Shown: piece by piece, positions 1-64,000 of the stretch | How the letters are laid out: every line of letters begins with the position of its first letter | Numbering within the stretch: position 1 is the stretch's first letter | Source: an uncultured Bacteroidia bacterium | Lineage (GTDB): Bacteria > Bacteroidota > Bacteroidia > Bacteroidales > F082 | NCBI GenBank assembly: GCA_902774365.1 | Contig: CACYHX010000004.1 | Span: 29,066 to 93,065, forward strand | Direction of reading: 5' to 3' | DNA: 64,000 nt | Program-made: the position numbers and the translations under genes | Notes under the pieces: model-generated | What the model was told of the DNA's origin: nothing | The model's database searches: none | Seen by the model: only the letters and a program-made list of their open reading frames with translations

Positions 1-6
1 TACCCA

Positions 7-885
7 ATGAAATTACCAAAACGCCTGATAACGCAAACGCCTGAGTGCCTGACCGAACCCATCGGACAGGTGCTCAATGTCATTATCTCGACGTTGTTCG
101 CGTTGGTGTTTCTGACAGCTTACGTCCCGTTCTCTGAAACGGCATGGTTCCAAGTGGGAAGAGGACACTATTTCTTCATCACCGCCGCTTTTGTAGGCGC
201 TGGCACCATGTTCTTGGTACTCAGCAGATTGTTGATGAACTGGGTCATCCGAAAGAGCCGGCATTTCCCCTTTTGGCTCTATCTCCTGTGGCTTTTCCTC
301 GAAATCATGATCATCGCGGTGTGCCATACCCTCATCTCCTATTTTGAGATTAAGACCACAGACCATAGTTTCGGCTATCTCTATGCCAAAAGCGTTCTCA
401 TCACCTTCATCGCATTGGGAGTCCCCTATACCGTCACCATTTTATCCATCTTGCTGAAAGACACACGGCAACGCCTTATGCTCACCAAGAGCGACACGGT
501 GGAATCGGACAATGAAGTGATGCCCGAGCACACCGAGATCATCAACCTGATGGACAACAACGGCAACTTGAAGCTGTCCGTCAAGCTCGACAACCTCTAC
601 TACATCAAGGCGGAGGACAATTATATCAATGTCTTCTATCAACGCAGCGGTGCTATTGCGAGCTACATGTTGCGTTGCAAGATGCAGACCATCGCCGACA
701 ACTGCGTGGATTCCAGCAGTTTGATGCGCTGCCACCGCTCCTATATCGTCAATATAAAAAAGGTGAGCGTGCTCCACAATGAGGCCGACGGCTTCGTCAT
801 CGACTTTGAGCGCGAAGGATTGGATTCCATCCCTGTTTCGAAGACCTACTCGGCGAAGGTTTTGGAGGCATTTAATAAAAAATAA
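7..885 (+). CDS. Membrane-bound LytTR-family transcription regulator
   Basis: The protein has 292 residues. About four hydrophobic segments (roughly residues 22-40, 55-75, 90-112, 130-150) precede a C-terminal LytTR DNA-binding domain (about 176-292). Typical LytTR stretches are visible: LYYIKAEDNYINVFY near 197-211 and MRCHRSYIVN near 240-249. LytTR domains bind direct-repeat promoter sites, and membrane-anchored versions without a receiver domain are common in Bacteroidota; the signal sensed here is unknown. Only six bases precede the ATG, so promoter and any upstream partner lie outside the window. The next gene starts nine bases downstream and is far AT-richer, so co-transcription is possible but common ancestry is doubtful. 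Confidence 0.85.
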   Translation: MKLPKRLITQTPECLTEPIGQVLNVIISTLFALVFLTAYVPFSETAWFQVGRGHYFFITAAFVGAGTMFLVLSRLLMNWVIRKSRHFPFWLYLLWLFLEIMIIAVCHTLISYFEIKTTDHSFGYLYAKSVLITFIALGVPYTVTILSILLKDTRQRLMLTKSDTVESDNEVMPEHTEIINLMDNNGNLKLSVKLDNLYYIKAEDNYINVFYQRSGAIASYMLRCKMQTIADNCVDSSSLMRCHRSYIVNIKKVSVLHNEADGFVIDFEREGLDSIPVSKTYSAKVLEAFNKK

Positions 886-894
886 ATTCGAATT

Positions 895-2307
895 ATGGAA
901 ATAGATAAAAGTCTATTGCTAGAAGACATTCTCATAAAAATGAAGGATGAATGTACATCTTTCAATACAGCAATTAAGCGCATTGAAGAAGTTGTTGAAG
1001 ATAAATACAAGAAACAATATGTTGATTTGATTAAGAATATCGATTTGTATATTCTATTAATCGATTTACATATTCAAGGAAACAAGGGCACTGTAAGGAA
1101 TGTGTGTTTTTTTGACATACTCAACTCTTTCTTTACTAATGAAGTAAAACTGCACAAGGAAAAGCAGATAGAGTTTTTCTATCAGGATGGAATAGACGGA
1201 ATCGAACGTCCATTAGATGATGAAGAAGAAATACGAAAGGCATTAACCATACACGATTGTCTCCCAATAATGAGTGTTGTACCAACACAATTAGCAGATA
1301 ATGCAATTAAATATATGCCTAGAACAAGCAGCTTGATTGTGAAAGTTATCCAAACAAATCGAAGGAAAACTATTGAGTTTGCTAATTATGGTCCCGCTTT
1401 GTATCAAGATGAGATTTTCGAAAAAATACAAAATCCTGGTTGTAGAGGAGAATATGCTCAACATAACCACATTGGTATGGGTATGGGATTATATGAAGTT
1501 AAAGAAATCATTAATAAGCATTCTTGGCTTAATCCAAATTTTTCTATTATTTCAAACTATGACCAAAATGATAATAACACATATACCATAATTGAAGGGG
1601 TACCATATGCATTATTTACTGTAAGAATTCAATTTGCGAATTCTACAAACAATGCTTTAATAACAGCAGATGATAATATCCACGAATCTAATCTTACGAT
1701 AGTTTTACATGATATTACTCAAATCAAAAACAAGTTATACAGTCAAATTTTAGAAATAAGGAACAACATTCACTATTATTCTTGGCGAAACGACTGCAAT
1801 AAACTACAGTGCTTTTTAGATCAAGTGACCGAATTGTTATCTATAGTGGATTTGGCTATATCTGAAGACGATTCTGATATAAAACAAATCATAGGTGATC
1901 CTTGCGAGATTAATTTACAACAAATAATCACAATAAAAATGAATAATTTTGCTCGGTTTTTCTATTCGAATAAAAATTTGCGATTATCATATTCTGGCAA
2001 TCATAATAGACCCGTAAGTTTATCAGCGGGCGCATATATTCTTTTATCTGGCATGATTAACACACTAATGATGTCATGTCCAGATAATACGACAATAGAA
2101 GTTGATTATTATCAATCTAGATGGGGTAAGAGTTTCGTTTCATTTAAATCAGAGGACATTGATTTTGAAAATTTGTTTGATAAAAAAATCGCAGAGAAAA
2201 ACAATAACTCTTTATTATGGAATAAATTAAACCTATATGATGTCATTGCTGACAATTGTAATATAATAATTAAACCTGATAAACAACAACTTGACATTAT
2301 CGCCTAA
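895..2307 (+). CDS. HATPase-like (GHKL) signalling protein without recognisable phosphoacceptor domain
   Basis: The 470-residue protein has no signal peptide or membrane segment. Residues 132-141 (QLADNAIKYM) match a histidine-kinase N-box, and 194-202 (GMGMGLYEV) match a G2 box. The G1 position reads NYGPAL instead of DxGxG, and a partial F-box (IFEK) lies near 174. No H-box is obvious in the helical N-terminus, and the last 220 residues resemble nothing I know. It is probably an ATP-binding, kinase-like partner of the next gene, which starts two bases after its stop and encodes a receiver-like domain. The base composition is much more AT-rich than that of the flanking genes, suggesting recent acquisition. 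Kinase activity is inference. Confidence 0.6.
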   Translation: MEIDKSLLLEDILIKMKDECTSFNTAIKRIEEVVEDKYKKQYVDLIKNIDLYILLIDLHIQGNKGTVRNVCFFDILNSFFTNEVKLHKEKQIEFFYQDGIDGIERPLDDEEEIRKALTIHDCLPIMSVVPTQLADNAIKYMPRTSSLIVKVIQTNRRKTIEFANYGPALYQDEIFEKIQNPGCRGEYAQHNHIGMGMGLYEVKEIINKHSWLNPNFSIISNYDQNDNNTYTIIEGVPYALFTVRIQFANSTNNALITADDNIHESNLTIVLHDITQIKNKLYSQILEIRNNIHYYSWRNDCNKLQCFLDQVTELLSIVDLAISEDDSDIKQIIGDPCEINLQQIITIKMNNFARFFYSNKNLRLSYSGNHNRPVSLSAGAYILLSGMINTLMMSCPDNTTIEVDYYQSRWGKSFVSFKSEDIDFENLFDKKIAEKNNNSLLWNKLNLYDVIADNCNIIIKPDKQQLDIIA

Positions 2308-2309
2308 CT

Positions 2310-2945
2310 ATGAAAAAAACAATTTTTCTGTCAAACACTGGGAGTATTTCCTCAATAATTCAACTATTATTTATAATTTCACCATCCACACTTTTGTGTT
2401 TTACAAAATCAAGAGACTGGTTGGTTTTTTTTATCCAAAAAAACCCTAGAATTACTATTTGGATAATCGTATTATTATTATGTCTCAGTATTTATCTCTT
2501 AATCAGATTAATACTTTTTAAACACAATACAAAAAAAAGCACAATCCCCTATGGAATCAACGACACCCCAAACTCACCATACATACTTATTGTTGATAAC
2601 GATCAAAATATACTTGATGCTTTCGAAGAGAAAAACTTTAAAGCACTTTATCCTAATACCTCATTATCATTATCCCTGCCAAATGTCAACATGACTCGTG
2701 GTTTTGATATAGTTATTTCTGATATTGTAGGTGCAGGTTATAATCAAACAAATGCTCTCAATCTACTTATTTCAGTAAAAGAGAACTATCCCTCCAAGAT
2801 GGTATGTGCCATGTCTTCTCATACTGGTTACCAAACAAAAACAAAAGGTTTAGATAAGTTTTTTTTCAAGGATAAGAAAAGCGACTATGTTGACCTAATA
2901 GCGCAAGAAATTAAACAATATTGGAATGGCAAGAATCTTCATTAG
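2310..2945 (+). CDS. Membrane-anchored response-regulator receiver-like protein
   Basis: The 211-residue protein has two hydrophobic segments (about 15-32 and 48-70) followed by a cytoplasmic domain with receiver features: an acidic pair in VDND (D96, D98), a putative phosphoacceptor D138 in VISDIV, Ser-Ser at 169-170 and K187 in FFFKD. No DNA-binding output domain follows; the protein ends shortly after the receiver. Two bases separate it from the preceding HATPase-like gene, so they are probably one transcript. A receiver tethered to the membrane with no output domain is unusual. It may act as a phosphate sink or by protein contact, which is inference. Composition is AT-rich like its partner. 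Confidence 0.6.
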   Translation: MKKTIFLSNTGSISSIIQLLFIISPSTLLCFTKSRDWLVFFIQKNPRITIWIIVLLLCLSIYLLIRLILFKHNTKKSTIPYGINDTPNSPYILIVDNDQNILDAFEEKNFKALYPNTSLSLSLPNVNMTRGFDIVISDIVGAGYNQTNALNLLISVKENYPSKMVCAMSSHTGYQTKTKGLDKFFFKDKKSDYVDLIAQEIKQYWNGKNLH

Positions 2946-3013
2946 TTTAAATGAGTGAATGAAAAGTATAATGTATTTGTTACACTTCTAAAACTGAAAA
3001 AACAAAGAACAAG

Positions 3014-3041
3014 AAAAGCCCCGCCCATCGGCGAGGCTTTT
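3014..3041. terminator. Bidirectional hairpin terminator between convergent genes
   Basis: AAAAGCC and GGCTTTT arms with inner GCC/GGC pairing around CATC form a hairpin bordered by A and T runs. It lies between the convergent receiver gene and fabG and could serve both strands. Confidence 0.7.
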
Positions 3042-3085
3042 CTTCTGCTATCGTTTTCAATAAAATTCAAAATTGCCTTCTTGAC

Positions 3086-3138
3086 GCAGCCATAGATCCC
3101 TTGCTCCGCACAAACCAGCGCAGGGATGACATGGCTGC
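3086..3138. repeat. Palindromic repeat, family 2 (single unit)
   Basis: Arms GCAGCC and GGCTGC enclose ATAGATCCCT...AGGGATGACAT. The inner boxes match the more divergent copies at 21.9, 41.9, 51.1 and 53.6 kb (ATAGATACACTC...GGTATGACAT), while the arms differ. It lies 40 bp beyond the fabG stop. It also resembles the widely dispersed AGAT..TC-GC-rich-GA..ATGACA palindromes seen in many bacteria. Confidence 0.6.
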
Positions 3139-3177
3139 TGCGATCTCGCGTCCCAAAGTCCTCAGTCCCACATCCGT

Positions 3178-3924
3178 TTAGCAATTCATGCCGCCACAGC
3201 AGTGGATGACCTGACCCGTGACATACGAGCTTAGGTCGGAAGCGAGGAAGAGCGCCACGTTGGCCACATCCTCGGGGGTGCCACCGCGACGCAACGGAAT
3301 CAAGCTTTCCCATTGTTTGCGGACGTCCTCAGGCAGAGCGTTGGTCATGGCGGTGATGATGAAGCCAGGAGCAATGGCGTTGTGGCGGATGTTGCGCACA
3401 CCCATCTCCTTGGCAGCGCTCTTCGTGAAGCCGATGATACCGGCCTTCGAGGCGCTGTAGTTGCATTGGTTGGCATTGCCAGACACGCCTACCACCGAGC
3501 TCATGTTGATGACGCTACCGCCATTCTGCTTCCACATGACGGGTTGCACCGCCTTGGTGAAGTTGAACACCGACTTGAGGTTGACGTTGATGACGGCATC
3601 CCACTGCTCCTCGGTCATGCGTTTCAGCGCAGTGTCCTTGGTGATACCCGCATTGTTGACGAGGATGTCGATGCGGCCGAAGTCCTTGACGATTTCTTCG
3701 ACGACCTGGTGCGTCTCCTCGAAGTTGGCGGCGTTGGAGGCGTAAGCCTTGACTTTCACGCCAAGGGCTGCCAGTTCCTTTTCCGTTTCCATGACGACAT
3801 CGTTAAGTGCGATATCGGTGAAGGCGATGTTGCAGCCTTCCTGGGCAAAACGCAGGGCGATGGCCTTGCCGATGCCACGACCGGCTCCCGTAATCAGAGC
3901 CACTTTATTTTCCAAGAGGTTCAT
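3178..3924 (-). CDS. fabG: 3-oxoacyl-[ACP] reductase FabG
   Basis: The 248-residue short-chain dehydrogenase reduces 3-ketoacyl-ACP with NADPH in fatty-acid elongation. It shows the TGAGRGIG cofactor motif near residues 13-20, the NNAG motif, the catalytic YSASK motif and a typical FabG tail ending GGMNC. The length is standard. It is the last gene of the minus-strand cassette fabH-fabF-fabZ-acpP-fabG. The 74-bp gap to acpP holds a short hairpin (CGAGTC/GACTCG, 3964-3980). The assignment is secure as a FabG-type reductase; whether this copy serves bulk lipid synthesis or a dedicated acyl product cannot be told from sequence. Confidence 0.92.
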   Translation of the reverse strand: MNLLENKVALITGAGRGIGKAIALRFAQEGCNIAFTDIALNDVVMETEKELAALGVKVKAYASNAANFEETHQVVEEIVKDFGRIDILVNNAGITKDTALKRMTEEQWDAVINVNLKSVFNFTKAVQPVMWKQNGGSVINMSSVVGVSGNANQCNYSASKAGIIGFTKSAAKEMGVRNIRHNAIAPGFIITAMTNALPEDVRKQWESLIPLRRGGTPEDVANVALFLASDLSSYVTGQVIHCCGGMNC

Positions 3925-3998
3925 ATTCAGTTTGTTTTAGTGTTTTAATTGGCTGCAGGACTTCGAGTCGCGCAGACTCGCAGTCTCGTAGCCCCTTT

Positions 3999-4238
3999 TT
4001 ATTTCTTTGTGTGTTTTTCTATCAGTGCATACAAATCACTGACGGTCTGAATTTTCTTTGTTTCGCTCTCTTCGAATTTCACGTTGAACTCTCGTTCAAG
4101 CATCAACGCCACTTCGACGACATCCAAAGAGTCGGCACCCAAATCGTTGTTAAGGCTTTTCTCGGGCGTGATGTCATTCTCGTCGAGATTGAGCTTCTGC
4201 GCTATCAGCGCCCGCGTTTTTTCTTGTTTGGTAGCCAT
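3999..4238 (-). CDS. acpP: Acyl carrier protein
   Basis: The 79-residue acidic protein carries the 4'-phosphopantetheine attachment motif DLGADSLDVVE, with Ser37 as the modified residue. It shuttles acyl chains between the fatty-acid synthase enzymes encoded on both sides. Size and motif are those of a stand-alone ACP. It is 12 bp downstream of the dehydratase gene on the same strand, so the two are probably co-transcribed. Confidence 0.93.
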   Translation of the reverse strand: MATKQEKTRALIAQKLNLDENDITPEKSLNNDLGADSLDVVEVALMLEREFNVKFEESETKKIQTVSDLYALIEKHTKK

Positions 4239-4250
4239 GGTGCAAAGATA

Positions 4251-4679
4251 TTACTTTTTTCTTGTGTCAGGAAGGAGGGCAAAAGAAAGTTCTCCCTTCA
4301 CGCACATTTTGCCGTCAACGCTGAGTACGGCGGAGCAGATGTAGATGTTGGCACGATGATAGGTCAACGTGGCTTCCACTTCGACGGTGTCGCCTGGCTT
4401 GACGCTGTTCTTGAAACGCACCTTGTCGATGCCTGTGTAGAAAGTCAGCTTGCCGATGAGGTCGTCCTTCATCAGCAAGGCGCACGACTGGGCCATGATT
4501 TCGCAAAGGATAACACCAGGCACAACAGGTTCGCCCGGGAAATGGCCTTGCAGGAAGAACTCCTCGCCCGTCACATGGTACTTGGAATGACACACATGGT
4601 TTTCGTCGAGGTTCATCTCATCAACCAAGAGCATAGGCTCGCGGTGTGGGAGATACTGTTTGATTTCGTCTCTGTTCAT
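4251..4679 (-). CDS. fabZ: 3-hydroxyacyl-[ACP] dehydratase, FabZ type
   Basis: The 142-residue hot-dog-fold protein has the FabZ catalytic signature GHFPGEPVVPGV with His46 and a downstream Glu60. It dehydrates 3-hydroxyacyl-ACP to trans-2-enoyl-ACP. Length matches FabZ. It lies between fabF and acpP on the minus strand. Bacteroidota often carry a separate FabZ fused to LpxC, so this free-standing copy may be the second dehydratase of the genome; that is inference from the family, not visible here. Confidence 0.88.
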   Translation of the reverse strand: MNRDEIKQYLPHREPMLLVDEMNLDENHVCHSKYHVTGEEFFLQGHFPGEPVVPGVILCEIMAQSCALLMKDDLIGKLTFYTGIDKVRFKNSVKPGDTVEVEATLTYHRANIYICSAVLSVDGKMCVKGELSFALLPDTRKK

Positions 4680-4765
4680 TGTATGTTGTTTAATTGTTGA
4701 TTGTTTAATCGTTGAATTGTTTTGTCACAAAACCTACAAAACCCTCAAAACCATTTCTCATGTTG

Positions 4766-4817
4766 GGAAAGCAAGCCAACCGGCTGCTTTCCGGCGACGC
4801 ACGGTTGTGCAGTCGCC
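4766..4817. repeat. Pair of adjacent hairpins between fabF and fabZ
   Basis: Two perfect-armed hairpins abut: GGAAAGC/GCTTTCC (4766-4792, with inner GCC/GGC) and GGCGAC/GTCGCC (4793-4817, with inner GCAC/GTGC). They lie in a 183-bp gap inside the fab cassette. They could be a REP-like pair or an mRNA processing or attenuation structure. Confidence 0.5.
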
Positions 4818-4862
4818 ACACGCTTTTCTTTGATGTTTTGCATTGTTTTGTATGTTTTGTGA

Positions 4863-6095
4863 TTAGATTTTACGGATAGCTAGACAAGCATTGTGTCCGC
4901 CGAAACCCAACGAGTTGGAGATGGCGAGGTCCAAATTCACCTTGACGGGCGTGTTGGGTGTGTAGTTGAGGTCACATTCCGGGTCAGGCTCGTCCAAGTT
5001 GATGGTCGGAGGGACGATGCCGTTGTTCAATGCCATCACGCTGATGACGAGCTCGATGGCACCAGCGGCGCCGAGGGCGTGACCCATCTCCGACTTGGTG
5101 GAGCTGATGTGGGCCTTGTAAGCCTCGTCACCCATGGCAATCTTGATGGCGCGGGTCTCGCCGCTGTCGTTCATCGGGGTACCCGTGCCGTGGGCGTTGA
5201 TATAGATGCTCTCCCCTGCCTTGAACTGGGCCTCTTCGAGAGCCTGCTTGATGGCCAGACTCTGCGTGGTGCCATCGGGACGCGGGGCGGTGCTGTGGTA
5301 AGCGTCGCACGAGTTGCCGTAACCGCAAAGCTCGGCATATATCGTTGCGCCACGCTTTTTGGCGTGTTCATACTCTTCGAGGAGGACGATGCCCGAGCCT
5401 TCGGCGATGACGAAGCCTGCGCGGTTCTTGTTGAACGGCAAAGAGGCATGTTTCGGGTCTTCAGCCTTGGTAAGGGCCTTGCAGTTGGCGAAGCCACCGA
5501 TGGACACGGGGTTGATACCTGCCTCTGAGCCACCCGTGATAATGGCGTCGGCATAGCCGTGCTTGATGGCACGATAGGCCTCGCCGATGCTGTGGGTACC
5601 CGTGGCGCAGGCCGTCACGATGGGCACGCAGGGACCTTGGGCGTTGTAGCGGATGGCCACGCTACCCGAAGCCTGGTTGCCAATCATGGTGGGGATCATC
5701 ATGGGCGAGATCCAACGCGCACCTTCTTCATAATAGGTCTTGACACCTTTCATGATGGTGTCGAAGCCGCCGATGCCGGAGCCTACATACACGCCCAGGC
5801 GTTCAGGACTCATCTGCAGGTCTTCGTTATCCTTCATGGCTTGATAGGCGGCAGCCAAAGTATATACGGCAAAACGGTCGTTGCGTTTGACAAAAGCTTT
5901 CTCGACGCCACAAGCCTCGGGGTCAAAATCCTTCAGCTCGGCAGCGATTTTCACGGGGAGGTCGCTGGCATCAAACGACTTGATGAAGTCGATGCCGCAA
6001 TAGCCCTTCATCAGGTTATCCCAAATGGTCGGCAGGTCGTTGCCAATCGGTGAGACGGCACCCATGCCAGTGATTACTACTCTTCTATTATTCAT
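4863..6095 (-). CDS. fabF: 3-oxoacyl-[ACP] synthase II (FabF)
   Basis: The 410-residue condensing enzyme elongates acyl-ACP with malonyl-ACP. The Cys-His-His triad is visible: Cys163 in VTACATGTHS, His302 in NAHGTGTP and His339 in KSEMGHALGAAG. Full family length. It sits 22 bp downstream of fabH, so both are probably on one mRNA, and 183 bp upstream of fabZ across a double hairpin that may set differential expression. Confidence 0.93.
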   Translation of the reverse strand: MNNRRVVITGMGAVSPIGNDLPTIWDNLMKGYCGIDFIKSFDASDLPVKIAAELKDFDPEACGVEKAFVKRNDRFAVYTLAAAYQAMKDNEDLQMSPERLGVYVGSGIGGFDTIMKGVKTYYEEGARWISPMMIPTMIGNQASGSVAIRYNAQGPCVPIVTACATGTHSIGEAYRAIKHGYADAIITGGSEAGINPVSIGGFANCKALTKAEDPKHASLPFNKNRAGFVIAEGSGIVLLEEYEHAKKRGATIYAELCGYGNSCDAYHSTAPRPDGTTQSLAIKQALEEAQFKAGESIYINAHGTGTPMNDSGETRAIKIAMGDEAYKAHISSTKSEMGHALGAAGAIELVISVMALNNGIVPPTINLDEPDPECDLNYTPNTPVKVNLDLAISNSLGFGGHNACLAIRKI

Positions 6096-6117
6096 ATTGT
6101 ATTTGTTCTTTTATTCA

Positions 6118-7071
6118 TTAAAATTCCCAGTCCCAAAGGCAAGCGGCAGACACAAATCCGGCGCCAAAGGCACTCATGATGATCTTGTCGCCCTGCTTTA
6201 TCTTGTTGTCTCTCAACATCTCATCAAGCATAATCGGGATGCTGGCCGATGAGGTGTTGCCGTATTTCTCGATGACAGTCGGGTACTTCTCCTCGGGTCC
6301 ACCGACGATATGGCGGATGCCTTCGATGATGCGCTTGTTGGCCTGATGGAGCATAAACCATGTGATATCTTCGTGGGTCAGGTGGTTGTTCTCCAAAACA
6401 CTCTGGATGTCTTTGGCCGATTCGGTGACAGCGGTCTTAAACAACTCCTTGCCTTTCATCACCAAGGGCTGGCCTTTGACATAGTGTTGCTCAAAAGGCG
6501 TAGTCTCCATGCCACGCTCATAATACAACACGTCGCGGTCGCTGATCATGGTGAGCTTCACGTCTTTGAAGGCATTGCCTTCGGTAAGCACCACGGCACC
6601 GGCGCCGTCGCCAAACAGCACGCTGCAGTCGCGTTCATGCCAGTTGCAGTATTTGGTAGGCTCTTCGGCGCACAAAATCAAAATGTTCTTCGCATGGCCG
6701 GCTTTCATCATGCCGTCGGCGAGCATCAGCGCATTGACGAAACCCGCACAAGCCACGTTGATGTCGAGACCGGCGCAGCTGAGGCCGATACGTTTCTGCA
6801 CGATGCAACTCAGTCCCGGGGTGATGTGACGGTTGGCAACATTCGAGACCAAGAGGAAATCAATCTGGTCGGGACGCAGCCCTGCAGCCTTGATGGCTTT
6901 GGTGGCGGCGGCGACGGCCAAGTCATACAAATCTTCAGAAGATAATAGGTGTCGTTCCTGGATGCCCGTTCTGGTCGTAATCCAATTGTCGTTGGTGTCC
7001 AAAAAGGTCGCCAAGTCATCGTTGGTGACGGTGAGGGACGGCAACGCACTTCCAGTTCCAATAATTTTCAT
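6118..7071 (-). CDS. fabH: 3-oxoacyl-[ACP] synthase III (FabH)
   Basis: A product of 317 residues starts MKIIGTGSALP. An in-frame extension reaches about 160 codons upstream, but it is low-complexity, covers the promoter and overlaps the divergent gene, so it is rejected. FabH starts chain synthesis by condensing acetyl-CoA (or another acyl-CoA) with malonyl-ACP. The triad is Cys108 in NVACAGF, His242 in MLHQANKRI and Asn272 in YGNTSSAS. It is the first gene of the fab cassette. A -7-like TAATTTTG lies on the minus strand at 7123-7130, giving a leader of about 45 nt. Confidence 0.92.
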   Translation of the reverse strand: MKIIGTGSALPSLTVTNDDLATFLDTNDNWITTRTGIQERHLLSSEDLYDLAVAAATKAIKAAGLRPDQIDFLLVSNVANRHITPGLSCIVQKRIGLSCAGLDINVACAGFVNALMLADGMMKAGHAKNILILCAEEPTKYCNWHERDCSVLFGDGAGAVVLTEGNAFKDVKLTMISDRDVLYYERGMETTPFEQHYVKGQPLVMKGKELFKTAVTESAKDIQSVLENNHLTHEDITWFMLHQANKRIIEGIRHIVGGPEEKYPTVIEKYGNTSSASIPIMLDEMLRDNKIKQGDKIIMSAFGAGFVSAACLWDWEF

Positions 7072-7122
7072 TTTGTTTTCGATTAAAATAAGAACTCGTT
7101 TTCGGTTTCGATTAAAACGGTG

Positions 7123-7130
7123 CAAAATTA
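7123..7130 (-). promoter_or_regulatory. Putative -7 element for fabH operon
   Basis: The minus strand reads TAATTTTG, matching the Bacteroidota TAnnTTTG consensus, about 50 bp before the fabH ATG. No good -33 TTTG was found at standard spacing, so this is tentative. Confidence 0.4.
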
Positions 7131-7175
7131 CCGCTTCGACCCATGCCACGGGGAAAATGTGTCCAAAACGGGACT

Positions 7176-7234
7176 TTTGTGGCGAAAATCGGCTATTTGT
7201 GGCGAAAATCGGGCTTTTTTGTGGCGAAAAATCG
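7176..7234. repeat. Three direct repeats TTTGTGGCGAAAATCG in a divergent promoter region
   Basis: Copies start at 7176, 7196 and 7218 (the last has one extra A), with start-to-start spacing of 20 and 22 bp. They lie between the fabH promoter and that of the divergent T9SS gene. Spacing near two helical turns would suit a regulator, but they may be one instance of a dispersed repeat. Confidence 0.7.
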
Positions 7235-7246
7235 AGAACGGGGCAA

Positions 7247-7274
7247 TTTGTTTTGGCATTTTTGTCTAATTTTG
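7247..7274 (+). promoter_or_regulatory. Putative promoter of the T9SS cargo gene
   Basis: TTTG (7247-7250) and TAATTTTG (7267-7274) are separated by 16 bp, slightly short of the usual spacing. They lie about 45 bp before the ATG at 7319. Confidence 0.45.
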
Positions 7275-7318
7275 GGGGCGATAATAATCCGTTTTTGGAA
7301 CACAATACCTCATGTCGT

Positions 7319-8848
7319 ATGAAAAAGATTAGACTCTTCTCTCCTTCCCGAATAGCTATATTATGCATTGTTCTTCTTTCTATCATGGTTCCCTCCCAAG
7401 CACAAACCTTCATCGGGACGGCTGGAGATGGGCTCTGGTCGAATACGAACAATTGGCTCGATGGCGTGAAACCCGATGGGATGTTTTCCGAGGCGACCAT
7501 TTCAGCCGACGTCATCATTGACGAAGACATAAGCATCGGAACGCTCACCAATGCTGGTAATTACTCTCTCACCATCCTATCAGGGAAGACACTGATTGTG
7601 AATGTTGCCATTTACTGGGACGGCAACGACTTTATTCTTGAAGACAACGCCGAACTGGTTTACGGTGAGCCAATACACGTCCTATTAAAAAAGAAAATCA
7701 ACGCCTACCATGCAGACAACCATATATGGAATCTGATCGCCTCACCGGTGAGCGAAGACATACAACCTTCAACCGAAAACGGTTTTCTCACCGAACCCGA
7801 AACGGGCTATGCGCTGTATTCCTTTAATGAAAACGCGGCAATTTGGACCAACTACAAAGAGTCTCCATTCGCGATCGAGCACGGAAAAGGTTACTTGTAT
7901 GCCAACGCTTTGGACACCACCTTGCTATTTGAGGGAACCACGGTTGGATATAGTGCAGAAACCACCCTACCCTATCATGAGGAGAACGGGGCGCTTGCAG
8001 GCTGCAATTTCATAGGCAACCCCTTGCCTTGTTATGCTTTCCTCAACCGAAGCTATTATGTTCTGAGCGAAGAAAGCAACTCGCTGATTGCGGTGGCCAA
8101 TTCTGCGACCAAAAGCATAGCACCATGCACTGGAATTTTAGTTGATTCAAACGGTCCTGAAGACAACAAGGTCAATTTCAGCTACATGCCGTTTTTCCAA
8201 TATCTAGGTTCTCAAGGGTATATAGAAATCACGGCAGCCAAATCCAATGCGCCTACCCTGGTACTCGACCAGGCACTACTTAATTTCAACCCAGAAGATG
8301 ACTTGGCCAAATACGCCCTGTTTGAAAACTCGCCCAAAGTTTATTTCACCAAAGACGGCAAAGACCTGGCAATTCTCAGCATCGACAGTGTAGATGTTCA
8401 GCCCCTCAAATTCAAAGCCTTTGAAAACGGCACCTATACCCTGCATTTTGAGCTCAAACAATTGAGCCCAATTTACCTACATCTCATCGACAACATAACC
8501 GGGGCCAACATCGACTTGCTGACCACACCTAATTACACCTTCAACGCCACTACCACCGACTATGCCTCGCGTTTCAAATTGATTTTTGACCCACATTATG
8601 GCATTGAAGAGGACGGCCCTTCGTCAGACTCTGGGACCTTTGCGTATTATACGAATGGTGAAATCGTCATCAATGATGTAGAGGCGTGCCATGGCGCTTC
8701 GCTACAGATTGTGGATATGACGGGACGTGTAATCATGAAGAGAGACGCGATTAATCGCGTCTCTACAAGTGATTGGGCCAAAGGCGTTTATGTGTTGCGT
8801 CTCACCACCGCCCATGGCGTCAGGACACAGAAGATGGTGATTGAATAA
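7319..8848 (+). CDS. Secreted protein with C-terminal T9SS sorting domain
   Basis: The product has 509 residues, starting MKKIRLF with a signal peptide cleaved near PSQAQ. The body is predicted beta-rich and I recognise no enzymatic family. The last 75 residues match a T9SS (Por) C-terminal sorting domain: short strands, a DMTGRVI segment, a KGVYVLRL segment and a final KMVIE. Such proteins cross the outer membrane by the type IX system and are released or anchored on the surface. Within this domain, KRDAINRVSTS is encoded by a family-1 palindromic repeat (8741-8768) in frame. A longer in-frame start upstream is rejected because it lacks a signal peptide and overlaps fabH. The receptor gene is convergent one base downstream. 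Confidence 0.8.
   Translation: MKKIRLFSPSRIAILCIVLLSIMVPSQAQTFIGTAGDGLWSNTNNWLDGVKPDGMFSEATISADVIIDEDISIGTLTNAGNYSLTILSGKTLIVNVAIYWDGNDFILEDNAELVYGEPIHVLLKKKINAYHADNHIWNLIASPVSEDIQPSTENGFLTEPETGYALYSFNENAAIWTNYKESPFAIEHGKGYLYANALDTTLLFEGTTVGYSAETTLPYHEENGALAGCNFIGNPLPCYAFLNRSYYVLSEESNSLIAVANSATKSIAPCTGILVDSNGPEDNKVNFSYMPFFQYLGSQGYIEITAAKSNAPTLVLDQALLNFNPEDDLAKYALFENSPKVYFTKDGKDLAILSIDSVDVQPLKFKAFENGTYTLHFELKQLSPIYLHLIDNITGANIDLLTTPNYTFNATTTDYASRFKLIFDPHYGIEEDGPSSDSGTFAYYTNGEIVINDVEACHGASLQIVDMTGRVIMKRDAINRVSTSDWAKGVYVLRLTTAHGVRTQKMVIE
8741..8768. repeat. Family-1 palindromic repeat inside a coding sequence
   Basis: AGAGACGCGAT-TA-ATCGCGTCTCT followed by ACAA. Similar copies lie at 22093, 34945 and 51642. 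Here it is translated as part of the T9SS domain. Confidence 0.8.
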
Positions 8849-8849
8849 A

Positions 8850-11315
8850 TTACATTCCACCCATGCCCTGAGGTGCACTGCCTGATTCACCCTCGCCTTG
8901 GCGAGCCCTCTGCTCCAGTTCCATCTTACCGAAACGGAAGGTCAAGCCGACGGAGACGCTGCGGCTGTTGTACTTCGAATTAGAGGTGGACTGCACATAC
9001 GGGCTGTTGTTTGTATTGCCCCAACTGTTCCAGTTGAAGATATCGTTGGCGTTGACATACACTGACAACTTGCGGTCGAAGAAGTCGGCGCGAAGGCCGG
9101 CATTGATGCCATAGCGGGCATGACGCTCGCTGAACAAGGACTGCGTCGGGGAACTGTAATAGCCCGAAGCCGTCACCTCAAGTTTGTTCCACAGTTTGGC
9201 CCAGAGATTCAGACGGAAACTGTACGACCACTTGTTGGACTCGTAAGGGTTGCCGTTATATTCGGTGTAAATGTAGGAATCGTAAAGGTTGGCATAGAAG
9301 CGCAGGTTGAAGAAACCACTCGGGCGATACATCACGTTGGCCTCCAAGCCCGTGCTGTGGCTCTTGCCCACGTTGACCGGATATGAATACTGAACCACTC
9401 GGTTGTATAGCCAATGGTATTCCGACAAGGATATTGTGTTGACATCGTTGGTCTTGCCTCGATAGTAAGCCGACAAGCCCACCGAACCGAACTTGTCCCA
9501 GTATTTGGTCCAGCCCGCCTCAACGGAATGGGTGTAGATGCGCTCCAAGTCGGGGTTACCCGTGCTGTAATCATCTTCGTGATACATGGGGAACTTGCTC
9601 AATTGCGCTGCTTCGGGAGCGGCAATGCGCATCGTGTAACTCAACCTGAAGTTGTGCATCGACTTGGTGCGATACGACAGGTGCAGCGACGGCCTGACGC
9701 TGAAGAAAGGCGTATGGAAATCGTAATTGGTGGTGTCATTAGGGAAAGAGGAGAGATATTTGCCGCTCACCAACTCACTGACGAAACGCACACCAGGCTT
9801 GATTGTAAAGCCACCGAACTTGTGCTGCACGGTGATGAAAGCCTCGTTGTTCAGTTTGCTGAACCTGGCCTCGTAGGAACGGTAAACGTCGTTTTCCCAA
9901 TTGTAAGGGCCGATGAAATTCGGGTTGGTTACGGTGTCGGTAACGAGGATTTCCGTTTCAGGGTCGTAGCCAATCGTGTAGCCGACCGAAATCTCTCCGT
10001 TCTCGGAATAAGGGCGGTTATAGATGATTTCGCCCTCCCCACCTATAGAACGATCTCCGCCGTCCTGCCGCATCACCTTTTGATAGGCCGTCGGTGAGGT
10101 GAATTCCCTTGTAATCGCACCTGTATTGCGATAGCCCCAGCCCATGCCGTTGACGCTAACGGAAAGATTGTGGCCATTGTTGTCGAACTTATGCTGGTAG
10201 TACAAGCCACCGTTGGCAAAGAAACTGCGGCTTCGCGCACTGCTGTTTTCGTGTATGTTGGTCAACAAAGTGTCGGGGAAAAACTCTTCCCTCATCATCC
10301 ACGCGTCGTTGGTCTGGGTGCTCCAATTGGGCCATCCGCCAAGCCAGAGGTTCAGGCTGTTGGCCGTGTCAATCTCATAATCGATGCTGAAAAATCCGCC
10401 CGCGTTGTAGCCTGGGTTATTGTATTTCGACGAGTCGATCTCGTGGCTGGCCAACACACCTTCATCTGTGAACAAGGATTGATCCACAGAATAACGGCCT
10501 TTCCAAACGGAATAGCCACCGTTGACGTAAGCGTTCACCGTCAGTTTTTCGTTCGACCACACATAGGAAGCCCACGGGCCGACGTAAGGATTTGTCGAGG
10601 CGTTCACGCCAAAGCTGAAGAACTCGTTCTTTTGGATTTTGGCATTGGTCACGATGTTGATGATGCCGTCGGCCTTGGAGCCGTAGCGGGCCGAGGGGTT
10701 GGTGATGACCTCCACGCGGTCGAGGCTGTTGGCGGGCAAGGTTTGGATGTAAGTCTTAAGGTTCTCTGCGGTCATGTGCGAAGGCTTGTCGTTGATCCAC
10801 ACCTCGACACTTGAGGTGCCGCGCAAAGTGATGTTGCCTTCCACGTCGACCTCCACGCCGGGCGCGTTCTGCAAGGCATCGGACAGCGTACCCGTCTGGA
10901 TGCTCGGGTCTTCGGCGACGTTATACATGGTCTTCTCCCCTTCCACAGCAAACATGGGCCGTTTCTCGGTGATGGTCACCTCGCTGAGTTTGGTGGAGCC
11001 TTCCTTGAGTTTCAGTTGGCCGAGGTCTTGCTTCCCATTCACGGTCAGTTCTTGCTCAAAGGTCTGGAAGCCGATAGCAGAGACGGTTAAACGATAGTCG
11101 CCGTTGGGAGCCAACAATTCGAACTTACCCTTGTCGTCGGAAGCGGCACCGCTGACGAAGACACTGTCGGCCTGACGGAACAAGCCTACATTGACGAAGG
11201 GAATGCCCTTGCCGTTGGCATCCTCGACGATGGTACCTGTGATTTTGTTTTGGGCAAAAGCCGTAGATGAAAGAGTCAATAATGCGATAATGAAAGGTAG
11301 AACTAGTTTTTTCAT
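8850..11315 (-). CDS. TonB-dependent-receptor-like outer-membrane beta-barrel protein
   Basis: The 821-residue protein has an N-terminal signal peptide (ending near STAFAQ), a carboxypeptidase-regulatory-like beta-sandwich (about 25-105), a plug-like region around 110-220 (NAPGVEVDVEGNITLRGTSS) and a long beta-barrel, ending with a Gly/Gln-rich tail (SAPQGMGGM). The barrel looks like the outer-membrane beta-barrel family widespread in Bacteroidota, related to but distinct from SusC. The substrate cannot be inferred because no SusD-like or enzyme partner is adjacent. The gene is monocistronic: the downstream neighbour is convergent and the upstream gene ends 160 bp away. Confidence 0.85.
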   Translation of the reverse strand: MKKLVLPFIIALLTLSSTAFAQNKITGTIVEDANGKGIPFVNVGLFRQADSVFVSGAASDDKGKFELLAPNGDYRLTVSAIGFQTFEQELTVNGKQDLGQLKLKEGSTKLSEVTITEKRPMFAVEGEKTMYNVAEDPSIQTGTLSDALQNAPGVEVDVEGNITLRGTSSVEVWINDKPSHMTAENLKTYIQTLPANSLDRVEVITNPSARYGSKADGIINIVTNAKIQKNEFFSFGVNASTNPYVGPWASYVWSNEKLTVNAYVNGGYSVWKGRYSVDQSLFTDEGVLASHEIDSSKYNNPGYNAGGFFSIDYEIDTANSLNLWLGGWPNWSTQTNDAWMMREEFFPDTLLTNIHENSSARSRSFFANGGLYYQHKFDNNGHNLSVSVNGMGWGYRNTGAITREFTSPTAYQKVMRQDGGDRSIGGEGEIIYNRPYSENGEISVGYTIGYDPETEILVTDTVTNPNFIGPYNWENDVYRSYEARFSKLNNEAFITVQHKFGGFTIKPGVRFVSELVSGKYLSSFPNDTTNYDFHTPFFSVRPSLHLSYRTKSMHNFRLSYTMRIAAPEAAQLSKFPMYHEDDYSTGNPDLERIYTHSVEAGWTKYWDKFGSVGLSAYYRGKTNDVNTISLSEYHWLYNRVVQYSYPVNVGKSHSTGLEANVMYRPSGFFNLRFYANLYDSYIYTEYNGNPYESNKWSYSFRLNLWAKLWNKLEVTASGYYSSPTQSLFSERHARYGINAGLRADFFDRKLSVYVNANDIFNWNSWGNTNNSPYVQSTSNSKYNSRSVSVGLTFRFGKMELEQRARQGEGESGSAPQGMGGM

Positions 11316-11412
11316 AACAAAAGAGTTTTGTAAAGTATTAACTTTGATTGGTTTGCTTTTCGTATTTGATAGCGTAATTATTATTTGTAGTGTATTAGTA
11401 AACTATCACACT

Positions 11413-11444
11413 GCAAAAGTACGGCTTTTTTCTTAGCTCTCAAG
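11413..11444 (-). promoter_or_regulatory. Promoter of the outer-membrane receptor gene
   Basis: On the minus strand CTTG (11441-11444) and TACTTTTG (11414-11421) are separated by 19 bp, a good Bacteroidota -33/-7 match. It predicts a leader of roughly 90 nt. Confidence 0.65.
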
Positions 11445-11478
11445 AAAAAAGTTTATTGTTTTACGAAAAAGTTAGTAA

Positions 11479-12561
11479 TCATTGTTTAATCAATCGATTG
11501 CAAAAGTCTTCCAATTCGTCTTTCGACCAACTTGGATCGGCATTGATGAAGAAACAGCCGTTTTCGATAGCACTTTGGATGTACCATTCCTGAACCACCT
11601 CCTCATCCATGAAAAGCGCCGCACGATGACCTTTCATATCAGAAGTAAAAATGTGCCATAGAACACTCGCTTGGGGAGTGAGATAGACGATAATTGCGGT
11701 CGGCTTGTCTTCTTTTCTGAATAGGCGGGAACTACAGGTCACGGTTTGCACCATAGGTTGACCGACCCCTGAGCTGATGTGAAAATAGCTAACGCTGTCG
11801 TCAATCACACGAATCTCCATCTTCCCTTCGGAGGTTGTGTCGTTTTCAGGACGGGTATAGACAGTGGGCTTCCCAAGTTGATAAATCAAAAACATGCTTC
11901 CGACAATCACTAGAATCAATCCTCCCAAAAAGTACCAAAAGATGTAGCTTTTCTTAGAAGTGGGTCTCCCCTCGATGGTGTCGATTTGTCGGATAACATT
12001 GTTGCAATGACCTACAAAGTTGCGATATGCCAAGATGGCAAAGACCAGCATCAATACCATGGCGAAGCCAAGCGACCATATCTTATCCATGAATTGCGGG
12101 CCATGGAGCTGTAGGCTGTCAATCTTTTCTATTGTTACAGCAGTTACAAACAAGAAGCCCACAAGGATGATCAGGGTAGTGTAAATGGCGTATCCTGTTT
12201 TCAGTTTCTGCATGTTCTGCGAAAGCGTCAGTAAGTCGGCATTCTCCATCACCTGCCGTCGTGTTTTGCGGGTGAGCCTCATCTCAACCACAATCATTAC
12301 AGCCGACAGCAGGAAAAAGCCGATAGCAAAAGCCCACTGGCCCCAAAAGGCATAATAGGCAAATCCGAGAACCGCAAGAATGGAATAGGTAATTAATGCT
12401 GTTTTCCTGTATTTCACAAAAAAGTCGACATCTGTCTGTGTAGCCGATTTCATCAGCCTGTCGTTGACGATTTCCTGCTTTTCGAACTGCTGTTTCAGCG
12501 TTTCGTAATCCGCTTTCAGCCGTTCAAGTTCGGAGAGATTATTGTTATCTTGGTTTTCCAT
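11479..12561 (-). CDS. Multi-pass membrane protein co-encoded with an ECF sigma factor
   Basis: The 360-residue protein has a heptad-like N-terminus (about 5-40, probable coiled coil), then roughly five hydrophobic segments (about 53-72, 75-93, 120-140, 162-182, 210-232) and a C-terminal soluble domain of about 120 residues. I do not recognise a family. It starts 12 bp after the stop of the sigma factor gene on the same strand. That position is typical for an anti-sigma or membrane regulator, but there is no FecR-like or zinc anti-sigma motif, so the role is inference. Confidence 0.7.
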   Translation of the reverse strand: MENQDNNNLSELERLKADYETLKQQFEKQEIVNDRLMKSATQTDVDFFVKYRKTALITYSILAVLGFAYYAFWGQWAFAIGFFLLSAVMIVVEMRLTRKTRRQVMENADLLTLSQNMQKLKTGYAIYTTLIILVGFLFVTAVTIEKIDSLQLHGPQFMDKIWSLGFAMVLMLVFAILAYRNFVGHCNNVIRQIDTIEGRPTSKKSYIFWYFLGGLILVIVGSMFLIYQLGKPTVYTRPENDTTSEGKMEIRVIDDSVSYFHISSGVGQPMVQTVTCSSRLFRKEDKPTAIIVYLTPQASVLWHIFTSDMKGHRAALFMDEEVVQEWYIQSAIENGCFFINADPSWSKDELEDFCNRLIKQ

Positions 12562-12573
12562 GATGATTCCCTT

Positions 12574-13062
12574 TCATTCGTTTTTCGACATTTTCACCAG
12601 TTTGTCCTTGATGCGCGCCAGCCTCACCCCAACATTGTTCGGCGTGATACCGATGATGGCACCAATTTCATCGTAAGTGATGCCTTCGAGCCAAAGCAGG
12701 ATGAGGCTTCGGTCGATGAGGTCGAGGCGCGAGATGCGGTCGTAGAGTTCGCGGATTTGCTGCGTCTTGGGGTCGTCGGCCTCGTAAGGGTCGATGTCCA
12801 CCGTCAGCGGCACGGTCTCGATACGCCGGCGTTCCTTCTTGTCCTGGTTGATGGCCGTGTTGAGCGCGACGCGATAGATCCAAGTCTGTGCGGTGCTTCG
12901 GCCCTCGTAGTTGTCGAAGCCGTTCCAAAGCCTGATGAGGATTTCCTGAAACAGGTCATCGATTTCGGCCTTGTTGCGCGAGAACATGTAGCACACCGTG
13001 TAGATGGTCCGCTTGTGCTGCCGCACCAAAAGTTCATACTGATGTTCCTTGTCGTTGTTCAT
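12574..13062 (-). CDS. ECF-type RNA polymerase sigma factor (sigma-70 family)
   Basis: The 162-residue protein has region 2 (about 10-75, including DDLFQEILIRLWNGFDNYEGRS) and region 4 (about 105-158, a helix-turn-helix with LLWLEGITYDEIGAIIGIT). Group IV sigma factors direct polymerase to a small regulon in response to envelope signals. It is first of a two-gene unit with the membrane protein. A -7-like TACCTTTG lies on the minus strand at 13101-13108. It is divergent from prfB. Confidence 0.9.
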   Translation of the reverse strand: MNNDKEHQYELLVRQHKRTIYTVCYMFSRNKAEIDDLFQEILIRLWNGFDNYEGRSTAQTWIYRVALNTAINQDKKERRRIETVPLTVDIDPYEADDPKTQQIRELYDRISRLDLIDRSLILLWLEGITYDEIGAIIGITPNNVGVRLARIKDKLVKMSKNE

Positions 13063-13100
13063 AATGCGTTTTTCGTTGCAACGTTCATCATGTTAGACAA

Positions 13101-13108
13101 CAAAGGTA
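13101..13108 (-). promoter_or_regulatory. Putative -7 element of the sigma factor gene
   Basis: TACCTTTG on the minus strand, about 40 bp before the ATG at 13062. No clear -33 element. Confidence 0.4.
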
Positions 13109-13138
13109 GGGATTTATTACAAACTGAGAGATTTTTCT

Positions 13139-13146
13139 TAATTTTG
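13139..13146 (+). promoter_or_regulatory. Putative -7 element of prfB
   Basis: TAATTTTG lies 30 bp before the prfB ATG, preceded by a T-rich stretch. It fits the TAnnTTTG consensus; the -33 element is weak. Confidence 0.45.
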
Positions 13147-13176
13147 CAGCCTCAAAAGACAAACACCTATATTAAA

Positions 13177-14293
13177 ATGATCACTGCTGACCAACTTAAA
13201 GACTTATGTAAGAGGATTGATGCCTTGAGGAGGTATCTTTGACGTCGACAGACGTACCATCGAAGCTCAGGAATTAGACGAAAAGACCCAAGACCCGCAG
13301 TTTTGGGCTGATGCCAAGGCCGCCGAAGCCACCATGAAGAAGGTGCGCGAGGTGAAGGGCTGGCTTAACGGTTACAAGGAAGCCGAAGACGCAGGCAACG
13401 ACCTCGCCGTGCTCTTCGATTTCGCCAAGGAAGGCGAGGCCACCGAAGAAGAAGTGGACGAGCAATACAACGCCACCATCCAAATCGTGGAGAACCTGGA
13501 GTTCAAGAACATGCTGCGTGAGGAAGCCGACCCCATGAGCGCCGTATTGAAAATCAACGCGGGCGCAGGCGGCACCGAGGCCCAAGACTGGGCACAGATG
13601 CTCATGCGCATGTATATGCGTTATGCCGAAAACCACAAATACAAACTCACCATCTCCAACCTTCTGGAAGCCGACGAGGCCGGCATCAAGTCGGTGACGA
13701 TGAAACTCGAAGGCGACTATGCCTACGGCTACCTGAAAGGCGAAAACGGCGTCCACCGCTTGGTGCGCGTCAGCCCGTACAACGCCCAAGGCAAACGCAT
13801 GACCTCGTTCGCCTCGGTGTTCGTCACCCCGCTCGTCGACGACACGATTGAGATCGTCGTCGAACAGTCACGTCTGTCGTGGGACACCTTCCGTAGCGGC
13901 GGTGCCGGCGGTCAGAACGTGAACAAGGTGGAGTCGGGCGTGCGCTTGCGTTACCAATACAAAGACCCCTACACAGGCGAGGAAGAAGAAATCCTCATTG
14001 AGAACACCGAGACCCGCGACCAACCCAAGAACCGCGAGAACGCCTTGCGCCTCTTGAAGTCGCAACTCTACGACCGCGAGATGCGGCACCGTATGGAGGA
14101 GCAGAACAAGATTGAGGCGGGCAAGATGAAGATTGAATGGGGCAGCCAAATCCGCTCCTATGTCTTCGACGACCGCCGTGTGAAAGACCACCGCACCAAT
14201 TATCAAACCTCCGACGTGCAAGGCGTCATGGACGGCAACATCGATGCATTCTTGAAGGCGTACCTCATGGAGTTTGGAGGCAAAAAAGAATAA
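13177..14293 (+). CDS. prfB: Peptide chain release factor 2, with programmed +1 frameshift
   Basis: RF2 terminates translation at UGA and UAA. The first frame (13177-13239) encodes 21 residues and meets TGA at 13240-13242. Skipping T13240 gives the second frame from GAC at 13241 to the TAA at 14291-14293, for a 371-residue product. The GGQ loop is visible as GGAGGQNVNKVE, and the codon-recognition region is present. An AGGAGG, TAT, CTT, TGA, C arrangement is the classical autoregulatory frameshift site: low RF2 slows termination and favours the shift. The last seven codons form the integration site of the following mobile element, which leaves the protein sequence intact. Confidence 0.95.
13228..13243 (+). 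promoter_or_regulatory. RF2 programmed +1 frameshift site
   Basis: AGGAGG (13228-13233), a three-base spacer, CTT at 13237 and the in-frame TGA plus C (13240-13243) reproduce the known frameshift signal. The spacing between the SD-like element and CTT matches the E. coli arrangement. Confidence 0.95.
14273..14293 (+). repeat. Left attachment core (attL), within the prfB 3' end
   Basis: This 21-bp core encodes the last six residues and stop of prfB, and is identical to 19428-19448. Sequence left of it belongs to prfB, and right of it to the element. Confidence 0.85.
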
Positions 14294-14332
14294 TCTGTTT
14301 TTCAAACATTTACAAGTCGTTTTCTTTTAATA

Positions 14333-14397
14333 AAACTTAAACATATCGGCATAATTCTTGTATTAAACTTAAACGATACCTTAATCAAAACTTAATC
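14333..14397 (+). repeat. AAACTTAAAC boxes at the left end (candidate integrase arm sites)
   Basis: Exact AAACTTAAAC at 14333-14342 and 14365-14374, and a one-mismatch copy AAACTTAATC at 14388-14397, all in the same orientation. Another exact copy is at 19345-19354 near the right end. They lie between the core and the integrase start codon. Confidence 0.6.
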
Positions 14398-14400
14398 GAA

Positions 14401-15741
14401 ATGCCGAAAAAACAAAGTGCAAGTATCTCATTGAAGATGCTGAAAAAAGAAAAGGACGGAAAACACCCTATCGTTTTACGTGTGTGTTGGAAGGGTCAAA
14501 TCGCCTCCCGATACACTAATGTATGGGTCGAGCCTAAGTATTGGAACGGAACAGAAATCAGCAAGAAATGCCCCAATTATGCCGCCTTGAACATTCTATT
14601 GAAGAAAGTATATAATGAAGCGGATGGGAGGCGTTTAGACTATGAAGCAAAAGAAATTGAGTACACAGCATACGACATCGTTTCTGAAAAAGATATTCCA
14701 AAATGCAAGTTAGAGTTTTCCGCTCTTTACCAAGCATTAGTTGAAGAAAAGAAACTTAGAGCTCCAAACAATTATCATAGAACATATAAGAAACTGAAGG
14801 AATACAGCCGTCTTAGCGAAATCCAACTCACAATGCTCACCGCTGAGTACTTACAAGGATTTGCCAATTGGATAGTACAACAAGGATTGAAAAACGGCTA
14901 TGCTGCCTTCTGCCTTCGATATATCCGCTCCGTATGGAACTATGCCATTAAAGAGCGACTTGTTTCCGCTGATGACTACCCCTTTGGCGATAACAACGGC
15001 TTTTGGAGGAGGTACAAGCAAGATGAACGCAAAACGGCTATTACAAAGCACCAATTAGCAGGCATTATTGGCTATTTCTGTGAAGTGTATTATGACAAGA
15101 GCTCTATGCTTATGGGAATAATACAGCCCAAAAGTACGGTCAAATACGATTCACTATATAGTTATTGGTTTGCCTTGAATTTTTGGCTTACTATCTACTA
15201 TATGCAAGGCCTATCCCCCATAGATGTGCTTAATCTAAAACGAAATCAAATTCAGTACATCAAGGATGATAATGATGAAGGATATTATCGTATTACATGC
15301 GTTAGGAGAGCAAAAACAGGTGTTGAAGTGCCAATAGCAATCAAAGCAGATGGAATTGTGGACTTGCTCATCACGCCATACTATCAGCGCAAGGATGGCG
15401 AATATCTATACCCCCTTTTCAACCATTTACCCAAAGGAACGAGCAAGGAAACCGCAAAAAACAATCTTATTGCATACAATAGCAAGACTTTGAAAGTAAT
15501 ATGGCAAAGAATAAACAAATATGCCTTTGACCACGGTTGGCAAGATTGGGAAGATATACCAAGCGACACTACCCTTTATTCCGCACGGCACTCTTTCGCT
15601 ACGCATTACTTGGAAAGTGGCGGTAATGTGGTCGGTTTGGCAACAATGCTCGGCAGAAAAGTAGCAAACATTGATGTTTATGTGAAGCAATTAACAAGCG
15701 ATGATTATATCTTGAATCTTAAAAAGGATATGGCATTATGA
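14401..15741 (+). CDS. int: Tyrosine recombinase/integrase of the element
   Basis: The 446-residue protein starts with an arm-binding-like domain (about 1-90), then a SAM-like core-binding domain (about 105-210) and a catalytic domain (about 215-440). The C-terminal catalytic cluster is visible: R396-H397 in SARHSFATHYLESGG and the presumed nucleophile Tyr427 in ANIDVYVKQ. At the usual first catalytic Arg, the motif reads MQGLSPIDVL with Gln269. Bacteroidota integrases of the IntDOT type also lack this arginine. It reads away from prfB and overlaps the next gene by four bases (ATGA), so the two are translationally coupled. It is the likely enzyme for integration at the prfB core. Confidence 0.88.
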   Translation: MPKKQSASISLKMLKKEKDGKHPIVLRVCWKGQIASRYTNVWVEPKYWNGTEISKKCPNYAALNILLKKVYNEADGRRLDYEAKEIEYTAYDIVSEKDIPKCKLEFSALYQALVEEKKLRAPNNYHRTYKKLKEYSRLSEIQLTMLTAEYLQGFANWIVQQGLKNGYAAFCLRYIRSVWNYAIKERLVSADDYPFGDNNGFWRRYKQDERKTAITKHQLAGIIGYFCEVYYDKSSMLMGIIQPKSTVKYDSLYSYWFALNFWLTIYYMQGLSPIDVLNLKRNQIQYIKDDNDEGYYRITCVRRAKTGVEVPIAIKADGIVDLLITPYYQRKDGEYLYPLFNHLPKGTSKETAKNNLIAYNSKTLKVIWQRINKYAFDHGWQDWEDIPSDTTLYSARHSFATHYLESGGNVVGLATMLGRKVANIDVYVKQLTSDDYILNLKKDMAL

Positions 15742-17243
15742 CACAAACGGCAAACCTCCACCCCATCCAAATATACCAATTCAAAGGCTTTGATATGGAT
15801 GCCTTTGTTGATATGTACTTATATGCTATTACTCCACACGAAACCATAAATGAAGATACTATATCCGTATTCAGAGCAGCGAAAACCAAGATGAGTGGGG
15901 CGAAGCGTGGCGCAAAGTCAAGGTCAGTTATTGAAAACAAATGCCGATACTTGCAAGATGCCATTATCCGTATGGCGAACAGAAAGCAAGATGATAAAAC
16001 CTTTTCGCTCAACGCTGACATTCTCAAATCAGTCATAGGGAAAGAGTATAAGACAATGATAGATGTCATCGTTGAAATGAAATATATCTCGATTGGCGAT
16101 GGCAAATGGGGTAAAGGTAAACGCTATTACTATCGGCAAGGTAAATACTCTATGTTATACACATTGAACGATGTTGAAGTGTATCTAACAGAGCCGTTCA
16201 CCAACTTGAAGATTCAGGAATATAAGGAAAAGACCATTGAAAAGGTCAAAGAGCAATTTGAACTTTACACCAAGCCCGAAATCGTCAGGCAATTTGGTGA
16301 ATCATTCCTTAAATCCTATCTCACATCGCTCAACAAAATCAAAATTGAAGATGAGCAGGGGCTGAAAGAATACATAAAGACAAAGACAGCCGATAATCCA
16401 AATTCAAATCCATATTATAGATATGTTTCTATTGAATTAAAGAACAAGAATAAGTCAATTTATAGAATTGATGATAGTCATAGGATTTACCACATTCTCA
16501 CTAACCTTGACAGAAACATTAAACAATATCTCAATATAGACTTATCGATAGATTGTAAAAATAGCCATCCATTATTATTTAATTATTTCATTTTTAATAA
16601 ATTAAATATTTCTTGTTCTCAATCTTTTACTATTTCATCCTTTATTCATTCTATCGATAATCCATCCTTCCATAATGATGGGAAAAATCTTCGTAATTTA
16701 CTAATATCCAATAATATAGAAATTGAACAAGTTGCAAAAATGAAGGATGATGAACTTGAATACATCTACAAGACCTCCAAAGGGCTGTTATGGGATGAGA
16801 TTTGCGAAGCCCATCCCGAATTGGATAGGAAGGAGGTCAAGGTGGCAATGTTTCAGGCGGTTTTCTACTCTCATTCACCAATAGCAGACAGATGGAACGC
16901 CTATGCAAGAGAGTTCAAAAGCCAATATCCTTCGGTATATAAGTTGATAGGCGATTGGAAAAGGAAGAAAACGAGCGAAGCGGTCAAGAATTATATGGCT
17001 GAGCATCATTTACCCATTGACAAAGGCTCTGCATCGCTCAGCGTGGCAATGATGGCGTTGGAAGCCGACATTTTCACCAACATTCTAAAACGGCTTTACT
17101 CAAAAAGGTGGAACGCCCTCCACATTCACGATTGCATCATCATTCCCAAGACCACCAACAAGAATCAGCCTACAAGGGATGAGGTCGTTGAGATTATGCG
17201 GGATATTTATCGCTCGTTTGGACTTGCGCCAACATTCGATTAG
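15738..17243 (+). CDS. Family-A-polymerase-like palm protein of the element (replication protein?)
   Basis: The 501-residue protein has an N-terminal region (about 60-150) that looks like a winged-helix Rep or initiator domain. The C-terminal half contains, in order, candidates for family-A polymerase motifs. Motif A is SIDCKNSHPLL (Asp272). Motif B is R364-x3-K368-x3-F372 with Phe376-Tyr377. A LEAD segment follows near 441, and motif C is LHIHDCIIIP (His464-Asp465). No exonuclease domain is present. The arrangement matches the catalytic palm and O-helix of Pol I-like enzymes; similarity to single-subunit RNA polymerases is also possible. The gene overlaps int by four bases. Polymerase activity is inference. 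Third positions and the region 16430-16740 are especially AT-rich. Confidence 0.55.
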   Translation: MTQTANLHPIQIYQFKGFDMDAFVDMYLYAITPHETINEDTISVFRAAKTKMSGAKRGAKSRSVIENKCRYLQDAIIRMANRKQDDKTFSLNADILKSVIGKEYKTMIDVIVEMKYISIGDGKWGKGKRYYYRQGKYSMLYTLNDVEVYLTEPFTNLKIQEYKEKTIEKVKEQFELYTKPEIVRQFGESFLKSYLTSLNKIKIEDEQGLKEYIKTKTADNPNSNPYYRYVSIELKNKNKSIYRIDDSHRIYHILTNLDRNIKQYLNIDLSIDCKNSHPLLFNYFIFNKLNISCSQSFTISSFIHSIDNPSFHNDGKNLRNLLISNNIEIEQVAKMKDDELEYIYKTSKGLLWDEICEAHPELDRKEVKVAMFQAVFYSHSPIADRWNAYAREFKSQYPSVYKLIGDWKRKKTSEAVKNYMAEHHLPIDKGSASLSVAMMALEADIFTNILKRLYSKRWNALHIHDCIIIPKTTNKNQPTRDEVVEIMRDIYRSFGLAPTFD

Positions 17244-17258
17244 TATTCCATGGCACTT

Positions 17259-17353
17259 ATTCAAATAATAGTTGTATTCAAATAAATCTGCAAAGCCCCT
17301 GAATACGATTTTTGTTTTGTATTCAATTTTTTCTTTGATTTATTTGCATACAA
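17259..17353. repeat. Inverted and direct TATTCAAATAA-type repeats (candidate resolvase site or origin)
   Basis: TTGTATTCAAATAAATC (17272-17288) and GATTTATTTGCATACAA (17337-17353) are inverted copies with one mismatch in 17. Related half-copies occur near 17259 (TTATTCAAATAAT) and 17319 (TGTATTCAATT). The array fills the gap before the serine recombinase gene, where resolvases usually have their res site. It also lies just after the polymerase-like gene, so an origin is an alternative. Confidence 0.6.
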
Positions 17354-17376
17354 TTCAAAAAAAAGTATTATCTTTG
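17343..17376 (+). promoter_or_regulatory. Promoter of the serine recombinase gene
   Basis: TTTG (17343-17346) and TATCTTTG (17369-17376) are separated by 22 bp. The -33 box overlaps the right arm of the inverted repeat, so a protein bound there could repress the gene. Confidence 0.65.
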
Positions 17377-17399
17377 CAGTGTCAAATCATCAAACAACA

Positions 17400-18029
17400 A
17401 TGAAAGCAGTAATCTACGCCCGTGTTAGTAGCACAACAGATAGACAGAACACCGAAAGACAAGTTGCAGACCTGAAAGAATATGCAACATACGCCAAAAT
17501 GGAAGTGGTCAAGGTCTTTGAAGAAAAGATTAGTGGAGCAAAGAAAAACGCTGAGCGACCCGTCCTTCAGCAAGCTTTGGACTACTGCAAGGTTGAGAAA
17601 ATAGATATGTTATTGGTGTCAGAATTGAGCCGATTGGGAAGAAATTCCTTTGAGGTGTTGGAAACTATTAAGGGCTTGGTCGATGCCAAAATCAACCTGT
17701 ATATGCAGAAGGAAAAACTGACTTTGCTCGATGATAATGGCGAGCCTTCCATCTTCGCCCCTATTATGTTGGCAACGCTCAGCACCTGTGCGCAACTTGA
17801 ACGAGAGAATATCAAATTCCGTCTGAATAGTGGAAGGCAACAATACATTGCCAAAGGCGGCAAACTTGGTCGAAAAGAAGGTTCTATCAAGACCAAAGAA
17901 CAAAAGAAAGAAGAATATGGCGAGGTTATCAGTCTATTGAAAAAGGGCTATTCTATCCGCAACGTGGCCAAACTTTGCAATGTATCAAATTCGACCGTTC
18001 AACGGTTGAAGAAAGACTTTCAACTATGA
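17400..18029 (+). CDS. Serine recombinase (resolvase/invertase family)
   Basis: The 209-residue protein starts MKAVIYARVSS. A GTG seven codons upstream is in frame but lies at the predicted transcription start, so ATG 17400 is preferred. The catalytic domain (about 1-140) has the nucleophile Ser10 in YARVS and the SELSRLGRN motif; a short C-terminal helix-turn-helix follows (GYSIRNVAKLCNVSNSTVQRL). Length fits small resolvases, not large integrases. It probably resolves dimers or inverts DNA at the repeats just upstream, or acts as a second recombination module of the element; this is inference. A terminator follows directly. Confidence 0.9.
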   Translation: MKAVIYARVSSTTDRQNTERQVADLKEYATYAKMEVVKVFEEKISGAKKNAERPVLQQALDYCKVEKIDMLLVSELSRLGRNSFEVLETIKGLVDAKINLYMQKEKLTLLDDNGEPSIFAPIMLATLSTCAQLERENIKFRLNSGRQQYIAKGGKLGRKEGSIKTKEQKKEEYGEVISLLKKGYSIRNVAKLCNVSNSTVQRLKKDFQL

Positions 18030-18037
18030 TAACAAAG

Positions 18038-18058
18038 GGAGGTGCAAGCCTCCTTTTT
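18038..18058 (+). terminator. Terminator after the serine recombinase
   Basis: GGAGG-TGCAAG-CCTCC hairpin followed by a T run, nine bases after the stop codon. Confidence 0.75.
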
Positions 18059-18076
18059 TATTTTTTTTATTTTTTC

Positions 18077-18105
18077 TTGCACAATCCAAATTCTTCCTAT
18101 ATTTG
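18077..18105 (+). promoter_or_regulatory. Promoter upstream of a long untranslated stretch
   Basis: TTG (18077-18079) and TATATTTG (18098-18105) with 18 bp between. The next gene starts only at 18429, giving a leader of over 300 nt or a separate small RNA. Confidence 0.55.
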
Positions 18106-18111
18106 CATTGC

Positions 18112-18428
18112 CAAACCGAGAGAAAACGGATTGGTGAAGAAAGCGCATTTTCGCTTTATTCCATTCGGTGAAACTTGGACAATTTTACTATAAGGATTGG
18201 AATAAAGGAAGATGATGGCTTCCATCGGTTTGTAATCGTTTTAATACACGATACATCCCTGTGGAGCAATCATTTAACTTTATTTTGTTCTTATAGGGGT
18301 GTCCAAGCCCATCACCGACAAGATAGGGCAAAGATGAATGGCTCCACTTTCTTCATTTGTCAAGCGTATTCCCATTTGAGCCATTAAGGACAAAATGAAG
18401 AACTAAGTTCAACTAAACCTAACACCCC
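18112..18428 (+). other. Apparently transcribed non-coding stretch before the lipoprotein gene
   Basis: No convincing reading frame. Small hairpins are visible, for example AAAGCG/CGCTTT near 18140 and GGAAG/CTTCC near 18210. It could be a long 5' leader or a small RNA; no known riboswitch was recognised. Confidence 0.35.
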
Positions 18429-18881
18429 ATGAAAAGATTAAAGTATGCAGTGATACTCCTGCTTGGTTTGAGTATGGCAACAATGATGACTTCCTGCAAC
18501 AAAGAAAGCAGTTATAAAGACAAGATTGTTGGTGTATGGCAGACGACAAAAGAAACAATTTACACATACGACTTATCGGGAAGTCTTATTAATGAGAGTT
18601 CGTATGACGATTATTCAGAAGACGAGAATTATAGATGGGAGTTCTTTTCTGAAGGCCTTGTCAAAACGTCAGGTGAGATTTGGCACAAAACTAATTCTAA
18701 AGACTATTTTATTTCTTATGTAATTGACGGAAACCGACTTATCTTTTCTCTTATTGGAGACACGGAAGAATATACAATTCTAGAATTAACAAATTCAACA
18801 ATGGAATGGGAACAGGAATATGTGAGCTCTTATTCCAATTGCAAATATGTTTACAGATATGAATTCAAGAAAGTGAAATAG
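18429..18881 (+). CDS. Small lipoprotein with lipocalin-like body, element cargo
   Basis: The 150-residue protein has a lipoprotein signal peptide with a lipobox ending TSC (Cys23). A domain of about 120 residues begins KIVGVWQTTKETIY and has a WEFF/LTNSTMEWEQEY pattern, like the lipocalin-like lipoproteins common in Bacteroidota. It is probably exported and lipid-anchored. Its place in the element is as a cargo or fitness gene; function unknown. A strong terminator follows. Confidence 0.7.
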   Translation: MKRLKYAVILLLGLSMATMMTSCNKESSYKDKIVGVWQTTKETIYTYDLSGSLINESSYDDYSEDENYRWEFFSEGLVKTSGEIWHKTNSKDYFISYVIDGNRLIFSLIGDTEEYTILELTNSTMEWEQEYVSSYSNCKYVYRYEFKKVK

Positions 18882-18911
18882 ACAAACGCTATCGAAAGAC
18901 TGATAATAAGG

Positions 18912-18946
18912 AAACGCCCATTTGCATTTTGCATTTGGGCGTTTTT
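18912..18946 (+). terminator. Terminator after the lipoprotein gene
   Basis: AAACGCCCA and TGGGCGTTT arms with additional TTGCA/TGCA pairing, ending in T residues, 31 bp beyond the stop. Confidence 0.75.
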
Positions 18947-19367
18947 GCTATGCTGCATTGGATTGAATGATGAAAAATTTTCGTCAAACAATGGGGGTTG
19001 AAGGGGGAAATTTAGCAGTCCCTACAACTCCCAAGTCGGATAACGCAGAAATGAAAGTTGAAAAACACCCTGCCTCTCACACGGCCAACGGTTATATACG
19101 GCACTTTGGCCGCTTAGCGATGGCATGGAAATCCAAATCAAAATCAGTTATCCATGCTTCTATATTAAATTGAATTTCAATTATTTAAGCACTCCTTCAG
19201 TATAACAATACGGTCAAATAACACAAACTAATTTACTATCACATTTTTGGTAGAGAAAATGAATACAAATAAGATGGTGTTGTTTGAAAAAGAATTTCGT
19301 ATTTTTGCAGTCGCTAACAAGAACGAGCCTTTATGCTTAAACAAAAACTTAAACAAAGGAATTGACT
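18947..19367 (+). other. Right-end non-coding region of the element
   Basis: No supported gene; a 68-codon frame at 18967 lacks a recognisable family or ribosome site. A TATTTTTG -7-like box lies at about 19302-19309, upstream of the mini-ORF. An AAACTTAAAC box is at 19345-19354, and a partial GCTTAAAC just before it. Confidence 0.4.
19345..19354 (+). repeat. AAACTTAAAC box near the right end
   Basis: Exact match, in the same orientation, to the two boxes at the left end (14333, 14365). Confidence 0.55.
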
Positions 19368-19448
19368 ATGAATAAAATAATTGAAAATAAGATATTTACA
19401 TCGATATCCTTAAACTATCTGATGGAATTTGGAGGCAAAAAAGAATAA
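19368..19448 (+). CDS. 26-codon reading frame fused to a copy of the prfB tail (attR)
   Basis: An ATG preceded by AAAGGAA opens a 26-codon frame that ends YLMEFGGKKE and stop, exactly the last ten residues of RF2 in the correct frame. Outside the 21-bp core, the codons for Y, L and E differ synonymously from the prfB copy. It may be a real small gene, or a relic of a former host's prfB 3' end carried as the element's attachment site. Expression is unknown. Confidence 0.4.
   Translation: MNKIIENKIFTSISLNYLMEFGGKKE
19428..19448 (+). repeat. Right attachment core (attR)
   Basis: Identical over 21 bp to 14273-14293. Sequence from 19449 onward is presumably the original chromosomal sequence downstream of prfB. 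Confidence 0.85.
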
Positions 19449-19512
19449 AACTGGCATAATTATTGCAAATAAAAATTTATCACCAGATCACTAACATTAA
19501 ACTTTTCAAATA

Positions 19513-19935
19513 ATGAAAAAGCTTATTCTCGCTTTCATTGCCATCGTTAGCTTTGGCTTTTCCACGGCAATGGCACAAAACACCAACACCAATCCAGCCA
19601 TCACACAGTTTGTGACGCAGCATTTCCCCAACGCCACCGTTCAGATGGTGATGCCTGACGAAGACGACATCGACGTCGTGTTGAACGACTACACCAAAAT
19701 CGAGTTCCGTCTCAACAACGAATGGAAGAAAGTCGACTGTGAGCACTCCACGACCTTTACTGCCGTGCCTGCCACAATCGTCCCCGAGCAAATCACAGCC
19801 TACGTGAACGCCAATTTCCCTGGCGCCATCATCAAAAAACTGGAAAAGAAATTCAGAGGTTGGGAGATTGAGCTGAACAACGGCCTTGAACTGAAGTTCA
19901 ACAGCAATTTCAAAGTAATGGAAATCGACGACTAA
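19513..19935 (+). CDS. Secreted PepSY-like protein (putative beta-lactamase-inhibitor-like fold)
   Basis: The 140-residue protein has a signal peptide ending near TAMAQ and two similar halves. Each has an I-x-Q-FV/YV-x-x-xFP-x-A motif (about 30-45 and 94-109), typical of the PepSY-like family of periplasmic proteins in Bacteroidota. Function is unknown; members are thought to bind or inhibit other proteins. The next gene, 12 bp downstream, is a paralogue, indicating a local duplication in one operon. Confidence 0.75.
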   Translation: MKKLILAFIAIVSFGFSTAMAQNTNTNPAITQFVTQHFPNATVQMVMPDEDDIDVVLNDYTKIEFRLNNEWKKVDCEHSTTFTAVPATIVPEQITAYVNANFPGAIIKKLEKKFRGWEIELNNGLELKFNSNFKVMEIDD

Positions 19936-19947
19936 TCAGAAGCGACC

Positions 19948-20379
19948 ATGAAAAAAGTTATCATCGTAGCCCTTTTTATCGGCTTCGCCCTGACCAACAC
20001 GTCATGCAATAGTGACAAGAAAGCACAAGCCATCAACGAATTTGTAAGAGCTTACTTCCCTGACACCGAAGTCATTGCCAACATCAAAGACGGCCTCGAT
20101 TGCGACGTCACCCTCAGCGACTACACCCAAATCGGGTTCGATGGCAACCTGTTCGGCAAAATCGAATGGGACGAGGTGGACTGCCGTCACGCTTCGCTTT
20201 CCACGGCTGTGCCCGCCGCATTGGTTCCTGTCGAAATCAGCAACTATGTGAGCCGCATCCACGGAAGCCAAACCATCACGAAAATCTCTAAGGACAACCG
20301 TGGTTGGGACATCGAGCTGAGCAACGGCATCGAAATCGAGTTCGACAAAAGATACAACGTCGTTGATTTCGACGATTGA
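19948..20379 (+). CDS. PepSY-like lipoprotein, paralogue of the preceding gene
   Basis: The 143-residue protein shares with its neighbour the layout INEFVRAYFPDTEV..., EVDCRHASLSTAVPAALVP and a C-terminal GWDIELSNGIEIEF segment. Its signal peptide ends in a lipobox-like NTSC (Cys20), so it is probably lipid-anchored while its partner is soluble. A terminator follows 20 bp downstream. Confidence 0.75.
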   Translation: MKKVIIVALFIGFALTNTSCNSDKKAQAINEFVRAYFPDTEVIANIKDGLDCDVTLSDYTQIGFDGNLFGKIEWDEVDCRHASLSTAVPAALVPVEISNYVSRIHGSQTITKISKDNRGWDIELSNGIEIEFDKRYNVVDFDD

Positions 20380-20399
20380 TTCTTTTCACGCACCAAGTC

Positions 20400-20432
20400 A
20401 AACGGTCTGGAGTTTTTCAGGCCGTTTTTTTG
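20400..20432 (+). terminator. Terminator after the PepSY-like pair
   Basis: AAACGGTCTG / CAGGCCGTTT hairpin (one G-T pair) with a T run. Confidence 0.75.
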
Positions 20433-20475
20433 TTTTATTTTGGGCCCGACAATGTATTTTGTCTTTCAAAAACTG

Positions 20476-20483
20476 TAATTTTG
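20476..20483 (+). promoter_or_regulatory. Putative -7 element of cstA
   Basis: TAATTTTG lies 21 bp before the ATG. A TTTG 14 bp upstream is rather close for a -33 box. Confidence 0.4.
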
Positions 20484-20504
20484 CGCCATTAAACAAACCA
20501 ATCT

Positions 20505-21959
20505 ATGATTACTTTTTTCATCGCCTTGGCCGTACTCGTCATCGGCTATTTCATTTACGGAAAATTCGTTGAGAAGGTATTCGGCATCGACCCGCAGCGC
20601 GCCACGCCTGCCACCACCATGGCCGATGGCGTCGACTATGTGCCGATGAAGCCATGGCGCATCTATCTGATTCAGTTCCTCAACATCGCTGGTGTGGGTC
20701 CCATCATCGGAGCCATTATGGGTGCGCAGTTCGGCACGGCTTCCTTCCTGTGGATTGTGTTGGGCAGCATCTTCGCTGGTGCCGTCCACGACTACCTCGC
20801 GGGCATGATTTCTTTGCGCGACAAAGGCTGCAGTTTGCCCGAAATCCACGGCACCTACTTGGGTAACGGCGCCAAACAAATCATGCGTGCCTTCACCATC
20901 ATCCTCATGATTTTGGTTGGCGTGGTATTTGTCAACACGCCTGCCACCCTTTTGAATGCCAACTTCACACAAGGCTGGAATCCCTACATCTGGATTATCA
21001 TTATCTTAGCTTATTACCTGATTGCCACACTCTTACCTATTGACAAACTCATCGGCAAGATCTATCCTATTTTCGGCATCTTGCTCTTGGGTATGGCCGT
21101 AGCCATTTTTGTGGCTTTCCTCATCTATAAGCCCGAGATTCCAGAATTATGGAGCGGCATGCAGAACCGTCATCCCGACGCAGCCAACAACCCCATCTTC
21201 CCGATGATGTTCATCAGCATCGCCTGCGGTGCCATCTCGGGTTTCCATGCCACGCAGTCGCCACTGATGGCCCGTTGCATGGTCAATGAGAAACAAGGCC
21301 GTCCCATCTTCTACGGTGCCATGATTACCGAAGGCGTCGTGGCTTTGATTTGGGCTGCCGCCGCCGCCTATTTCTTTGGTCCCGACAGCGTGGTGGATGT
21401 CACCGGAAAGAGCGGTGCCGCCATTGTGGGTGTTATCGCCAACACCTGGTTCACGCCCATTATCGCGACCATCACCATCTTGGGTGTCATCTCGGCTGCC
21501 GTCACTTCGGGTGACACAGCGCTGCGCTCAGCCCGACTCATCATCGCCGACTTCATGCACTTCGACCAAAAGCCCATCAAGAACCGCCTGATCGTCGCTA
21601 TTCCCATGTTTGCGGTCACGGCAGCCATCTTGGTCTACAGCATCTCTGACGCCAAAGGCTTCCAAGTCATCTGGCGTTACTTCGCCTGGGCCAACCAAGT
21701 GCTGGCGACAGTGACACTTTGGGCTATCTCAGTCTATCTGGTAAAGAACAAAGGTAAAATGTGGTATCTCATCACCCTCATCCCTGCCCTCTTCATGACC
21801 ATGGTGACGGGATGTTTCCTCTTCGTAGCCAAGGCTGCCGACGGCGGTCTGGGGTCAATGTTGCCAACGGCAGTGGGTTATGGCATCGGTGCCGCCATCA
21901 CGGTATTGGGGTTGGTGTTGTTCCTGATGTTTCTAAAGAAAAACAAGGCGAAAGCATAG
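20505..21959 (+). CDS. cstA: Carbon starvation protein CstA-type peptide/pyruvate transporter
   Basis: The 484-residue polytopic membrane protein has about a dozen hydrophobic segments and conserved CstA stretches: GVDYVPMKPWRIYLIQFLNIAGVGPIIGAIMG is only partly quoted here by its core NIAGVGPIIGA (residues 63-73), with FHATQSPLMARC near 246. CstA proteins take up peptides or pyruvate during carbon limitation. Length matches short CstA forms in Bacteroidota. It is monocistronic. The final codons and the TAG stop lie inside a family-2 palindromic repeat (from 21948), so the C-terminus was probably reset by the repeat insertion. Confidence 0.88.
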   Translation: MITFFIALAVLVIGYFIYGKFVEKVFGIDPQRATPATTMADGVDYVPMKPWRIYLIQFLNIAGVGPIIGAIMGAQFGTASFLWIVLGSIFAGAVHDYLAGMISLRDKGCSLPEIHGTYLGNGAKQIMRAFTIILMILVGVVFVNTPATLLNANFTQGWNPYIWIIIILAYYLIATLLPIDKLIGKIYPIFGILLLGMAVAIFVAFLIYKPEIPELWSGMQNRHPDAANNPIFPMMFISIACGAISGFHATQSPLMARCMVNEKQGRPIFYGAMITEGVVALIWAAAAAYFFGPDSVVDVTGKSGAAIVGVIANTWFTPIIATITILGVISAAVTSGDTALRSARLIIADFMHFDQKPIKNRLIVAIPMFAVTAAILVYSISDAKGFQVIWRYFAWANQVLATVTLWAISVYLVKNKGKMWYLITLIPALFMTMVTGCFLFVAKAADGGLGSMLPTAVGYGIGAAITVLGLVLFLMFLKKNKAKA

Positions 21960-22045
21960 ATACGCTCACCTTTCTGCCCATAGATACACTCGGCTAACGC
22001 CTCGGTATGACATGGGCAAAAAGGTTCGACATGACATACCTTCGC
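21948..22045. repeat. Nested palindromic repeat, family 2, at the end of cstA
   Basis: Outer arms start GCGAA and end TTCGC around ATAGATACGCTC...GACATGACAT. The inner unit (21976-22017) has GCCC/GGGC arms around ATAGATACACTC...CGGTATGACAT. The repeat covers the cstA stop codon. Confidence 0.75.
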
Positions 22046-22051
22046 AAAAAC

Positions 22052-22084
22052 AAATGCCCGACTGGAACTTCCAATCGGGCATTT
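22052..22084. terminator. Bidirectional terminator between cstA and iorB
   Basis: AAATGCCCGA and TCGGGCATTT arms with inner TGG/CCA pairing, between convergent genes. Confidence 0.8.
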
Positions 22085-22092
22085 TCGTTTTT

Positions 22093-22120
22093 GGAGACGC
22101 GATGAATCGCGTCTCTACAA
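22093..22120. repeat. Family-1 palindromic repeat
   Basis: GGAGACGCGAT-GA-ATCGCGTCTCTACAA, seven bases before the iorB stop codon and just beyond a terminator. Confidence 0.8.
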
Positions 22121-22126
22121 AAAATA

Positions 22127-22696
22127 TCACTTCGTCGCCTGGGCGTAACCAGCGCGAACGGCCTGGATGTTGAGGTCGACGACCTCTTGGCCTTTCTTGC
22201 CGAAGATGTGGGCGATAGCCTCTTCCACCTTCTCCATAGAGATACCGAGATAAGGCACCGTGGCGCCCAGCAGCACCATGTTGGAACGTGCCTTCAGCTG
22301 CTTGGCAATCTCGTTGGCATTGAAGGAAACCACATGTTCCAGCTTGCCCAACTCAGCGTTGATCTTCTCCATGTCAGGATAGTTGCTGATGTTGATGAAA
22401 GGGTCGTTGTTGGTGATGACCCAGCCTTCCTTGCTCAGCCAAGGCAGGTAGCGCAGGGCTTCCATAGGCTCGGATGAGAGGATGATGTCAGCATTGCCTT
22501 CAGGGATGACATCGGCGAAAATCTCATTGTCGGAGATGCGGAGGTGCGAGAACACCGAGCCGCCGCGCTGCGACATGCCGTGAATTTCGGACTGTTTCAG
22601 GTTCATGCCCATATTGAGAGCGGCATCAGAGATAATCTTGGCCACCGACACGATGCCGTCGCCACCCACGCCGCATAATACTATATCTTTTTTCAT
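22127..22696 (-). CDS. iorB: Indolepyruvate ferredoxin oxidoreductase, beta subunit
   Basis: The 189-residue pyruvate-ferredoxin-oxidoreductase gamma-type domain starts DIVLCGVGGDGIVSVAKII and contains the SEIHGMSQRGGSV motif. With IorA it converts arylpyruvates (from aromatic amino acids) and CoA to aryl-acetyl-CoA, CO2 and reduced ferredoxin; in anaerobes it may also run reductively. It lies 19 bp after iorA on the same strand. Confidence 0.9.
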   Translation of the reverse strand: MKKDIVLCGVGGDGIVSVAKIISDAALNMGMNLKQSEIHGMSQRGGSVFSHLRISDNEIFADVIPEGNADIILSSEPMEALRYLPWLSKEGWVITNNDPFINISNYPDMEKINAELGKLEHVVSFNANEIAKQLKARSNMVLLGATVPYLGISMEKVEEAIAHIFGKKGQEVVDLNIQAVRAGYAQATK

Positions 22697-22715
22697 GCTA
22701 ATCTGGATTTAAGGG

Positions 22716-24296
22716 TTATTTCTTCATGTGTTTCTTCAATTCCACGATGCAGGTGCGGTGCGGGATGATGACCGACACGCCATTGTAGTTGACCTCTTCC
22801 TCGATGATCTTCACGTTTTCCTCGTGGTTCTTGGGCAACGGGATGATGTCGCGGATGTGCTCAGGTTCGACGCCGAGGCCTTCACAGATGCGGCGGATCT
22901 TGTTGTGTGCCGACGAAGGTTGGCCACCCGTCATGGCGGTGATGTCGTTGTCGAGGATCATGACCACGACATTGGCCTTCTCGTTAACGCAGTCCATGAG
23001 ACCCGTCAGGCCGCTGTGGCCGAAAGTGCCGTCGCCGATGACAGCCACGCTCGGGAAGATACCCACTTCGCTGGCGCCTTTGGCCATGTTGATGGAGGCA
23101 CCCATGCACACGGTCGTGTTGATGGCACCCATGTTGAAGCCCAAGGTGTAGCAGCCGATGTCGCCGAACACCTTGCCAGCTTTATGCTTGGCCATGACTT
23201 CGTTCAAAGCGGTATAGCTGTCGACGTGCGGGCAGCCTTGGCAGAGCGCGGGAGGACGGTTGGTGACCACTTCCGGCACCTTAAACATCGTAGGCACGTC
23301 CATGCCGAGAGCCTTGGCGACCTTTTCGGCGTTCAGCTCACCATCGCGGCGGATGGTCTCGTCAAGGCGACCCATGACATTCTTGCCCTTGCCGAGGAAG
23401 CCCTTAATCAGCTCTTCCACGAAAGGCTGGCCGTCTTCGAGGACGAGGATCTCGTCGCACTCGTCGTACAGTTTGTTAATCATATCATAAGGCAGCGGAT
23501 ACTGCGTGATTTTCACGACAGGATACGGACATTTGCCATCGGGGAAGTTCTCCATGAGGTAGTTGTAGGCGATACCCGTGGTGATGATGCCGATGTTCTT
23601 CTTCGGGCCGTCGATGTATTTGTTGAAGCCCGAGTTGGACGAGGCCTCTTCAAAAGCGGGTTGCTTGTCGATGAGGTCGCGATAGAGACGCTTGGCGTTG
23701 GCAGGCAGCAGCACGAACGACTTGGCGTCGGCAGGCTCAGTGAGCTCATTCTGCGGACGGACGGGCTTGCGCACCACGCCGGCGCGACTGTGGGCCAGAC
23801 GGGTCGGGATTCGGTAGAGCACCGGCGTGCCGAGCTTCTCGCTCAGGTCGTAGCCGTAGTGCACCATGTCATAGGCTTCCTGTTGGTTGGAAGGCTCCAG
23901 CATGGGAATCATGGCCCAGTGACCATAGAAGCGGCTGTCTTGTTCGTCTTGCGACGAGAACATGCTCGGGTCATCGGCCACCACGACGAGGACGCCCTTG
24001 GTGCCGATGATAGCGGCATTCATGAAGGGGTCGCCACAGACGTTAAGACCCACGTGTTTCATGCAGGTCATGGCACGCTTGCCAGCGTAGGCCACACCAA
24101 TGGAGGCCTCAAGGGCCGTCTTCTCGTTGGCGCACCAGTTGGCGATCACGCCGAGTTCCTTGGCTTGTTTCGAGTTGATGACATACTCTGTGATTTGGGT
24201 TGAAGGCGTGCCCGGATAGCTGTTGATGGCCGAGCCGCCAGCGTCGATGAAGCCTTGTGCAATGGCCTCATCGCCTAAAAGCAATACTTTCTCCAT
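22716..24296 (-). CDS. iorA: Indolepyruvate ferredoxin oxidoreductase, alpha subunit
   Basis: The 526-residue protein has an N-terminal pyrimidine-binding domain (LLLGDEAIAQGFIDAGGSAINSYPGTPSTQ region) and a C-terminal TPP-binding domain with GDIGCYTLG and the GDGTFGHSG...DNDITAMTGGQ motif. Archaeal IorA usually ends in a two-cluster ferredoxin domain. Here the protein ends at PHRTCIVELKKHMKK with no CxxCxxC motif, so electrons must leave by another route. It is first in the iorAB operon. A promoter with a 22-bp perfect palindrome at the start of the transcript lies just upstream. Confidence 0.9.
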   Translation of the reverse strand: MEKVLLLGDEAIAQGFIDAGGSAINSYPGTPSTQITEYVINSKQAKELGVIANWCANEKTALEASIGVAYAGKRAMTCMKHVGLNVCGDPFMNAAIIGTKGVLVVVADDPSMFSSQDEQDSRFYGHWAMIPMLEPSNQQEAYDMVHYGYDLSEKLGTPVLYRIPTRLAHSRAGVVRKPVRPQNELTEPADAKSFVLLPANAKRLYRDLIDKQPAFEEASSNSGFNKYIDGPKKNIGIITTGIAYNYLMENFPDGKCPYPVVKITQYPLPYDMINKLYDECDEILVLEDGQPFVEELIKGFLGKGKNVMGRLDETIRRDGELNAEKVAKALGMDVPTMFKVPEVVTNRPPALCQGCPHVDSYTALNEVMAKHKAGKVFGDIGCYTLGFNMGAINTTVCMGASINMAKGASEVGIFPSVAVIGDGTFGHSGLTGLMDCVNEKANVVVMILDNDITAMTGGQPSSAHNKIRRICEGLGVEPEHIRDIIPLPKNHEENVKIIEEEVNYNGVSVIIPHRTCIVELKKHMKK

Positions 24297-24336
24297 ATCG
24301 TATAATTCAATATTTAAAATTCAAAATTTAAGACTG

Positions 24337-24358
24337 GACTATGGCTTAAGCCATAGTC
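24337..24358. promoter_or_regulatory. Perfect 22-bp palindrome in the iorAB leader (candidate operator)
   Basis: GACTATGGCTT followed directly by its exact complement AAGCCATAGTC. It begins within a few bases of the predicted transcription start of iorA, so it could be a repressor operator or a 5' stabilising hairpin. Confidence 0.6.
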
Positions 24359-24367
24359 AGATTGGCA

Positions 24368-24397
24368 CAAAGATACGGAATAAAACGATACAAACAA
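24368..24397 (-). promoter_or_regulatory. Promoter of iorAB
   Basis: On the minus strand TTG (24395-24397) and TATCTTTG (24368-24375) with 19 bp between, a good consensus match. It predicts a leader of about 65 nt. Confidence 0.65.
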
Positions 24398-24412
24398 GAA
24401 AAAACTTTATCA

Positions 24413-25012
24413 TCATTGCGGATTTAGTCCGCAAAGCCTGTGCATTTCCATGATTTGCTCCAAAAGTGCGTCGTCTTCATCGTCGTTCTCATGCCAGATG
24501 ACATAATCGGCGAGAAGGCGCTTCCCTTCTTCGGGCCATTGCTTGGCCATTCTTGCCCTGACAGCATCCTCGTCGCAATGCTCACGTTCCATGACACGGC
24601 GCAAGCGCGTGGCTTCCGATGCCGACACCATCACGACGGCGTCAAATCGTTTTTCCAACCGCTTCTCAAACACCAGTGCCGACTCAAACAAGACGTAAGG
24701 TGCATCCTGTTTTGTTATCCATTGCTCAAAATCGATGAACAAGGCGGGATAAAGGATGCCTTCTAGGTCATGCTGGGCAGTACCATCATGAAAAATCAAG
24801 TTGGCAATGTATTTCCTGTCAATTTCATTATCAGAAATGTAGAAGCCATCACCAAAACGTTGCATCAATTGCTGTCGTACTTCGGGGAGAAAATACATCC
24901 GTTTGGCGGCCTCGTCGCTGTTGTATACAGGGATGTTCAGGTGTTGCTTGAACAACTCGCAGACCCATGACTTACCGCTGCCGATATTGCCGGTAATGGC
25001 GACTTTTTTCAT
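24413..25012 (-). CDS. coaE: Dephospho-CoA kinase
   Basis: The 199-residue P-loop kinase (GNIGSGKS near residues 8-15) phosphorylates dephospho-CoA at the ribose 3' position, the last step of CoA synthesis. Typical CoaE length, with DFEQW and FESALVFEKRLEKRFD regions. It overlaps the YbbR gene by four bases at the end of a five-gene minus-strand operon. coaD, the preceding enzyme of the pathway, is elsewhere in the window (53124). Confidence 0.9.
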   Translation of the reverse strand: MKKVAITGNIGSGKSWVCELFKQHLNIPVYNSDEAAKRMYFLPEVRQQLMQRFGDGFYISDNEIDRKYIANLIFHDGTAQHDLEGILYPALFIDFEQWITKQDAPYVLFESALVFEKRLEKRFDAVVMVSASEATRLRRVMEREHCDEDAVRARMAKQWPEEGKRLLADYVIWHENDDEDDALLEQIMEMHRLCGLNPQ

Positions 25013-25974
25013 TGCACAATGAGATATTCCACCTTATCGGGTTGGCTGCTCAATACCTGCACCGTCTTAGGCCACGACACCAGTTGCACATCCAACAGTG
25101 GCTGCAAGGCTTCCAATTGCCGCTTGTCAACGGTGGCTGAGAAATCATCAGCGACGACAGAAGCATAGTCTTTCATTGCAACGAGGCATTTAACCGAAAG
25201 CGTCTCGGGGAAGAACCTCAACTTGGGGTTGTCGGCCACACGGATAGGCACTTCAATATCCTTCTCAGTGTATTTCTCCACCTCCACCGTTACCTTCACT
25301 TCCTTGGTATTGCACCGTATTTTGCCATCCAACATATCGAGGGCAACCGACTCGCTGAAGCTTTCGCTTACATTGGTCTTTGAAATGCTCTCCGTCCGCA
25401 CCGCCCTCACCGTGTCGATGACCTCTTCAGGGCCGTATATGGTCACCGTAGCCGGGTCAATGGTAGGGATGCCGTAGAGGTCAAACTGGCGTTGCATCTT
25501 GAGGTCGGAACGGAAAGCGACAGGCACCACCTTTGACTTCAGCGGATCCATGGTAAAATAAATTACGCCATCGTTCATGGTGATGTCGGCGGCATTGACA
25601 TCCAACCTTTCTGCTACTTTTTCAGCCACATACTGGCTGCTGATCGAATAGTTGTTGCCGCTTTCCCGGTGGTAAGGCACCTCGTTCAAAGAGACGGAGA
25701 CAAAGCGATTAGGCTCGCGTATCATCTTATAACGCAAGGTATGGAAGCCGTCGGTATTGAGCGACAGGTTCACAGACTGCTCGTCCGACGACACCCACTG
25801 GTCGGTGGGCACATCGACAAACCGCAGGCAAAACGATGTCTGCGTGCTATAGTCTTCCGACAACTTGACCAAGAACCACGCCGCCGTGGAGATGATCAAG
25901 AAAATGAAAAAAGTAAAGAAGGAGCGCTGGTTCTTGCGCTCCGACTTCTGCTTGATGTTATCCAGGTTATCCAT
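25009..25974 (-). CDS. YbbR-like domain membrane protein
   Basis: The 321-residue protein has one N-terminal membrane segment (about 19-38) and an extracytoplasmic region with YbbR-type beta repeats (for example VPVAFRSDLKMQRQFDLYGIPTIDPATVTI is represented by IDPATVTIYGPEEVIDTV near 175-192). In Firmicutes the YbbR protein CdaR regulates the diadenylate cyclase CdaA; in Bacteroidota the gene is usually linked to yajC and coaE as here. Function in this organism is unknown. Confidence 0.82.
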   Translation of the reverse strand: MDNLDNIKQKSERKNQRSFFTFFIFLIISTAAWFLVKLSEDYSTQTSFCLRFVDVPTDQWVSSDEQSVNLSLNTDGFHTLRYKMIREPNRFVSVSLNEVPYHRESGNNYSISSQYVAEKVAERLDVNAADITMNDGVIYFTMDPLKSKVVPVAFRSDLKMQRQFDLYGIPTIDPATVTIYGPEEVIDTVRAVRTESISKTNVSESFSESVALDMLDGKIRCNTKEVKVTVEVEKYTEKDIEVPIRVADNPKLRFFPETLSVKCLVAMKDYASVVADDFSATVDKRQLEALQPLLDVQLVSWPKTVQVLSSQPDKVEYLIVQ

Positions 25975-25976
25975 TA

Positions 25977-26324
25977 TTAAGCCTGTCCAACGCGGGTACC
26001 GTCCTTGACAAGGGCGGTCTTCTCCACCTCGACTTCCATGCCAGGAGCCAACGAAATCATGACGGTGGTTTCTTTCACCTCGGTAATTTTACCGTGGAAG
26101 CCACCGATAGTGACCACCTTGTCGCCCTTTTGCAGGCTATCGCGGAACTTCTGTTCTTCCTTGGCTCTCTTCGACTGCGGACGGATGAAGAACAGCCAGA
26201 ACACGACGATGATGAGAAGAAGCGGGAGCATGGAGAGCCAACCGCCACCGCCGCCACCTTCTGCGCCAGCAGTGCCTTGGGCAGCATTTCCGCCATACAA
26301 CAAGACTAATAATAAGTTGTTCAT
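25977..26324 (-). CDS. yajC: Preprotein translocase accessory subunit YajC
   Basis: The 115-residue protein has a Gly-rich N-terminus, a single hydrophobic segment (MLPLLLIIVVFWLFFIRPQ near 32-50) and the conserved RPQxKRxKE and GDKVVTIGGFHGKI segments. YajC associates with SecDF in the inner membrane. It is two bases upstream of the YbbR gene and in the same operon. Confidence 0.92.
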   Translation of the reverse strand: MNNLLLVLLYGGNAAQGTAGAEGGGGGGWLSMLPLLLIIVVFWLFFIRPQSKRAKEEQKFRDSLQKGDKVVTIGGFHGKITEVKETTVMISLAPGMEVEVEKTALVKDGTRVGQA

Positions 26325-26371
26325 TGTGAGTAATTTAAGGATTTAACAATTTAAGATTTAAAGATTTAAAA

Positions 26372-26842
26372 TCAATACTGGTCGGGAGTTTGCACTGTGC
26401 CTTTGATGCGCAAGATGGTTTTGGCAGGGTTAGTGTTCGACATCACCGTCAAGCTGCGGCTTTGGAAGCCATGGTGGCCTTTGCTGTCGTAAGTCACCTT
26501 GATGTCTCCTTTTTTGCCGGGAGCGATAGGCTCGTGGGGATAGTCGCCCACCGTACAGCCACAACTTGAACCCACCTCAGTGATAATCAGCGGCATGTTA
26601 CCCGTGTTGGTGAAATGGAAGGAATAGGACACCACCTCGCCTTGCAACAAAGAGCCGAAGTCATGTTCTTCCTTGTCGAACTTGATAGCGGCTTGCTTAT
26701 TCGAGGTCTCGGAGGCCGACTTGGGACTCGTCACCAAATCAGTGGAGAGCTTACCGTCGTCCTTATTGTCGCACCCCGACATAGCCATCGTAACCACGAC
26801 AGCCAATGCCATTAAATATCTGATATTCATAATATTTTTCAT
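26372..26842 (-). CDS. DUF1573 lipoprotein
   Basis: The 156-residue protein has a lipoprotein signal (lipobox MSGC, Cys24) and a DUF1573 immunoglobulin-like domain (IKFDKEEHDFGSLLQGEVVSYSF onward, key features HDFG and SSCGCT). Such proteins are frequent, small, exported beta-sandwich proteins in Bacteroidota with unknown function. It overlaps the preceding T9SS gene by four bases (ATGA), so they are coupled. Confidence 0.85.
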   Translation of the reverse strand: MKNIMNIRYLMALAVVVTMAMSGCDNKDDGKLSTDLVTSPKSASETSNKQAAIKFDKEEHDFGSLLQGEVVSYSFHFTNTGNMPLIITEVGSSCGCTVGDYPHEPIAPGKKGDIKVTYDSKGHHGFQSRSLTVMSNTNPAKTILRIKGTVQTPDQY

Positions 26843-28101
26843 TCTCCTCTTCTTGCTGTAACAATCATCACCGAGCCTTGGTAGGTGGCATCATTCTTCA
26901 AGCCATGGCATTTCAGCACATAGAAATAGGTGCCGTCCGACAATCCGCCGCCGTCCCAGTTGTTTCGGTAGTCCTTGGAATGATAGACCACACGTCCCCA
27001 GCGGTTGAAAATCGTCAGTTCGGAAGACTCATAATAACGGCTTAGTGGCTCATAGTCTTCATATTCAAGATGCGTGTCGCGATAGCCTTTCAAGCCATTG
27101 TTGTTGCCGCCATCCGGCGTGTCGCTGCTGCTGTCAAGAGTGATGATGAAATAGTCGTTGGTGCCGTCGCCGTTGGGCGTAAACACATTCGGGATCTTCA
27201 GCTTCACAGGCTCCACCCTGATAGCCTTCATGTAAGAGGTGTCGCAGCCTTGCGGGTTGTAGACCTTCAGCTCGGTGTTGTAGTCGCCGACATCCACATA
27301 GGTAAAGCGTGGTTCATCCTCCGTTGACGTGATGTTATACTGTTGGTTTAAAATCCAATAGAAATTACTGATTGGCAGTGTATCAGCCGAATTGTTTACG
27401 AATGAATAGGTCTCATGTGGGTTTTGCAGGTAGACTGTGTCGCCCGGGTCGGTAAAAATCTCCACAACGGGATTAGGATAGGCTTTCAGGGTCACGCTGT
27501 CAAGTTGGGTGCAGCCCCTTCCGTCGGTGACCTTGATATAATAATACTTATAAGCTTCCAAGCCTATGGCCCATGTCGGGTCGCCTGGGGCGATGTGCAA
27601 GGGGCTGACCTGCCATTGGTAATCGAAAGGCGGGTTGTAAACGACTCCAAGGCTGTCGACAACGGCCACCACTTGGGCGGTTCTGCCATTCTCCTCTTCC
27701 CTATTGCTGCATGTCTTCTTCAATTGGCGGTATTTCACCTTAAACACCGGCTTCACCCCAATGGTGATGGTAGGGGTACAAACGAGAGACGAATCCTGGT
27801 CAAGAATCTGCACAGAGTATTCAATATTATATACGCTCGGTGAGCTCGCTGTCTCAGCAGGTCGAGAGGCATTCGTCCGCAACGTGTTTCGGGTTTGACC
27901 CGCCAAAATGCCATTGTTCCTATACCATTGATAAATGTATTGGTAGTTGTTGGGGACGGAAAGCACAATTTCCGTTCCGTTGCAAACGGGCAATTCGGTA
28001 TTACAAGTAATCTCGCATGGGTCTTGCGCTAAGGCGAAAAACGAACTGGTCAAAGCCCAAAGAAGCAGCAAAGCCTTGAATATGTTGGTATTGTTTCTCA
28101 T
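26839..28101 (-). CDS. Secreted protein with gliding-motility-type (type B) T9SS C-terminal domain
   Basis: The 420-residue product starts MRNNTNIFK; a start 13 codons upstream is less likely because it would bury the signal peptide, which ends near ALAQ. The middle has Ig/PKD-like repeats. The last 100 residues carry the gliding-motility-associated C-terminal domain: IPNVFTPNGDGTNDYF, LTIFNRWGRVVY and NWDGGGLSDGTYFYVLK. This type B sorting domain directs surface secretion by T9SS. It is the first gene of the operon with DUF1573, yajC, ybbR and coaE. Confidence 0.85.
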   Translation of the reverse strand: MRNNTNIFKALLLLWALTSSFFALAQDPCEITCNTELPVCNGTEIVLSVPNNYQYIYQWYRNNGILAGQTRNTLRTNASRPAETASSPSVYNIEYSVQILDQDSSLVCTPTITIGVKPVFKVKYRQLKKTCSNREEENGRTAQVVAVVDSLGVVYNPPFDYQWQVSPLHIAPGDPTWAIGLEAYKYYYIKVTDGRGCTQLDSVTLKAYPNPVVEIFTDPGDTVYLQNPHETYSFVNNSADTLPISNFYWILNQQYNITSTEDEPRFTYVDVGDYNTELKVYNPQGCDTSYMKAIRVEPVKLKIPNVFTPNGDGTNDYFIITLDSSSDTPDGGNNNGLKGYRDTHLEYEDYEPLSRYYESSELTIFNRWGRVVYHSKDYRNNWDGGGLSDGTYFYVLKCHGLKNDATYQGSVMIVTARRGE

Positions 28102-28173
28102 TCCACTTGAAATAGGTTGCAAAAATAAGAAAAATCTCAAGATGAACGCAACAAGTCGTCGATTATTGTTTCA

Positions 28174-29949
28174 TCACCGACTCGACACCTTCACCAATTT
28201 GACCACATGGCCCATGGTTACAGGACGGCCAAAATGGACAACATAGACACCGTCAGGCCAGTCGCTTGCATCAAACTCCTTAGACTCAACAAAGCGAGTG
28301 ACAGGGAGCATCAAGTTACCAAGCATATCGTACACGACCACATCGGTGAAGCCGTCACTATCAGATTGTATCGTAAACTTTCCCGTGGTAGGATTCGGCG
28401 TTACGCTTGCCTCAAGCACCGGCTCTTCTGGAGCGACGGAGTCGTTGGGATTGGTTGACACGGCAGTCCAAGCAGCCTCCCATCCTCCGGCAGTGACGCC
28501 ACAGTCGGAGCGGAACTCAATGCACATCACGTTGCTTGACGACTCCACCAGGCCAGGGCTTTGCGTGTTCCAGCGGCCGATTTTCTCGGCATAGACATTG
28601 TCGCCGTCGTAAATCCACAGGAAGTCGTAGTCGGTTTCCAAACTGAAACTATTGAAATTCAATTGGATGGTCGACTCTTCGGGACCACGGATGACCCATA
28701 TCTTACGTTCGTCGTTGCCATAGTTCACATGGTCGAGGCGACCTTCCGAGCCTTCCAAGATGGTGACAGGAGTGCCTTCGTTAATAAGTTTGTAGTAATA
28801 GTTCCAGTCCCAATATGGTCCAGGGTCGGTATGCGTCTGGTCAGGATAATGCTGATGCCCGCGTATCTTGGTGCAGGCATCCTCGCCGCCGAGGTCGTGG
28901 ACGCCATAGTTGAGGCAGGTACCGTCGTCCAGAACGTCGCGATAGAAGGTGCGATGACCGCTGATGACATCATAACGGCTACAGATGCTGCGCACCAAGT
29001 CGGCGGAGGATTGATACATTGCCTCGGTGAAGAAACTCGCGATGTCGCCGTAGGCCTCGTGCTCGATGCCGATGGTGTAGCCATTGGCCGTACGGGCGTG
29101 CCAAGCCTTGTCGGCCTCGCGCACCATCTGCGTCACCTGCCCGTCGGCGGAGCGGATGATATAATGCGCTGAAACGCTGGCCTCGCAGTTTTTGAACCAG
29201 CTGATGCATCCCGCATAAGAGCCTTCGGTGTAATGGATGACAACGGCTTTCACGTCGTTGGTGCGCGGTTCCCAGTTGCATTCCGGAGCCGGGTCCCAGA
29301 TGGCTGGGGGATAGTCGGGGCTGCGTGTGATGCCAAGTTCAGGAGCTGTCAGCAGGTCGTAATGTTCGGCAAACACGGCCTTCAAGTCGATGTCGTGTTT
29401 CGGAAAGCCAAAAGCCTCAGCCTGTTTCGCATCATTCAAGAAGAGGCACACCGAATAAAGCATGCTTTGCATAGGATAGATGTCCTTCTCCTCCCCTATT
29501 GGCAGCTCCGAAAGCTGTTGGATGACAGATAGATAGCCTTTGATATCGATGGCTTTGTTCTCTTTGGCCAAACACGAAAAAGCCTTCGCATAAGCCATGA
29601 CATTTGCCGTTGGGTTTTGCAGGATCTCCGTTTCCGAGATGCCCGATAATTTAGAAACCAAATGCAAATTCTCACGGAAATAGCCCTTGCCGTCTTTCAC
29701 CAAGCCCATCAAGCCATAGGCCCGAGGCATGGCATCGGGGCTGTCGTGATGATAGTTGTCATCGGTGAGGTGATGGCATTGCGTGTTGGTGAACGATATG
29801 GCTTCAAGCATGCCTTGCGGAATGTCGGGGCAAGCCTGATAGGCTGATTGGAAAGCAAATTTACAATCTTGTTTATCAGCATTTTGTCCCATACCAAAAA
29901 CCGAAAATAGCAAAGATACAGTTAAGAATAATGATAGACGTTTCATCAT
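28174..29949 (-). CDS. N-acetylmuramoyl-L-alanine amidase with CUB-like and T9SS domains
   Basis: The 591-residue product starts MMKRLSLF (MKRLSLF one codon later is equally possible). After the signal peptide comes a lysozyme-like N-terminal segment (about 20-210). An amidase_2 domain follows, with VVIHYTEGSYAGC, the HYII and WHAR zinc/catalytic histidines and VISGHRTFYRD. Next is a CUB-like beta domain with EGRLDHVNYGNDERKIW and ECGV-type CIEFRSDCGVTAGGWEA. A C-terminal T9SS sorting domain (SVTPNPTTGKF, DWPDGVYVVHF) ends the protein. It probably cleaves the amide bond between muramic acid and the stem peptide outside the cell, in peptidoglycan turnover or attack on other bacteria. Confidence 0.85.
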   Translation of the reverse strand: MMKRLSLFLTVSLLFSVFGMGQNADKQDCKFAFQSAYQACPDIPQGMLEAISFTNTQCHHLTDDNYHHDSPDAMPRAYGLMGLVKDGKGYFRENLHLVSKLSGISETEILQNPTANVMAYAKAFSCLAKENKAIDIKGYLSVIQQLSELPIGEEKDIYPMQSMLYSVCLFLNDAKQAEAFGFPKHDIDLKAVFAEHYDLLTAPELGITRSPDYPPAIWDPAPECNWEPRTNDVKAVVIHYTEGSYAGCISWFKNCEASVSAHYIIRSADGQVTQMVREADKAWHARTANGYTIGIEHEAYGDIASFFTEAMYQSSADLVRSICSRYDVISGHRTFYRDVLDDGTCLNYGVHDLGGEDACTKIRGHQHYPDQTHTDPGPYWDWNYYYKLINEGTPVTILEGSEGRLDHVNYGNDERKIWVIRGPEESTIQLNFNSFSLETDYDFLWIYDGDNVYAEKIGRWNTQSPGLVESSSNVMCIEFRSDCGVTAGGWEAAWTAVSTNPNDSVAPEEPVLEASVTPNPTTGKFTIQSDSDGFTDVVVYDMLGNLMLPVTRFVESKEFDASDWPDGVYVVHFGRPVTMGHVVKLVKVSSR

Positions 29950-30009
29950 AAAGTATTTGAGGCCAAAAATACACAATTTTTCTTTTCGCAGGGAATGAGT
30001 TTTTTTTTG

Positions 30010-30017
30010 TACCTTTG
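30010..30017 (+). promoter_or_regulatory. Putative -7 element of hutU
   Basis: TACCTTTG, 35 bp before the hutU ATG, following a T-rich tract. No exact TTTG at ideal distance. Confidence 0.45.
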
Positions 30018-30052
30018 CAACTTCAAGAAATTTCATAAAAAAACACCATAAA

Positions 30053-32053
30053 ATGAACGCATTGAACGATTTCCAGAAAGAGATTCTCGCTGGCATCCCC
30101 GATGAACTGCCGGAAGTGAAACCTTATGACCCGAATATCAACCACGCGCCCAAGCGTAAGGACATCCTGACGAAGGCTGAGAAGAAGTTGGCCATCCGCA
30201 ACGCCTTGCGTTACTTCCCCGCCAAGTTCCACGCCACCTTGGCCCCCGAATTTGCCGAGGAGCTGGAGAAATACGGCCGCATCTACATGTACCGTTTCCG
30301 TCCGTCCTACAAGATGTACGCCCGCCCGATTGAGGAATATCCTGCCAAATGCAAGCAGGCCGCGGCCATCATGCTGATGATCCAAAACAACCTCGACCCT
30401 GCCGTGGCACAGCATCCCCACGAGCTCATCATCTACGGCGGCAACGGTGCCATCTTCCAAAACTGGGCACAATACCGCCTCGTAATGCAATACCTTGCCA
30501 ACATGGACGAAGACCAGACCCTGGCTATGTACAGCGGTCACCCGATGGGTCTCTTCCCCTCGCATAAGGACGCCCCGCGTGTGGTGGTCACCAACGGCAT
30601 GATGATCCCGAACTACAGCAAACCCGACGACTGGGAGCGTTACAACGCCCTCGGCGTGACGCAATACGGCCAGATGACCGCCGGTTCCTATATGTATATC
30701 GGCCCTCAAGGCATCGTCCACGGCACCACCATCACCGTTTTGAACGCTGCCCGCAAGCACGGCGGCAGCACCGCTGGTAAGTTGTTCGTCACCGCTGGCC
30801 TCGGTGGCATGAGCGGTGCCCAGCCTAAGGCTGGTAACATCGCCGGTGTGGTGAGCATCACCGCCGAAATCAACCCTGCCGCTACGCAGAAGCGTTATCA
30901 GCAAGGTTGGGTCGATGAGGTATATGACAACATCGAGGAGCTGTTCAAGCACGTCAATGCGAGCCTCGCCAAGAAGGAAGCCCGCAGCTATGCCTACCAA
31001 GGCAATGTAGTGGACCTCTGGGAATATGCCGCCGAGCACGACATCCACGTCGACCTCGGCTCCGACCAGACCTCACTCCACAACCCTTGGGCAGGTGGTT
31101 ACTATCCTGTCGGACAGTCGTTTGAGGAGTCGAAAGCCATGATGGCCGAGAACCCCGAACTCTTCAAAGAGAAGGTGCAGGCTTCGTTGCGCCGCCATGT
31201 GGCAGCCATCAACAAGCTGACTGCCAAGGGCATGTACTTCTTCGACTACGGCAACGCCTTCCTGCTGCAGAGCAGCCGCGCTGGCGCCGACATCATGAAA
31301 GAAGACGGCACCTTCCGTTATCCCAGCTATGTGCAGGACATCATGGGTCCCATGTGCTTTGACTACGGCTTCGGCCCCTTCCGTTGGGTCTGTGCCTCTG
31401 GCAAGCCTGAAGACTTGGCCGTCACCGACGACATCGCCTGCGAAGTGCTGGAGAACATCGCCCGCACCGCTCCTGCTGAGATCCAGCAGCAGATGCGCGA
31501 CAACATCCAGTGGATCCGTGGCGCTCAGGAGAACCACCTCGTGGTAGGCTCACAAGCCCGTATCCTCTATGCCGACTGCGAAGGCCGCACCAAAATCGCT
31601 GCCGAGTTCAACAAGGCCATCGCTGACGGCCGTCTGAGCGGTCCCGTCGTCCTTGGCCGCGACCACCACGACGTGAGCGGCACCGACAGCCCGTTCCGTG
31701 AGACTTCCAACATCTACGACGGTTCAAGCTTCACTGCCGACATGGCTGTGCAGAACGTCATCGGAGATGGTTTCCGTGGTGCCACCTGGGTGAGCATCCA
31801 CAACGGCGGCGGCGTAGGCTGGGGCGAAGTCATCAACGGTGGCTTCGGCATGGTCTTAGACGGCTCCGCCGATGCTGACCGTCGCCTCCACTGCATGTTG
31901 CATTGGGACGTCAACAACGGCATCGCCCGCCGCAACTGGGCCCGTAACGAAGGCGCCACCTTCGCCATCAAACGCGCCATGGAGGCTGAGCCGAAACTGA
32001 AGGTCACCTTGCCGAATTTGGTGGAAGACAAGATTTTGGAGAATCTTTTCTAA
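30053..32053 (+). CDS. hutU: Urocanate hydratase
   Basis: The 666-residue enzyme converts urocanate to 4-imidazolone-5-propanoate in histidine degradation, using NAD+ as an electrophile. Urocanase signatures are clear: YGGNGAIFQNWAQY, the NAD-binding FVTAGLGGMSGAQPKA, and SLHNPWAGGYYPVG. Length fits the long urocanase type of Bacteroidota, about 100 residues longer than the Pseudomonas enzyme. No hutH, hutI or ftcD lies adjacent in the window, so the pathway is split. The ion channel gene follows after 22 bp. Confidence 0.93.
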   Translation: MNALNDFQKEILAGIPDELPEVKPYDPNINHAPKRKDILTKAEKKLAIRNALRYFPAKFHATLAPEFAEELEKYGRIYMYRFRPSYKMYARPIEEYPAKCKQAAAIMLMIQNNLDPAVAQHPHELIIYGGNGAIFQNWAQYRLVMQYLANMDEDQTLAMYSGHPMGLFPSHKDAPRVVVTNGMMIPNYSKPDDWERYNALGVTQYGQMTAGSYMYIGPQGIVHGTTITVLNAARKHGGSTAGKLFVTAGLGGMSGAQPKAGNIAGVVSITAEINPAATQKRYQQGWVDEVYDNIEELFKHVNASLAKKEARSYAYQGNVVDLWEYAAEHDIHVDLGSDQTSLHNPWAGGYYPVGQSFEESKAMMAENPELFKEKVQASLRRHVAAINKLTAKGMYFFDYGNAFLLQSSRAGADIMKEDGTFRYPSYVQDIMGPMCFDYGFGPFRWVCASGKPEDLAVTDDIACEVLENIARTAPAEIQQQMRDNIQWIRGAQENHLVVGSQARILYADCEGRTKIAAEFNKAIADGRLSGPVVLGRDHHDVSGTDSPFRETSNIYDGSSFTADMAVQNVIGDGFRGATWVSIHNGGGVGWGEVINGGFGMVLDGSADADRRLHCMLHWDVNNGIARRNWARNEGATFAIKRAMEAEPKLKVTLPNLVEDKILENLF

Positions 32054-32075
32054 TTGAATTGGACTGCATACAGGC

Positions 32076-33164
32076 ATGAATACCATAGAAAAAAGAAGCA
32101 TCTCCGACAGGCTGTTCGCTTTCTTCACGGACAGCGCTGTGATGAGCATCGCCATCGCGCTCAGTACGGTATTCGTGTTTTTGAGCGGCTACAAGCTGAA
32201 AAGCAACATCTTTTTGTATCTCGACGGCTTCTTCACCATATTCTTCTTTATTGAGGCCTTGGTGAAGATCACCTGCTCAAACCCTGGCCCAGGGAAAACC
32301 TCGCTGCGAGAGAAGTTCCGCTACTATTGGTTCGGAAAATTCGACGTAGAAAAGCAAAAGGAGAAAAGGGCAGCCAAGGTAGAAGACACCGATGCAGAAG
32401 AAGAAAAAATCAAAGCCTACCGAAACAAGCAATACGAGAAGAGAAAGGCCAAAGAGAAAAAGCGGAAGAAGAGTCTCCTCAGAAAACATATCGGGTCTTT
32501 GTTGTTCTGCGACGACGGCGAGACCAGCCACTGGAACCAATTCGATTTTATCATCACCCTCATCGCACTCCCGTCGCTGCTCAACATCTTCCTTGAAATC
32601 TCCATCCAGACGGAGCTACTCCTCTCCCTCAGGGCTTTGCGTGTGTTCAGGGCTTTGCGTATCGCCAAAGCCGCAAGGATCATGCGTTACATTCCCGACA
32701 TCGAGAAGCTCATCCAAGGCCTCAAGGCAGCACTCAAGTCATGCCTCGTGGTGGTGATGGGATTTATAGTCTTATTGCTCATCACGTCCATTCTCTCCTC
32801 CACTTTGTTTGGAGAGTTTGCCCCTCAGTATTTCAGCAATCCAGGGCAATCGTTGTATTCCACTTTCCGACTATTCACGGTCGAGGGATGGTTTGAAATC
32901 CCCGATGCCATCGCAGCAAATAGCTCACCTGGAATGGGGGTTTTCGCGAAAATCTATTTCTCCTTGTTCCTCTTCGGTGGCGGAATCATCGGCGTCTCAC
33001 TTATCAACTCGTTCTTTGTCGACGCCATGGCCGAGGATAACAACGAAGACGTGCTCATCAAGTTGGAAGAAATGGAGGCCATGATGAAGGAGATGCAAGA
33101 AAAGATCGACAAAAAAGAAGAGAAAGAAGAGAAAAACGAACAAACAGATAAAACATCACAATAA
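32076..33164 (+). CDS. Voltage-gated-type ion transporter (six-segment, sodium-channel-like)
   Basis: The 362-residue protein has S1-S6-like segments. S4 (about 185-206) has regularly spaced arginines (LRALRVFRALRIAKAARIMR). The pore loop reads FRLFTVEGWFEI (filter TVEGW, 268-272), close to the TLESW of bacterial NaChBac-type channels. Residues 66-155, between S2 and S3, hold a very charged insertion (repeated Lys/Glu, about 90-135). The C-terminus (320-360) is an acidic/basic coiled coil, as in bacterial sodium channels. The stop is immediately followed by the ATG of the carboxylase gene, suggesting one transcript. Confidence 0.8.
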   Translation: MNTIEKRSISDRLFAFFTDSAVMSIAIALSTVFVFLSGYKLKSNIFLYLDGFFTIFFFIEALVKITCSNPGPGKTSLREKFRYYWFGKFDVEKQKEKRAAKVEDTDAEEEKIKAYRNKQYEKRKAKEKKRKKSLLRKHIGSLLFCDDGETSHWNQFDFIITLIALPSLLNIFLEISIQTELLLSLRALRVFRALRIAKAARIMRYIPDIEKLIQGLKAALKSCLVVVMGFIVLLLITSILSSTLFGEFAPQYFSNPGQSLYSTFRLFTVEGWFEIPDAIAANSSPGMGVFAKIYFSLFLFGGGIIGVSLINSFFVDAMAEDNNEDVLIKLEEMEAMMKEMQEKIDKKEEKEEKNEQTDKTSQ

Positions 33165-34931
33165 ATGAAAAAAGAAGTCAAATTCAGCCTGGTTTACCGC
33201 GACATGTGGCAGTCGTCAGGCAAATACGTGCCACGTAAGGACCAGCTAGAGCAAATCGCTCCCTTGATCATCGACATGGGCTGTTTCGACCGTGTGGAGA
33301 CCAACGGCGGCGCTGCTGAGCAAGTCAACCTGCTCTACGGCGAGAACCCGAACCCGTCAGTCCGCGCCTTCACTGCTGCCTTGCACAAAGGCGGTATCGA
33401 ATGCCACATGCTCGATCGCGCACTCAACGCCTTGCGCATGAACCCTGTTCCCGCCGACGTGCGCCAACTGATGTATAAGGTGAAGAAGGCACAAGGTGTC
33501 GACATCACCCGTATCTTCTGCGGCCTCAACGACGTGCGCAACATCATCCCGTCCATCCAATGGGCCAACGAGGCTGGCATGATCTCGCAAGCCGCCATGA
33601 GCATCACCTACTCGCAAGTGCACACTGCCGAGTATTATATGCACATCGCCGACCAACTCATCGAAGCCGGCGCCAAGGAAATCGCACTTAAGGACATGGC
33701 CGGTGTGGGTCGTCCCGTGAGCTTGGGCCGCATCGTCGAACATATCAAGAAAAACCACCCTGAAATCAAGGTGCAGTACCACGGCCACACCACCCCGGGC
33801 CTCTCGATGGCTTCGATGCTTGAGGTGTGCAAGGCTGGCTGCGACTACGTCGACGTGGCTATGGAGCCGCTGTCATGGGGCACCGTCCACCCCGACGTCA
33901 TCAGCGTGCAGGCCATGCTGAAAGATGCCGGTTTCCTCGTGAAAGACATCGACATGAAGACCTATATGGCTGCCCGCAGCATGACGCAGAGCTTTATCGA
34001 CGACTTCCTCGGCTACTGGATCGACCCGCGTAACCGTTACATCAACTCGTTGCTGTTGGGCTGCGGTCTGCCCGGTGGCATGATGGGCTCACTCATGGCC
34101 GACCTCAAACCGGTACACGCCGCCATCAACATGAACCGCAAGAAAGAAGGCCTGCCGGAACTCAGCGAAGACGAGATGCTCGTCGAGCTGTTCCAAGAAG
34201 TGCAGAGCATCTGGCCGAAACTCGGCAACCCGCCTTTGGTGACGCCGTTCAGCCAATACACCAAGAACATCGCCTTGATGAACCTCTTTGCCTTGAGCAA
34301 GGGCGAGCCGCGTTACGAAACCAGTATCGACCCCGCCGCTTGGGACATGATCCTCGGCAAGGCAGGCAAGCTGCCAGGCACCCTCGCCCCCGAAATCGTG
34401 GAGCTGGCCAAGAAGAAAGGCTTCGAGTTCTTCACTGGCAACCCGCAGGACAACTACCCGAACGCCCTCCCGCATTTCATTGAAGAGATGAAGAAAGAAG
34501 GCTGGGACCGCGGTCAGGACGACGAAGAGCTGTTCGAGTTCGCCATGCACGAGAAACAATACCGTGAGTACAAGTCGGGCGAGGCCAAGCGCCGCTTCAA
34601 CCAAGAGCTGGAAGCCAAGATGAAGGCCAAGTTCGAGAAGGCTGGCGGCGAGGCCAAGATCCCGGACCTCCGTGCCTTGCGTCATCCCAACGCCGAACCT
34701 GTCATCGCTCCCGTCAGCGGCATCGTGATGTGGGAAGTCGACTTCGACGACAAGAGCATCGCTCCCGCTCCCGGCAAGGTCTACAAGGAAGGAGACCTGC
34801 TGTGCGCCATCAACAGCGAGCACGGCATGGAACCCGTCTATGCCTTGTGGCCTGGCAAGATTGTGGAAGCCACGGCTGACCAAGGCAAGCGCGTCGCCAA
34901 AGGCGAGACGATTGCATTTATTGAGAAATAA
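33165..34931 (+). CDS. Carboxyltransferase (OadA/pyruvate carboxylase subunit B type) with lysine-less biotinyl-like domain
   Basis: The 588-residue protein has a carboxyltransferase TIM barrel (about 8-280) with metal-binding YRDMWQS (Asp13), the carbamylated-lysine motif ALKDMAG (Lys176) and HGHTTPG (His206, His208). A conserved carboxylase domain (about 280-480) and a biotinyl/lipoyl-like domain (about 515-588) follow. In the last domain the usual EAMKM attachment site reads SEHGME (551-556), with Gly554 where the biotin-accepting Lys belongs. The protein may use a separate biotin carrier or have changed role. Family members move carboxyl groups between oxaloacetate, pyruvate or methylmalonyl-CoA and biotin. 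Confidence 0.82.
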   Translation: MKKEVKFSLVYRDMWQSSGKYVPRKDQLEQIAPLIIDMGCFDRVETNGGAAEQVNLLYGENPNPSVRAFTAALHKGGIECHMLDRALNALRMNPVPADVRQLMYKVKKAQGVDITRIFCGLNDVRNIIPSIQWANEAGMISQAAMSITYSQVHTAEYYMHIADQLIEAGAKEIALKDMAGVGRPVSLGRIVEHIKKNHPEIKVQYHGHTTPGLSMASMLEVCKAGCDYVDVAMEPLSWGTVHPDVISVQAMLKDAGFLVKDIDMKTYMAARSMTQSFIDDFLGYWIDPRNRYINSLLLGCGLPGGMMGSLMADLKPVHAAINMNRKKEGLPELSEDEMLVELFQEVQSIWPKLGNPPLVTPFSQYTKNIALMNLFALSKGEPRYETSIDPAAWDMILGKAGKLPGTLAPEIVELAKKKGFEFFTGNPQDNYPNALPHFIEEMKKEGWDRGQDDEELFEFAMHEKQYREYKSGEAKRRFNQELEAKMKAKFEKAGGEAKIPDLRALRHPNAEPVIAPVSGIVMWEVDFDDKSIAPAPGKVYKEGDLLCAINSEHGMEPVYALWPGKIVEATADQGKRVAKGETIAFIEK

Positions 34932-35073
34932 ACACAATTCGGCCTGTAGAGACGTGGCACACCGCGTCTCTACAAGGATCGAATATCATTCTGGCACGGA
35001 ATTTGTAAAATGCCGTGCGGTTCAAAAAGAATCAATTAAAACAACAAATTATTAACCTAAAATCAACATCAAA
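34932..35073 (+). other. Intergenic stretch with a repeat and a hairpin
   Basis: This 142-bp gap holds the family-1 repeat (34945-34974) and a GCACGG...CCGTGC hairpin near 34994-35020. No promoter consensus was clear. Confidence 0.4.
34945..34974. repeat. Family-1 palindromic repeat (divergent copy)
   Basis: TGTAGAGACG...CGCGTCTCTACA, 14 bp beyond the carboxylase stop. Centre and one arm differ from the other copies, but the TAGAGACG/CGTCTCTA ends are kept. Confidence 0.7.
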
Positions 35074-35616
35074 ATGAAGAAATTATTCTTAGTCTTAGCC
35101 CTTGCTTTTGCAGGTATTTTCACCGCTAACGCTCAAGTATGGATTGGCGGATCGACTTCGGTTTTTGCTGGCAAAGACCACGCAAAGTTTACCATTGCTC
35201 CAGAGGTAGGATATAGCTTCCCGAACACCAAATGGACCATTGCCATAGGTGCCAACTACGCTATGGATTACACTAAATACACCGACATTTTCAACACCGT
35301 CCACAAAGACTACACCCACGCCCTCATTCTCTCTCCTTATGTCCGTTACAGCATCTGCAACATTGAAAAGTTCGCCATGTTCCTCGACCTCACCGGTGAT
35401 TTCGACGTATTGAGCGATAACTTTGGTTACAGAGTCGCCTTGCAACCCGGCATCGCATGGATGGCCACCAAACATTGGACCGCAGCCTTCCGCTTCGGTA
35501 TCTTAGGATACAACCACTGCGACGCTTTTTGCGAGAATCCTTTACTGCCTGAATACGGATTCCACCTCGGTTTTGCCGCTGCAGCTCCTTCATTCGGATT
35601 GTATTACAACTTCTAA
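35074..35616 (+). CDS. Small outer-membrane beta-barrel-like protein
   Basis: The 180-residue protein has a signal peptide ending near TANAQ, then alternating beta strands (VWIGGSTSVFAGK, FTIAPEVGYSF, TWAIAIGANYAM-like) and a C-terminal GLYYNF ending in Phe, typical of barrel proteins. No binding motif is visible. It is followed by a terminator and then a paralogue (35679), so the pair arose by tandem duplication but the genes are separately terminated. Confidence 0.75.
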   Translation: MKKLFLVLALAFAGIFTANAQVWIGGSTSVFAGKDHAKFTIAPEVGYSFPNTKWTIAIGANYAMDYTKYTDIFNTVHKDYTHALILSPYVRYSICNIEKFAMFLDLTGDFDVLSDNFGYRVALQPGIAWMATKHWTAAFRFGILGYNHCDAFCENPLLPEYGFHLGFAAAAPSFGLYYNF

Positions 35617-35628
35617 ATCATAAATAAC

Positions 35629-35667
35629 AGAAAGGGACGCAAGATTATGCGTCCCTTTCTATTTTTT
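35629..35667 (+). terminator. Terminator between the two barrel genes
   Basis: AGAAAGGGACGCA and TGCGTCCCTTTCT arms, 13 bp perfect, followed by T residues. Confidence 0.85.
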
Positions 35668-35678
35668 GCAAAGTCACT

Positions 35679-36185
35679 ATGAAGAAACTTCTTCTCCTTC
35701 TTGCCTTTGTCGTTACAATTTCATACTCCACACAAGCACAGGTCTGGGTCGGCGGCAGCGTCAACGGCTTTTTCAACAAGGAAACCAAGACCTTCGCCAT
35801 CGCCCCCGACGTGGGCTACGCCATCCCTAACACGCCTTTCTCCGTGGCTTGTGCCCTTGAATACCAAGGCTCATTCACAAACGGCGAAGCCTACTCCCAT
35901 AGCCTAACCGTGTCACCCTATTTCCGCTACGACATCTGCGATATAGGGGAGCGCTTCAGCATGTTCGTCGACCTCTGCTCCGACATTGAAGTGCTCGATT
36001 TCCATTTCTTCGACGTCGGCCTGTCGCCAGGCATCTCCTTCAACCTCACAGACCATTGGTCAGCTGAATTCAGCTATGGCTTTCTAGGCTACCAAAGGGA
36101 AAAGAACGACGACGCCATAGAGCATAACTTCGTGCTGGATTTCAAGGCCTCTGCAGCCGAATTTGGAATCTATTACAACTTCTGA
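35679..36185 (+). CDS. Small outer-membrane beta-barrel-like protein, paralogue
   Basis: The 168-residue protein shares with the preceding gene the signal peptide style (ending STQAQ), the VWVGGSVNGFF start, FAIAPDVGYAIPNTPFSVACALEYQ-type strands (core AIAPDVGYAIPNTPF) and the C-terminal FGIYYNF. Only 12 bp separate its ATG from the terminator before it, so its promoter may overlap that hairpin or transcripts may read through. Function unknown. Confidence 0.75.
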   Translation: MKKLLLLLAFVVTISYSTQAQVWVGGSVNGFFNKETKTFAIAPDVGYAIPNTPFSVACALEYQGSFTNGEAYSHSLTVSPYFRYDICDIGERFSMFVDLCSDIEVLDFHFFDVGLSPGISFNLTDHWSAEFSYGFLGYQREKNDDAIEHNFVLDFKASAAEFGIYYNF

Positions 36186-36215
36186 CACAAGAAGTTTTAC
36201 GGCATCATCAGAAAC

Positions 36216-36241
36216 AAAGCTACCTTCGGGTAGCTTTTTTT
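36216..36241 (+). terminator. Terminator with TTCG loop after the second barrel gene
   Basis: AAAGCTACC-TTCG-GGTAGCTTT followed by T residues. Confidence 0.85.
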
Positions 36242-36272
36242 GTTGTTTTAAACAGAATCCTTTGTAACTTTG
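36239..36272 (+). promoter_or_regulatory. Promoter of the GH31 gene
   Basis: TTTG (36239-36242) or TTG (36243-36245) and TAACTTTG (36265-36272), spacing 19-22 bp. About 20 nt of leader precede the ATG at 36292. The -33 region overlaps the preceding terminator tail. Confidence 0.6.
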
Positions 36273-36291
36273 CTGCAAAATCATCAGCACC

Positions 36292-38796
36292 ATGAAAAGA
36301 CTCCTTACACTCTCACTGCTTATGCTTTTGGCAGTAGGACTCCGCGCCCAAAGCAAGAACATCGCCTACCAAGACGAGACCGTACGCTTTACCGTCATCA
36401 CCGATGGCGCCATCCGCATGGAATACGCCCCCAACGGTCATTTCGTCGACAACGCTTCGCAGGTGGCGGTCATCCGCGACTATCCCGCCGTGGACTTCAA
36501 GGTCAAAGAAGGCAAGACCATTGAAATCACCACTACCAAGCTGAAACTGAAATACAAGAAAGGCAGCGGGGCTTTCACTGCAGATAACTTGAGCATCAGT
36601 TCGTTGAAAGGCGTTGTGCCAAGCTTCACATGGAAGCCCGGCATGGTACAAGAGCACAACCTGAAAGGCACCTATCGCACCTTGGACCGCTACAATGGAG
36701 AAATCCGCAGTGGCACGACGGACGAAAAGATGCCCATTGAAGACGGCATCTTGGCCACCGACGGATGGACGCTCATCGACGACTCGCAGAGCTACCTCTT
36801 CGACAACAGCGACTGGCCCTGGGTGATGGAACGCGAGAGCCTCGACAACCAAGACTGGTACTTCATGGGCTACGGCCACGACTACAAGCAAGCCTTGAAA
36901 GACTTCACCGTCTTCGCTGGCAAGGTGCCGTTGCCGCCACGCTATGCCTTTGGCTACTGGTGGTCGCGCTTCTGGGCTTATAGCGACAAGGAACTCCGCG
37001 ACTTGGTGAAGAAGTTCGACCAATACGACATCCCCATCGATGTACTTGTCATCGACATGGACTGGCATTACACCGAGCCAGGCAAAGGCAACTGGACCGG
37101 TTGGACCTGGAACAAGAAACTCTTCCCCGACTACACCCGTCTCATCGCCGACATGCACCGCCGCGACATCCGCACCACACTCAACCTGCATCCCGCCGGT
37201 GGCGTGGAGTCTTTCGAGGAATGCTATGACGAGTTCGCCGCCTATATACAACTTGACACCACAGGACGGCCATACATCCCATGGCAAGGCTCCGACAAAC
37301 GCTATATGTCGGCACTATTCGACGTCATCCTGAAACCCATGGAACGGAACGGCATCGACTTCTGGTGGCTCGACTGGCAACATTGGCTCAACGACAAGCA
37401 ACTTACCAACTTGAGCGTCACCTGGTGGATCAACTACTGCTTCTTCTCCAACTTCGAGCGCACCCGCGACACACGTCCTATGCTCTATCACCGTTGGGGC
37501 GGCTTGGGCAACCACCGTTATCAAATCGGTTTCTCGGGCGATGCCATCATCTCGTGGCAAGGTCTTGATTTCCAACCCTATTTCAACTCAACGGCAAGCA
37601 ATGTGTTGTATGGCTTCTGGAGCCACGACATCGGTGGCCACTGCGGCAACGAACTCACTCCTGAGCTCTATGCTCGCTGGATGCAGTTTGGCGCTTTGAG
37701 TCCCATCTTGCGCAGCCATTCCACCAAAGACGCCGCCATCAAGAAAGAGCCATGGACCTTCCCCGTAGAATACACCGACATCATCCGCAACACCATCCAA
37801 CAACGCCGTCAGATGATTCCTTACATCTACACCATGGCACGCAAGGCACACGACGAAGGCCTCTCGCTCTGCCGTCCGCTCTACTACGATTGGCCTGACT
37901 GTCCTGAAGCCTACAGTTTCCGCAACGAATATATGTTTGGCGACGACATGCTGGTGGCGCCCATCACCGCCCCGATGGAAGGCAACTTCTCCACCCTCGA
38001 CATCTGGCTGCCACAAGGCAGTTGGTACGAAGCGTGTACGGGCACGATGCTGCAAGGCGGCCAGGTGGTGACACGTAATTTCATGATCGACGAATACCCG
38101 CTCTATGTGAAAGCAGGCGCCATCATTCCGCAATACACCGACTGCCATCAACACGTGGGTGGCACTGATTGGACACAGTTCGACCTGATGATTTATCCCG
38201 GTGCCGATGGTGACTTCACCATGTATTACGATGACGGTGACGACAAGAACTACGACGAAAACAACATGTGGGTCAGATTCCAAACCTCGAGGCAAGAGAA
38301 CACTTGTTTGGTCAGCATCAACCCTGCCGAGGGCAACTACATCCCTGCCTCACGCAACATCACGCTGAAGTTTGTGGCCTCCGATGTGCCCGAGCATGTC
38401 TACTACAACGACAAGGAAATCGGATGGGAATACGACGGAGAGAACTTTAATCTCGTTGTGGCACTGCCTGAAGGGAACTGGAAAGACAAGACCGACATCC
38501 GCGTAGAATACCAGAAAAACAGCACCTTTAACTTGACTGACGGCACACTGGGCAACTATCATCGCGCTGTCAAGGCCATCGCTGAACTGAAAAACCACAA
38601 GGCCAACCTTGATCTGAACGACGCCTTAGGCCTCTTTGGTAGTCTCGGCCAACAAGTGACCTATTTCCCGAACACGCTGCATGAAAGCGTCGACAGTTTC
38701 CGCCAGTATTTCAACGACATCGATACCTCCCTGAATGAGCAAAAAGGCATGGATGAAGAACTCAAGACCTGGTTCAAGGGACAGGTGGGGAAATAA
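36292..38796 (+). CDS. Glycoside hydrolase family 31 (alpha-glucosidase type)
   Basis: The 834-residue protein has a signal peptide (ending near GLRAQ), an N-terminal beta-sandwich (galactose-mutarotase-like, about 25-220), a TIM barrel and C-terminal beta domains. The nucleophile is Asp361 in FWWLDWQHW, and the acid/base is probably Asp417 in FSGDAIISWQG. GH31 enzymes release alpha-linked glucose or xylose from oligosaccharides. An additional C-terminal helical tail of about 100 residues (from about 735) is not part of the core. It is periplasmic or surface-located. The convergent glgB gene ends at the next base, so the two 3' ends abut. Confidence 0.9.
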   Translation: MKRLLTLSLLMLLAVGLRAQSKNIAYQDETVRFTVITDGAIRMEYAPNGHFVDNASQVAVIRDYPAVDFKVKEGKTIEITTTKLKLKYKKGSGAFTADNLSISSLKGVVPSFTWKPGMVQEHNLKGTYRTLDRYNGEIRSGTTDEKMPIEDGILATDGWTLIDDSQSYLFDNSDWPWVMERESLDNQDWYFMGYGHDYKQALKDFTVFAGKVPLPPRYAFGYWWSRFWAYSDKELRDLVKKFDQYDIPIDVLVIDMDWHYTEPGKGNWTGWTWNKKLFPDYTRLIADMHRRDIRTTLNLHPAGGVESFEECYDEFAAYIQLDTTGRPYIPWQGSDKRYMSALFDVILKPMERNGIDFWWLDWQHWLNDKQLTNLSVTWWINYCFFSNFERTRDTRPMLYHRWGGLGNHRYQIGFSGDAIISWQGLDFQPYFNSTASNVLYGFWSHDIGGHCGNELTPELYARWMQFGALSPILRSHSTKDAAIKKEPWTFPVEYTDIIRNTIQQRRQMIPYIYTMARKAHDEGLSLCRPLYYDWPDCPEAYSFRNEYMFGDDMLVAPITAPMEGNFSTLDIWLPQGSWYEACTGTMLQGGQVVTRNFMIDEYPLYVKAGAIIPQYTDCHQHVGGTDWTQFDLMIYPGADGDFTMYYDDGDDKNYDENNMWVRFQTSRQENTCLVSINPAEGNYIPASRNITLKFVASDVPEHVYYNDKEIGWEYDGENFNLVVALPEGNWKDKTDIRVEYQKNSTFNLTDGTLGNYHRAVKAIAELKNHKANLDLNDALGLFGSLGQQVTYFPNTLHESVDSFRQYFNDIDTSLNEQKGMDEELKTWFKGQVGK

Positions 38797-40794
38797 TCAA
38801 ACCCGCTGGTACACCGTCGCCACACGGCTGACATTGTAGACCTTCATCGTAATGTTGTCGCCTTTCTTTTCTGAGGGAAACTTCACGCTTGCATCGATAT
38901 TATCGAAGCCACCGAAAACCTTGTCGTCGGTAGTGAGGATGATACGGTAATCACCCGTCTGCTTCACGGGGATGACATAATCGGGGATGGATTTCGGACC
39001 CCAGTTGAAGACAAAGATCAGGTTGCCGCGTTCGTAGACGACGGTCTTGTTGTCCTCGTCGGCATAGAGCATCCACGCGGGCGGTGCCTGCATCACGGGA
39101 TGATGTTTCACAAAGTCGAGCATGGCCTTGTCGAAGGCTCCCATGAATCGGTACTTGAGGTTTTCGTTGTCCACCAATGACCACTGGCGACGGGCATAAT
39201 GGTAGCTCCAGCCGTTGTCGAGGCGCGGAAAGTCAATCCATTCCGGATGGCCAAACTCATTGCCCATGAAATTGAGCCAAGCCTCACCGCCTAAAGTGAG
39301 TGTGAAGAGGCGAATCATCTTGTGCAAGGCGATGCCACGGTCGACGCACAGTGAGGGTGTGTCAAGGCCCATGGAAGTGTACATCTCCTTATCCATCAGG
39401 CGGAAGGCTATGGTTTTGTCACCCACCAGTGCCTGGTCGTGGCTCTCAGCGTATGCCACCGTCTTGGTCTGCGGCAGGTGGTTGGTCATGGTGAAGAAGA
39501 AGTTCTTCATGTTCCATTGCTCCTCTGGCTCGTCTTTCAATATCTTAATCCAAAAATCGGGCAGGCCCATGCCCAAGCGGTAGTCGAAGCCCATGCCGCC
39601 ATCGGCAATGGGGTTGCAAAGGCCCGGCATGCCACTCACATCCTCCGCAATGGTGACGGCCTGAGGATTCAGCTCGTGACAAAGTGTGTTGGCCAATTGC
39701 AAGTAAGTCACCGCATCGGCGTCCACGTTTTCGTTGAAGTATTTCTCAGGCGCATCGAAGGTCGTATCAATGCCGTGGTTAAGATAAAGCATCGAGGTCA
39801 CGCCGTCGAAACGGAAGCCGTCGAAGCGGAACTCCTCCAACCAGTAGCGAACATTGGAAAGCAGGAATTGCAAGGTCTCCTCCTTGCCGTAGTTGAAAAG
39901 TTTGGAGTCCCAGAGGTCGTGGTTACCACGAGGACCAGGGTGCAGGTATTGGCTGTCGGAGCCATCGAAGAGGTTGATGCCCTCGCGGATGTTCTTCACC
40001 GTGTGGGAATGCACGAGGTCCATGATGACCAGCATGCCCATGCCGTGAGCCGTGTCGATGAGTTCCTTCAGCTCCTCGGGCGTACCGAAACGCGAGCTCG
40101 GAGCAAAGAAATTGGAGACATGATAGCCAAACGAGCCATAATAGGGGTGTTCGGCAATGGCCATGAGCTGGATGGCGTTGTAGCCGTCAGCCTTGATGCG
40201 TGGCAATATCTTTTCGGTAAACTCCTTGTACGTCCCAACCCTCTCCTCTTCTTGTGCCATGCCGACATGCGTCTCATAAATCAACAGAGGCTCGTCTTTC
40301 AACTGCGGCGCAGCGTGCTTATATATATAAGGTGTAGGCGGATTCCAAAACTGACCTGCGAAATCCTTGCTAACTTCGTCCTGAATCACGCGCTTGATAT
40401 ACACGGGGATACGTTCATGTTCACCGATTTGCGACTGCACCAGCACCTTCAGCTTGCTGCCGTGCACCAATCGGTTGGCAAACTCACTATCGGGCAGAAA
40501 TATTTCCCAAAGGCCGTTGCCGGCCAACTCCAGAGGAAACTCATAGCGGTTCCAGTTGTTGAAGTCGCCCATCAGCGAGAGGTAATGTGCGGCAGGGGCC
40601 CATTCACGGTACCACCAACCATGGCGGCGCTTGTCATAGTTGAAGCCCAAAAACTGGTGTGCCGTGGCAAAGGTCTTGAGGCTGCCATAACGGTTTTTGA
40701 TGTCCGACAGGCGCTGTTCGTAGCGATCGTGGCGTTGGTCCACCAACTTACTGACAGGGTCTAACCAATGGTCTTGTTCAACGAGGGGAAGCAT
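38797..40794 (-). CDS. glgB: 1,4-alpha-glucan branching enzyme
   Basis: The 665-residue product starts MLPLVEQDHW; 28 extra in-frame codons upstream would overlap the next gene and are rejected. It has an N-terminal CBM48-like domain (about 20-150, NKRRHGWWYREWAPAA-type region with WYREWAPAA), a GH13 barrel with DGFRFDGVTSML (nucleophile Asp), TIAEDVSGMP (Glu) and YAESHDQALVGDKT, and a C-terminal beta domain. It forms alpha-1,6 branches in glycogen. It is 13 bp downstream of the alpha-amylase gene on the same strand, a glycogen or starch handling pair. Confidence 0.92.
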   Translation of the reverse strand: MLPLVEQDHWLDPVSKLVDQRHDRYEQRLSDIKNRYGSLKTFATAHQFLGFNYDKRRHGWWYREWAPAAHYLSLMGDFNNWNRYEFPLELAGNGLWEIFLPDSEFANRLVHGSKLKVLVQSQIGEHERIPVYIKRVIQDEVSKDFAGQFWNPPTPYIYKHAAPQLKDEPLLIYETHVGMAQEEERVGTYKEFTEKILPRIKADGYNAIQLMAIAEHPYYGSFGYHVSNFFAPSSRFGTPEELKELIDTAHGMGMLVIMDLVHSHTVKNIREGINLFDGSDSQYLHPGPRGNHDLWDSKLFNYGKEETLQFLLSNVRYWLEEFRFDGFRFDGVTSMLYLNHGIDTTFDAPEKYFNENVDADAVTYLQLANTLCHELNPQAVTIAEDVSGMPGLCNPIADGGMGFDYRLGMGLPDFWIKILKDEPEEQWNMKNFFFTMTNHLPQTKTVAYAESHDQALVGDKTIAFRLMDKEMYTSMGLDTPSLCVDRGIALHKMIRLFTLTLGGEAWLNFMGNEFGHPEWIDFPRLDNGWSYHYARRQWSLVDNENLKYRFMGAFDKAMLDFVKHHPVMQAPPAWMLYADEDNKTVVYERGNLIFVFNWGPKSIPDYVIPVKQTGDYRIILTTDDKVFGGFDNIDASVKFPSEKKGDNITMKVYNVSRVATVYQRV

Positions 40795-40807
40795 AGCAGT
40801 ATTAGTT

Positions 40808-42409
40808 TTAATTTTCAAAGACAATCTTTCGGGAGTCCAAATCGATGATTTTTGTTTCCGATGTCGCCAGATGCACATGGATCGTCTCCGAGGCGAAGTC
40901 GTTCATGTCAAATTCATTGGCCTTACGTTTGCCCATCAGGGCAAGGGCGTCGTGCGGGATTTTCACTTCCACATCACGGGCTTCGTTGCGGTTGAAGTTC
41001 ACCACCACCAACAGACGCTCGGACTCGGAATAGCGCAAGAAAGCATAGACAAACTGCGGGTCGAAGTTCGTGTACCATGGGTTGCACCACATGAGGTCAT
41101 AGAATTTACCTTCGCTGATGGCAGAATGTTCATTTCTGAAATGCAACAGATGATAGTAATACCCAAAGAGTTTCTTTTGTGATTCATCAAATCCACCGCC
41201 ATCGAACTTGCCACCGTTCATCCACTTTTGGTGCTGCGGCATGTGGCAATAGTCAAAGATGGAAGTGCGTCCGTCGTCGCCGCTATAACCCACTTCACCT
41301 ACAGCATCTTCCCCACTCTCTTGACCATTGTACACCATAAACGGCCCTGTGTTCATCAAAGCGGAAAGCGACACGGCAGGCAAGGCTGCAAAAGCATCGC
41401 CGACAAACCGAGGCGAAGCTAAACGCTTCTCGTCGTGGTTCTCCATGAAACGCAGCATGTGGGCATCCATTTCGTGCAAATCCTTCCACACCTGGCTGAT
41501 TTCTTTCGCCTCGTGGCCTTCGCAAAGTACCCGCTCCAGCGTGTTGTACAAACCCACTTTGTCGTAGAGATAATCGAAGCCTGCATCCAAAAAAGGCTGG
41601 TAAAGGTCAGGCTGATAGATTTCCGCAATCATCACAGGTTGGTAGTCCTTGCGCAGTTCGGCAATCACCCACTGCCAAAATGCCACCGGCACCATCTCGG
41701 CCATGTCCACGCGGAAGCCATCGACACATTTGCCGCACCAAAAACGAAGAATCTCCAGCATCTTCTCCCAAGTGTCGTGCTCGTCATAGTTCAGTTTGAC
41801 CGTGTCGTACCAGTCGTTGATACTCGGATTGGGAGCAAACACGTTGTTGCCCGTTGCCTTGGCGGGGAATTCCTCGTAAGGCTGTTGAGCTTCGTCTTTT
41901 GAAGGCATAGATACACTCGCTTTGAAAGCTCGGTATGACATGCCTTCAAAAGATTCGGAATGACATACATTCATAATCCTTGGCGACACAAACGCCTGAC
42001 CATCACAATAATAGAAATTGCACGGGTCGAAGCCCTTGTTTTGTCGCGCCAAGTGATTGGGGATGAAGTCGATGATGACTTTCATTCCTTTTGCATGGAT
42101 GCGGTCGACCAAATGTTCAAAGTCGGCCATCGTGCCCAAATCGGGATCTACGGCATGGTAGTCGTTGACGGCATAAGGCGAGCCCGCACGCCCCTTGGTG
42201 ATGTCGGGGTGTGTTCCAATGCTTTCGGAGGCATGCTTCAAGATGCCTGTCAGCCAGATATGGGTAAAACCCAAGTCTTTGATGGCGTCAAGGGCGGTAT
42301 CGTCGATGTCGTTGAAGGTGCCGCAACCATTCTCAGTCTTGCTGCCATCAATGTGGAAATCGGTCTGCTTGTTGCCGAAGAGTCGAGGGAAGAGTTGGTA
42401 GATGTTCAT
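40808..42409 (-). CDS. GH13 alpha-amylase family protein carrying an in-frame repeat insertion
   Basis: The 533-residue protein lacks a signal peptide, so it is cytoplasmic. GH13 motifs are VIIDFIPNHLA, VDGFRVDMAEMVP (nucleophile Asp), MIAEIYQP (Glu) and FMENHDEKR. It hydrolyses or rearranges alpha-1,4-glucans, probably stored glycogen together with glgB. At 41896-41952 a family-2 palindromic repeat contributes 19 codons reading FEGMSYRAFKASVSMPSK between two conserved segments, with a flanking degenerate half-unit. The reading frame is kept, so the enzyme may tolerate a surface loop there. The ATG lies four bases after a -7 element, suggesting a very short or absent leader. Confidence 0.88.
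   Translation of the reverse strand: MNIYQLFPRLFGNKQTDFHIDGSKTENGCGTFNDIDDTALDAIKDLGFTHIWLTGILKHASESIGTHPDITKGRAGSPYAVNDYHAVDPDLGTMADFEHLVDRIHAKGMKVIIDFIPNHLARQNKGFDPCNFYYCDGQAFVSPRIMNVCHSESFEGMSYRAFKASVSMPSKDEAQQPYEEFPAKATGNNVFAPNPSINDWYDTVKLNYDEHDTWEKMLEILRFWCGKCVDGFRVDMAEMVPVAFWQWVIAELRKDYQPVMIAEIYQPDLYQPFLDAGFDYLYDKVGLYNTLERVLCEGHEAKEISQVWKDLHEMDAHMLRFMENHDEKRLASPRFVGDAFAALPAVSLSALMNTGPFMVYNGQESGEDAVGEVGYSGDDGRTSIFDYCHMPQHQKWMNGGKFDGGGFDESQKKLFGYYYHLLHFRNEHSAISEGKFYDLMWCNPWYTNFDPQFVYAFLRYSESERLLVVVNFNRNEARDVEVKIPHDALALMGKRKANEFDMNDFASETIHVHLATSETKIIDLDSRKIVFEN
41896..41952. repeat. Palindromic repeat, family 2, inside the alpha-amylase gene
   Basis: Perfect 11-bp arms CTTTTGAAGGC/GCCTTCAAAAG enclose ATAGATACACTC...CGGTATGACAT. 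Length 57 bp, a multiple of three. A degenerate half-unit (CGGAATGACATA) follows to about 41970. Confidence 0.8.
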
Positions 42410-42413
42410 ACTG

Positions 42414-42421
42414 CAAAATTA
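42414..42421 (-). promoter_or_regulatory. -7 element of the amylase-glgB operon
   Basis: The minus strand reads TAATTTTG, ending only four bases before the ATG at 42409. Confidence 0.55.
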
Positions 42422-42461
42422 CGAAATTCCAGGCAATTTTCCAAATCAAACAAAAATATGC

Positions 42462-42469
42462 TACCTTTG
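42462..42469 (+). promoter_or_regulatory. -7 element of the GH29 gene
   Basis: TACCTTTG ends six bases before the ATG at 42476, which predicts a very short leader. It is divergent from the amylase promoter in a 66-bp gap. Confidence 0.55.
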
Positions 42470-42475
42470 CGGATT

Positions 42476-44203
42476 ATGAAAGCAAAGAAAAACCTCCTTT
42501 TCATCGCGGCGTTGCTCATCAGCAACCTCATTTCCGCACAAGTGCAACCCACCTGGGAATCCATCAACGAACGAGGCTATCCGCAGTGGTTTTCCGATGC
42601 CAAGCTGGGTATCTTCATCCATTGGGGCGTGTATTCCGTGCCTGCCTATGCCAGCCTCGAAGGCTATGCCGAATGGTACTACCGTGGCCTGATGACCAAC
42701 GACGACCGCAAGGCCTTCCAAGAGCGCGTCTACGGCAAAGACTTCAAATATGAGGACTTCGCACCGATGTGGAAAGCCGAGCTTTGGGACCCCGACGAAT
42801 GGGCCGACCTTTTCAAGAAGTCAGGGGCGAAATATGTGCTTTTGGTATCGAAGCACCATGACGGCTTCTGCCTTTGGCCGAGCCAATATGCGCCCAACTG
42901 GAACTCCGTGGATGTCGGGCCGCATCGCGACATCTGCGGTGAACTGACAGAAGCCGTGCGCAAACAAGGCATCAAGATGGGTTTCTATTACTCCCTGCCC
43001 GAATGGACCAGTCCCATCCACCGTTGGTATGAAGACCCCGACGAGAACATTGGCACCTACGTCGACACGCACATGATTCCGCAATTCAAGGAACTCATCA
43101 CGCGCTACGAGCCTACCGTACTCTTCACCGATGGCGAATGGCGCAACAGTGCCGAGCAGTGGCACGCCACCGAATTGATTTCGTGGTACTACAACACCGT
43201 GGGCGACGATGCCATCGTCAACGACCGCTGGGGCAACGGCGGACAGCATGGTTTCCGCACGCCCGAATACAGCGCAGGAATCACCCTCACCGACCGTCCC
43301 TGGGCAGAATGCCGTGGCCTAGGCCGTAGCTTCGGCCTCAACCGCAACGAGCCTTTGGACAACTACCTGACCTCCGACGAACTCATCCGCCATTTCTGCG
43401 TCCTCGTGGCAGCAGGCGGTGGCATGACACTCAACGTAGGTCCCGCCGCCGATGGCAAGATACCATTGTTGCAGCAAGAACGCCTACTTGACCTCGGCAA
43501 ATGGCTCGACATCAACGGAGAAGCCATCTACGGCACACGCCCTTACAAGAAATTCTATGAGATGAAGCCCGTCACCATATCGCGCACCGACGAGCAAATC
43601 GACTTCGACTGGAAGCGCAACTCGCCCGGCCCCGCCATCAGCTGCGACCATTTCCAGGCGCATTGGCAAGGCGTGTTCTCCTGCCCTGCCGACACCTACA
43701 CCTTTGAAATCCAAACCGACAACAAGGCCAAGTTGGTCATTGATGGAAAGACCCTCATCGAAGACACGCGAAAGAGCAATTCGGGCAAGACGAAACTCAC
43801 GCAAGGCCAACACAGCATCGAAGTCTTTTACGAAGAGGACGAACTCGAAGCCACCATTGCGCTATATTGGTCGTCAAAAAAGATGGAAAAACAAGTGATG
43901 CACGACTTCCGCATGGGTGCTATGCTACCTGCACAAGGCTTGAAAGCCACTTACACCTGCGAGCAGCCCTGCGTTTGCTATACACAAGGCAAGGACGCGC
44001 TTTACGCCATCGCGCTTGATTATCCTGAGGAGCAACTGGTTTTGGTCCTTGACAGACCAGATAATGATATGAAAGTTACGTTGTTGGGTTGCGATAAAGC
44101 TTTACCATGGGAATATAAGGATGGTCAACTCATCATCCACACAAGCCAACTGAAGTACAGTGACTTGAAGAGCACAGCGGCTTGGGTGTTCAAGATGAAA
44201 TGA
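42476..44203 (+). CDS. Glycoside hydrolase family 29 alpha-L-fucosidase with PA14-like domain
   Basis: The 575-residue product starts MKAKKNLLF; longer in-frame starts overlap the amylase gene. After the signal peptide (ending near LISAQ) comes the GH29 barrel: WFSDAKLGIFIHWG, KSGAKYVLLVSKHHDGFCLW and the presumed nucleophile Asp219 in LFTDGEW. A C-terminal PA14-like carbohydrate-binding domain (about 385-500, HWQGVFSCPADTYTFEI...LVIDGKTLI) follows, and a short beta tail. It removes fucose from host or plant glycans in the periplasm or at the surface. A bidirectional terminator separates it from the convergent CpeT-like gene. Confidence 0.9.
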   Translation: MKAKKNLLFIAALLISNLISAQVQPTWESINERGYPQWFSDAKLGIFIHWGVYSVPAYASLEGYAEWYYRGLMTNDDRKAFQERVYGKDFKYEDFAPMWKAELWDPDEWADLFKKSGAKYVLLVSKHHDGFCLWPSQYAPNWNSVDVGPHRDICGELTEAVRKQGIKMGFYYSLPEWTSPIHRWYEDPDENIGTYVDTHMIPQFKELITRYEPTVLFTDGEWRNSAEQWHATELISWYYNTVGDDAIVNDRWGNGGQHGFRTPEYSAGITLTDRPWAECRGLGRSFGLNRNEPLDNYLTSDELIRHFCVLVAAGGGMTLNVGPAADGKIPLLQQERLLDLGKWLDINGEAIYGTRPYKKFYEMKPVTISRTDEQIDFDWKRNSPGPAISCDHFQAHWQGVFSCPADTYTFEIQTDNKAKLVIDGKTLIEDTRKSNSGKTKLTQGQHSIEVFYEEDELEATIALYWSSKKMEKQVMHDFRMGAMLPAQGLKATYTCEQPCVCYTQGKDALYAIALDYPEEQLVLVLDRPDNDMKVTLLGCDKALPWEYKDGQLIIHTSQLKYSDLKSTAAWVFKMK

Positions 44204-44204
44204 A

Positions 44205-44225
44205 AAAAGCGGCGATGCCGCTTTT
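44205..44225. terminator. Bidirectional terminator between GH29 and the CpeT-like gene
   Basis: AAAAGCGGC-GAT-GCCGCTTTT, between convergent stops. Confidence 0.85.
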
Positions 44226-44232
44226 CCAATTC

Positions 44233-44826
44233 CTACTCCTTAATACCTTGATAGCCAAGGATACGGCTGGTGCCCGTCGGCATCCGCTTGACATAGAAGC
44301 GTTCGTCTTGCTGCACGAACTTGAAATGCAACAAATCACCTTGCGGGAAGCAATCAATGACCCCATAGCGATACCAATACGATTGATAAGAGAAGTCTTG
44401 TGTTTTCAAGAAGGTGATCTTCTTTCCATTCCTGAGGATGGCGGTGTTGAAGCCGTCGAAATAGTTGCTATTGCCCCATTTCCCGACAAACTGCGCAGGG
44501 TCCTTCAAGCTGTAGGCTTTCACAACAAACATTTTGTCGTTCTTCGGCTTCACCTCAAGCACTTTTTGAAGGATGACTTTTTCGTCCAGGGCAACCTCGA
44601 CATAGAGCCAATGATAAGGATTGCCCGTGTTTTCCCATATCGGGGTGAAGTGGGCCGACGCCGTGGTCGAGTCGTTCACAATGACCGTGTAGTCGCCCTG
44701 CATAGTGCGATAAAACTGCTTGGCGTCTTCCACCGTAAACTTTTGCTTTTGTGCAAAGCCGCCAAACCCTATCATGAGTGCGGCCAATATCAATGCAAGT
44801 CTTTTCATTTCATTTGTTTTTTTCAT
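44233..44826 (-). CDS. CpcT/CpeT-like exported protein
   Basis: The 197-residue protein has a signal peptide ending near GGFAQ. The body resembles the CpcT/CpeT chromophore-lyase fold: FYRTMQGDYT, HFTPIWENTG and WLYVEVAL correspond to conserved positions in that family. Heterotrophic bacteria have no phycobilisomes, so the role here is unknown; an extracytoplasmic ligand-binding function is inference. It overlaps the TonB receptor gene by one base and probably belongs to its transcript. Confidence 0.6.
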   Translation of the reverse strand: MKKTNEMKRLALILAALMIGFGGFAQKQKFTVEDAKQFYRTMQGDYTVIVNDSTTASAHFTPIWENTGNPYHWLYVEVALDEKVILQKVLEVKPKNDKMFVVKAYSLKDPAQFVGKWGNSNYFDGFNTAILRNGKKITFLKTQDFSYQSYWYRYGVIDCFPQGDLLHFKFVQQDERFYVKRMPTGTSRILGYQGIKE

Positions 44827-47249
44827 CAGAACGACAATGTAAGCCCGAGTGACGGAAGGACAGGCAGTTGCCGTGCCACATCGCTGGTGATCAAGTTGAC
44901 GTAAAACACGTTGTTACGGTTGTAGACGTTGGTCACACTGAGGTCGACCTCCAGCATGACGTGCTCCGTGAAGAAGAACTTACGCTTCACGTCGATGTCG
45001 AAGCGATGGTAGGTGGGCAGACGGCCTTGGTTCAGTTCGCCATAGAGCACGCCCAGTTCGCCGTTGGTGGTGGTATAGTCGAAGTTGATGCCATTCTGGA
45101 AGGAATAGTACTCATAGAAGCCTTGCACCTGGGTGAACGGGAAGCCTGTGCCGAAGTTCCATCGTCCGCTGAACTCCCACTGGCGCTTTGAGCCTGCGGT
45201 GTAGGTCAACAAGATGTTGATGTTGTGACGGCGGTCGAAGTGAGGGGCATATTGCACCATCTCCACGCCACCTTCCACGGCCTTTTCATATTCTCTGGTC
45301 ACAAAGCCCAACGCATAGACGGCCCACAAATACCAATGCTGGTTTTCAAACTTCAACGAAATATCGCAGCCATAGGCATCTCCCGTTTCCTTGATGAAGT
45401 CTTTCTTCAACAGGTCGGGGATGTGGGAGTTTTGCTCCGTTTCAGCGTAAATCTTATTTCTGTTGATGTTGGTCAGCTGTACGAAGTCTTTCCAGTAGCC
45501 TTCCACATTCACAGTGATGTTTTTATTCACATCAAATTCGGCGCCCAGGATAAAATGATTGGCCTTTTGAAGGTAGCTCTTGATAGGCTTCCCATTAAAG
45601 GTATTAGGCATGTTGTCGACGCCAGAAAGGAAGCCATAGAACAGGTTGACCACATCGCGGTCGCTGGTGGCGGCCACGAAGTTTTGCGAATACATGCCTG
45701 CTGCCGCTTTAATACGAAGCCAATCGGTGGCGTTATATTTGAGAGCCAGACGAGGCTCCGGAGACAATCCACCGAGGCTAACAGAAGGATAATATTGCAA
45801 ACGGAAGCTAGGCTCGATCAAGAACTTGCCCAAGGAGGCCTTATACTTCACATAGACGCCCAACTCCGTTGAGTTCTCGTCCTCACCTCCAATCTTTTGA
45901 TGGCCATAGACGCTATAGGTTTCGTAGTTCGTAGTATAACCCAACATCTCAATACCATACTTCAGCGTGCTCTTTCCAAAGAACTGCGTGAAGTCGAATC
46001 CTGCATTAAAGCCGCTGATATTGCTTTTACGGGCCGGGCTGCTCTCATCGATCATCCAAGAAGAATAGGAGGAATAGGCAATGTTACCTTCAATCATCAC
46101 AGGCGCTTTGCCGGGTATCACCAAGAAATTGGCGCCGGCACCATAGGAATTCCAGCCGAAGTCCGACAAAGCCTTGTAATTATTCACGCGGTCACGGAAA
46201 TAAAAGCCAAAGAAATTCACCTTACTGCCATTGGGGGCGTTGATAGAAATCTTGCCGTACACATCCTGGAAGTTAAAAGGCAGGACAGTGTCGTAAGCAG
46301 GCCTGATGATCGTATCGTTTGGCTGAAAGACCGTGTCGTTCCGATGGCCCATAAACGCAGCAAACATAGGTTTATAAATGGCTCGGCTGGTCTGCTCCAG
46401 ATAGGAGTTTTTGGCAGAGAGGATAAACGACACCGAGACATCATCGGGCGTCTTGGCTTTCTTCAGGGGACCTTCCAGCAGCACCCTAGCACCAAAGGTG
46501 TTACCACCAACTTTACCCGAGATGCGTTTCTTGTTACCATCGCGGGTGGAGATGTCCATGACGGATGAGATACGTCCACTATATTCGGCACCAAAGCCGC
46601 CCGTGTAGACATCGGCATTGCGGATAATGTCAGTATCGAACACCGAGAACAGCCCGATGGAATGGAAGGGGTTGTAAACCACCATGCCATCGAGAATCAC
46701 CTTGTTTTGGATAGGCGAGCCGCCACGGATGTAGAGCTGACCACCTTGGTCACCCGTGAAGACGACACCGGGCACCACTTGAAGGTATTGGGCAAAGTCG
46801 GCCTGTCCACCCACGCTCGGTATCTTGGTGATGGTTTTGGGCGTCACCGTGATGACCGAAGTCTTCGTCTCCGTGCGAGCCTCGATCTTGTCAGCTGTAA
46901 TCGTCACCGTTTCCAGCTGCTGGCTCGTCTCTTTCAGGTAATACTTGCGGCTGAAGGTTTGGCCTTTCGACAACGAGAAGTTCTCAGAAATGGTGTCATA
47001 ACCCACACTGGTAATCAGCAACGTATAATGTCCGTCGGGAATACGGTTAATGTTGAAATAGCCGTTCTCGTTGGTTGAGCCGCCATAGGTAGTACCTTTC
47101 AAATAGACATTGGTGAACATCATCGGCTCGCCCGTGGATTCCTCATACACGAAGCCTTTGATGGTATTGTCTTGTGCCCAAAGGGTAAGTGTCCCCACAA
47201 GAAGAAATAAAGTCGTGAGAAGCAGTTTGGAGAAATAACGATTACTCAT
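44826..47249 (-). CDS. TonB-dependent receptor with carboxypeptidase-regulatory-like domain
   Basis: The 807-residue product starts MSNRYFSKLL; an upstream in-frame ATG would add 19 residues before the signal peptide and is rejected. The order is signal peptide (ending LTLWAQ), carboxypeptidase-D-regulatory-like sandwich (about 28-110), plug (about 120-225, VVPGVVFTGDQGGQLYIRGGSPIQNKVILDG region with GGQLYIRGGSP) and beta-barrel to a C-terminal Phe. It imports an unknown substrate across the outer membrane with TonB energy. No SusD partner is adjacent. A -7-like TATTTTTG lies on the minus strand at 47296-47303. Confidence 0.88.
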   Translation of the reverse strand: MSNRYFSKLLLTTLFLLVGTLTLWAQDNTIKGFVYEESTGEPMMFTNVYLKGTTYGGSTNENGYFNINRIPDGHYTLLITSVGYDTISENFSLSKGQTFSRKYYLKETSQQLETVTITADKIEARTETKTSVITVTPKTITKIPSVGGQADFAQYLQVVPGVVFTGDQGGQLYIRGGSPIQNKVILDGMVVYNPFHSIGLFSVFDTDIIRNADVYTGGFGAEYSGRISSVMDISTRDGNKKRISGKVGGNTFGARVLLEGPLKKAKTPDDVSVSFILSAKNSYLEQTSRAIYKPMFAAFMGHRNDTVFQPNDTIIRPAYDTVLPFNFQDVYGKISINAPNGSKVNFFGFYFRDRVNNYKALSDFGWNSYGAGANFLVIPGKAPVMIEGNIAYSSYSSWMIDESSPARKSNISGFNAGFDFTQFFGKSTLKYGIEMLGYTTNYETYSVYGHQKIGGEDENSTELGVYVKYKASLGKFLIEPSFRLQYYPSVSLGGLSPEPRLALKYNATDWLRIKAAAGMYSQNFVAATSDRDVVNLFYGFLSGVDNMPNTFNGKPIKSYLQKANHFILGAEFDVNKNITVNVEGYWKDFVQLTNINRNKIYAETEQNSHIPDLLKKDFIKETGDAYGCDISLKFENQHWYLWAVYALGFVTREYEKAVEGGVEMVQYAPHFDRRHNINILLTYTAGSKRQWEFSGRWNFGTGFPFTQVQGFYEYYSFQNGINFDYTTTNGELGVLYGELNQGRLPTYHRFDIDVKRKFFFTEHVMLEVDLSVTNVYNRNNVFYVNLITSDVARQLPVLPSLGLTLSF

Positions 47250-47295
47250 AGCGATATCAGATAATTTATACTTATGCAAACCTAGTATTGAATTG

Positions 47296-47303
47296 CAAAA
47301 ATA
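47296..47303 (-). promoter_or_regulatory. Putative -7 element of the TonB receptor gene
   Basis: TATTTTTG on the minus strand, about 47 bp before the ATG at 47249. Confidence 0.4.
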
Positions 47304-47410
47304 CAAATTATTTCAAACAACCGCTCAAAATAGTAAAAAAAACGCTTGAAATGAGAAAAATTCGTCTTTATCCAACTTATTACCCTATTTCACAAACGCA
47401 TCAGGGCAAG

Positions 47411-47680
47411 TTAAAAGAAATGGGAGAAAAAGCTGTGAAACCAGCTGTGGGTGGCCTCATAGTGATACAAGAGGACACTGCCGCACAAGGTAAGGACCAA
47501 CAGGATGGCTTTTATCCAATCCTTTACAGGCAGCACCATAACTCCGATGAGGATGAGCATCATGGGCCAAAGACGCCACAAAAGGGTCCAACTGAACTCA
47601 AAGACGTTGCAAGCGGCCAGAAGGGCGACCACTCCAATAAAAAGGAGGATGATTCCTGTAAACAAATTCCTGCTTTTCAT
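47411..47680 (-). CDS. Small membrane protein (LiaI/DUF5668-like)
   Basis: The 89-residue protein has about three hydrophobic segments (5-25, 32-50, 54-75), with the LLFIGVVALLAACNVF and LWPMMLILIGVMVL pattern of LiaI/LiaF transmembrane regions. It overlaps the PspC gene by four bases, so they are coupled. Such pairs are tied to envelope stress in other bacteria; here that is inference. Confidence 0.65.
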   Translation of the reverse strand: MKSRNLFTGIILLFIGVVALLAACNVFEFSWTLLWRLWPMMLILIGVMVLPVKDWIKAILLVLTLCGSVLLYHYEATHSWFHSFFSHFF

Positions 47681-48081
47681 GATTGCTTAGCTTTAGGGAG
47701 GATTAAGATAAGTCCGAGAACGATCAGGGCGATGGGCCATATCATCTGCCAATTGAATTCAGGCACAAAGCGGTGTAGCAATCCCAGCGCGCCCAATCCG
47801 ATGAACGTCAAGCCAATTACCATGCTACCGCTGTTCTTCTTTGGCGCTTGGGATGTCTCTGAAACGAAAGTCTCAACGCCATCGGACGATGGCTCAAAGC
47901 GGCCTGCGGGCATCACAATCCAGAGGATGATGTAGAGCCAGAGTCCAGTGCCGGCAAACAGGATCATAAAAGCCAACAGGAGTCGCAACAGCGTGGCATC
48001 CATGCCGAAATAATTAGCCAATCCGGCGCAAACGCCGCCAATCACTTTGTGTTGGGTGTCTCTTTGAAGTTTCTTTTCCAT
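47677..48081 (-). CDS. PspC-domain membrane protein
   Basis: The 134-residue protein has an N-terminal PspC domain (residues 4-62: KLQRDTQHKVIGGVCAGLA, core IGGVCAGLANYFGMD, then GLWLYIILWIVMPAG) and a C-terminal pair of LiaF-like membrane segments. PspC proteins respond to envelope stress. It is followed by the overlapping small membrane protein gene. Confidence 0.85.
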   Translation of the reverse strand: MEKKLQRDTQHKVIGGVCAGLANYFGMDATLLRLLLAFMILFAGTGLWLYIILWIVMPAGRFEPSSDGVETFVSETSQAPKKNSGSMVIGLTFIGLGALGLLHRFVPEFNWQMIWPIALIVLGLILILPKAKQS

Positions 48082-48213
48082 CGTTGTCTTGTTTTTTGTT
48101 GTTTAACAATTGAACCGAAGTCACATTATCAAACATTGTGCAAATAACGCCATTTTCTTCCAAATTGTCATGCTTTCGTGTGGGTTGTAACCTTGCAACC
48201 TCGCAAATGACAT

Positions 48214-48239
48214 AAAAAAGGCCGTTCCGAAGAACGGCC
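48214..48239 (-). terminator. Terminator with TTCG loop after the 48.3-kb T9SS gene
   Basis: On the minus strand GGCCGTTC-TTCG-GAACGGCC followed by six T residues. Confidence 0.88.
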
Positions 48240-48277
48240 AATGACTATGAAAAACAAAACATTATTTCAATTAGGTC

Positions 48278-49030
48278 TTACTTCCTCACGATGAACTTCT
48301 CGGTCCTTACGGTGCGACCATCAACCTTAAGGTTGCAGAAATAAATGCCTTCGGTAAGGTCAGCCACCGACAAGACGGCTTGACCTTGTAAACTGTTCAG
48401 ATCCTGGCTCATCACCTCTTGGCCCAGCAGGTTGTAGACCGAAACGGAGGCGTTGACAGCGCTGGGCAGTTCATAGTTGAACCGTACCACCGACGAAGCG
48501 GGATTAGGATAGGCATGGCCCAAAACCACCTGGTTCTCATCAATGCCCTCAGCGCCATAGGCGAACCACATTTCAAGGCAGATGGCATTGTCGGGGTCAT
48601 CCGAAGGATAGGCATAGTAACGTACAATGGAAGTGCCGACAAGGAAGTTTGCAGGGTCTCCCGAATACGTGGGGTCGATTTGATGATGGAAAGACAATAG
48701 GCCTGCCAACGAAACCGAATTACCTTCCAACTCGTTGGGACGGCTGATGGTCACCGTCGGGTCGTAGCAACTGCCCCAGCAGAAAGAATTCTCTGTGCCA
48801 GGAACCATTTGGATTTCTTCCTTCATGACCACCACCGAAAGCGTTTGGTTGGTTAGATTCCTGAGTTGCATTTCCTGCGCCAATTCACCTGTCATATTAG
48901 GTTCAGAAGGGCAGATATAGACCTCATTGTTGGCGAAGACTCGTCCATCCAACTCAAACTGCAAGGTCTGTGCTGACGCAAAGGCTACTAAAACCAAAAA
49001 AGCAAGGGTAAAAATAGATTTTTTCATCAT
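48278..49030 (-). CDS. Secreted protein with T9SS C-terminal sorting domain
   Basis: The 250-residue product starts MMKKSIFTL (signal peptide ending FASAQ). About 150 residues of beta-rich sequence of unknown family (two cysteines in CWGSCYD) are followed by a canonical T9SS domain: HAYPNPASSVVRFNYEL, VYNLLGQEVM, LTEGIYFCNLKVDGR and a final KFIVRK. It is probably a surface protein. It is divergent from the next T9SS gene, with an AT-rich 142-bp region between. Confidence 0.8.
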   Translation of the reverse strand: MMKKSIFTLAFLVLVAFASAQTLQFELDGRVFANNEVYICPSEPNMTGELAQEMQLRNLTNQTLSVVVMKEEIQMVPGTENSFCWGSCYDPTVTISRPNELEGNSVSLAGLLSFHHQIDPTYSGDPANFLVGTSIVRYYAYPSDDPDNAICLEMWFAYGAEGIDENQVVLGHAYPNPASSVVRFNYELPSAVNASVSVYNLLGQEVMSQDLNSLQGQAVLSVADLTEGIYFCNLKVDGRTVRTEKFIVRK

Positions 49031-49172
49031 AGCGTATAATTTTAATTGTTCATTTATTCCTAATTCAACCTGCAAAAATGCAAAACTTTTCCCAATCTTG
49101 CAACAAAAACATTGCCATTTTTTGAAAAATATCTATTTTTGTGCAGAAAAAAAGAGACAAAACCATACGCAC

Positions 49173-50801
49173 ATGAAAAGATTTACCATCATCATTGCAT
49201 CTTTATTGATGCTGCTCTCCTTGCAAGCCAACGCACAGAACCAACGTATTCTGCTGCTCGAGAGCTTTACCAACACGGGCTGTGGTCCCTGCGCAGCCTA
49301 CAATCCTGCCATGGACGCGCTCATCGCTAACAATGCCGACAAGATTGCGGCCATCAAGTACCACGTGAACTGGCCTTCTGCCACCGACCCCATGTACCTG
49401 CACAACACAGCGGAGAATGGCGCTAGGACAAGCTACTATGGCGTGAATTCCGTGCCTCATGTCGTCATTGACGGCAACCGTTTCAATGGTTCACCAGGTT
49501 CGATAAACCAAAGCACCATCAACCAATTGGTCGCCATAACATCGCCCATGGAGCTATGCTTGTCCTACGAGGTGGACGCCACTGCAAATACCATCACCGT
49601 GCATGTGATGGGACGTGTCACCACCGACATCAATGCAAGCTGCAAGTTGTATGTGGGCGTCATCGAGAAGGAGATCCACTTCACCTCGGCACCCGGCCCC
49701 AATGGCGAGCGTGACTTCTATAGTGTGATGAAGAAAATGTTACCCAGTTCAAGCGGCACCTTGCTTGGCACATTGGCAGCCGACGACTATTTCGCCTATA
49801 CCTTCAGCTGGGAGCTGGCCAACATCTACAACATGGACCAGTTGGACGCCATCGCCTGGGTGCAGAACACCACCACGAAGGAAGTGTACCAAGCCTGCAA
49901 GTCGAGCCAGACCTTTGTGCCTTTCTATGCCAACGAAGCCTGCGCAAGCGATATCAGTAACATGAAGAGCGTCAACTGCAGCGGTGTGGCACATCCTGAG
50001 TTCTTACTGACCAACAACGGCAGCAACACCTTGACCTCAGCCGAGCTGGAAGTGGTCATCAACGGTGAAACGATGAAGACCATGACCTGGACCGGCAACC
50101 TTCCCACCCTTGCCTCGGAAGTCGTCGAATTGGGCGAAATCAGCTTCTCCTTTGAAGACGAAAACACCCTCGAAGTGAGAGTCGCCAGCGTCAACGGCAG
50201 CGATGACGACATCCCAGCCAACAACATCGCTTCCTATGACTTCGAAGGTGCTCCCGACATTGCGGGCAGAGAGCTGAAACTCACTATCCGCACCGACACC
50301 AATCCACAGGAAACCACATGGCGTGTGACCAACCTGGCCACTGGCGAAGTGATTCTCGAAGGCGGCCCTTACGACACACCTAACCACAAATATGACGAGA
50401 CCCTTATCGTGACAGAAGACGGATGCTTCGACTTCACCATCTTTGACGCAGGAGGTGATGGCTTATCGGGCAGTGGCGTTTACGGTCTGAGAGCAGGCAA
50501 CATTACCCTTTTCTCTGGAAAGAGATTTGGCTCTAGCGAAAGCAACGAGTTCGGCTACGAAGTGGTGGCAGGCACCGAGGAGGTCCACAACGTCACGACG
50601 AGCATCTACCCCAACCCCACTTCGGGTGTGGTTAACATCGTCAGCAAAGGCGAGCAAAACGTCACCATATATAATATTGTCGGTCAGCGCGTCTTCGAAG
50701 GCGTGAGCAATGGTCACCTACAAATCGACATGAAGGCCTACGGCACTGGCATCTATGCCATCCAGGTGGGCGACACGATACAGAAAATCGTGGTGAAATA
50801 A
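49173..50801 (+). CDS. Omp28-like secreted thioredoxin-fold protein with T9SS domain
   Basis: The 542-residue product starts MKRFTIIIA (signal peptide ending ANAQ). Residues about 22-200 resemble Omp28-type outer-membrane proteins with a thioredoxin-like start, LLESFTNTGCGPCAAYNP (CGPC active-site motif). Two beta domains follow and then a T9SS C-terminal domain (IYPNPTSGVVNIV, VYNIVGQRVFEG-like, GTGIYAIQVGD). A redox role outside the cell is plausible but inferred. Its TAA overlaps the birA ATG by one base (TAATG), so birA may be translated by re-initiation. Confidence 0.82.
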   Translation: MKRFTIIIASLLMLLSLQANAQNQRILLLESFTNTGCGPCAAYNPAMDALIANNADKIAAIKYHVNWPSATDPMYLHNTAENGARTSYYGVNSVPHVVIDGNRFNGSPGSINQSTINQLVAITSPMELCLSYEVDATANTITVHVMGRVTTDINASCKLYVGVIEKEIHFTSAPGPNGERDFYSVMKKMLPSSSGTLLGTLAADDYFAYTFSWELANIYNMDQLDAIAWVQNTTTKEVYQACKSSQTFVPFYANEACASDISNMKSVNCSGVAHPEFLLTNNGSNTLTSAELEVVINGETMKTMTWTGNLPTLASEVVELGEISFSFEDENTLEVRVASVNGSDDDIPANNIASYDFEGAPDIAGRELKLTIRTDTNPQETTWRVTNLATGEVILEGGPYDTPNHKYDETLIVTEDGCFDFTIFDAGGDGLSGSGVYGLRAGNITLFSGKRFGSSESNEFGYEVVAGTEEVHNVTTSIYPNPTSGVVNIVSKGEQNVTIYNIVGQRVFEGVSNGHLQIDMKAYGTGIYAIQVGDTIQKIVVK

Positions 50802-51622
50802 TGCTCAAACACGTTCATTTAGAACAGATTGACTCAACCAACGCCTACCTGCAACGGAAGCAGTCGGAGGCCGACATCCGCAACTGGGTGGTGAGTGCCG
50901 ACGAGCAAACCGCTGGCAAAGGCATGGGGAGCAACAGATGGGAAAGTGAGGTTGGAAAGAACCTCACTTTCTCTTTGGCTTTGGACATGGGTTTTCTGCC
51001 TGCCGAGCGACAGTTCCTGCTCTCCGAGGCCGTGCCCTTGGGGATTGTGGAGGTGCTGGACGAATATTTTGAAGGCATGTCATACCGAGGCCTGCTGCCC
51101 ATAGATACGCTCCCTCCTTCCGTCGGTCGGTATGACATGGACAGCAGGGCGAGTGTATCTATGCCTTCAAGATTCAGCATCAAGTGGCCCAACGACATTT
51201 ATTACGGAAACCACAAGCTCGCTGGCATCCTCATCAACAGCACGATAAAATCCAACATGATGGACGTCTCCATCATCGGCATCGGACTGAATGTCAACCA
51301 AATGAAGTTTCAAGGCTGGCCGACACACCCAATTTCACTCAAGATGATAACGGGCAAAGATCATGATTTGCAGCCGCTTTTGGAACGAATCGCGGAACGC
51401 ATTATAATAAAGGTGGAACAACTGAAGTCCGACCCGAGTATCATCGAGCAAGAATACCTAAAACGATTGTTCCGCTACCGTACTTGGGCGGATTACGAGG
51501 TGAACGGGAAAGTTATGCGGCTGTTTATGACAGGGATAGACGCATTCGGGCGGCTGATGATGACTGACGAAGGAAACAATTCCTATTGTTTTGACATTAA
51601 GGAAATTAAATTCATTATTTAA
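50801..51622 (+). CDS. birA: Biotin--[acetyl-CoA-carboxylase] ligase with an in-frame repeat insertion
   Basis: The 273-residue protein attaches biotin to carrier lysines. Catalytic motifs are present: ADEQTAGKGMGSNRW (GRGR-like loop) and KWPNDIYYGNHKLAGIL. No N-terminal helix-turn-helix, so it is a group I (non-repressor) ligase. Between GMxYR after residue 90 and the KWPND motif lies an insertion of 34 codons (51069-51170) made by a nested family-2 palindrome, reading EGMSYRG...ASVSMPS. Removing it leaves 239 residues, the usual size. The insertion lies just before the active-site strand, presumably in a loop. A family-1 repeat and a terminator follow the gene. Confidence 0.9.
   Translation: MLKHVHLEQIDSTNAYLQRKQSEADIRNWVVSADEQTAGKGMGSNRWESEVGKNLTFSLALDMGFLPAERQFLLSEAVPLGIVEVLDEYFEGMSYRGLLPIDTLPPSVGRYDMDSRASVSMPSRFSIKWPNDIYYGNHKLAGILINSTIKSNMMDVSIIGIGLNVNQMKFQGWPTHPISLKMITGKDHDLQPLLERIAERIIIKVEQLKSDPSIIEQEYLKRLFRYRTWADYEVNGKVMRLFMTGIDAFGRLMMTDEGNNSYCFDIKEIKFII
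51069..51170. repeat. Nested palindromic repeat, family 2, inside birA
   Basis: Outer arms TTGAAGGC/GCCTTCAA enclose ATGTCATACCGAG...CGAGTGTATCTAT. The inner unit (51091-51148) has CCTGCTG/CAGCAGG arms around ATAGATACGCTC...GGTATGACAT. Total 102 bp, 34 codons, in frame. Confidence 0.85.
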
Positions 51623-51641
51623 GAATGTTTTCCTTTATAAA

Positions 51642-51668
51642 AGAGACGCGATAAATCGCGTCTCTACA
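51642..51668. repeat. Family-1 palindromic repeat after birA
   Basis: AGAGACGCGAT-AA-ATCGCGTCTCTACAA-type palindrome, 20 bp after the birA stop. Confidence 0.8.
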
Positions 51669-51673
51669 AAAAG

Positions 51674-51698
51674 AACAGCCGACGATGAGTCGGCTGTT
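51674..51698. terminator. Bidirectional terminator between birA and pyrE
   Basis: AACAGCCGAC-GATGA-GTCGGCTGTT followed by T residues, between convergent genes. Confidence 0.85.
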
Positions 51699-51750
51699 TT
51701 TGTATTGCGATGAAACGATTTGTGACAGATTGGTTTCAGATCGGTTTCCC

Positions 51751-52398
51751 TTAACTCCACCTGTCGCTCCAGGCCTGTTGGTCCTTACGCCATTCCTTCA
51801 GCGACTGCACATCCTCTTCGGTGACGTATTTCTCTTCAACGGCCTTGTGAATCAGTGTCTCGTAGTTCGACAAGGTGACCAACTGGCAGTTCTTCTCCTC
51901 GAAGTTCTTCTTGGCGAGGTCCATCTGGTAGGTGAAGATGGCCAACATACCTTTCACCTCAGCACCGACCTCACGCAAGGCGTCCACTGCCATAAGGCTC
52001 GACTTGCCTGTGGAGACCAAGTCCTCGATAACTACCACCGACTGGCCCGCGTTGATGACGCCCTCTATTTGGTTCTGCATGCCGTGCGACTTCTTCTCGG
52101 AGCGCACATACACGAAGGGCAGTCCCAGTTCCTGCGCCACCAAGGCGCCTTGAGCGATGCCCCCTGTGGCCACGCCTGCGATGACATCAGGTTTGCCAAA
52201 GTTTTGCACCAGCTTCTCCACAAACTGCTGGCGGATGTAGGTACGCACGGCAGGATAGGAAAGCGTGACGCGGTTGTCGCAATAGATAGGGCTTTTCAGT
52301 CCCGAGGCCCAGGTGAAGGGGGCGTTAGGGCTGAGTTTCACGGCCTTGATCCTGAGCAGATGCTGGGCCAATGTCAATGCTGAGTCTTCGTATTTCAT
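51751..52398 (-). CDS. pyrE: Orotate phosphoribosyltransferase
   Basis: The 215-residue enzyme joins orotate and PRPP to give OMP in pyrimidine synthesis. The PRPP-binding motif VVVIEDLVSTGKSS (about 120-133) is visible, along with IAGVATGGIAQGA and YVRSEKKSHG. Standard length. It is divergent from the NUDIX gene and convergent with birA, so monocistronic. pyrH, a later enzyme of the same pathway, lies at 60.9 kb. Confidence 0.93.
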   Translation of the reverse strand: MKYEDSALTLAQHLLRIKAVKLSPNAPFTWASGLKSPIYCDNRVTLSYPAVRTYIRQQFVEKLVQNFGKPDVIAGVATGGIAQGALVAQELGLPFVYVRSEKKSHGMQNQIEGVINAGQSVVVIEDLVSTGKSSLMAVDALREVGAEVKGMLAIFTYQMDLAKKNFEEKNCQLVTLSNYETLIHKAVEEKYVTEEDVQSLKEWRKDQQAWSDRWS

Positions 52399-52425
52399 GG
52401 TTGTTGAGCTTTATCGAAATAATCG

Positions 52426-52433
52426 TATCTTTG
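52426..52433 (+). promoter_or_regulatory. -7 element of the NUDIX gene
   Basis: TATCTTTG. Its position makes the ATG at 52445 nearly leaderless and favours the start at 52469. Confidence 0.5.
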
Positions 52434-52468
52434 TCGCCTAAACAATGTTTCTCAAAAACAGGCTACAA

Positions 52469-53095
52469 ATGTACAAGATTTTTCACGAAAACAAAGCCTT
52501 GATTTTTCCAAAAATCGAGGGCAACGCTTTGAAATTCGATGCAACTCCCCTAGAATCTGATAGATACAATGCAGAACTTTTATGCGAATTTTTGCCCGAA
52601 TGGCTCGACGACCACGACCCAGGCGACACTTTCATCCATGAAGTGGGCGAAAACGCCGTGGCTTTGGCCTTAAAAGAGACCTTCAAGATGGCACCGGCGG
52701 CAGGAGGTATCGTAGTCACAAACGGCAAGTTCGTCAGCATCGTGCGCCACGGCATCCCCGACCTCCCCAAGGGACATATCGAGCAGGGTGAGACGCCCGA
52801 AGTAGCCGCCATACGCGAGGTAGAGGAAGAGACAGGAATCGCCAGCATAAAGATTATCAAGGATTTGCCTTCCACTTGGCATTGCTACCTGGAACATGGA
52901 CAGTGGACTTTGAAGCGCACCTACTGGTATCTGATGAGCACCACCGAGGTCCTTCAAGCCACACCGCAGACTGAGGAAGGCATCACGGAGATAAAACTTA
53001 TTGGGAATGAAGAGGTTGAGAATTTCTTGAAAAACACTTTCCGATCGATAAGTGAAATTTTAGCCCAAGAATTGCGTCAAGTTGTGACAAAGTAA
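52469..53095 (+). CDS. NUDIX hydrolase
   Basis: The product has 208 residues from MYKIFHENKAL; an ATG eight codons upstream (52445) is also in frame but lies within a few bases of the predicted transcription start. The N-terminal half (about 1-70) is not recognised. The C-terminal half is a NUDIX domain with the full box GHIEQGETPEVAAIREV...EETG. It hydrolyses a nucleoside diphosphate linked to another moiety; the substrate is unknown. coaD follows after 28 bp on the same strand. Confidence 0.85.
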   Translation: MYKIFHENKALIFPKIEGNALKFDATPLESDRYNAELLCEFLPEWLDDHDPGDTFIHEVGENAVALALKETFKMAPAAGGIVVTNGKFVSIVRHGIPDLPKGHIEQGETPEVAAIREVEEETGIASIKIIKDLPSTWHCYLEHGQWTLKRTYWYLMSTTEVLQATPQTEEGITEIKLIGNEEVENFLKNTFRSISEILAQELRQVVTK

Positions 53096-53123
53096 TACTT
53101 TTGCAGGCTGAAAACACTACACA

Positions 53124-53591
53124 ATGAAAAGAATAGCCGTATTCCCCGGTTCCTTCGACCCCATCACCTTGGGTCACCGCAGCATCGTTTTAAGAGCCCT
53201 CCCCATGTTCGACGAGATCTATGTCGCCGTCGGCATCAACATGGAAAAGCGTTCCACCTTTGACTTGCAAGACCGCATCAAGTGGTGCGAAGCCGTCTTT
53301 GCCGACTACCCTAACGTGAAGGTGGAGAGCTACGAAGGCCTCACTGCCGACTTCTGCAAGAAAGTGGGCGCCAACACCATCATCCGTGGCCTGCGCTGCG
53401 GTAGCGACTTCGAGTACGAGAACATGATCGGCCACGCCAACAAGCGCCTGCACCCCGAGCTGGAAACCATCTTTTTGCTCACCGAGAGCGAGTTGGTGGG
53501 TGTGTCGTCGAGCGTCGTGCGCGACATCTACAAGAACGGCGGCGACACTTCCAAGTTCCTGCCCGCGGAAGTCATATTGCCAGAGAGATAA
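53124..53591 (+). CDS. coaD: Pantetheine-phosphate adenylyltransferase
   Basis: The 155-residue nucleotidyltransferase transfers AMP to 4'-phosphopantetheine, giving dephospho-CoA. Motifs are FPGSFDPITLGHRSIV (the T/HxGH site) and VSSSVVRDIYK near the C-terminus. Standard length. It probably shares a transcript with the NUDIX gene. The family-2 repeat begins six bases after the stop. Confidence 0.93.
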   Translation: MKRIAVFPGSFDPITLGHRSIVLRALPMFDEIYVAVGINMEKRSTFDLQDRIKWCEAVFADYPNVKVESYEGLTADFCKKVGANTIIRGLRCGSDFEYENMIGHANKRLHPELETIFLLTESELVGVSSSVVRDIYKNGGDTSKFLPAEVILPER

Positions 53592-53597
53592 AGCAGC

Positions 53598-53706
53598 TTT
53601 TTTGAAGGCTTGTCATACCGAACGGAGCAGTCTATAGATACACTCCCTCCTTCGTCGGTCGGTATGACATAGGCTGCAGAGTGAGTGTATCTATGCCTTC
53701 AAAAAA
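53598..53706. repeat. Nested palindromic repeat, family 2, between coaD and the next gene
   Basis: Outer 12-bp arms TTTTTTGAAGGC/GCCTTCAAAAAA. The inner unit (53627-53677) has GCAG/CTGC arms around ATAGATACACTCCCTCC...GGTATGACAT. The interior is nearly identical to the birA copy while the inner arms differ. Confidence 0.85.
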
Positions 53707-53749
53707 GACTACCTCAGCAATAATCACTTTGTTTTTTCGTTCTAATCAC

Positions 53750-55120
53750 ATGAAGCGAAGGATTATCACTATATTCTTATCTCTGCTCTTCATTACGGCA
53801 ACCGCCCAAAATGTGACGATTACCGGAAGGAGCAACAAAACCAACGCCTTGATTAGGCTCTTCGCATACGAAGACCTCGTCAATGAGGAAGGCATTCTCG
53901 TCGACCAAAGACAGACCGACGCCAAGGGGCATTTCATCCTCGAAGGTCAGGTGAAGGAGATACTTCCCGCCCGCATCTATGTCGGCCTGGAGTATGTCGA
54001 CCTCGTCCTTACGCCCAATGCCAGCTACGACATTGAGATCATCGTACCCGAGCAAAAGGAAAACGTCTCCTATTTTGAAAAAGAACTGCCCACCATCCGT
54101 GTGAAGCGCGCCACCGACAAAGGCATCTACCGGCAGATCATCTATTCCGAGGAGATCATCAACGCCTACATGATGGAGCACTTCAGCCAGATCTACCGTG
54201 GCCGTCAGGTGCGATACATCGACTCCATCCAAAACGCCATCAGCCGCGAGGTGCCCGACATCAAAAACGACTATGTGAAAAACCACAACCGATATAAGAT
54301 AGCCGCTATCAAGTTGGGTATCAGCAGCGACGGCGGCAAGCGCATCATCAAGGAGTACTTTGATGGGCAGCCCGTGCTCTACACCCAGAGTGCCTACATC
54401 GACCTGTTCAAGGAGTTGTTTGAAGGCTACTTCAACAGCGCATCATTCGACAGTCACCTGGTCAACGAGGCCTTCACGGAAGGCCCTGTGGCACTCAAGA
54501 AACACCTTGCCACCGACCCGCTGATGGCGAACAACCCACGCTTGGGAGAGCTCATCACCATTTACAATTTACAGAAACTCTGCCATGGCGACCGCAACAC
54601 AAGCCGCCTCGCCAAGGAACACTTGAGCCACATCAAGGCGCAGACCAAATATGCCGAGCACAAGACCATCATCAGCAACATCTTCGCGAAGCTGGAGCGC
54701 CTCGCCCCTGGCACCGACGCCCCTACATTCACCTTGAAAGACAGCGACGGCAACGACGTCAACCTCTCCGACTACAAAGACGGCTTGGTGCTGTTGCAGT
54801 TCGTTGACGGCATGTCGCCCATCGGCGAGCACCAGTTTGCGGAATTGCGGAACCTCCATTACCAGTGGCAAGACTCGGTGCAAATCCTCACCATCGCCAC
54901 GCACGACAAGATGGGATTCTACAAGCAACTATTCTCCGAAAAGCGGCAGAGCTGGCCCCTCCTCGACCTCGGCGACAACATTCTGCTTTTGGAAGCCTAC
55001 AATGTCCGCACCTTCCCCGAGTACATCCTTATCAAGCGCAACAACAAGATTGGCGAGGCGCCGGCACCAAGCCCAGAGAGGTATTTAGGGGAACGGGTGA
55101 CGAAAATGTACGGCAAGTAA
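53750..55120 (+). CDS. Thioredoxin-fold (TlpA/AhpC-like) exported protein lacking the CxxC motif
   Basis: The 456-residue product starts MKRRIITIF (signal peptide ending TATAQ); an upstream in-frame ATG lies within the palindromic repeat and is rejected. The N-terminal domain (about 22-115) is DUF4369-like, a helical middle follows, and the C-terminal redoxin domain (about 320-456) starts PGTDAPTFTLKDSDG. At the position where thiol reductases have WCxxC, this one reads FVDGMSPIGEH, and no cysteine is nearby. It may be a non-catalytic binding or chaperone-like member. It is monocistronic and faces convergent genes across the tandem hairpin array. Confidence 0.75.
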   Translation: MKRRIITIFLSLLFITATAQNVTITGRSNKTNALIRLFAYEDLVNEEGILVDQRQTDAKGHFILEGQVKEILPARIYVGLEYVDLVLTPNASYDIEIIVPEQKENVSYFEKELPTIRVKRATDKGIYRQIIYSEEIINAYMMEHFSQIYRGRQVRYIDSIQNAISREVPDIKNDYVKNHNRYKIAAIKLGISSDGGKRIIKEYFDGQPVLYTQSAYIDLFKELFEGYFNSASFDSHLVNEAFTEGPVALKKHLATDPLMANNPRLGELITIYNLQKLCHGDRNTSRLAKEHLSHIKAQTKYAEHKTIISNIFAKLERLAPGTDAPTFTLKDSDGNDVNLSDYKDGLVLLQFVDGMSPIGEHQFAELRNLHYQWQDSVQILTIATHDKMGFYKQLFSEKRQSWPLLDLGDNILLLEAYNVRTFPEYILIKRNNKIGEAPAPSPERYLGERVTKMYGK

Positions 55121-55132
55121 ATCTCCAAAAAC

Positions 55133-55279
55133 GGAAAAAGTCCCTTTTTCACCCCTTAAAATCATAGAATAATTCCCTTTTTTAGGCTGAAATTTTCGGA
55201 AAAAGTCCCCTTTTTGACCTATAAAATTATGGAAAAAGTCCCTTTTTTAGGCAAAAAATTTCGGAAAAAGTCCCTTTTT
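55133..55279. repeat. Five-unit tandem hairpin repeat (GGAAAAAGTCCCTTTTT)
   Basis: Units start at 55133, 55167, 55198, 55231 and 55263 (the second is degenerate), with a period of 31-34 bp. Each forms AAAAAG-TCC-CTTTTT. They fill the gap between convergent genes. Confidence 0.8.
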
Positions 55280-55311
55280 GTTGCAGGAATGAAACTATAT
55301 ATTGATGATTA

Positions 55312-55977
55312 TCAATCTATTGACAAACCTTCCATCTCCGTCCTTAGATCATCCAGTATTTTGCCGTTGTAACTGAAAAACTTTGGACCTTGATACGCTC
55401 CTGATGTGTTACGTTTTTCTTCTGGCATAAATGTTCCGACGAAAGGAGACAATTTATATATCCTGCCTTCATACTCAATTTGGTCATCACTTGCCACTTT
55501 CACTTTAATGCCTGTAGGAATAAAAGTCAAAACTGCACCAATTGGAATGTTTACCATGCTGAACTTAAAACGCGGTCTCGCTTTCTTGTGAGGTTCCCCC
55601 TCATCCTTTGTCTCTTCACGCTTTTGAATAGGCTGATTGTCCTTATAGAGAATTACTTCGGCATCATCGATTGTTGAAGCAATATCATTAAAAATATCAA
55701 GAGCTATTTGAGGAGCAACGTTAAAGAACTCGCGATTTTGACGAATGCGCAAATCCGTAAGACGATCGATGGTTTTATGGACCAATTTCTCAACCTCATT
55801 ATATTTGCAGGTTTTCATGGTCGCAAAAATCTCAAACGGCAATGGAACCGCCGTGTTATCCAATTCCTTGGATCGTACATCAACAGGTCGCGAACTCTTT
55901 CCAATCTTAACCCAGTCTTCCTTGAAACTAGGGTTCGTCAAGATATACACATAACCTTGTTTTGAATCATTTTGCAT
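55312..55977 (-). CDS. GIY-YIG (T5orf172-type) nuclease-like protein
   Basis: The 221-residue protein starts with a T5orf172/GIY-YIG domain (GYVYILTNPSF at 8-18, WVKIGKSSR at 22-30, then NREFFNVAP near 87). The C-terminal 90 residues, with IGAVLTFIPTGIKVKVASDD and GPKFFSYNGKILDDL, resemble the small RAMA-type domains found with restriction or modification proteins; that match is tentative. It may be a DNA-cutting or DNA-binding defence-linked protein. Composition is AT-rich relative to coaD and secA. Its -7 element shares a 15-base context with that of the next gene. Confidence 0.7.
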   Translation of the reverse strand: MQNDSKQGYVYILTNPSFKEDWVKIGKSSRPVDVRSKELDNTAVPLPFEIFATMKTCKYNEVEKLVHKTIDRLTDLRIRQNREFFNVAPQIALDIFNDIASTIDDAEVILYKDNQPIQKREETKDEGEPHKKARPRFKFSMVNIPIGAVLTFIPTGIKVKVASDDQIEYEGRIYKLSPFVGTFMPEEKRNTSGAYQGPKFFSYNGKILDDLRTEMEGLSID

Positions 55978-55999
55978 GGTCGTCTGTTTTTAATGGCAA

Positions 56000-56007
56000 C
56001 AAAAATA
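56000..56007 (-). promoter_or_regulatory. -7 element of the GIY-YIG gene
   Basis: The minus strand reads AAAGTTGTATTTTTG, including TATTTTTG, 23 bp before the ATG. The same 15 bases occur before the AAA gene. Confidence 0.55.
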
Positions 56008-56065
56008 CAACTTTTTCTTAAAATGAAAGAACGGTTTGTTTCGCTTATGTCTACCAAAATCATAC

Positions 56066-57325
56066 TTACGCCAAAGGTACGTTCCACTTCGCCACAGGCA
56101 CAACATCTATCCTATAACCATCTTTCTCAATGCAGCGTTCCTCGTTGTTCGTCACAATAACAAGATGGCTGCAATTCAGCTCTTCTGCACATTCGGCAAG
56201 GCTGTCCACCTCCCGCTTTTCTGTCTTGGCATTGCTCATATCATAGCAAACCTGCACTAGCTGTTCTATGTGCGTGCCTTTGCGCAAGACGAAATCCACT
56301 TCTTTGTCGTTGCGCGAACGATAATAAAACATGGTCTTATCGGTGTCATACCCTTGCCTCAGCAGCTCGACGAATACCTGGTTTTCGAGCAAACGTCCAA
56401 GGTTGTCACTCAAAGAGAAGGCTTTGGCAGCAACAAAACCATTGTCAACTACATAGACTTTACGAGGCGCCTTTTTCATCAACTTCAGCTTGTTGTTATA
56501 ACGCGGCAGATAATAGAACAGGTAAGGCTCATGCAAATAGTCCATGAACTTTTTGGTCGTGTTGACGCTGGAGAAGCCTAATTCCTCAGTCAGTTCATTG
56601 GCACTTACGGGATTGCAGAAATTGGAGACCAAATACAAAGCCAAATCATTTAAGTCCGTGACGTTTCTGACACTATGGCGTTTTGCCACATCTTTCCACA
56701 CGATGGAATCAAACAAGGTATCAAGGTAGGTACGTGTCAACTGGCGCGATGCCACCACCTCAGGATAGCCGCCATTCCTCAGATAGTCGTCCATCAGCGC
56801 AGAGGCGTCTGCTTGTTGTTCATGATTCAACTTACTGAGGTCCAGTTTATTCCAGTCGAAAAACTCCTCAAGGCTGAAAGGCAACATTTCAACTTTCAGG
56901 TACTTCCCCGTCAGCGCCGTAGCCATCTCACTTGATAGCATCTTGGCATTGCTTCCCGTAATGACAAGGTTTTTCCCCAACCTGTAAAGCTCGCTGACCC
57001 ACAAATCCCACGCGTCAAGATTCTGAACCTCATCAAGCAAGAGGTACTCGTAACCCGGGTACACGTCATCCAGCATCCGCATAACCAAGTCGGCATCCCA
57101 AGCATCCAACAGCTGCTGACTATCAAAGTTCAAATAGGCAAAATTCCTGTTTCGCAACATCAGCAGAGCCTGCGTAGATTTGCCCACACGACGAGGCCCT
57201 GTTATCAACTTGATAAGGTGGCTGTTCAGCAACAAATCCATATCTTGGTTGCTCCGACGTTCCAGATAAGGACGCGAAAGCAGTTCATCACGCTCTTTTC
57301 GTTGATTCTGAAGGATGGTCTTCAT
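56066..57325 (-). CDS. AAA ATPase with C-terminal DUF4143
   Basis: The 419-residue protein has an AAA_14 ATPase domain with P-loop GPRRVGKST (43-51) and Walker B YLLLDEVQN (94-102). The SLEEFFDW region and a C-terminal DUF4143 domain with a PD-(D/E)xK-like stretch (NDKEVDFVLRKGTHIEQLVQV) follow. Such proteins are abundant, often strain-variable, in Bacteroidota and archaea; the function is unknown, though a nuclease-like fold has been proposed from family comparisons. It is 88 bp upstream of the GIY-YIG gene, on the same strand but with its own promoter-like box. Confidence 0.85.
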   Translation of the reverse strand: MKTILQNQRKERDELLSRPYLERRSNQDMDLLLNSHLIKLITGPRRVGKSTQALLMLRNRNFAYLNFDSQQLLDAWDADLVMRMLDDVYPGYEYLLLDEVQNLDAWDLWVSELYRLGKNLVITGSNAKMLSSEMATALTGKYLKVEMLPFSLEEFFDWNKLDLSKLNHEQQADASALMDDYLRNGGYPEVVASRQLTRTYLDTLFDSIVWKDVAKRHSVRNVTDLNDLALYLVSNFCNPVSANELTEELGFSSVNTTKKFMDYLHEPYLFYYLPRYNNKLKLMKKAPRKVYVVDNGFVAAKAFSLSDNLGRLLENQVFVELLRQGYDTDKTMFYYRSRNDKEVDFVLRKGTHIEQLVQVCYDMSNAKTEKREVDSLAECAEELNCSHLVIVTNNEERCIEKDGYRIDVVPVAKWNVPLA

Positions 57326-57348
57326 ATTCTTTCTTCTTATTTCGCTGA

Positions 57349-57356
57349 CAAAAATA
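57349..57356 (-). promoter_or_regulatory. -7 element of the AAA/DUF4143 gene
   Basis: TATTTTTG on the minus strand, 24 bp before the ATG, preceded by AAAGTTG as in the GIY-YIG promoter. Confidence 0.55.
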
Positions 57357-57546
57357 CAACTTTTTATTCATTTTATTCATCCTATTGCACAAAAAACATA
57401 CTTTTTTATGCAGTACAGAACATTTATTGCATAAAATCGGATGTTTTCGCACGATGATTTGAACTATCGTCATCTTAAAGTCATGCAAAATAGCAACTTT
57501 CCACTGCCTTTTTGGCACATTTTTCCGACAATTCACGGAAAAACCC

Positions 57547-57554
57547 TACCTTTG
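57547..57554 (+). promoter_or_regulatory. Putative -7 element of secA
   Basis: TACCTTTG, 70 bp before the secA ATG; no convincing -33 box. The rest of the 57326-57624 gap is AT-rich, with no other feature seen. Confidence 0.45.
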
Positions 57555-57624
57555 CACGAATTTTGCGAAAACCGCAAACTATCTAATTGTCAATTATCAA
57601 TTCTAAATTATCAATTACACATAA

Positions 57625-60600
57625 ATGGGATTTTTCAAGAAACTCTTTGGCGACAAGGCCTCACGCGACAACAAGGCCCTGGAACCTATACTCCAAAAGA
57701 CGCTCAAGGCTTACGACGAAATCGTGAAACTCGACATCGACAGCCTGCGTCATAAGACCGTAGAATTCAAGGAATACATCAAGAACAAGACCGCTGCCGA
57801 GGTGGCCGAAATCGCCGAGCTGAAAGCCAAGGCCGAAGCCAACCCCGACATGGAGCCCGACGAGAAGGAGAAACTCTACAACCAAATCGACAAGCTGGAA
57901 AAGCTGGAGCTTGACCACATCGAAGAGGCGCTGAACGAGATCCTGCCAGAGGCGTTCTCGGTGGTGAAAGCCGCCGCCAAATACTTCTGCGAACACGAGA
58001 CCGTGGAGGTGACTGCCACCGACCTCGACCGCGAGTTGGCTGCCAAATACGAGCACGTCACCATCGTGGGCGACAAGGCCTACTACAAGAACAGCTGGAT
58101 GGCTGGTGGTAACATGGTCACTTGGGACATGGTGCACTACAACTGCCAGATTATCGGCGGTATCGTGCTGCACCAAGGCAAGATCGCTGAGATGGCAACC
58201 GGTGAAGGTAAGACCCTCGTGGCTACGCTGCCCGTCTACCTCAACGCCCTCGCCGGCAAAGGCGTGCATGTGGTCACCGTGAACGACTACCTGGCCAAGC
58301 GTGACTCGGAGTGGATGGGCGCGATGTATGAGTTCCTCGGCCTCACCGTCGACTGCATCGACAAGCACGAGCCCAACTCGGCCGCACGTCGCCGCGCCTA
58401 CAACTGCGACATCACCTACGGTACCAACAACGAGTTCGGCTTCGACTACCTGCGTGACAACATGACAGGCAACCCCGAAGAACTGGTGCAACGCAAACAC
58501 CACTACGCCATCGTCGACGAGGTCGACTCCGTGTTGATCGACGATGCCCGTACGCCTTTGATCATCAGCGGTCCCACGCCGCGCGGCGACCAGCAGGAGT
58601 TTGACCAGCTGAAGCCTGACGTCGTGAAGCTGTATGAAGCCCAAAAGCGTTATGTGACCACGATTCTGGCCGAAGCCAAACGCATCCTCACCGACCCCAA
58701 CGCCACCGAAGACGAGAAGAAACACGGCGCCGACCAGCTCTTCCGCGCCTACCGTGGCTTGCCCAAGAACAACGCCCTCATCAAGTTCCTCAGCGAGGAA
58801 GGCATGAAGAGCCTGATGCAGAAGACCGAGGGCTTCTATATGCAGAACCGTAACGAGAACATGCACATCATCGACGACGAACTGTATTTCGTCATCGACG
58901 AGAAACTGAATACCGTCGTCCTCACAGACAAGGGCAGTGAGCAGCTGGCACAAGCCTACAACGACCCGTCGTTCTTCATCATCCCTGACGTGGGTGCCGA
59001 AGTCGCCGACTTGGAGCACTCCGACCTCAGCAACGACGAGAAGGTGCTGCGCAAGGCCGAGCTGATGCGTAACTTCGCCGAGAAGTCGGAGCGTCTGCAC
59101 ACCGTGCAGCAGCTGCTGAAGGCCTACACCTTGTTTGAGAAGGACGTCGACTACGTCATCATCGATAACAAGGTGAAGATCGTGGACGAGCAGACGGGCC
59201 GTATCATGGAAGGCCGCCGTTGGAGCGACGGTCTGCACCAAGCCGTGGAGGCCAAGGAAAACGTGAAGGTGGAAGCCGCCACGCAAACCTACGCCACCAT
59301 CACCTTGCAGAACTACTTCCGTATGTACCACAAGCTGGCCGGTATGACCGGTACCGCTGAGACGGAGGCGGGCGAGTTCTGGGACATCTACAAACTCGAC
59401 GTCGTCGTCATCCCGACCAACCGCCCCATCGCCCGTATCGACCAGGAGGACATGATCTACAAGACCAAACGCGAGAAATACAACGCCGTCATCGACGAGA
59501 TCCAGAATCTGGTCAAGGCAGGCCGTCCCGTGCTGGTGGGTACCACCTCAGTGGAGGTCTCCGAGTTGCTCAGCCGCATGCTGACGCGTAAGGGCATCCC
59601 GCACAACGTGTTGAACGCCAAGCTGCACTTCAAGGAAGCACAGATCGTCAAGGAAGCCGGTCAAGCGGGCACCGTGACCATCGCCACCAACATGGCAGGT
59701 CGTGGTACCGACATCAAGCTCGGCCCTGGCGTGAAGGAAGCCGGCGGTCTGGCCATCATCGGCACCGAGCGTCACGAGAGTCGCCGTGTCGACCGTCAGC
59801 TGCGCGGTCGTTCCGGCCGTCAAGGCGACCCGGGTAGCTCACAGTTCTACGTCTCATTGGAAGACAACCTGATGCGTATGTTCGGCTCCGAGCGTATCGC
59901 TGGCATCATGGACCGCATGGGCCTTGAGGAAGGCGAAGTCATCCAACACCCGATGATCACCAAGCAGATTGAGAAGGCACAGAAGAAGGTCGAAGAGAAC
60001 CACTTCGGCGTACGTAAGCACTTGCTCGAATACGATGACGTGATGAACGCCCAGCGCGAGGTCATCTACAAGAAACGCCGTCACGCCTTGTTTGGCGAGC
60101 GTCTCTCCATCGACCTCAACAACATGATGTATGACTTCGGCGAGAAACTCATCGAAGGCTACCAGGAAGCCAAGGACTACGAAGGCTTCAAGATGGACCT
60201 GCTCTCCACCATGGGTATCGAGCCGCCCTTCGACGAGGAAGAATTCGACAGGCTGAAGACCAAGGAGCTGGCCGACAAACTGTTTAACGCCGCCCTCGAG
60301 CACTACCGCGAGAAGGCCCGCATCATCGGCGAGAAGACCTTGCCCGTCATCAAGAACGTGTACGAGAACCAAACCCACTTCGAGAACATCGCCATCCCGA
60401 TCACCGACGGTAAGCGCGGCATGAACGTCATCGTCAACCTGAAGAAGGCTGTCGAGAACGGCGCCCGCGAGGTGAACCTCTGCATCGAGAAGAGCATCAC
60501 CCTCGGCCTCATCGACAACGCCTGGAAGGAGCACCTCCGCGAGCTGGACGATCTGAAGGAGTCGGTGCAAAACGCCTCCTACGAGCAGAAAGACCCGTTG

Positions 60601-60924
60601 GTCATCTACAAGCTCGAATCGTTCAACCTCTTCAAGGCCATGTTGGAGAACATCAACGAAGACGTCATCTCGTTCCTGATGCGTGCCGACATCCCGACGC
60701 AAGACCCGAACACCGTGCGCGAGTCGCGTGCCCAGGGCATCGACCGCTCGAAGATCCGCGAGCAGCGTCAAGACCTGCTGGCGCAGTCGCACAGCGACAC
60801 GCAGCAGCGAACCGTCACTCAGCCCATCCGCAAGGAAGTGAAGGTGGGCCGTAACGACCCCTGCCCCTGCGGTAGCGGCAAGAAATACAAGAACTGCCAC
60901 GGACGCATGGAGGCTGCAGAGTAA
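57625..60924 (+). CDS. secA: Preprotein translocase ATPase SecA
   Basis: The 1,099-residue motor drives secretory proteins through SecYEG. Visible are the Q/Walker A region ([20 protein letters not shown], with GEGKT), DEVDSVLID (Walker B), a preprotein-binding insertion longer than in E. coli, the [13 protein letters not shown] and [10 protein letters not shown] helicase motifs, and a C-terminal zinc SEC-C motif, [14 protein letters not shown]. The long form is usual for Bacteroidota. pyrH follows after 20 bp, and the glycosyltransferase overlaps pyrH, so a three-gene operon is likely. Confidence 0.96.
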
Positions 60925-60944
60925 TCCATAAAAACAAAAACACC

Positions 60945-61652
60945 ATGAAATACAACAGAGTATTATTAAAACTCAGCGGCGAGGCCCTCATGGGCAGCCA
61001 GCAATACGGCATCGACCCGCAACGTCTGAACGAATATGCCGACGAAATCATCGAAGCGGCGAAGGCCGGCGTACAAATCGGCATCGTCATCGGCGGCGGC
61101 AACATCTATCGCGGCCTGCAAGGTGCCTCGAAGGGCATGGACCGCATCCAAGGCGACTATATGGGCATGCTCGCCACCGTCATCAACTCGATGGCCATGC
61201 AGTCGACCCTGCAAGGCAAGGGACAGAAAGCCACCCTGCTCTCTGGTCTCTACATCGACCGCATCGCCGGCACGATGAGCAGCGCCAAGGCCATCCGTCT
61301 GCTTGAGGAAGGCCACATCGTGGTGATGGGTGCCGGCACCGGCAACCCCTTCTTCACCACCGACACCGGCTCGGCCCTCCGCGCCGTTGAGATCAAGGCC
61401 GACATCATCCTGAAAGGCACCCGCGTGGACGGCATCTACACCGCCGACCCCGAGAAAGACCCCACGGCGACCAAGTTCGAGCACATCACCTATGACGAGG
61501 CCTACCAGCGCAACCTGAAGGTGATGGACATGACGGCTTTCACCATGTGCAAGGAAAACGACATGCCGATGTATGTCTTTGACATGAATACGCGCGGCAA
61601 CCTGATGAAGGTGTTGCGCGGCGAGAACATCGGAACCTTGGTCACCAAATGA
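60945..61652 (+). CDS. pyrH: UMP kinase
   Basis: The 235-residue amino-acid-kinase-fold enzyme phosphorylates UMP to UDP. Motifs are LKLSGEALMG at the N-terminus, IVIGGGNIYRG, GTGNPFFTTDTGSALRA and KGTRVDGIYTADP. Standard bacterial length. The last bases ATGA overlap the start of the glycosyltransferase gene. Confidence 0.95.
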   Translation: MKYNRVLLKLSGEALMGSQQYGIDPQRLNEYADEIIEAAKAGVQIGIVIGGGNIYRGLQGASKGMDRIQGDYMGMLATVINSMAMQSTLQGKGQKATLLSGLYIDRIAGTMSSAKAIRLLEEGHIVVMGAGTGNPFFTTDTGSALRAVEIKADIILKGTRVDGIYTADPEKDPTATKFEHITYDEAYQRNLKVMDMTAFTMCKENDMPMYVFDMNTRGNLMKVLRGENIGTLVTK

Positions 61653-63541
61653 GGACCCGCAAAAACCATCTGCGTAAGACCCACAACGTGCCGAACAAGA
61701 GGCTGGATTACATCCTCTTGGGCGTCATCATGGTGGTGGCGGCGGTGCTGAGGCTATGGAAGCTGGGCCAGGTGCCTTTCATGCACGACGAGTTCAGCGC
61801 CTTGTTGCGCACCCGCTTCGACAACTTCCACGACTTCATCCAACAGGGTGTGATGCCCGACAGCCATCCCATCGGGGTGCAGCTGTTCCTCTGGGGCTGG
61901 GTGAGGCTCTTCGGCTGGAGCGAGCTGTGGGTGAAGCTGCCCTTCGTGCTGATGGGCATCGGCTCTATATACCTTATTTATATTATAGGGCGGCAGTGGT
62001 TCAACCGCAAGGTGGGTCTGTTTTCGGCAGCCTTCTTTGCCGTCAGCCAGTTCACGGTGTTTTATAGCCAGCTGGCGAGACCTTATTCGGCGGGCTTGTT
62101 TTTCGTGTTGCTGATGACGGTGTTTTGGCACAAGGTCGTCTTTGAGCCGAAAACGCCGACCAAGGGGACCTATGTCGGCTTAGCACTCTCGGCATGGGCC
62201 TGTTCGCTGATGCAGTATTTCTCCATCGCGCAGGCGGGACTCATCTTCCTAACAGGCTTGTTTTTCCTGCCCAAGGAACGTCGCAAGGCCTACTGGCTCA
62301 GCGGCATAGCGGCCGTGGTGTTGTTTGCTCCCACCCTGCCCATCTTCTGGCAGCAGCTCTTCGTGAGCGGCAGCATCGGTGGTTGGTTAAGTGCGCCCAA
62401 AGCCACCTTCCTCACCGACTTCATCCAATACACGATGAACTACTCCATGCTGTTCATGTTTGCCGTAGGCATCGTCATCCTCCTGCCCCTCATCCTAGGC
62501 AAGCGCAGCAAGCGTCGTCAGCCTTTGCGTTGGGCCGGCCTCGCCTGGTTTGTCGTCATCTTCGCCATCGCCTTCGTCTACTCCCTGCTCCGTGAGCCTA
62601 TCCTCCAGCATAGCACACTGATATTCAGCTATCCTTTCATCATCATCGTGGCCTTCTCGTTGTTTGGCACACGCACCTTGTCGCCCTGGCAGACCATCGT
62701 AGTGGTGGCCGCCATCCTCTTCATCGGCACTGCCTCTTTGGTGATGGAACGCAGGCATTACGACCTGATGTACCACCAAGGCTTTGACCAGATTGCCGTT
62801 GAGATGCAGCAAGACAAACAACAATACGGCGACCAGATCCAGTTTGCCACAAGGACAGAAATCGGTGAGGCCGCAGAGTTCTATCAGGCGAAGACCGATG
62901 TCGACAACCGCATCGTCTTCAACCGTTACAGTGGCTTGGATGACTTCCACCAATGGCTCGACACGCACCGGGAAGCCACCATGCTCGGCTTTGGCTGGAC
63001 CGACTACATGCACCCCATCTGGGAGGTGACCGCCGTGGGCAACTATCCATATCTCATCGAGAAGAAAGACTGGTTCACCTCGCGTTACCTCACCCTCAGC
63101 AAGACACCCGTCGAAGGCAGCCAGAGCCTACTCACCACGCTCTCCGACGAGCCTTATCCTTTCTATGGCCAGGAGTGGGGCAAGGCCTGTTTCCTTTGCT
63201 GCGACTCGTTGCCCGACGACGTGGAGGCCTTAGGCATCGTGGCCCATGTGAATTCGCTGGACAGCCTTCACAACTGCGTGGTGGTCATCGAGATACACGA
63301 CACCGAGACCGATTCGCTCGTGTTGTGGCACAGCACCCCTATCGCGGAAGGACGTTATGCTGCTGGCGAGCACGTGTTGGCCGACGCCTTCAACTTCGAC
63401 GAGGCGTTGCGGCCCCAAGGCAAGACCATCAAGACCTACCTCTGGAACCAAGGCCACGACCAGATGGTGCTGGAAAAGATAAGCTACTACACCACGAAGA
63501 AAAGCCCCGTCTTGACAGGACTATACGAGCCGTTGAACTAA
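61649..63541 (+). CDS. Polytopic glycosyltransferase (GT39/ArnT-like, GT-C fold)
   Basis: The 630-residue membrane protein has about ten hydrophobic segments in the first 350 residues. The first luminal loop holds the acidic motif HDEFSALLRTRFDNF (GT-C enzymes carry the catalytic Asp/Glu pair there), and SQFTVFYSQLARPYS follows. The C-terminal 280 residues are soluble and probably extracytoplasmic. It is expected to transfer sugar from a polyprenyl-phosphate donor; acceptor unknown. It overlaps pyrH by four bases. Confidence 0.75.
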   Translation: MRTRKNHLRKTHNVPNKRLDYILLGVIMVVAAVLRLWKLGQVPFMHDEFSALLRTRFDNFHDFIQQGVMPDSHPIGVQLFLWGWVRLFGWSELWVKLPFVLMGIGSIYLIYIIGRQWFNRKVGLFSAAFFAVSQFTVFYSQLARPYSAGLFFVLLMTVFWHKVVFEPKTPTKGTYVGLALSAWACSLMQYFSIAQAGLIFLTGLFFLPKERRKAYWLSGIAAVVLFAPTLPIFWQQLFVSGSIGGWLSAPKATFLTDFIQYTMNYSMLFMFAVGIVILLPLILGKRSKRRQPLRWAGLAWFVVIFAIAFVYSLLREPILQHSTLIFSYPFIIIVAFSLFGTRTLSPWQTIVVVAAILFIGTASLVMERRHYDLMYHQGFDQIAVEMQQDKQQYGDQIQFATRTEIGEAAEFYQAKTDVDNRIVFNRYSGLDDFHQWLDTHREATMLGFGWTDYMHPIWEVTAVGNYPYLIEKKDWFTSRYLTLSKTPVEGSQSLLTTLSDEPYPFYGQEWGKACFLCCDSLPDDVEALGIVAHVNSLDSLHNCVVVIEIHDTETDSLVLWHSTPIAEGRYAAGEHVLADAFNFDEALRPQGKTIKTYLWNQGHDQMVLEKISYYTTKKSPVLTGLYEPLN

Positions 63542-63601
63542 GAAAGTTTTTTGGTACAATTTTTGTGAATTTTCTTTTCGTAACCAATAAATACTATTGT
63601 T

Positions 63602-64000
63602 ATGAAAAAGACTATTGTGGTCCTTGCCATCGTGTTGATGACGATTACGTCATTTGCACAAGAAAACAAAGAAACATCAATTCGCGTCCCGAGCGGATAC
63701 ACAGGATTTTTGGAAACAGGCCTTGGTGGCGTTTGGACTCAATATGGAGTCGATGGCTATCTTTACAAGATATCAACAACGCACGGCTATCATTTCAATG
63801 ACAAGTTCTTCGCCGGTCTTGGTGTCGGATATGAAATCGGCATCTTCAACACTCCTAAACTCATACCATTTTACGGTTCGTTTCGCTATGTGATTTTGCC
63901 AACCAAAATTGTAAGTCCTGTAGTAAGAGTCAGGGCTGGTGGCTATCACGCCCAGAAAAACTGGGGACCTTATGGTGACGTGGGCGTTGGCATCCGCTTC
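63602..64000 (+). CDS. Outer-membrane barrel-like protein, cut by the window end
   Basis: At least 133 codons run open to the window edge. A signal peptide (MKKTIVVLAIVLMTITSFAQ) is followed by Gly-rich beta strands (GFLETGLGGVWTQYG, FFAGLGVGYEIGIF, VRVRAGGYHAQ), as in small outer-membrane beta-barrels. The ATG follows 60 bp of AT-rich intergenic sequence after the glycosyltransferase. Function unknown. Confidence 0.7.
   Translation, partial: MKKTIVVLAIVLMTITSFAQENKETSIRVPSGYTGFLETGLGGVWTQYGVDGYLYKISTTHGYHFNDKFFAGLGVGYEIGIFNTPKLIPFYGSFRYVILPTKIVSPVVRVRAGGYHAQKNWGPYGDVGVGIRF

Follow-up and report, generated by a model that had tools for sequence, protein, structure and literature searches.

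What is the DNA that separates prfB (the RF2 gene) from a second, detached copy of that gene's last codons in the window (the whole 64-kb stretch of DNA analyzed here), and how did it come to lie there? Taken as a whole, the segment is with high confidence best explained as a 5,155-bp site-specific integrative element in the 3' end of prfB. One of its genes is assigned below to the TV-Pol polymerases, a family that was described on mobile elements in 2008 (Iyer, Abhiman and Aravind, PMC2579912). The features are collected in Table 1.

The preliminary description of this locus had pointed to a 21-bp stretch, the prfB tail with its stop codon, that recurs exactly downstream, to a tyrosine integrase gene adjoining the left copy, to an interval richer in AT than its flanks, and to an RF2 sequence preserved by the insertion, and each of these points was borne out. 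The core (TTTGGAGGCAAAAAAGAATAA) is present in two exact copies (14273-14293 and 19428-19448) with no third site at up to three mismatches in the 64-kb window, and two matches were found in 0 of 100 shuffles. The full border repeat is 33 bp long with 30 matching positions (91%), the three mismatches all falling on third codon positions. The integrase ORF begins 107 bp past the prfB stop codon, and the GC content is 37.7% within the element versus 51.5% in approximately 5 kb on either side. Within prfB, CTTTGAC at ~13237-13243 is presumably the +1 frameshift site.

Table 1. Coordinates of the target gene and of the element features in the window
Feature	Position	Strand	Basis
prfB (RF2), target gene	13177-14293	+	
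Left border repeat (attL), prfB last codons and stop	14261-14293	+	Repeat comparison, relatives' borders
Arm-like repeats AAACTTAAAC, AAACTTAAAC, AAACTTAATC	14333-14397	+	Comparison; putative Int binding
Tyrosine integrase, 446 aa	14401-15741	+	Pfam/PHROGs searches
TV-Pol-like A-family polymerase, 501 aa	15738-17243	+	Conserved residues, fold search
Res-like pair of 33-bp sites, inverted borders	17274-17306 and 17319-17351	.	Putative function
Small serine recombinase (resolvase/invertase type), 209 aa from ATG	17400-18029	+	PF00239, E 1.8e-34
Terminator-like hairpin 3' of recombinase gene	18034-18057	+	Hairpin scan
Cargo, 150-aa lipoprotein-like protein	18429-18881	+	Weak lipocalin-like match under Pfam cut-off
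Non-coding region, candidate origin or oriT	18967-19270	.	Putative function
Right arm	19300-19415	+	Three-element comparison
Right border repeat (attR), probably displaced native prfB tail	19416-19448	+	Repeat comparison, relatives' borders

In the closest relative found (G114, prfB 96%) the site is empty: prfB runs straight into sequence matching 19449 onward, and the window flanks, spliced together over the insert, agree with it at 454 of 470 positions. The same prfB site is occupied in G128 by a sister element with integrase, polymerase and resolvase genes and in G057 by an internally deleted, decayed remnant, and prfB-tail copies flank both. Target-derived direct repeats at both borders and an empty site in a relative, by which tyrosine-integrase elements are recognized, are thus both present on sequence comparison. 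The two comparisons proposed in the preliminary description, with relatives lacking the insert and with similar integrase-polymerase-resolvase sets bearing the core at both ends, both support its reading of an integrative element that used the prfB tail as attB.

Since the right copy of the border repeat is identical to the end of prfB in G114, where the site is empty, it is probably the native tail; the left copy probably came with the element, at least in the part 3' of the crossover. Left copies all read GAGTTTGGAGG in the window, G128 and G057, and right copies vary by host. Against an element origin of the left tail counts the GAG that is also present in the right copies of G057 and G128. 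The codons TACCTC ATG GAG of the window left copy are native in another empty relative (L013 in G113), which would allow a host origin for the left tail as far as GAG and a crossover within the 21-bp core. The overlap stretch differs between the window borders (CTCATGG versus CTGATGG). Most likely the crossover took place at or near YTGATGG, within the YLMEF codons, and the tail with which RF2 now ends most likely comes from the element, with the native tail at the right border.

The "polymerase-like protein" of the preliminary description can be refined to the known TV-Pol type because of a residue alignment and a fold search. By sequence the protein could not be named: nothing meaningful was found in Pfam, PHROGs, NCBIfam or PDB (single sequence and profile), and the PDB profile search returned no polymerase. 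Residues R249, D272, D465, D338 and R364/K368 are invariant across 16 aligned sequences and, when assigned to the published TV-Pol features by order and motif rather than by superposition, correspond to the hairpin Arg, two palm Asp, fingers Asp and RxxxK of that family. The best matches in the PDB fold search were A-family DNA polymerases (best E 4.9e-4, TM 0.30/0.24), followed by POLRMT, and the BFVD fold search gave a best E of 2.5e-12. The TM-scores of the fold matches are modest. By the published description of the family features the protein is of the TV-Pol type, and we propose that it may act as a primase, i.e., as a putative primase-polymerase. TV-Pol elements are expected to have a resolvase, integrase or transposase neighbor; the window element has both an integrase (its catalytic domain scoring under the Pfam cut-off) and a resolvase. 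Its cargo gene has no nucleotide match at the corresponding place in G128, G057 or a further relative, G134.

Much of the non-coding DNA is shared among the elements. An extra copy of the arm-like repeat lies near the right border (19345-19354); the arrangement of these repeats is identical in G128, and 3 of the 4 left and right copies are retained in G057. The res-like pair is retained in three elements, the right arm is alike at 115 of 117 positions among the window, G128 and G057, and the candidate origin region is partly conserved with G128, G057 and G134. An open 27-codon frame (19368-19448) that may be translated leads into the RF2 tail. The right arm was checked against the Bacteroidetes-type promoter consensus, including the spacing of its -33 box; the idea of such a promoter there is weak because no -33 box was seen at the usual spacing from the TATTTTTG motif (19300-19307), though the motif is retained in three elements. 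Terminator-like hairpins numbered 8 versus 4.5 expected from shuffles, and the sigma-70 promoter scan stayed at shuffle level (14 found versus 17.3 expected).

The polymerase-resolvase part has evidently moved between species, judging from the element in G128 (prfB) and that in G134 (tRNA-Ser): their polymerase genes are 97.9% identical with a dS of 0.078, versus 1.03 for prfB. Their integrases were left unaligned by blastp, and the homology begins 3 nt upstream of the polymerase start codon. This same-polymerase, different-integrase pair, which is new here, suggests that a swap of the integrase block can re-aim the same replication genes at another target gene. Among 15 polymerase loci, an integrase-like protein was found at 12 and a relative of the small serine recombinase at 5 in the available flanking DNA, with integrase domains in 9 of the 10 integrase candidates run against Pfam. 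Border repeats were searched at 12 of the 15 loci, within integrase or element neighborhoods only (the other three being L057, which is the G128 element treated above, L063 and L069); they surround four (L056, L058 and L068, at tRNA 3' ends, and L065, 17 bp) and were not found at L059, L060, L061, L062, L064, L066, L067 and L070. At L059 and L060 the integrase adjoins what we take to be a guaA-like gene, and no second guaA tail was found at either.

These observations can be arranged into a working cycle. The tyrosine integrase would have recombined a circular form with the prfB 3' end, most likely replacing that end by an RF2 tail borne on the element and shifting the native tail to the right border, which leaves prfB intact. 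Once excised, the circle may be primed and copied by the TV-Pol protein, and the serine recombinase may resolve multimers at the res-like pair. Expression of int could come from prfB read-through in the integrated state and via the att junction in the circle. Cargo is lodged in a slot flanked by the recombinase gene and the non-coding region. On a circle, the two att arms would adjoin the integrase in one contiguous block, which, as G128 and G134 suggest, might be exchanged as a unit and re-aim the replication module. More tentatively still, we put forward as one possibility a Bacteroidales family of replicating TV-Pol elements of ~5-10 kb, in which integrase and attP are exchanged together as a cassette that meets the replication module at the polymerase start codon and re-aims the element among prfB, tRNA-Ser and other targets, the integrase at prfB being coupled to the RF2 transcript while integrated.

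The segment might instead be an immobile relic, fixed in the lineage and no longer able to excise, which we consider unlikely but worth keeping in mind. No excisionase or relaxase was recognized among the window element's ORFs, the G057 copy is clearly decayed, and the overlap stretch is unlike at the two borders. However, all three core genes are open in the window with dN/dS versus G128 well below 1 (integrase 0.048, polymerase 0.155, serine recombinase 0.060), the arms and border repeats are retained, and the between-species movement of the polymerase-resolvase part speaks for mobility. About as unlikely is an integrative and mobilizable element in which the non-coding region acts as an oriT for a conjugative element working in trans. 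That region has been kept despite different cargo and integrases, and the movement between species would fit; yet relaxase and conjugation genes went unrecognized among the element ORFs (Pfam, PHROGs, NCBIfam), although an oriT-only design is compatible with this, and Rfam gave 0 matches in the whole 64-kb window. The preliminary description recognized no conjugation or capsid genes, and these searches found none either. A phage satellite or prophage remnant is very improbable: integrase, replication protein and cargo occur together and the polymerase fold is common to phage polymerases, but no capsid, packaging or terminase gene was found among the element ORFs searched, tblastn with the polymerase came up empty against 50,697 phage and 72,556 plasmid records, and two viral-contig scans confirmed no relative (the reach of both being moderately close relatives), so that phage or plasmid origin was rejected. 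That the downstream genes are ancestral and the second core a local prfB-tail duplication is scarcely credible, since the interval is missing altogether from G114, whose flanks are otherwise collinear, and since the two borders are common to three elements, each enclosing an integrase or what remains of one, even though prfB-tail duplications of another kind exist in the relative G046. The extra tail copies in G046 were considered as an excised circle, but they belong to a junction between the prfB tail and a nadE-like fragment that recurs next to other lipoprotein genes.

We return to the integrative element and its known counterparts. ICEs and phages insert into the 3' ends of protein genes such as guaA or, in the case of SXT, into prfC, and the element brings along an end that restores the gene, as here; the target here is prfB, which was not found as an integration target in the literature searched (comprising few subscription papers). 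Integrative and mobilizable elements with tyrosine integrases likewise integrate site-specifically at conserved-gene 3' ends and have a cargo slot. Such elements are the subject of PMC5704250; in the window element no relaxase or other mobilization gene was found. The CcPol-MP and PolA-SSB primases of SCC and related elements, as outlined in PMC10061031, are also mobile A-family polymerases and possibly primases; the window element differs from what is outlined there in having no visible SSB or helicase partner and a tyrosine integrase instead of Ccr serine recombinases. With the TV-Pol elements, as characterized in the family description of PMC2579912, it shares the minimal A-family polymerase with its conserved Arg, two Asp, fingers Asp and RxxxK and the resolvase and lambda-type integrase neighbors; no nuclease partner was seen in the element, and unlike them it lacks the D5 helicase. 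The border example given there is a Brucella element with direct repeats of ~200 nt, as against a tyrosine-integrase site in prfB. New here are prfB as the target and borders at base level. For TV-Pol elements, described in 2008 from gene neighborhoods, this locus supplies precise borders, a compact set of genes and, as the target, a gene for translation that survives the insertion; with two closely related elements that differ in integrase, it becomes testable whether integrase and attP travel together as a single block, and the small size of the element opens the proposed primase-polymerase role to a plasmid assay.

The 21-bp core at the borders of the element, described preliminarily as an exact duplication around an AT-rich interval, was recovered in both respects. 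Its two copies are identical, no further copy was found elsewhere in the window with up to three mismatches allowed, and two core matches were seen in none of 100 shuffles. The repeat is extendable to 33 bp with three differences, each at a third position, and the GC content is 37.7% inside the element versus 51.5% in the flanks (approximately 5 kb each). The genome containing the window is a 2.8-Mb draft in 79 contigs.

Coordinates of the element features and of related loci
Feature	Sequence	Position
Left copy (attL, prfB tail)	window	14261-14293
21-bp core, left	window	14273-14293
Polymerase, as compared with L040 (G128)	window	15738-17243
Res-like pair	window	17274-17306; 17319-17351
Non-coding region	window	18967-19270
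Right arm	window	19300-19415
27-codon open frame	window	19368-19448
Right copy (attR)	window	19416-19448
21-bp core, right	window	19428-19448
Two small secreted protein genes	window	19513-20379
24 bp immediately after prfB stop	L094 (G046)	5720-5743
Extra prfB-tail copies	L037 (G046)	13-127; 5181-5295
Extra prfB-tail copy	L038 (G046)	1-115
17-bp exact repeat	L065	1052-1068; 11177-11193

The prfB search of relatives covered 60 genomes (49 with a match), from which 30 loci were retained. The expected empty site was present in G114, the closest relative apart from the window itself (prfB 96%), where prfB is followed directly by a PepSY-like gene (window position 19513). The G114 prfB tail is identical to the right-hand copy of the window across 33 bp, and G114 and the window flanks, joined after removal of the insert, are alike at 454 of 470 positions. 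Comparison of this kind demonstrates the borders and the empty site, and also that the genes of the element are open and under purifying selection. The left copies read GAGTTTGGAGG in all three prfB elements (window, G057 and G128) and the right copies vary by host (GAATTTGGAGG in the window, GAGTTTGGAGG in G057, GAGTTCGGCGG in G128), a pattern consistent with crossover 5' of these bases; the left tail would then belong to the element and the right one would be native. The pattern is not proof, because in the empty relative G113 (L013) the native sequence is TACCTCATGGAG, with the same codons as the window's left copy, and the YTGATGG stretch is unlike at the two window borders (CTCATGG vs CTGATGG); the crossover could possibly be placed within the 21-bp core instead. 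Two tandem small secreted protein genes, the first PepSY-like, lie 3' of the element in the window; among relatives, the gene after prfB is PepSY-like in several and transporter-like in others.

Within the family (173 genomes), the polymerase was present in four genomes, the window's own included (the G066 match, located at a contig end, is partial and distant); for the integrase the count was two (cut-off E 1e-30). Right-arm DNA was matched in 42, with long matches (E < 1e-58) only in the window, G057 and G128 and short ones in the remaining 39 (best E 1.8e-10). G128 carries a sister element in prfB, its polymerase and integrase 91% and 93% identical to those of the window, and G057 a 1.8-kb remnant in prfB in which the two arms and the two tail copies persist, whereas int, pol and the greater part of the resolvase gene are missing. 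By this comparison the prfB site has been reused by three elements; no report of prfB as an integrase target was found in the literature searched. A 27-codon frame (stop included), whose translation is putative, connects the right arm in frame with the RF2 tail and is open also in G128 and G057. In G046, 23 of the 24 bp directly after the prfB stop are shared with the left end of the element in G128, which may be what is left of an earlier insertion. That genome also contains the final ~112 bp of prfB in three additional copies, fused head-on with an NAD-synthetase-like fragment and neighboured by what we take to be lipoprotein genes and an AAA-ATPase-like gene; these junctions look like a repeated rearranged cassette.

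Comparison further shows movement between species. The right arm is alike at 115 of 117 positions in every pair among the window, G128 and G057, and prfB identity among them is 83.0 to 92.4%, although constraint on the arm may account for part of its likeness. G134 has the polymerase and resolvase at another place, flanked by a tRNA-Ser 3' end and an incomplete repeat of that end, and its own prfB is followed by a PepSY-like gene. Between G128 and G134 dS is 0.078 for the polymerase and 1.03 for prfB; homology covers a stretch of 2,293 bp (94.7%), which begins 3 nt 5' of the polymerase start codon and takes in the resolvase, and a second of 274 bp (90.1%) within the non-coding region on the right side of the cargo. 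Blastp gave no alignment of the integrases (best E 0.18, window vs G134), although both have tyrosine-integrase domains. On a circle, everything that differs would lie together without interruption, in the order right arm-att-left arm-int; exchange of an integrase-att cassette is an idea based on this one close pair (G128 and G134) and on distant elements with other integrases. Between the window and G128, polymerase dS (0.28) is below that of the integrase (0.67) and recombinase (0.94), which suggests genes of mixed ancestry, the polymerase as if with a separate history.

A polymerase profile matched 6 of 393 genomes of the order, the window's own included, some matches being weak or broken. 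A scan of genome contigs gave 38 pattern matches and 15 confirmed loci, all bearing what we take to be Bacteroidales-type names. An integrase-like protein lies near the polymerase in 12 of the 15 and serine recombinase relatives in five, some loci being cut by contig ends; nine of ten integrase candidates have Pfam integrase domains. A duplicated tRNA-Glu end (28 nt, 82%) flanks the L058 element, and tRNA-Met copies with at least 40 exact bases in common flank that of L068. In L065, a 17-bp exact repeat lies on both sides of a TV-Pol element, one copy being close to the beginning of what is presumably a phosphatase-like gene, possibly a target at a gene's 5' end.

Arm-binding and SAM-like domains were recognised in the integrase, whose catalytic domain is under the Pfam cut-off; by eye, box II is YSARHSF and the first conserved arginine is seemingly serine, as in IntDOT of Bacteroides. 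The enzyme would excise the element, its expression coming by read-through from prfB or via the att junction of the circle; the polymerase would then copy it, and multimers might be resolved at the res-like pair, two 33-bp sites with inverted borders 5' of the serine recombinase gene in a stretch highly conserved in G128 and G134. The non-coding region could be an origin or oriT. For the window cargo region, nucleotide comparison with G128, G134 and G057 gave no match; one G134 cargo protein has a weak excisionase-domain match under the cut-off.

The AlphaFold model of the polymerase (pLDDT 83.2, pTM 0.82) retrieved A-family DNA polymerases on top in the PDB, with mitochondrial RNA polymerase lower, a single match under E 0.001 (4.9e-4) and TM-scores of ~0.3; BFVD gave 15 matches under E 0.001 (best 2.5e-12, TM 0.52/0.62). 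Alignment of 16 polymerase sequences has 34 invariant columns, including R249, D272, D338, R364, K368 and D465. Because of its polymerase and gene set, the element is a TV-Pol element, a known kind. In the TV-Pol source (PMC2579912), these genes have resolvase and integrase as neighbours, the protein is proposed to do priming plus synthesis, and the listed features correspond by order and motif to the invariant residues found here.
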